Below are positions 1 to 20,336 of a DNA stretch of 20,336 bases, one piece after another. The notes beneath the pieces are model-generated. The model did no database searches. It was not told the DNA's origin and worked only from the letters and a program-made list of their open reading frames with translations. Both the position numbers and the translations under genes were made by a program. Source of the stretch: a virus. The DNA is taken from positions 1 to 20,336 of IMG/VR virus record IMGVR_UViG_3300044673_000238; one strand, written 5' to 3'. The first letter of the stretch is position 1; the number at the start of each line of letters is the position of its first letter.

Positions 1-1989
1 CACAGAGCCCGTATGGTCATGCGATCCGCCAGATCCGGTCGTCTGCCCGCTCGTAGTTCCGCCGTTGGTCATATAGTAGTAAGTAGAAGCAGATCCGCTG
101 CCAACCTTGTATGAACCCGAAGATGCCTGGTGGGTATGCGCGCCGTTGGCGTTCACTGTCACCGATCCACTGAACGAGTGGTTGTGTGACGGCAATTCTG
201 CTGTCGCCAGCGTATGCGTGTTCGCGCCGCCTGTTTTCTCTACGGTGCTGAAGTTCGTGTCGGAGGAGTTCACACCAACCGGTACTCGCCCTGTGCCCCA
301 TCTTATCCATGTTCCGCCGAGGAACGCACTTTCATCCGCCGCCGACACCGTCATGCGAATGCTACCAACCGGGAAGATGAGGTTTGCCAGCCACAAAACG
401 CTTAAAAAGGCTACGCTATCGTCAAACTGCACATTCTCACGAAACCGCGCCTGCCAACCAACATCGAAGCTGTCCTCTTCGGAGATCTTGCCAACCGCCA
501 GTCCCATACCGGTGCTGCGCACGGAAAGGATGACTTCCGCCGTGCTGAGATCGATATATCCGTATGCTTCACCGAAATAGTCACCGAGCGTCACTCGAAT
601 ATCATAGGTGTACTGGTTCGATAGGCTACCACCGATTCGGTAAGAACCGTTAACGGTATAAGAAGAAATGGCGAACGTCGTATCCGTGTAATATGCCTCG
701 CTCTTGCGCTTATACCCAATCTTGAGTACGCGGGTGTTTTTGTTATTTACAATGGATATCGCACCAGTCACCGCTACCATGGCATATGTTCCTGTGTCGC
801 TCGCATTCCCTGCTGCATCGCACCGAAAAACCGAAACTGACTGGACGGAGGGCGAATCATATGCCACAACCTCAAACGTTCCAGTCAGCACAGTGGTCCG
901 GCCTCGACTGTCCGTGATCGTCGTGCGTATCGTGTTCGTGCCTGCTGTAGTCAACTCATTTGTCGCGAAGGAGTTGCCCGAATACGTCGCTCCATTGACC
1001 GTTGTCGAGATCGACGAGATCGATGAACCGTAGACACCGGAAGCGGAGATGCTGAAGCTCAACTTACTCTTTCGCTGAACAAAACACCCGAATTGCGTCG
1101 CCAGTTCCTCTTCTGCTTCCGAGAACCAGATCGATCCTGTCGGTACGACGGAAGCGGGAATCGCGGCGTTAATGCTCACCTGCGTCGTGCCGAGAAGAAC
1201 CCCGCTGGAATAGGTATCACAATAAAGTGTCCCCGCGACGCTCGTCGCATTCGGCGCAGCGTTAGCTTCATCCAATGATGGTGTCCACGAAGTGCTTGTT
1301 GCGGCGGTCTGCGATGCGATCATCGTCTCCGCGCGCGAGCCAAACTTTGCCCGCAGAGTATGCACAAACGCGCTCGACGCCGGCGCGAGCGATATCGTCG
1401 CCGCGCTGCTGAGCGTGACGGCGGAAACAGTTGGTGTGGTAATACGCGGAATCGCGGGCAGCGATAGGACTACGCTACCATTTGCCGTTCCGATTGACGT
1501 GGAGCAAGTGCAGTTCGCCGTGAACGCCAACGTAATCTGCTTTGTTCCATCCGAGTTGTGGCTGACCGTGCATTCGCCATATGCTTCGCTCTCTGTGCTC
1601 GCATTATCGGTCAGTATCATGAGGTACTGGTAGCCCATCGCCGTATCGTACGGTTCCTGATACTGTGTGATATATTCGTTGCGGTAAGGAATCCGCGAAA
1701 TCGCGAATCCTCTGCCTGTGCGGTTATACACAGTGCTTCCATCGATCGATACACTCATTGCGCCGCGTGAAATCGAATCAATGTTGCTGCAGTAAACGTC
1801 AAACTGCGAAGTGTTTCCAGATGTCGCCAGAAAAACATAGAACCGGATGGTTGAAGAGTTGCTTACAGCTGACTGCGAAATGATCTTATACTCTAGCCAG
1901 CAGGAAACTTTGCTTGCCGCGGTTCCGGAAAGCGAACCATTTACAATCGTATATCCGTCATGAATCGACTCATATGGCCAGTTTGCCAT
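1..1989 (-). CDS. Large tail fibre / receptor-binding protein, DUF859-like, 3' end outside window
   Basis: An uninterrupted minus-strand frame starts at ATG 1989 and stays open to base 1, giving 663 visible residues. The start has GGGGTGAGGGA just upstream and lies 4 nt after the tail endopeptidase-type gene. The body is Ser/Thr/Ala-rich, beta-type sequence with the segment LSLPAIPRIT, as I know it from DUF859 siphophage proteins. From about residue 561 it changes to a collar/receptor-tip type: WIRWGTGRVPVGV, then a Gly/His-rich run with LPSHNHSF and GAHTHQ, typical of trimeric fibre tips that carry metal-binding His-x-His motifs. Position after Dit and Tal fits a distal fibre that contacts the host surface. 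The family name rests on recalled pattern; the fibre role is inferred from domain type and gene order. The C-terminus is not visible. Confidence 0.85.
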   Translation of the reverse strand, partial: MANWPYESIHDGYTIVNGSLSGTAASKVSCWLEYKIISQSAVSNSSTIRFYVFLATSGNTSQFDVYCSNIDSISRGAMSVSIDGSTVYNRTGRGFAISRIPYRNEYITQYQEPYDTAMGYQYLMILTDNASTESEAYGECTVSHNSDGTKQITLAFTANCTCSTSIGTANGSVVLSLPAIPRITTPTVSAVTLSSAATISLAPASSAFVHTLRAKFGSRAETMIASQTAATSTSWTPSLDEANAAPNATSVAGTLYCDTYSSGVLLGTTQVSINAAIPASVVPTGSIWFSEAEEELATQFGCFVQRKSKLSFSISASGVYGSSISSISTTVNGATYSGNSFATNELTTAGTNTIRTTITDSRGRTTVLTGTFEVVAYDSPSVQSVSVFRCDAAGNASDTGTYAMVAVTGAISIVNNKNTRVLKIGYKRKSEAYYTDTTFAISSYTVNGSYRIGGSLSNQYTYDIRVTLGDYFGEAYGYIDLSTAEVILSVRSTGMGLAVGKISEEDSFDVGWQARFRENVQFDDSVAFLSVLWLANLIFPVGSIRMTVSAADESAFLGGTWIRWGTGRVPVGVNSSDTNFSTVEKTGGANTHTLATAELPSHNHSFSGSVTVNANGAHTHQASSGSYKVGSGSASTYYYMTNGGTTSGQTTGSGGSHDHTGSV

Positions 1990-1993
1990 TCCC

Positions 1994-3637
1994 TCACCCC
2001 GCGATCTTTTTGAAGTTCAAGTTTCCGCTCTCGGGTACCCAGGCATATCCTCCAATTCGCAGCGACGAAAGCACCTGCACATCATTAACGAATAACTTAC
2101 CCGCAGAAAAGTAAGCGATCGCGCTATTGGTAGTTACGCTGTCCTCACTGCCAGAGAAGAAATACAACACATCGTTCTCCAGCTTGAGCTTGATTGAGGA
2201 TGTGCTCTTTCCGATCACAATACCGGACGAAATCAAACGGATGAAGCTGCGCACCGACTCGAACTGCTGCGACGTTTCGCCGTTCAGCGTCGAGATGCGG
2301 CTTGCCGTTTCCGTGAAGTTCGCCTCGATCGTACCCGCCATGATGGAAAACGACGTCTGTATCGTATTCTGCAGCGCAACGAAATCCTGTGTTCGAACGT
2401 AGTCATCCAGCGCGCTCAGAATAATCTGCTGCGCAGATTGCAGGATCGACGTGTTTTGCGTGATCTGCTCCTGTACGATCTCCTTGATCTCACCATGCGT
2501 GGTATAATCCGCTTCGATCGATTCGATGCGGTTCTTCACCGAGGTGTTCTTCCGGATCTCTTCACCGATCAGAGAAGGTCGAGAATCGCCGAGCACGATG
2601 CCGGTGCTCGCCGGATTGTTCAACGGAATCGTCAGTTCGGACAGCACATATGTCTCCTCAGGGCAAAGCGTTCCGCAGGAGACGATCACCTTATCGAGGA
2701 AGCTAAACGACTCGACTATCGCGTCGGCATTGTGCAGATCGACCGCTGAGAGCTTGATCGTTTGTTTGAACAGCGCACCCGTGCCACTCAGCCAGTCACG
2801 ACCTTGGTTCATGAGGATGCTTGCGTCGGTGATTTCGTCCCAAGTGGTCGAAGAGATTGGCGCGAAGATTACGCCGTATTCAGCCGCAAGTGCTGTATCT
2901 ATTAGGTATTCTTGCCCTTCATTCACGCTCGCGATCGTCAGCCGCGCATCGCTGTCCGATTCCGGGTCTATATCCTTCAATGACGCACCGAGTGGAACGC
3001 AAGCGGTATAGGTTTCAGAAGCGTTCTTGCTCAACACAAGATCGATTAGGTTTTCGCCGAATTCAATCCTTTGGGTCGATGTATCCGGCACATCGATGAG
3101 CCAGTCCAGAATCGGATCCTCGTTTTCATCGAATCGAACGATCAGGTACCCACCGAGCGAATCAAGTAGATTGGCTTTCAGGGCCTGCCACGCCGAGAGA
3201 TAATCCTGTGTCGCGATGCTGACCGAACCAGCAAGATCGCAACTCCCTATTTCGAGACGCTGATTCGCGTTCATCTGCACGTTGTGCTGGATCAGGATAT
3301 GCGCCCAGATCTCTGCCGCTGTACCATCCATGGTAAATGGACGAAGGATGCTGTCCAGTAGAAACGCCAGCACGCCTTCCACAACAACCTTGCGGTTTTC
3401 GTAGAGATCGCGTTCATCCTCGATCGCACGTCCGACCCAGATCAGAGTGTCGTCCCGATAGACCTTAATACGGCTTTTGAGCTTCTCCAGCACACCGTAG
3501 TGCGGATGCTCCTTCGGTATCGTGAACGTCAATTCACCCGGCTCGTTCTTCTTCTGCGTCAGGTCCGGCTTGAACACGAATAAGTCCGGCAAGCGCGGAT
3601 CGTAGAGCACATACGAATCGCAGAGTATTCGGTACAT
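1994..3637 (-). CDS. Tail-associated baseplate hub protein (Tal-like, phage minor structural protein)
   Basis: This 547-residue protein resembles the 'phage minor structural protein, N-terminal region' family, the gp27-like hub at the tail tip. The N-terminal about 370 residues carry the typical pattern: a short beta start (YRILCDSYVLYDPRLPDLFV), then FTIPKEHPHYGVLEKLKSRIKVYRD and a later SAWQALKANLLDSLGGYL block (shortened here to stay brief). Residues about 380-470 are helical and coiled-coil-like (IESIEADYTTHGEIKEIVQE), and the end is beta-rich. I see no lysozyme or NlpC/P60 domain, so wall hydrolysis is not supported. ATG 3637 is preferred over TTG 3640 because AAAGGAGCG lies upstream and the ATG shares one base with the Dit stop. 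It sits between Dit and the fibre, the standard siphophage order. Confidence 0.88.
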   Translation of the reverse strand: MYRILCDSYVLYDPRLPDLFVFKPDLTQKKNEPGELTFTIPKEHPHYGVLEKLKSRIKVYRDDTLIWVGRAIEDERDLYENRKVVVEGVLAFLLDSILRPFTMDGTAAEIWAHILIQHNVQMNANQRLEIGSCDLAGSVSIATQDYLSAWQALKANLLDSLGGYLIVRFDENEDPILDWLIDVPDTSTQRIEFGENLIDLVLSKNASETYTACVPLGASLKDIDPESDSDARLTIASVNEGQEYLIDTALAAEYGVIFAPISSTTWDEITDASILMNQGRDWLSGTGALFKQTIKLSAVDLHNADAIVESFSFLDKVIVSCGTLCPEETYVLSELTIPLNNPASTGIVLGDSRPSLIGEEIRKNTSVKNRIESIEADYTTHGEIKEIVQEQITQNTSILQSAQQIILSALDDYVRTQDFVALQNTIQTSFSIMAGTIEANFTETASRISTLNGETSQQFESVRSFIRLISSGIVIGKSTSSIKLKLENDVLYFFSGSEDSVTTNSAIAYFSAGKLFVNDVQVLSSLRIGGYAWVPESGNLNFKKIAG

Positions 3638-4278
3638 CAAAGCGCTCCTTTCCGGTAGGTGAAGGTGATTCGTCCCGTTCCTAATATCCCGATCTCCGTG
3701 TCGCCCCCCATGAGTACCAGCGACGGAATGGTGTGTGTCCCCGCCGATAGTGTTACGGTGTAACTGACTGCTCTAATCGTAAACGTGAGCGTCATCTCAG
3801 CGGAAACGGTGATCATCGGAACGACCGGCATGCGCGTGTTCGTCAGCGTCACGGTCGCGCTGCCTGTTGGAAGTACCGTAATCGTAGTACTAAAGTGCTC
3901 CATCTTGTACGGTCTCGCGCGGCATTCCAGCGATAGTTCGCAGTATCCTGCGTGCCGCTCGACGCCCTCTACCGTGACCCGCGCGTCGAAATAGTACGCT
4001 GGGTCACGATCGAAGATCACGTTCATGCGCCGCCCGTGCACGTCTGCCGCAAACGAGGAGGTCAACAAGTCAAACGGTGCGCGGGCATATAACGTGAGCG
4101 GGATGATCCTGTCGGTGTATCGCACCGTACCGAACGCTTCCGACAGATCGAGAGCGCCGTCGCGCCCGGGGATCTCTACAAAGCTCGTCTGCGGTTCCGG
4201 CATGGGGATGGCGTAGGACGCGACGATCAGACCATAGTCCGCGTGCGCCCATTTCGTTCCGAATCGAATATCGCTCAC
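3637..4278 (-). CDS. Distal tail protein (Dit), siphovirus tail component family
   Basis: This 213-residue protein starts at GTG 4278, whose GTGA overlaps the stop of the tape measure gene, with GGAGC about 7 nt upstream. The sequence has the features of Dit N-domains: YAIPMPEPQTSFVEIPGRDG, then the aromatic/charged TVRYTDRIIPLTLY and RPYKMEHF near residue 120. In this family IPGRDGxLDLSE marks the belt that forms the hexameric ring at the tail tip. The C-terminal third is Thr/Val-rich beta sequence, fitting the galectin-like domain. Dit links the tail tube to the Tal hub encoded next. The length is near that of short Dit proteins without carbohydrate-binding insertions. Confidence 0.9.
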   Translation of the reverse strand: MSDIRFGTKWAHADYGLIVASYAIPMPEPQTSFVEIPGRDGALDLSEAFGTVRYTDRIIPLTLYARAPFDLLTSSFAADVHGRRMNVIFDRDPAYYFDARVTVEGVERHAGYCELSLECRARPYKMEHFSTTITVLPTGSATVTLTNTRMPVVPMITVSAEMTLTFTIRAVSYTVTLSAGTHTIPSLVLMGGDTEIGILGTGRITFTYRKGAL

Positions 4279-6614
4279 GTCAGCCGCTCCTTTCGTCTAC
4301 GAATCGCGCCCAGCGCGTCGTCCATGACGGGCGCAAGCCAACCGATGGTCGCGCCCGTATCCGCGACCAGCTGCATGCCCGCGAGCTGCGGCAGATACCG
4401 CCGCACTTCGGAGATCAGCACGTCCAGCTTCTGCGATAGCAGGTCGTTTGTGCCGCCGATGCCGATGTTGTTCGGTAGTTTCGTCAGTACGTCGATTGCG
4501 CCTACGTCCACGCTGGTCGGAATCGCGCTCTGAATCTGCTTGTTCACATCCTCCATGGCGTCGGTAAATCCAACACCCACGCCCTGCCCCATGTTTTCAC
4601 CGATTCCGGCGAACACCTTAGAGGGCGACGCGATACCGAGCGCTCTTTTCGCGCTTTTCACGATATTGGAGAAGAAATCACGCACTTTCGAGGCCAGCCA
4701 AGAGGCCATGCTCTTGATGCCTTCCCAAAGGCCACTCACGATGTTCTTGCCGATCTCCACCACCGAAGATACCGACGACCCGAACCCGTTCAGAATTGCG
4801 GATACGATCTGCGGCAGGGCGGCGACCAGCCGCGGGAGAGCTTTGATCAGGCCAATCGAAAGTTGAACCGTAAATTCGATACCAATGGCCATGAGGGTCG
4901 GGAGATTGTTCATGAAGAAGTTGATGATCCCCGTGATGAGCTTCGGCAGTGCTTCGATCAGCTTCGGCAACGCCCTGACAAGGCCCTCCGCCAACCCTTT
5001 CACAATCGAAAACGCCGCATCCAGTATCTTGTCCATGTTGTCGAACAGCGTTTCGCAGATGAGAAGCACCGCTTCGATAATCGCGGGAATCAACGTCGGC
5101 AGCGCGTCGCCAATTCCCTGTACGAGCGATGCGACCATTTGAATCGCGGCCTCGACCAACGCTGGCAGCATGTCGACAATCCCCTGCGCGAGCGTACTAA
5201 TCAATTGCACAGCTCCATCCGTAAACTGCGGTAGCGCTGTAATCACACCCTGTAGCAGCGTCATGACGATTCCGGAAGCAGCGGAGATTAGCGTAGGTAG
5301 ATTAGCCGCCAGCGCGCCGCCGATCGCGCTCACGATACTCATGCCTACCTGCACAAACTGCGGCAGGCTGCCGAGTATCAAATTCGCGATTCCGCCGACC
5401 GTTTCGCCAAGCACAACGGTAATCTTATTGAAGTCACCGCCCGCTTCCGCAAGTCCCGAAGTGAAGTCGCCGAGCAGGGAAACGCCATCATCCGCGAGCG
5501 TCTGGAGCTGCGGGAGCAGTACCGTACCCATGACACGTTGAGCCGCTGCCGCGCCCTGTTTAAGCCGTTGCACGGAATCATCGAACGCGCCGAATTTTGC
5601 GATCGTTTCCTCGCTTAGTACCGCGCCCATCCGCTTGGCTTCATCGGTCAGCGCCGCGATGCCCTCACTGCCCTGCGCGATCAGCGGATTGAGATCCTGC
5701 GCGCTCTTGCCAAAGAGCTGCATGGCCAGCGCGTCTCGCTCCGTTTCGTTTGCGACCTGCCCGAGTGCGTCGATGGCGTCCCAATAGACGTCTTCGCTGT
5801 CGCGCAGAGATCCGTCCGCGTTGGTCACCGATACGCCGAGGCGGTCGTATGCTTTGGCAAACTGCTCGCTGCCGCCAGCGGCGTTGGACATGGATTTCAC
5901 GTTCTTTGCCATGGAGCCACTCATAGTCTCAAGCGAAACATCCACGAGATCAGCCGCATAAGAATACGCCTGCAACCGCTCCACGCTCATGCCTGTGATG
6001 GAACTCTGCGTCAGCATCTCATCCGCATATGCCGCAGTGTTGACCGTCATATCGACCAGCGCTTTACCAGCGGCAATCGCCGCCGTTCCGATCGCCGCCA
6101 TGGCCGCGCCGAGCGCGACGCCGATGCCTTTCACGACCGAGCCGAGTTTGTCAAAACGCCCGCCCGCGTCATCCGCCTGATCGGCTGATTGTTTGATCTC
6201 GTCGCCGAATTCGTTCGCCTGCTTACCAGCGGAGTCCAGTCCGTTTGCTGTGCTATCCAGCGCGGTTTCATTCGCGCCCAGCTCGCGTTCCATACCGTTG
6301 AGCGCCGCTTTGGCGTTGTTGAGTTGAACCTGCCACGATTGGGTACGCTTATCGTTCTCTCCAAAAGAAGAAGCCGCGTTCTGCAACGCGGCTTCAAGGG
6401 TTTCGACCTTATCTTTTTGAGCGTCGATCTCTTTTCGAAGGACTTGGTTTCGGGCGGTCAGAGCGCCGACCGATTTGTCCTGTTTGTCAAATTGGGAGGT
6501 GACGAGGTTCATTTCGCTCCCTAAAACTTTGAACGACTGGTTGATCTCGGAGAGAGCTTTCTTGAACTCTTTCTCGCCCTCAATCCCAATCTTGAGTCCG
6601 AAGTCGGATGCCAA
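4275..6614 (-). CDS. Tail tape measure protein
   Basis: This 779-residue protein starts at TTG 6614, fixed by a perfect AAGGAGGTGA 4 nt upstream. Residues 1-150 are a charged coiled coil (VLRKEIDAQKDKVETLEAAL). A hydrophobic segment lies at about 160-190 (GIGVALGAAMAAIGTAAIAA), followed by a helical domain with LFGKSAQDLNPLIAQG, characteristic of tape measure proteins. Residues 417-636 form ten consecutive 22-residue hydrophobic repeats, most starting LP. The C-terminal part carries ALGIASPSKVFAGIGENMGQG, a common end motif of siphophage tape measures. The protein sets tail length and is probably delivered toward the host envelope. Its place right after the tail chaperones is normal except that a cargo cassette lies in between. 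Confidence 0.95.
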   Translation of the reverse strand: MASDFGLKIGIEGEKEFKKALSEINQSFKVLGSEMNLVTSQFDKQDKSVGALTARNQVLRKEIDAQKDKVETLEAALQNAASSFGENDKRTQSWQVQLNNAKAALNGMERELGANETALDSTANGLDSAGKQANEFGDEIKQSADQADDAGGRFDKLGSVVKGIGVALGAAMAAIGTAAIAAGKALVDMTVNTAAYADEMLTQSSITGMSVERLQAYSYAADLVDVSLETMSGSMAKNVKSMSNAAGGSEQFAKAYDRLGVSVTNADGSLRDSEDVYWDAIDALGQVANETERDALAMQLFGKSAQDLNPLIAQGSEGIAALTDEAKRMGAVLSEETIAKFGAFDDSVQRLKQGAAAAQRVMGTVLLPQLQTLADDGVSLLGDFTSGLAEAGGDFNKITVVLGETVGGIANLILGSLPQFVQVGMSIVSAIGGALAANLPTLISAASGIVMTLLQGVITALPQFTDGAVQLISTLAQGIVDMLPALVEAAIQMVASLVQGIGDALPTLIPAIIEAVLLICETLFDNMDKILDAAFSIVKGLAEGLVRALPKLIEALPKLITGIINFFMNNLPTLMAIGIEFTVQLSIGLIKALPRLVAALPQIVSAILNGFGSSVSSVVEIGKNIVSGLWEGIKSMASWLASKVRDFFSNIVKSAKRALGIASPSKVFAGIGENMGQGVGVGFTDAMEDVNKQIQSAIPTSVDVGAIDVLTKLPNNIGIGGTNDLLSQKLDVLISEVRRYLPQLAGMQLVADTGATIGWLAPVMDDALGAIRRRKERLT
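4707..5366 (-). repeat. Ten tandem 22-residue repeats inside the tape measure
   Basis: Residues 417-636 divide without gaps into ten 22-residue units beginning at 417, 439, 461, 483, 505, 527, 549, 571, 593 and 615. Eight start with Leu-Pro, for example LPTLISAASGIVMTLLQGV, LPALVEAAIQMVASLVQGI and LPTLIPAIIEAVLLICETL. Units six and ten lack the LP but keep the later IVxGLxxG pattern. Twenty-two equals two hendecads, so the run suggests a regular hydrophobic helical rod. I see the periodicity directly in the protein; the DNA copies have diverged. Confidence 0.8.
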
Positions 6615-6643
6615 TGAATCACCTCCTTAGGAAAAATGGGCAT

Positions 6644-6665
6644 AAAAAAACGACCCGAAGGTCGT
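6644..6665 (-). terminator. Intrinsic terminator closing the two-gene cargo cassette
   Basis: On the minus strand ACGACC-TTCG-GGTCGT is followed directly by a run of T's (6650-6644). The stem has 6 perfect base pairs with a UUCG tetraloop and a full U-tract. It lies after the stop of the second cargo gene and before the tape measure ribosome-binding site. Confidence 0.9.
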
Positions 6666-6745
6666 ATATTAAGGACTATGTTGCATTGTTGTTATCGATT
6701 GTATTTATGCCATTGTTAGATTCTTGGAACTGAAACGCACTTGAA

Positions 6746-7069
6746 TCAATCGTCAAGCTTTTCTATCAATCTCTCTGCATCCTGTGTTTTTATTCCTTCC
6801 ACACTCCGTTTAATCATCTGTAAACGAACTTCATGTAAAGCTCTGTTATATCTCGCACTATGCTTCTTATATGAATCAACCCGCGAAATGACGGACCTTT
6901 CAGGAGGAGTAATCGACCCAACAAACTTTTTTGCAAGGTACTTTTCTCCACTTGAATCAGCATCCAAAAATGTTACTATTCGTAACAACTGCTTATAGGA
7001 TAGACGTGATGCTTCTGGCACCATTCTCCTTGATCGCCTAACAACGGTAGGTTTAACAAGTAACTTCAT
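6746..7069 (-). CDS. Cargo gene B: small basic helical protein of unknown function
   Basis: This 107-residue protein has no family I recognise. ATG 7069 is chosen because GAGGAG lies about 10 nt upstream; it sits one base after the stop of cargo gene A, so the two are co-translated. A TTG at 7087 would overlap A but lacks a suitable site. The protein is strongly basic at the N-terminus (KPTVVRRSRRMVPEASRLSY) and appears helical later, with many Lys/Arg residues (RYNRALHEVRLQMIKRSVEG) and an acidic end (LIEKLDD). There is no signal peptide, Cys pair or membrane segment. The low GC content and AT-ending codons differ from the structural genes, suggesting acquisition by transfer. Such a protein could bind nucleic acid or be a partner of A, but this is inference only. 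Confidence 0.65.
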   Translation of the reverse strand: MKLLVKPTVVRRSRRMVPEASRLSYKQLLRIVTFLDADSSGEKYLAKKFVGSITPPERSVISRVDSYKKHSARYNRALHEVRLQMIKRSVEGIKTQDAERLIEKLDD

Positions 7070-7070
7070 A

Positions 7071-7586
7071 CTAGAATATCTCCTCAAAAAGTTTAATTCC
7101 AGATAGAGTATCCTTAAATCGTATTACAGAGAACATCTCGCTTGTTAGATCCTCGGCAATATACTCAATTGAGTGAGGAGCTGCCTTATTATCAACTGTT
7201 GCTTCTTTACACATAGAACATGCTAGCGATCCGTTTATGATATAAACCAATGGAAAAAAATCGTGTATTTTTGCTGCATCAACAATAGTGCGAATCTGAA
7301 GCTCTTCGTCTATTGTGATAACCCCTCTTTTTAGCATGATAGCCGCTCCCCGTAGAATACTTACACGGTTTTTCTCAATTATCATACTATGGTTATCTTT
7401 AGTAGCAATGTCTTTCAAATAGCTATTGCATATTGCTCTAGGATTGGATGAAGCCGGCTGAGAATCTCCAAGATCAAACGAAGTAGAACACCAAGCAAAG
7501 TATTTGTCTTTATAATACTTTTTCGCAATCTTATATGCTAATTCACTATTTGTTGAAAATAAAACTGCATCTCTAAAATCGCACAT
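7071..7586 (-). CDS. Cargo gene A: 171-residue protein of unknown function
   Basis: First gene of the AT-rich cassette, starting at ATG 7586 with a weak site (GTGAAGAT) about 37 nt after the predicted transcription start. I do not recognise the family. It looks like a compact soluble alpha/beta protein: VLFSTNSELAYKIAKKYY, then YFAWCSTSFDLG and SQPASSNPRAICNSYLKDI, a central MIIEKNRVSILRGAAIMLKR, and FFPLVYIINGSLACSMCKE. Four of its Cys (two of them as CSMC) do not form a clear zinc ribbon. No membrane segment or known nuclease, kinase or protease motif is visible. Its gene neighbour B follows with a one-base gap. Position inside a phage late operon with its own promoter and terminator suggests a moron expressed from the prophage; exclusion or defence is a guess. 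Confidence 0.7.
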   Translation of the reverse strand: MCDFRDAVLFSTNSELAYKIAKKYYKDKYFAWCSTSFDLGDSQPASSNPRAICNSYLKDIATKDNHSMIIEKNRVSILRGAAIMLKRGVITIDEELQIRTIVDAAKIHDFFPLVYIINGSLACSMCKEATVDNKAAPHSIEYIAEDLTSEMFSVIRFKDTLSGIKLFEEIF

Positions 7587-7615
7587 ATCTTCACGTCAAT
7601 CCTGAATCCTAGAAT

Positions 7616-7683
7616 TATATGGACTAGTTATAATATAACATTACTATGAGTAAAACAAAACCTTCTTTCGCGCTATCCATATA
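7616..7683. repeat. Inverted repeat flanking the cargo promoter, with central palindrome
   Basis: TATATGGA at 7616-7623 and its exact reverse complement TCCATATA at 7676-7683 bracket the cargo promoter. Inside, GTTATAATATAAC at 7627-7639 is a 13-bp palindrome overlapping the -10 box. They could be operators for a repressor, possibly a cassette product. AT-rich palindromes arise by chance fairly easily, so the confidence is low. Confidence 0.35.
7630..7658 (-). promoter_or_regulatory. Predicted sigma-70-type promoter of the two-gene cargo cassette
   Basis: Minus strand: TTGTTT (-35, 7658-7653), a 17-bp spacer, then TATTAT (-10, 7635-7630). Transcription would start near 7623 and leave a leader of about 37 nt before cargo gene A. 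It lies in the non-coding stretch after the stop of the chaperone frameshift product (7707). Confidence 0.55.
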
Positions 7684-7706
7684 AAGAATCATACCGTTGC
7701 ATGATG

Positions 7707-8281
7707 CTATAGTCCATTTGGAAAGACATCCTCAATGTGCCGTTCTCCCTTAATAAATGTCATTCCCTTTATTTGTTTGTAAACCTCCCACTGATCGAGC
7801 AACGCGCCAACCGGCATGAGCCAAACTTCGCGCTCCGGCCGCCGTAGCAACGTCACGCCATAGAAGATCATTCGGGCAAACAGCTCTTCGTCGCATGCCC
7901 GACCGATACGTTTTTTGAGGGTTCCTCCTCGCTTTCGACATAGCGCTTCGTTCCCTTGACCATCGCCTCCATGATCGCGGTCTTGTAGCCGGACAGATCC
8001 AATGGCGTGGTGAGCAGCTCGACCGCTTCCTCGGTCAACAGCTCGCGCTTATGATCCGGCTCAAGAAGGTTATGGACTAACGTGCTCTGATTCGCGAGCA
8101 GCGTGATCAGCCACACCACCTCATCTAAAGCCAGCTCGAAGTTCTCCGCTTTCATGAGCTTGTCGCCGAGGTGTTCCAACCCGCCGTAACGTTTCGCGAT
8201 CTCTTTGGTTGCTCGGGTGGTCAGGAGCATCTCATACTCCCGATTACCGATTTGGATCATAGCGCCTCTGTCGTTTTCCAT
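7707..8281 (-). CDS. Tail assembly chaperone, frameshift product GT
   Basis: This is the G/T fusion of siphophage tail assembly chaperones. Ribosomes read the G frame from ATG 8281 to the slippery site 7916-7910, slip -1 and continue to TAG 7709-7707, giving about 191 residues. The T part reads KKRIGRACDEELFARMI, then FYGVTLLRRPEREVWLMPVG, LLDQWEVYKQIKGM and HIEDVFPNGL. The aromatic WLMPxGxLLDxW pattern and terminal I(D/E)D(V/I)xP match the T domains of Firmicutes phages. There is no ATG start at the beginning of the T frame, so the fusion is the way to make it. The G domain binds the tape measure while T recruits tail tube subunits. Confidence 0.85.
7868..8281 (-). CDS. Tail assembly chaperone G (unshifted product)
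   Basis: This 137-residue acidic helical protein starts at ATG 8281, with GGAGGG about 8 nt upstream and 4 nt after the major tail protein stop. An N-terminal beta segment (MIQIGNREYEMLLTTRATKE) is followed by helices with FELALDEVVWLITLLANQ and LLTEEAVELLTTPLDLSGY, the pattern of phi13/SPP1-group chaperones located between major tail protein and tape measure. The last about 13 residues after the slip site read in the zero frame and end at TGA 7870-7868. Longer upstream readings overlap the major tail protein in an Arg-rich frame and are not real. Confidence 0.9.
   Translation of the reverse strand: MENDRGAMIQIGNREYEMLLTTRATKEIAKRYGGLEHLGDKLMKAENFELALDEVVWLITLLANQSTLVHNLLEPDHKRELLTEEAVELLTTPLDLSGYKTAIMEAMVKGTKRYVESEEEPSKNVSVGHATKSCLPE
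7910..7916 (-). promoter_or_regulatory. Programmed -1 ribosomal frameshift site A AAA AAC
   Basis: In the G frame the codons are TCA AAA AAC, giving the canonical X XXY YYZ heptamer A AAA AAC. The -1 frame downstream is open for 67 codons and encodes the conserved T domain. This is the standard mechanism for setting the G:GT ratio in siphophage tails. Confidence 0.85.
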
Positions 8282-8285
8282 ATGA

Positions 8286-8876
8286 TTAACCCTCCGCCGC
8301 AAATGTCGGCTCGTAGACCTGCGTGTACCAACCCGAGATCGTCGCCGCCGGTACACTCGTATCGTCCTCGTTGACCTCCGCTTTCCACGGATGCTTGCCC
8401 TGTCCATCCAGCTTGTTGCGCCGGATGATCGTTCCCTCAATCGACGGAGTCGAGAACGTAATGTTGTCGCCCTTCGTCTGTAGGTTCGTCGCGGGAATTC
8501 CGAACACAACGCGGTACAGCCAGAAGTAGCGGTACTTACCGTTGCTCTTCTTCGCACGGAATCCGATCGCGACAGGCTGTCCGCCGTTCTCGCTCTGAGA
8601 TACTAGCACCTTGTTGTCGTCGATCTGCGACCCGGTGAGATCGCTCGCGACCGCCGCACCGATGTTGTCGATGCCCAGCGTCAACGTGCCGCTCTTAAAC
8701 TCTTTGACCACTTCGGCGGCGCCATCGTCGGCGTAAAGCGTCGCTTCGTTGATGTCGATCTTCAGTTCCGCGGACATCGCCTTTGCAAGCGAAACAGGCG
8801 CGGCGTAGGTTTCGTCGCCGTTTGCGCCTTCGGTGATCTTCGCGTAATACAGTTTATCCAATCCAATGGTTGCCAT
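8286..8876 (-). CDS. Major tail tube protein (phi13-like family)
   Basis: This 196-residue protein starts at ATG 8876 with GGAGGAAG upstream and abuts the stop of the preceding gene. It begins MATIGLDKLYYAKITEG and has SLAKAMSAELKIDINEATLY, YADDGAAEVVKEFKSGTLTL and YRYFWLYRVVFGIPATNLQT, the pattern of phi13-type major tail proteins, including the acidic DDGxxE stretch. Subunits stack as rings to form the tail tube. No C-terminal Ig-like domain is present. Position before the chaperone pair agrees. Confidence 0.93.
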   Translation of the reverse strand: MATIGLDKLYYAKITEGANGDETYAAPVSLAKAMSAELKIDINEATLYADDGAAEVVKEFKSGTLTLGIDNIGAAVASDLTGSQIDDNKVLVSQSENGGQPVAIGFRAKKSNGKYRYFWLYRVVFGIPATNLQTKGDNITFSTPSIEGTIIRRNKLDGQGKHPWKAEVNEDDTSVPAATISGWYTQVYEPTFAAEG

Positions 8877-9218
8877 CTAATCTTCCTCCATATACTCCTT
8901 CGCCACATCAATGGCAAAGTGGTGATAGCCCGTGTCCTCTTCCAGCCCGATATAGCGGCGTTCGGATACCAGAAATCCCGCCGTGAGCAGCAGTCGAACG
9001 AGCTGTCGCTTCTTCGCGCCATAATTGCCCTTTGAAAAGAGCGACAACCGCGCCTCCTCAATGTTCATGCCCGGCGCATTGTCCGAAAACAGTTCAAAGT
9101 GCTCCGAGATCGGCGTGATCACGACATACTCGTCCGGTGCGGTGGTTGAGAAAACACCGGTCTCCACAGGAAGTCCGGCGCTCTCGACGATCGTATTCAG
9201 TTCTTCCAACATACTCAC
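8877..9218 (-). CDS. Tail terminator-like neck/tail completion protein
   Basis: This 113-residue protein starts at GTG 9218, whose GTGA overlaps the stop of the upstream neck gene; ATG 9212 is an alternative. The start MLEELNTIVESAGLPVETGV and the middle YVVITPISEHFELFSDN, then LFSKGNYGAKKRQLVRLLL and YHHFAIDVAKEYMEED, are typical of the small alpha/beta tail terminators that cap the tube and join it to the head. The role is assigned mainly by position between the HK97 gp10-like gene and the major tail protein, supported by size. Confidence 0.75.
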   Translation of the reverse strand: MSMLEELNTIVESAGLPVETGVFSTTAPDEYVVITPISEHFELFSDNAPGMNIEEARLSLFSKGNYGAKKRQLVRLLLTAGFLVSERRYIGLEEDTGYHHFAIDVAKEYMEED

Positions 9219-9643
9219 GGGAGATCCAGTTCCTCCTTCAGCGCCGTCTGCATCGCGTCAATACACGGCTTCCGGCTCGAAGACTTCGTTTGCTTCAGAA
9301 ACGGTTTTGGTGGCTGGCCATGCTTCCCGTATTCCAACGTGTTAGCGAGCATGGCATTGCTCACGTCGCCGCGCCCTTCCGAAAAACCAACCTTTACGTC
9401 GAGGTTTCCATCACGATCCAGCTTCGCAGGAGAAACGCCTAGCGACGCGGCAAGCTTGCCGGTCGAGCGGGATTTATGCTTCGTACCACGTCCGATCGCC
9501 GCTTGCAGGTTCGATTTCATCTTTTCCATGACTACCTTACCGCCTGCCGCGAGTGCTTTGGGAATCGCCGCGTCGAGCGCGTTGCCCATACCTGCGATCT
9601 GGTTCAGGAACGCATCCGGCATTTCTATCTTCACCTTAGCCAT
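9215..9643 (-). CDS. HK97 gp10-like neck/tail completion protein
   Basis: This 142-residue basic protein starts at ATG 9643 and overlaps the previous gene by 8 nt. The family pattern is visible: an N-terminal helix with ALDAAIPKALAAGGKVVMEK, then the IGRGTKHKSRSTGKLAASLG segment, a beta region (DVKVGFSEGRG), and a conserved end with NTLEYGKHGQPPKPFLKQT, the EYGxxxxPxxPF signature of HK97 gp10 proteins. It acts in joining head and tail. The tight overlap with both neighbours points to translational coupling. Confidence 0.88.
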   Translation of the reverse strand: MAKVKIEMPDAFLNQIAGMGNALDAAIPKALAAGGKVVMEKMKSNLQAAIGRGTKHKSRSTGKLAASLGVSPAKLDRDGNLDVKVGFSEGRGDVSNAMLANTLEYGKHGQPPKPFLKQTKSSSRKPCIDAMQTALKEELDLP

Positions 9644-9968
9644 CCGGCGTCACCTTCTTTGCCAACACCTCGATGTACATGCCTCGGCCTTTCACATCCT
9701 CAACAGACGTGATATCGAAGCGATCATCCCCGCTGAGGACCACATTAGCAGTGGTCACAGTCATCCCTGGAATAACTCGGAACCGGAACAAATCCGTCGC
9801 CTCTGAAAAGGCGGCACGATTGACCCATTTCTGGCAACCGTGCCGCCCTTCCCTATATGCAAACACCGACGAAACGACTTGATTGGTCTTTGTCGCGAAT
9901 CCCTCCGCATCCTTTGTCACCACTTCCCGCACAATCGAAATCAGCGTGTTCATTCTGCCGAAACTCAC
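9636..9968 (-). CDS. Head closure / head-tail joining protein
   Basis: GTG 9968 is preferred: its GTGA overlaps the connector stop and AAGGTGG precedes it. This gives 110 residues starting VSFGRMNTLISIVREVV. Motifs EGFATKTNQVVSSVFAYREG, NRAAFSEATDLFRFRVIPG and EDVKGRGMYIEVLAKKV match phage head-tail joining (head closure) proteins in Firmicutes prophages. A further upstream start exists in frame but lies inside the previous gene with no ribosome-binding site. The product closes the portal-connector channel and docks the tail. Confidence 0.85.
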   Translation of the reverse strand: MSFGRMNTLISIVREVVTKDAEGFATKTNQVVSSVFAYREGRHGCQKWVNRAAFSEATDLFRFRVIPGMTVTTANVVLSGDDRFDITSVEDVKGRGMYIEVLAKKVTPDG

Positions 9969-10282
9969 AACCCCACCTTCCAATCTCGATCCAGACGTAG
10001 CAGCGTATTCACTGTGTTCCAAACCTGCTGCCCCGCCTGCACGTTATCCGCAAAGAATCCGCCCGTGCTGCCGTCCCGGCTCTCGTAGAAATGAGATGCC
10101 AGCATGATCACCGCAGCCTCCGTTGTTGACGGCATACCCGCTACTTCGTAGGTTCCGGCGGTCAGGTGTTGATAACTCTCAGCATATGCAACAGCGGCAT
10201 CGATCAGGCGTTGGATGAGTTCGTCGTCCGCGTCGTGCGTCAGGATCAGGTTCGCCTTGACCTTAGTCAGCAGCGTTGCCAT
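9965..10282 (-). CDS. Head-tail connector (gp6-like)
   Basis: This 105-residue protein starts at ATG 10282, one base after the head-fibre stop. It reads MATLLTKVKANLILTHDADD, then ELIQRLIDAAVAYAESYQ, TTEAAVIMLASHFYESRDGS and VNTLLRLDRDWKV. The helical pattern DDELIxxLIxAAxxYxE plus HFYExR is characteristic of gp6-like head-tail connectors, which form a ring under the portal. No clear ribosome-binding site is seen, so translation is probably coupled to the upstream gene. Confidence 0.9.
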   Translation of the reverse strand: MATLLTKVKANLILTHDADDELIQRLIDAAVAYAESYQHLTAGTYEVAGMPSTTEAAVIMLASHFYESRDGSTGGFFADNVQAGQQVWNTVNTLLRLDRDWKVGL

Positions 10283-10283
10283 C

Positions 10284-10580
10284 TCACATCGAACCCGGCT
10301 GGTCCGCCGCCATGATTCCGGCGTTCTTGAGTTTTTGCAGTAGCGCGTTGAAATCACTTTTCAGGTCGGCAATCGTCGTTGCGGTACTTTCAGCCTGATT
10401 CGTAGCAAGATACACGCTGCCAGCGGTTTGCTCGGAGGCGTATCCCGATTGCAAGCCAGTGACAGTGGCGGTATCCAGAACCTCCAGAGTACCGCCAATC
10501 ACCAGTCGATCTCCACCGTCGGCGAGGTAGTTCTTACAATTGCGGGTCACATCTACCGCAGGGGTATCAATGATCTCCAT
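10284..10580 (-). CDS. Head fibre-like capsid-associated protein
   Basis: This 98-residue protein starts at ATG 10580, with GGAGGG upstream and 14 nt after the capsid gene. The N-terminal half is beta-type (LVIGGTLEVLDTATVTGL) with an Ala/Thr-rich middle. The end ATTIADLKSDFNALLQKLKN is the hallmark C-terminal helix of the short phage head-fibre family commonly placed just after HK97-type capsid genes. It probably decorates the head; the decoration role is inferred from family and position. Confidence 0.75.
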   Translation of the reverse strand: MEIIDTPAVDVTRNCKNYLADGGDRLVIGGTLEVLDTATVTGLQSGYASEQTAGSVYLATNQAESTATTIADLKSDFNALLQKLKNAGIMAADQPGSM

Positions 10581-10593
10581 ATAGCTCCCTCCG

Positions 10594-11793
10594 TTACGCC
10601 TTCTGCTGTAGGACCTTGATCGCTTCCGGCAGTATCAACTTGCCATCCAGACGCTGGGAAGCGAGGAAGCCGACCTGTCCGGTAGTCGCGTACAGCTCAT
10701 TCAGACGCTTGAACGTGCGTCCCTGACGATCGGCGATCCAGTAATAGGAGAAGTCGCCAAACGCGATGGACTTATTCCCCGCGCCAACGCCCGGCATGAA
10801 CTCGCTCGTTACGATGCGGTGCCCGAGGATCGTGTCCGGCGCGTTCTCCGTGATACCCGGACGCCAGAGGTACTGACCATCGCCGTCTTTGAGCTTGCGC
10901 AGCAACTTTACGGTCGTGTCGTTGAGCACAAAAACTGCACCCTTGCGGTACGGCGCGCGGAGCGAGTAAACAAGGTCGATCAGCTCGTCGCCCGTGATCG
11001 CAGATGCACCCGACGTGGTGACGCCGACCTCCGCGCCGCCGGTTGCATTGAGAATGCCAATGGGCTTACTCACGCCGTTGCCGTTGAGGAACGCGTCTTC
11101 TTCCTTGTCGCCAATGCGCTTGCCGAACTGCTCGGATACATACCCCTCGATGTCGAAGATGCTGTCGGAGAGCAGTTCTTCCGATACCTTGATCATCGTC
11201 GCGAGCTTATACGCGCCAAGGACGACCTGCGAGAAGGAATCGTCAGAGAGCGGATAGGTGCCTTCTTCATCGACCCAGTCGGCGGTACCCTTCGACGCGA
11301 CCACGGGAATCTTGCGATCGCCGTAACTCGTCTGAATCACATGGCAGAGCGGGCGCAGTACGTTTGCTTCTGTCAGCTTCTGCACCAGAGTACGCTCAAA
11401 CTCGTCGGGTACGAGATACCCGCCTTCGCTGTCGGTGCCTTCCTGAAGCGCGTTCAGGATTTCCGTGCGGGGATTCTTGGAACGAATCGCGTTCCAGAAC
11501 GCCTTTTTGTACTCGGAAGTCGCGCGTCCGGTCTTCTGCTCCATGTTGGTTTGCGCGGGCTTGCTGGTCAGCGGATTGGCGGTGGGCTTATTGAGTTCCG
11601 CATCCAACGCTACTTGACGCTCAAGGCGCTCCACCTCTTTGCCGAGCGCGACCACCTCGGCCTCCATCTTTTCATATGCGCCCGCATCCTCGGCGGAGAG
11701 CAGGCCATCCGTGCCGCGCTTGACGTCCAGAAACGCTTTCGCAGCGTCCCATTTCTTTGCGCGGTTTTCGCGCAGTTGTAAAATCGTATTCAT
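10594..11793 (-). CDS. Major capsid protein, HK97 fold
   Basis: This 399-residue protein starts at ATG 11793 with AGGAGGAAACG upstream. Residues 1-75 are a charged coiled coil (MEAEVVALGKEVERLERQVA), the delta domain that acts as internal scaffold and is usually cleaved by the adjacent protease. The capsid body follows: EYKKAFWNAIRSKNPRTEIL, EGTDSEGGYLVPDEFERTLV, VASKGTADWVDEEGTYPLSD, KVSEELLSDSIFDIEGYV, YLWRPGITENAPDTILGHRI and FGDFSYYWIADRQGRTFKRL. These are standard landmarks of HK97-family capsids. The length is normal and the frame is intact. Confidence 0.96.
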   Translation of the reverse strand: MNTILQLRENRAKKWDAAKAFLDVKRGTDGLLSAEDAGAYEKMEAEVVALGKEVERLERQVALDAELNKPTANPLTSKPAQTNMEQKTGRATSEYKKAFWNAIRSKNPRTEILNALQEGTDSEGGYLVPDEFERTLVQKLTEANVLRPLCHVIQTSYGDRKIPVVASKGTADWVDEEGTYPLSDDSFSQVVLGAYKLATMIKVSEELLSDSIFDIEGYVSEQFGKRIGDKEEDAFLNGNGVSKPIGILNATGGAEVGVTTSGASAITGDELIDLVYSLRAPYRKGAVFVLNDTTVKLLRKLKDGDGQYLWRPGITENAPDTILGHRIVTSEFMPGVGAGNKSIAFGDFSYYWIADRQGRTFKRLNELYATTGQVGFLASQRLDGKLILPEAIKVLQQKA

Positions 11794-11803
11794 TCGTTTC
11801 CTC

Positions 11804-12541
11804 CTAATGTGAAATCAAAGAGAGCCGCTGATAAAGCGGCTCTGCGGGGTATCTCGGTTCGGTTGTTTGAGTGGGAGGGATCTCCTCCGCAGCAGGTGTC
11901 TTGCTTGCCTGTTTTCGCTGCACTTTATTCAGCAGCGAGTTGGTCGCCGCGCGACGGGAGAAGCTGAACATCACATCGTCGCGCGTCGCTAGCTTCTTCT
12001 CATCCTCCAGCACGCCATCCGCGAAGCCAAGCTCGATCGCTTTGTTCGCGTTCATCCACGTTTCCGCATCCATGAAGTGCGCGAGCTTCGCGCGGGACAT
12101 ACCCGTTTTCAGCTCATATGCGTTGATGATGCTCTCTTTCACCTCGTCCAGCATGGCGATGGCTTTCTGCATTTCTTCGCTGTCGCCAATGGCCACCGTC
12201 AACGGATTGTGGATCATGAGCAAGCTCGTCGGTGCCATGAGCACTTCCGTGCCCGCCATGGCAATGACCGACGCGGCAGAAGCCGCAATGCCGTCGATTT
12301 TGACCGTGATATGCCCCTTGTAATCCATGAGCATGGTATAGATCTGACTCGCCGCCACGCAGTCGCCGCCCGGACTGTTGATCCAAATAATTACGTCACC
12401 CGTTCCGGCGTTCAGTTCATCCCTAAACATCCGCGGGGTGACGTCGTCTTCAAACCAGCTCTCTTCGGCGATTGTGCCGTTTAATGTCAGTATTCGGGTG
12501 CCGTCTTCGTTTCGCACCCAGTTCCAGAACCTTCTATTCAA
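11804..12541 (-). CDS. Head maturation protease, ClpP-like
   Basis: This 245-residue serine protease starts at TTG 12541, overlapping the portal stop (TTGA), with AAGGAGG 7 nt upstream. The ClpP fold is clear: IIWINSPGGDC at about 51-61, nucleophile Ser88 in GIAASAAS, His111 in LLMIHNP, and an acidic residue in FMDAETWMNANKAIELGFAD as the likely third member of the triad. In HK97-type phages this enzyme trims the capsid delta domain during prohead maturation. The C-terminal about 45 residues are Pro/Thr/Glu-rich and probably disordered; their coding DNA contains a strong hairpin. Confidence 0.94.
   Translation of the reverse strand: MNRRFWNWVRNEDGTRILTLNGTIAEESWFEDDVTPRMFRDELNAGTGDVIIWINSPGGDCVAASQIYTMLMDYKGHITVKIDGIAASAASVIAMAGTEVLMAPTSLLMIHNPLTVAIGDSEEMQKAIAMLDEVKESIINAYELKTGMSRAKLAHFMDAETWMNANKAIELGFADGVLEDEKKLATRDDVMFSFSRRAATNSLLNKVQRKQASKTPAAEEIPPTQTTEPRYPAEPLYQRLSLISH
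11821..11843 (-). terminator. Strong hairpin at the protease-capsid junction (possible attenuator)
   Basis: A perfect 9-bp inverted repeat AGAGCCGCT / AGCGGCTCT with a 5-nt loop lies in the last codons of the protease gene, 28 nt before the capsid start. On the minus strand it is followed by TTTGATTT, a weak U-tract. It could be a partial terminator or an RNA-processing or stability hairpin that favours capsid mRNA. Function is inferred. Confidence 0.5.
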
Positions 12542-13812
12542 GCGGAATCCTCCTTCTTGTATTGTGTCCCCGCAAACAAGCCTGCGTCCTCAAGCTTCGT
12601 CATAGCGCCGTTGATCAGGTACAGATCGCCGCCGAGCTCAGGCGCAATGCGGTCGAGGTTCTCCAATTCACGGATGTCGTTCGCGCTCATCCAACCGTTC
12701 TGCCGCGCGGTAGCATACCCGCTCATGCGGGAAGCGTAGTCGCCGCGCAGAAGCCCATCCACGTTGAACTTGATAAAATACGTCGGCTTTTCGCTCTCAC
12801 TGAACAGCACACGGCACATGCTCTGTTCCCAACGCACGACCCAGGGATCAAGGGTGTATTTCACAAACTCCAATGACTGCTGCTCGATGTTGCTGAACGA
12901 CGATTTCTCCAAGTCCGCCAGCATGTGCGGCGGCACGCGGAAGATGCGCGCGATCTCATTGATCTGAAACTTACGTGTCTCCAGGAACTGCGCCTGTTCA
13001 GGCGCGATCCCGATGGGCGTATACTTCATTCCCTCTTCGAGCACCGCAATCTTGTGCGCATTCGCGCTGCCCTGATACGCCGAATTCCAACTCTCTTTGA
13101 CACGCTGCGGATCCTTGATTGTGCCGGGGTGTTCCAGTACGCCTGAAGGCGCCGCGCCGTTGGCGAAGAACTTCGCACCGTACTCCTCCGTCGCGATCGC
13201 AAGACCAATCGCATTCTTCGCCATGGCGATCGGGCTATAACCGATCAGTCCGTCGAAGCCAAGTCCGGGAATGTGCAACACATCCGAAGGAGTAAGCGTT
13301 ACCTGCGACGATTTCCCGAGCGTGGTCGAATCCTCTAACCCGCGTTGATACAAATAAAAAAGCCGGCCGTTTTGATCACGGTCGACAGTCATTTTGTTCG
13401 GCATGAGCGGGTAGAGCGCAATCACCTCGCCTCTGGCGTTTCGGATGATCTGCGCGTAGGCGTTACCCCACAGGAGCAGGTGGCTCATGAGTGTTTCCCG
13501 AAATGCAAAGCTCGTCATCTCGGGGTTCGGCTCATCGTGTAGCAAGTGGTAAAGTGGGTGCTTGAACGCCTTTTCTTTCCCGCCGCTATTATTGTATTTA
13601 TAGACGTTCAGTGGCAACCCCGCAACGGTTTCGGACAGGATCCTCACGCAGGAATACACCGCAGTCATCTGCATAGCGGTCGTTTCGTTGACCGGTTTCC
13701 CGCTCGACGTGCCGCCGAAGAAGAAGCTGTAGCGGCTGCCGTTGAGGGAATCTTTCGGTTTGTCACGAGAGTGGAAAAATTGTTGGAATGGATTCGTATC
13801 CCTCACCTCCAT
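12538..13812 (-). CDS. Portal protein, HK97 family
   Basis: Starting at ATG 13812 gives 424 residues beginning MEVRDTNPFQQFF. An in-frame ATG at 13833 is rejected because it lies in the preceding terminator stem; the real start remains slightly uncertain because the GGAGG overlaps the first codons. Family landmarks are TAVYSCVRILSETVAGLPLN, HPLYHLLHDEPNPEMTSFAF, LLLWGNAYAQIIRNARGEVI, DVLHIPGLGFDGLIGYSPIA, ARIFRVPPHMLADLEKSSFS and NIEQQSLEFVKYTLDPWV. It forms the dodecameric DNA channel at the capsid vertex. It normally follows terL directly; here a cargo gene intervenes. Confidence 0.95.
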   Translation of the reverse strand: MEVRDTNPFQQFFHSRDKPKDSLNGSRYSFFFGGTSSGKPVNETTAMQMTAVYSCVRILSETVAGLPLNVYKYNNSGGKEKAFKHPLYHLLHDEPNPEMTSFAFRETLMSHLLLWGNAYAQIIRNARGEVIALYPLMPNKMTVDRDQNGRLFYLYQRGLEDSTTLGKSSQVTLTPSDVLHIPGLGFDGLIGYSPIAMAKNAIGLAIATEEYGAKFFANGAAPSGVLEHPGTIKDPQRVKESWNSAYQGSANAHKIAVLEEGMKYTPIGIAPEQAQFLETRKFQINEIARIFRVPPHMLADLEKSSFSNIEQQSLEFVKYTLDPWVVRWEQSMCRVLFSESEKPTYFIKFNVDGLLRGDYASRMSGYATARQNGWMSANDIRELENLDRIAPELGGDLYLINGAMTKLEDAGLFAGTQYKKEDSA

Positions 13813-13823
13813 ATTCACGGCAT

Positions 13824-13854
13824 AAAAAAGCATCTGCTGTTATTCGCAGATGCT
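13824..13854 (-). terminator. Intrinsic terminator after the zinc-ribbon cargo gene
   Basis: On the minus strand AGCATCTGC, an 8-nt loop and GCAGATGCT form a perfect 9-bp stem followed by TTTTTT (13829-13824). It lies 22 nt after the zinc-ribbon gene stop and just before the portal start. Confidence 0.92.
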
Positions 13855-13875
13855 AGCTTATCTTAAACAATATGG

Positions 13876-14745
13876 TTATTTTTTCCTAATATTCCAATAT
13901 CGCTTATTCGAACTATCCAATTGCTTATCGAAATCGCTTAGTATTTCATTCAATTCCAGCGTTACTTCGGGTGTGGGCGGATCTGTTTCGTTAAGAGAAT
14001 GACCACACCATAGACACTGGTATGCTTTCCGATCACGCAATCTCTTGCAATACGGACATTCAATTAAGTCATCTTGTCTTGTTTCTTTAACTGTTCTGTG
14101 GCAACATTCAGAACAATATATCGTGTCGTCATCATCCCAAAGCTTCTTTGGATTTTCATTCCCACAGTTAGCACATTTCATCTTTCCCTCGCAATCAGTC
14201 AAATCCTGAGCATCTGGATCTAGATTCGGAAAATAAGTTGAAGAACCACCACCGCTTTCATCACTTCTTGTATCTGATGATTCTGAACTGTAGTAAGCTG
14301 CGACTACAGCAATAGCAGTTCCTGCGATTATCCCAGCAGTTTTCAATCTCTCAATACTATTTTGCTTGCGGATTGTTCTGCAATCATCGCACAAATAATC
14401 ATTTGAATCAATTTGAATTATTTTACCGCAATCCTTGCACAAATTTACGATGTTGCTAATGGTGATGTTATTTTCGAAGTCGCATTTCGTGCATTTCCAT
14501 GTGCTTCTCTTAATATCGAATCCTGTTTGATCGTTTAAAAACGTTTTGCATTTGTCGCAGAACCAAAAAACATAATTATCGCGTAATTTCTCATCAGAAA
14601 TAATATAATCACAACTCTGACATTCCCAAACGCCCGTTTTGCGGTTATATTTCATCTCGCTATCATTGTTGCATGCAGGACAAAACATCCGCTTTTTTAA
14701 ATGTTTAGTAATAAAGTACTCCCACTTATCTTTGAATGCACTCAT
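13876..14745 (-). CDS. Cargo protein with five zinc ribbons and a hydrophobic segment, function unknown
   Basis: This 289-residue protein starts at ATG 14745 with GAGG 9 nt upstream. Ten CxxC pairs make five ribbons: C22/25-C42/45, C63/66-C85/88, C103/106-C119/122, then C191/194-C211/214 and C230/233-C244/247. Between ribbons three and four is a short hydrophobic segment at about 137-152 (TAGIIAGTAIAVVAAYY), preceded by Lys/Arg and followed by an acidic, Ser/Gly-rich linker. The positive-inside rule would place the N-terminal ribbons in the cytoplasm if the segment spans the membrane. The Lys-rich tail follows LELNEILSDFDKQLDSSN. It resembles poorly described zinc-ribbon proteins of clostridia; I assign no function. 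The AT-rich composition and private promoter and terminator mark it as an inserted moron. Confidence 0.85.
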   Translation of the reverse strand: MSAFKDKWEYFITKHLKKRMFCPACNNDSEMKYNRKTGVWECQSCDYIISDEKLRDNYVFWFCDKCKTFLNDQTGFDIKRSTWKCTKCDFENNITISNIVNLCKDCGKIIQIDSNDYLCDDCRTIRKQNSIERLKTAGIIAGTAIAVVAAYYSSESSDTRSDESGGGSSTYFPNLDPDAQDLTDCEGKMKCANCGNENPKKLWDDDDTIYCSECCHRTVKETRQDDLIECPYCKRLRDRKAYQCLWCGHSLNETDPPTPEVTLELNEILSDFDKQLDSSNKRYWNIRKK

Positions 14746-14827
14746 CTTTCATTTCCTCATTAATTCTCCAATATGCCATTTTCACACAATACAAACAATT
14801 GCTTACGTGAAAGTACCCTTACCGAAT

Positions 14828-14856
14828 ACATTAGCATATCAGAGTAGCCTAGTCAA
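14828..14856 (-). promoter_or_regulatory. Predicted promoter of the zinc-ribbon cargo gene
   Basis: Minus strand: TTGACT (-35, 14856-14851), a 17-bp spacer ending in TGC, and TAATGT (-10, 14833-14828), an extended -10 form. It lies 16 nt downstream of the terL stop and leaves a leader of roughly 75 nt before ATG 14745. This promoter fills the 126-nt gap between terL and the cargo gene. Confidence 0.5.
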
Positions 14857-14871
14857 AGACGAACAAGCAAA

Positions 14872-16491
14872 TCAAAATACAAGCAATCCGCGTTTGTCAT
14901 ATATGCTTTCATTCACGTTATTAGAATTCCTTAACGCCCGATCCAGCGCCATGATCGTCGCCACAGCACCGTCAATCTTTTCGGTGCTTTTTTCTTTGTC
15001 CGGCTTGATGTTCCCGGCAGGATCCGTGCGGATATAGATGTTATCCATCATCCAGCGCAACACCGGTTGACCGCCGTGCGCGATCCGCTGCTCCAGCGTT
15101 AGCTTCATTAGTTCTTTTGTCGGCGGCGACATATCCTTGAACCCCTGACCAAAGGGAACGACCGTGAATCCCATCCCCTCAAGATTCTGTACCATCTGTA
15201 CCGCGCCCCATCGGTCAAACGCAATCTCGCGGATGTTGTACACTTTGCCGAGTTGCTCGATGAACGTCTCAATAAATCCATAATGGACCACGTTTCCCTC
15301 GGTGGTCAGCAGATAACCCTGTTTCTCCCAAAGGTCATAGTTCACATGATCGCGCCGCACGCGCAAGTCGATGTTCTCCTCGGGAATCCAGAAGAACGGT
15401 AGGACAAAGTATTTATCATCTTCATCCAACGGCGGAAAAACCAGAACGAATGCGGTGATATCCGTGCTGGACGAGAGGTCAAGACCACCGTAGCAAACGC
15501 GCCCTTCGAGCGACTTGGAGTCAACTGGAAATGCGCATTTATCCCAAGCGTCCATCGGCATCCAACGTATCGCCTGTTTGACCCACTGGTTCAGACGAAG
15601 CTGACGAAATGCGTTCTCTTCGGCGGGGTTCTGCTGAGCGCTTTCGCACGCGGCTTTCACCTTGTCGATGCCCACCGTGATCCCCAGCGACGGATTCGCC
15701 TTCTTCCACACCTTCGGATCCGTCCAGGAGTCGTTCTCTTCGGTGCCATAGATCACAGGGTAGAATGTCGGATCGGTTTTCCTGCCGTCGAGGATATCCT
15801 TGGCTTTGGAATGAACTTCCCAGCAGATGGAGTTCGTGTTGTCACCTGCAGTGGTGATCAGAAAGTACAGCGGCTGCATCCGCGCGTCGCCGCTGCCCTT
15901 GGTCATAACGTCAAAGAGCCGGCGGTTCGGTTGCGTGTGCAACTCGTCGAAGATCACCCCATGCGTATTGAATCCGTGCTTGTTGGCGACATCGGCAGAG
16001 AGCACCTGATAATAACTCCCTGTCGGCAGGTACACGAGCCGTTTCTGCGATGCGAGGATTTTTACACGCTTCGCCAGCGCCGGGCACATAGTCACCATGT
16101 CCTTGGCGACTTCAAACACGATCGAGGCTTGCTGTCGGTCGGCGGCGCACCCATACACTTCCGCGCGCTCTTCATTGTCACCGCAGGTTAGGAGCAGTGC
16201 TACGGCCGCCGCGAGCTCAGACTTCCCATTCTTCTTCGGTATCTCGATGTACGCAGTATTGAACTGTCGGTATCCGCTGGGCTTCAGCGTTCCAAACACA
16301 TCGCGGATGATCTGTTCTTGCCAATCGATCAGCAGAAACGGCTTCCCCGCCCAAGTGCCTTTTGTGTGCGCAAGACACTCAATAAAAGAGACGGCGTTAT
16401 CTGCCGCCTGTTTGTCATATACCGAATCCTTCGCTTTGAACGGAGTCGGCGTGTATTTCTTCAGTTTTCGAACCACAGCCGCCTCTTTCAA
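14872..16491 (-). CDS. terL: Terminase large subunit
   Basis: The frame from TTG 16491 encodes 539 residues. The ATPase has a Walker A-like motif IEIPKKNGKSE (82-92) and Walker B GVIFDELH (178-185), followed by a TTAGDNTNS motif III region. The nuclease domain starts with GGLDLSSSTD (335-344), then AFDRWGA and KIDGAVATIMALDR supply further acidic residues. It powers DNA packaging and makes the genome cuts. TTG 16491 has no good ribosome-binding site; GTG 16476, preceded by AAGAGG, gives a start closer to usual family N-termini and may be the real one. An intrinsic terminator lies directly upstream, and no small subunit gene is found beside it. Confidence 0.96.
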   Translation of the reverse strand: MKEAAVVRKLKKYTPTPFKAKDSVYDKQAADNAVSFIECLAHTKGTWAGKPFLLIDWQEQIIRDVFGTLKPSGYRQFNTAYIEIPKKNGKSELAAAVALLLTCGDNEERAEVYGCAADRQQASIVFEVAKDMVTMCPALAKRVKILASQKRLVYLPTGSYYQVLSADVANKHGFNTHGVIFDELHTQPNRRLFDVMTKGSGDARMQPLYFLITTAGDNTNSICWEVHSKAKDILDGRKTDPTFYPVIYGTEENDSWTDPKVWKKANPSLGITVGIDKVKAACESAQQNPAEENAFRQLRLNQWVKQAIRWMPMDAWDKCAFPVDSKSLEGRVCYGGLDLSSSTDITAFVLVFPPLDEDDKYFVLPFFWIPEENIDLRVRRDHVNYDLWEKQGYLLTTEGNVVHYGFIETFIEQLGKVYNIREIAFDRWGAVQMVQNLEGMGFTVVPFGQGFKDMSPPTKELMKLTLEQRIAHGGQPVLRWMMDNIYIRTDPAGNIKPDKEKSTEKIDGAVATIMALDRALRNSNNVNESIYDKRGLLVF

Positions 16492-16503
16492 ATCAGCAGG
16501 TAT

Positions 16504-16529
16504 AAAAAAGAGCCTCCCTCAGGAAGCTC
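16504..16529 (-). terminator. Intrinsic terminator upstream of terL
   Basis: On the minus strand GAGCTTCC-TGAG-GGAGGCTC forms an 8-bp stem with one G-U wobble, followed by TTTTTT (16509-16504). It lies 20 nt after the DUF7678-like gene stop and 13 nt before the TTG of terL. Confidence 0.88.
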
Positions 16530-16548
16530 ATGTGGTAGCCTGCGCGAT

Positions 16549-16857
16549 TTAGTTGTATTCTTTCAGGATCTGCTCGTAAACCGCCTTCACCTGTGCGCCG
16601 CTCGGTTTCTTCGACCAGCCCCTGTCGTACTGTACGAAAAGCTGTCCGTCCTTCCAAATCTCAAGCTTTGAAATCCGCCCGTTCGAAATTCCGTATTCCG
16701 AGCCTTCGTCGTATTGCTTGAAGTAAAATACGAAAAGCTGTCCGTCCTTCCAAATCTCAAGCTTTGAAATCCGCCCGTTCGAAATTCCGTATTCCGAGCC
16801 TTCGTCGTATTGCTTGAAGTAAAAGCTGTACCCGTCTATCGTCCCTTTGATCCACAT
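16549..16857 (-). CDS. DUF7678-like small phage protein with internal duplication
   Basis: ATG 16857 is chosen because GGAGGG lies 7 nt upstream; an in-frame ATG at 16896 has no such site. The 102-residue product starts MWIKGTIDGY and ends with QYDRGWSKKPSGAQVKAVYE, both matching the DUF7678 pattern as I recall it. Residues 12-43 are repeated exactly at 44-75, encoded by a perfect 96-bp tandem duplication. The ancestral protein would be about 70 residues, the normal size for such proteins. The duplication keeps frame, so a product can be made, but it doubles the core strand region. Function of the family is unknown; it lies near terminase in related prophages. Confidence 0.75.
   Translation of the reverse strand: MWIKGTIDGYSFYFKQYDEGSEYGISNGRISKLEIWKDGQLFVFYFKQYDEGSEYGISNGRISKLEIWKDGQLFVQYDRGWSKKPSGAQVKAVYEQILKEYN
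16633..16824. repeat. Perfect 96-bp tandem direct repeat, two copies
   Basis: Copies lie at 16633-16728 and 16729-16824 and are identical at every base. The unit length is 32 codons exactly, so reading frame is kept. Boundaries are sharp with no flanking homology, although aaaagctgt occurs 5 nt inside one end and at the other end, which may have guided slippage. Identity at all positions implies a very recent event, or an assembly artefact. Confidence 0.95.
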
Positions 16858-17010
16858 TGCTTTGCCCTCCGTGCTTTGTTGTTTGCCTTTCGGCATGTGT
16901 ATCTATCACTCTGCGGGCTTGGAATAGCAAGTGGATTCTGTAATAAATCTTCAATATTGTTTGTAATTGTCTTGGGTAAGGAACTCATCTGTTTTGCAGG
17001 CTGATAGCAA

Positions 17011-17040
17011 AACACGGAAGCCCGCGTGAACCTCCGTGTT
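17011..17040. other. Hairpin in the 283-bp non-coding stretch 16858-17140
   Basis: AACACGGA (17011-17018) and TCCGTGTT (17033-17040) form an 8-bp perfect stem around a 14-nt loop. On the minus strand the right arm runs into TTTTGC, so it could be a weak terminator for the genes above it. The rest of 16858-17140 has no convincing gene: an open minus frame there is Arg/Lys-rich, starts at a TTG overlapping the previous stop, and has no ribosome-binding site. This is the place where HNH and small terminase genes would be expected. Confidence 0.45.
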
Positions 17041-17140
17041 CGCTTTGGTTTGCTTCTCAGCCGTACTTGGGGCAAGCGTCCAATCAATTTCGTGAAACCG
17101 TCAGTGGCGGCGACGTTGCCCCACGTTGGGTTGCTCAAAA

Positions 17141-17593
17141 TCAAGAGGTCGCGGCGTCCGCGCTGTTGGCCTGCACCGCCGCCTTCAAAACTTCGGTATC
17201 AAACCCAGCCGCTTTGTATCCTTCAAGAAGCGTACTGTAATAGAAGGCGCTCGGCTTGTTCGGTGGCTTGTTGCCAATCAGCATGTACACAAACGCATCG
17301 ATCGCCACGCCGTTCAACCGCACTTTGACAATATCCTTTCTGTACATTTCCGGCACCCCGATCCAGCGGTCGAGCGCTTCTTCGTCCTGCGAGGTTATCT
17401 CCCACAGGAGCGCGGGTACGCCACCGCCCTTCGCCTTTTCGATCGTCGCAACCGCGCAGGCGTTGCCGCCGCGAAAAGTAAGCCTGAAGTTCTTCAACTC
17501 GGTCGCACCAATCGGCTTCGCGGTCGGACAATGCTTCACCATTTCGCTACGATTCAAGCCGACGCCGTAAGCGGCAAATACCCAACTACTCAT
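17141..17593 (-). CDS. Gamma-glutamylcyclotransferase-fold protein, probably catalytically altered
   Basis: ATG 17593 gives 150 residues starting MSSWVFAAYGVGLN and overlaps the DUF4314 stop by 8 nt; longer upstream starts fall inside that gene. The GGCT/AIG2 fold pattern is clear: the N-terminal strand and loop, HCPTAKPIGATELKNFRLTF, VPALLWEITSQDEEALDRW, and AFVYMLIGNKPPNKPSAFY. Enzymes of this family normally have YGSN in the first loop and a catalytic Glu in DRYEG. Here these are YGVG and DRWIG (Ile78), both altered. Phage homologues often sit near terminase, with unknown role. I expect a binding or structural role rather than cyclotransferase activity, by inference. Confidence 0.85.
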   Translation of the reverse strand: MSSWVFAAYGVGLNRSEMVKHCPTAKPIGATELKNFRLTFRGGNACAVATIEKAKGGGVPALLWEITSQDEEALDRWIGVPEMYRKDIVKVRLNGVAIDAFVYMLIGNKPPNKPSAFYYSTLLEGYKAAGFDTEVLKAAVQANSADAATS

Positions 17594-17819
17594 TTTCCTC
17601 AATCCTCCGGCACTCATCTTCACCGAATACAACACCGAGCGAACTGCCACAATCCCAATTCACATGGATCGTTCCGATATCGTCGACCAAGGTGACCGTC
17701 CCCCGGTCACCCTGTCGCAGGTTGGTGTAAGGATCGCTCATGCGAATCAGCATCACCCGAGTGCCGGATGTGTAATGATCTTTGAGCTGTTTCAGCATCT
17801 CTGGATGAATCCCAATCAT
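17586..17819 (-). CDS. DUF4314 small phage protein
   Basis: This 77-residue protein starts at ATG 17819, whose ATGA overlaps the stop of the upstream gene. After a helical start (MLKQLKDHYTSGTRVMLIRM), it has the conserved DUF4314 pattern DPYTNLRQGDRGTVTLVDD, then IHVNWDCGSSLGVVFGEDE. The pattern resembles a small SH3-like beta barrel with a G-T-V turn. The family is frequent in Firmicutes prophages beside terminase and has no known function. It overlaps the GGCT-like gene at its 3' end, so the three genes 18547-17141 are one coupled unit. Confidence 0.88.
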   Translation of the reverse strand: MIGIHPEMLKQLKDHYTSGTRVMLIRMSDPYTNLRQGDRGTVTLVDDIGTIHVNWDCGSSLGVVFGEDECRRIEENE

Positions 17820-18547
17820 TCTTCTTCACCCGCTTCCCGCATTGTGCGAAACGCTGCGTTACCAGAAAGATTTTTCAGCAGGATCTTTCGTGCTTCCTTA
17901 AATTCCGCACCGATAAATCCGAGTCGCAGTAGGAAGCAGCGGAAGGCGTACTTCTCGTTATCAACTTCCTGCTCCGTCGCGCTTACTCGCTTTTGTGTGC
18001 GCGACAGTTCGCAAAGCCCCTGTACCAGTTGGTAGTAGGCGGCGATCTCATCCTGATCGTCAGTCGTTAGGAACCACCCAAACTCAATCCTGTCAGAATG
18101 TTCTGTGATCGCGAGGCTGTCCGTATCGAGCGCTTTTTTCAGCAGCGTCGCTTTACTCGCGACCAGCCGCCGCAGGTTCTCCATGGCGGTTGGCGTCATG
18201 CCATTCTTCGGCAGCTCGACTGCGAGGCGGTCAGGATCGACAGTGCGAGGTGTTTCTTTTATCAGTTGATCCGGCTCGACCGTTTTGGGTTCAGCGGGCA
18301 CTGCCGCTTGTCCTACCCGTTCGCCGATGAAGCCGTCGTGTGCAAGTTCGCGAATCAGCATTTCGATCTGCGCTTCGTCCGTTCCTTCCTGGCAAGTGAC
18401 CGTACCATTCTTGTCGACTGTGTAAGCGCCCACCTGAAACGCGAAGCTCGGCGCGCCGAGGTATCGCGTCGCGTCCTGCAACGTGTCCCGCATGACCGCG
18501 ACCAGCGCCTTCCGTCTGTCCCCCGTAACGTTGTACTTGATTTGCAT
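17816..18547 (-). CDS. Phage 'virulence-related' protein, function unknown
   Basis: This 243-residue protein starts at ATG 18547 with GGAAGG about 10 nt upstream. The N-terminal domain (1-90) begins MQIKYNVTGDRRKALVAVMR and continues YLGAPSFAFQVGAYTVDKNG; this is the family often labelled 'virulence-related protein' in clostridial prophages, a name without experimental basis that I know of. A Pro/Glu linker (about 95-125) leads to a helical C-terminal domain with MENLRRLVASKATLLKKALD, RIEFGWFLTTDDQDEIAAYY and EYAF-type residues near YAFRCFLLRLGFIGAEFKEA. It heads a coupled run with DUF4314 and the GGCT-like gene. No enzyme motif is visible. Confidence 0.8.
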   Translation of the reverse strand: MQIKYNVTGDRRKALVAVMRDTLQDATRYLGAPSFAFQVGAYTVDKNGTVTCQEGTDEAQIEMLIRELAHDGFIGERVGQAAVPAEPKTVEPDQLIKETPRTVDPDRLAVELPKNGMTPTAMENLRRLVASKATLLKKALDTDSLAITEHSDRIEFGWFLTTDDQDEIAAYYQLVQGLCELSRTQKRVSATEQEVDNEKYAFRCFLLRLGFIGAEFKEARKILLKNLSGNAAFRTMREAGEEE

Positions 18548-18605
18548 TGTGAATACCTTCCTTTCGATTTGGTAGTCACATACATCACTCTTTCGGGTGT
18601 GAATA

Positions 18606-20336
18606 TCAAGCTATTTCGTCCAGATATACAGTGGATTCCGACAGAATTCCCGATAAAACAAACACAACGCATGGCAGCGCTACTCCGTTACCCCAGAGTT
18701 TGTACTCCGCGGCGTCGGTGTACGGATTGTTCAGCCACATCACAATTTGCTTTATCGTCTTCGGCTTCATTGCCGACCCAGTGATTCGACGGTGTGTTTC
18801 GAATATATCCTGCCACCAATCAATCTCCTGATCGGAAGGATGCTCCGTACCAAGATCCGCACACCACCAATCAGGGAACCCTTGCAGGCGCGCGCATTCT
18901 TGGGGCGTCAATCTCCGTACCGCGTATCTCGGTTCTTCCACGCTTCTTACAGGGACAAGCATGTCGTTGGATGCATCCTGCCGTTGAACCCGCCGGGATG
19001 CGCGCCGGGTGAAATCGTACCGCAAACGCGCTGGTACGGCTCCACCACATATTTGCAGTCCTCCACCTGCTGGTTCTGCGGGAATTTGTAATCGCTCGCG
19101 CAAAGGCAGCCGACTCGATCGGGATAGCACACGGCATGGTGATCGGAAGTATTGAGCGTAAAACATACGCCTTTGTTCACTCCGTCGCCTTGCGGGCCGT
19201 TGCGGTCGCTTCGCCCGATCATGCTGCCCTGCAGCGCGTAGGTTTGCTGCTTCATTCCCGTATTCGCAGATAACGCTCCGGCAACGTCTCCAAGATCGCG
19301 CACTTCATCGCGCTGATTCTGTGTAAACGCGACGACCGCGATACCGCCCTGATTACAATCCGGCCTGCCGCCGTTCGCGTCAAGCGTACGCGCGGTGGCC
19401 GCTTCGTAAAATCCGCTCTCGGGGTTATCCGATCGCATGGCGTTGCTACCATCGGAGCACACGCCGAACGCGCGGTTCAAGACGAGCGGGACGTTCATCC
19501 CACCCGTTCCCATGCGAGCGGCGAGAGTTTGTACCAGACCGTCCTTCTCCAGCTTGCATCTTCCGTCGATCGGGTGATTCTCTATGGCGACCGCCGTTTG
19601 GTTGTCGCCCATATCCGCGCGAAGACAACCTGTGCTTTCCGCCCATGCATGACCGCCCATACGCCTCAGAGCGCCGGGTTCGAATCCAACTGACGCGACA
19701 GCGCCTCCCTGAGAATCTCCGGTAAATGTTTTCCCCTCGCTTGCGCGCGGCGCAAAATCCCTGCGCACGCCTTCGCGCTCAAATAGTATTTCTCCGGCGC
19801 GTTCGTCGACAAAACTTGCGACAAGGTAGATGCGACGGCGGCGTTGGGCGACTCCGAAGTATTGCGCGTCGACAACGCGGTACGCCAAGCTCCATCCTGT
19901 TCCCAGATATACGTCGGCGTATGGCCACTTACCGTCATCAGGCGCAGGCATCTCGATTCCCGGCGCGACGATCCCGACGATCGCGTCGAGCACCGCTTTG
20001 AAGTCCTGTCCTCCGTTGCTGCTGAACGCGCCCGGGACGTTTTCCCAGACGATGTATTTTGGATATATTCCATTCGTTGCTTCCCTCATTTGCCGCACGA
20101 TCCGGATCGCTTCATGAAACAGGCCGGACTGCGAACCCGACAATCCCGCGCGCTTTCCCGCCACCGACAGATCGGTGCAGGGCGAGCCGAACGTGATGAT
20201 ATCGACCGGTTCGATTATCGCGCCGTCGATGCGCGACACATCGCCCAGATGCCGGATGAACGGCATTCGCTTCGTCGTGACTCGGATCGGGAACGGCTCA
20301 ATCTCCGCTGCCCATATAGGGTGAATTCCGCAGAGC
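18606..20336 (-). pseudogene. DNA cytosine-5 methyltransferase, frameshifted, 5' end outside window
   Basis: The reading is open at the window edge, so the start and motif I lie beyond 20336. Visible motifs are IWAAEIEPFPI, the catalytic FGSPCTDLSVAGKRAGLSG (motif IV with Pro-Cys), VWENVPGAF (motif VI) and AQRRRRIYLVASF (motif VIII). A long middle part has repeated TLxA-type units (VQTLAARMGTGG, ARTLDANGGRP, AGALSANTG, FTLNTS), probably the target-recognition region. This frame stops at 18947. Motif IX (RRLTPQECARLQGFPDWW) and motif X (EYKLWGNGVALPC) continue in the -1 frame to 18606. A single missing C near 18980-18982 explains the break: GGFNG followed by QDASNDML restores the family sequence. 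The enzyme would modify cytosine to protect phage DNA; as written it lacks motifs IX and X and is probably inactive. Confidence 0.88.

Follow-up and report, generated by a model that had tools for sequence, protein, structure and literature searches.

Our analyses revealed that a gut-type phage, represented by a virus record, carries a pair of small, coupled genes of foreign composition, here called A and B, between its tail assembly chaperone and tape measure genes, and we favor, with slightly better than even confidence, the reading that A and B constitute a mobile effector-plus-partner cargo cassette (a moron) of an undescribed family that would serve phage conflict or host addiction. We consider it probable that the A–B family is a small means of attack or protection carried from one mobile element to another. 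The window, by which we mean the whole stretch of DNA that was analyzed, is a 20,336-base virus record whose minus strand carries the late genes of an HK97-type siphophage. The features that define the cassette and its borders are the following.

7868 to 8272, minus strand: gene for the tail assembly chaperone gpG (phrog_2115, 1.8e-25)
7910 to 7916, minus strand: slippery heptamer A AAA AAC, in frame, of the tail chaperone gene; it marks the gpG/gpGT neighbor upstream
7707 to 7910, minus strand: T part of gpGT, the −1 frame extension; upstream boundary of the cassette
7632 to 7640, minus strand: candidate extended −10 (TGT-TATATT; hexamer 7637 to 7632) without a recognizable −35; putative promoter
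7614 to 7619, minus strand: alternative candidate −10, a perfect TATAAT, without a recognizable −35; putative
7071 to 7586, minus strand: gene A, encoding the conserved 171-aa core protein of the module; assigned as an open reading frame with seven relatives
6746 to 7069, minus strand: gene B (type B-I), 107 aa from its ATG; assigned as an open reading frame with homologs adjoining A in PV036454 and L003
6650 to 6665, minus strand: intrinsic terminator directly after B, ACGACC-UUCG-GGTCGT-TTTTTTT (6-bp stem, UUCG loop, seven T)
4275 to 6614, minus strand: tape measure gene (phrog_58, 2.7e-69); downstream boundary of the cassette

A and B are two coding, coupled genes of foreign composition. 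A single base separates the TAG stop of A from the ATG of B, and the Shine–Dalgarno sequence of B, GAGGAG, is located within A. The G+C content is 0.357 for A and 0.395 for B versus 0.577 and 0.553 for the tape measure and chaperone genes, respectively, and GC3 is 0.29 to 0.32 for A and B versus 0.70 to 0.73 for the same two neighbors. The open reading frames, the spacing of stop and ATG, G+C, and GC3 thus all agree with an earlier note, made from the sequence alone, which had described two coupled AT-rich genes of 171 and 107 residues. That note had also reported a base composition unlike that of the structural genes, and this difference recurs in three phages: in the window and in two of the relatives described below, PV036454 and L003, A and B have a G+C content of 0.36 to 0.41 (40 to 41% for A–B in PV036454 and L003), versus 0.54 to 0.58 for the structural genes or the whole locus. 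The B protein has a pI of 10.3 and is predicted to be all-helical, with a long C-terminal helix (model pLDDT 76.8); its core motif is LSYKQLLR...EK...F..S.TPPE..V.

On the upstream side of the cassette, the −1 frame of gpGT is open and reads RIGRACDEELFARMIFYGVTLLRRPEREVWLMPVGALLDQWEVYK... to a TAG stop at 7709 to 7707. The slippery heptamer, together with the −1 frame open to 7707, indicates that gpGT ends just before the cassette. An open reading frame at 7750 to 7941 was considered as the gpGT extension and rejected, since the slippery site and the −1 frame put the end at 7707. With the chaperone ending there and the tape measure gene lying downstream, the cassette occupies a clean gap, 7706 to 6615. 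The placement between gpGT and tape measure that the earlier note had proposed therefore holds, with phrog_2115 and the frameshift on one side and phrog_58 on the other. The UUCG terminator claimed for the cassette was likewise found, at 6665 to 6650; it is the sole site of such quality in the window when both strands are scanned, and a site of terminator quality arises in 1 of 500 dinucleotide shuffles of the cassette region. Because this terminator is oriented along the late operon, either late transcripts must read through it or a second promoter must serve the tape measure gene. The claimed promoter with 17-bp spacing is at most putative: a scan for sigma-70 promoters gave four sites versus 3.9 expected by chance, and the −10 candidates stand without a recognizable −35. 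The candidate extended −10 at 7637 to 7632 would imply a leader close to 37 nt.

Seven further A genes were found (25 to 39% identity); one lies on a Sinorhizobium conjugative plasmid, and the phage carriers comprise two Christensenellales-type and three P2-like phages plus a further temperate phage contig. PV036454 (a Christensenellales phage) was found by tblastn, and A and B are adjacent there; L003 was added by alignment-based scans, and the Sinorhizobium chiapasense conjugative plasmid by tblastn with the A protein of L003. The relatedness of the plasmid A was given a probability of 99% in profile comparison. A DNA pattern for HY.WC[ST]P.F, a motif taken from the plasmid protein, gave eight matches, four of them real relatives and four chance hits; the members found by this motif are L009, L010 (extended as L023), L013 (extended as L022), and L014 (extended as L024). 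In window numbering, S11, W32, F37, P44, S47, P49, and D64-x-H66 are invariant in all eight A proteins, as are P112, A135, E141, and F152. In a tree of the A proteins, PV036454 clusters with L003, and the plasmid clusters with L009 and L023, the two P2-like members sharing its partner type. The gene pair of L009 was not found when E. coli genomes were searched. Two serine-recombinase matches in PV036454, one such match in G003 (the source of L022), and a tyrosine integrase in G002 (the source of L023) fit a temperate ancestry.

The cassette has changed its site among related phages. In PV036454 and L003, A–B lies between the portal and HNH/terminase genes on the opposite strand, an orientation that implies a separate promoter for the pair in these two phages, and in the window A–B lies at the gpGT/tape measure junction on the late-gene strand. 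Between the window and these two phages, the capsid proteins are 60 to 62% and the portal proteins 58 to 59% identical (TerL, 65%, PV036454 only), and the A proteins are only 34 to 35% identical. A hairpin with a T run was observed inside the convergent HNH gene just after B in L001 and L003, and it possibly doubles as the A–B terminator. Two further features occupy the corresponding junctions.

40187 to 40749 of PV036454 (4188 to 4750 of L006), opposite strand: ParE/Phd-YefM toxin–antitoxin pair at the tail chaperone/tape measure junction
13876 to 14745 of the window, minus strand: AT-rich gene of 289 aa between terminase and portal; 37.5% G+C; several weak zinc-ribbon matches

ParE was matched at 3e-18 and Phd/YefM at 8e-7, the latter just under its cut-off. 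The 289-aa gene fills the site where PV036454 and L003 carry A–B and has its own strong terminator at 13854 (9-bp stem, T run); its protein had no relative in the phage collection. Because the contents differ between the window and PV036454, both junctions, chaperone/tape measure and portal/terminase, take different cargo in different phages, and on the strength of these sequence comparisons cargo appears to be accommodated at the chaperone/tape-measure junction. Three features of a moron were found for A–B, namely other cargo at the same junction in a relative, foreign composition, and a terminator of its own. The moron-like reading of the earlier note is strengthened by the change of site, by the low G+C in the three carriers of A with B-I, and by the defense, toxin–antitoxin, and repressor neighbors of the family, but the cassette's own promoter is still putative, the scan having given no more sites than expected by chance.

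Two observations were made elsewhere in the window. A perfect 96-bp tandem duplication, with two copies that are 100% identical, is present at 16633 to 16824 inside a DUF7678 gene (16549 to 16896), where it doubles a 32-aa stretch; it is either a very recent event or an assembly artifact. At 17141 to 18547, genes for a gamma-glutamyl cyclotransferase-like protein, a DUF4314 protein, and an amidoligase-like protein adjoin the packaging genes, and in PV036454 an annotated amidoligase is also located upstream of the terminase.

A coupled second gene follows A in six of the seven further carriers, which are all those with a readable end of A; the contig of L024 stops at A. Wherever the sequence continues, the second gene starts at or over the end of A. 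Type B-I (basic, pI 9.7 to 10.3) lies beside A in the window, PV036454, and L003, and its profile matches only these three of the eight carrier records. Type B-II (about 120 aa, pI 4.5 to 5.6) lies beside A in the P2-like phages L009 and L023 as well as on the Sinorhizobium plasmid, and its profile also matches its own carriers only. L022 has a third partner type, a protein of 294 aa. Profile comparisons found no homology between B-I and B-II, nor between B-II and the 294-aa partner. The proposal that A and B act together is supported in that B was seen only beside A in the co-occurrence survey, and it has to be qualified, as A also pairs with different second genes. Judged from sequence, the module is better described as A with an interchangeable partner than as "A+B."

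The partner also changes faster than A. Between PV036454 and L003, the A proteins are 66% identical versus 43 to 46% for the partners, and between L009 and L023 the values are 78% versus 45%; pN is smaller than pS for A and for the partners in both comparisons. A conserved A with a faster partner would be the pattern of a conserved effector whose partner is under changing selection.

Profile searches gave no match above the cut-off for A or B in Pfam or NCBIfam and no convincing match in PHROGs or PADLOC, in agreement with the claim that both belong to unknown families. A match of A to DUF4894 (17 bits versus a cut-off of 28) and matches of B to Cdc37, a sulfonate monooxygenase, and a catalase were judged to be due to chance. 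The PADLOC 2023 models gave zero matches for A, B-I, B-II, and the 294-aa partner, and neither A nor B matches any known toxin or antitoxin family. The earlier note had also raised the case of ordinary tail proteins; profile searches, including those of PHROGs, returned no tail family for A or B. Structural comparison could be carried through for one of the two proteins: the model of B, which is of fair quality, gave no fold match in a structural search, and the predicted structure of A (pLDDT 40, from an alignment of only two sequences) was too poor for a fold search. The order of motifs in A, LYS...T / HY.WC[ST]P / S.EY[IV], to our eyes recalls three strands of the ADP-ribosyltransferase fold, which we take as a lead; profile searches gave no match for such an enzyme. 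A would resemble DarT-type and other ADP-ribosyltransferase toxins in this motif order, and no macrodomain partner is found by A.

The company of the family in other carriers bears on its likely role. In L022 and L024, A lies directly behind a repressor-like HTH gene and in the same direction. The order in L022 is repressor-like HTH gene, A, and the 294-aa partner, followed on the other strand by gpD and tail genes, and in L024 an S24-type repressor gene is followed by A. In L023, the order is repressor-like gene, RelA_SpoT gene (5e-23; PADLOC PDC-S33), unknown gene, A, B-II, and gpD. The RelA/SpoT-domain gene and the unknown gene, which encodes 265 aa, span 5238 to 7076 of L023 and are perhaps a separate two-gene conflict module. 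In L009, A–B-II is near gpD, and the same contig carries, kilobases from A, the genes Hp1 and Hp2 (4e-183 and 5e-161), which we take to be parts of Rst_3HP. Rst_3HP has been reported as mostly prophage-encoded (PMC9090908). A–B on the plasmid is followed within about 6 kb by genes for a QatC-like protein, an RmrA/CapP-like HTH-peptidase, and a PIN protein, with other genes in between; these neighbors and Hp1/Hp2 are loose associations. The defense association is a by-eye count among the eight A carriers, phage and plasmid, and is not a statistic, because the carriers are only eight and cellular genomes lay outside the sample.

RexAB of phage lambda consists of two prophage-expressed exclusion genes located after cI, and RexB is a membrane protein. 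A–B shares with RexAB the two-gene layout and, in L022 and L024, the position of A directly behind a repressor-like gene, but A and B have no PADLOC match, B is predicted to be soluble and helical, and the window cassette is outside the immunity region. Type II toxin–antitoxin modules are likewise two small coupled genes on mobile elements, and one of them, the ParE and Phd/YefM module, fills the equivalent junction in the relative PV036454. A–B differs from these modules in that it matches no toxin or antitoxin family and in that its partners are exchangeable and unrelated. P2-like phages carry exchangeable defense cargo between conserved genes (Rousset et al. 2022, PMC9122126). Like the morons of lambdoid and P2-like prophages and the P2/P4 hotspots, A–B is a small cassette of foreign composition between conserved genes with turnover of cargo; moreover, three of the A carriers are P2-like phages in which A lies near gpD. 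However, the gpGT/tape measure site is not among the hotspots described in the part of that article used here (PMC9122126), and none of PADLOC, Pfam, NCBIfam, and PHROGs contains the A or B family.

How a cargo cassette of this kind might work can be outlined as follows. A would be the conserved effector and B its coupled, fast-evolving partner, an assignment that we infer. The prophage would express both proteins jointly, and B, in a complex with A, would hold it in check or steer it. Infection of the lysogen by a competing phage, or loss of B, would then activate A, which would arrest growth or phage production, as in toxin–antitoxin and abortive-infection modules. The expected phenotype would be exclusion or addiction, and the evidence appears to fit toxin–antitoxin and sensor–effector versions alike. 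A more specific proposal, which we put forward tentatively and regard as possible but short of probable, is that the family is an undescribed anti-phage system in which A represents a new enzyme family and serves as the conserved effector, the exchangeable partners act as sensor or inhibitor, and the gpGT/tape-measure junction is a cargo hotspot, with the system distributed across Christensenellales-type siphophages, P2-like prophages, and a rhizobial plasmid.

Other roles were weighed against the mobile effector-plus-partner cassette. It is unlikely that A+B provides superinfection exclusion without cell death, whereby the pair, expressed from a prophage, would block a related phage at a later step, either DNA injection or tail assembly. 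Such a role would explain the place of the cassette beside the tape measure gene, as the window cassette touches both gpGT and tape measure, and prophage cargo of this kind is known, including systems described as disrupting the assembly of tails or virions (Tai, PMC11364771; PMC10884400). However, the tape measure site is not conserved, the family being found also at portal/terminase, beside repressors, near gpD, and on a plasmid, and A and B have no tail-like match. Quite unlikely, too, is a host-benefit moron, that is, a lysogenic-conversion pair that would serve metabolism or the stress response and have no part in phage conflict: the composition, terminator, and mosaic position of A–B fit any moron, and no family match supplies a function, but the company of the family consists of toxin–antitoxin, RelA/SpoT, Hp1/Hp2, and QatC-like genes, and the partner changes faster than A. 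Counter-defense, in which early-expressed A+B would shield the incoming phage from host defenses (anti-restriction or similar), is a role that phage cargo often has, and binding of a host factor would suit a partner that is small, basic, and quick to evolve. We nevertheless judge it quite unlikely, given that in two phages A sits directly behind a repressor-like gene in the same direction, apparently a prophage-expressed position, and that the family is also on a plasmid near defense genes. Finally, that A and B are ordinary tail-morphogenesis genes (tail chaperone or tape-measure-related) of the phage group of the window is suggested only by their position within the tail cluster and is nearly excluded, since neither has a tail family match, PV036454 keeps its chaperone and tape measure genes around a toxin–antitoxin pair with A–B absent at that position, and homologs are present in unrelated P2-like phages and on a plasmid.

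If the reading of A and its partners as a mobile cassette for phage conflict or host addiction is right, the family would be a new one of small, prophage-borne conflict modules that current catalogs have missed. A conserved core with swappable partners is what one would expect of an effector whose sensors or inhibitors change. The junction between the gpGT frameshift and the tape measure gene would then accommodate cargo in gut siphophages and be a place to look for further systems.
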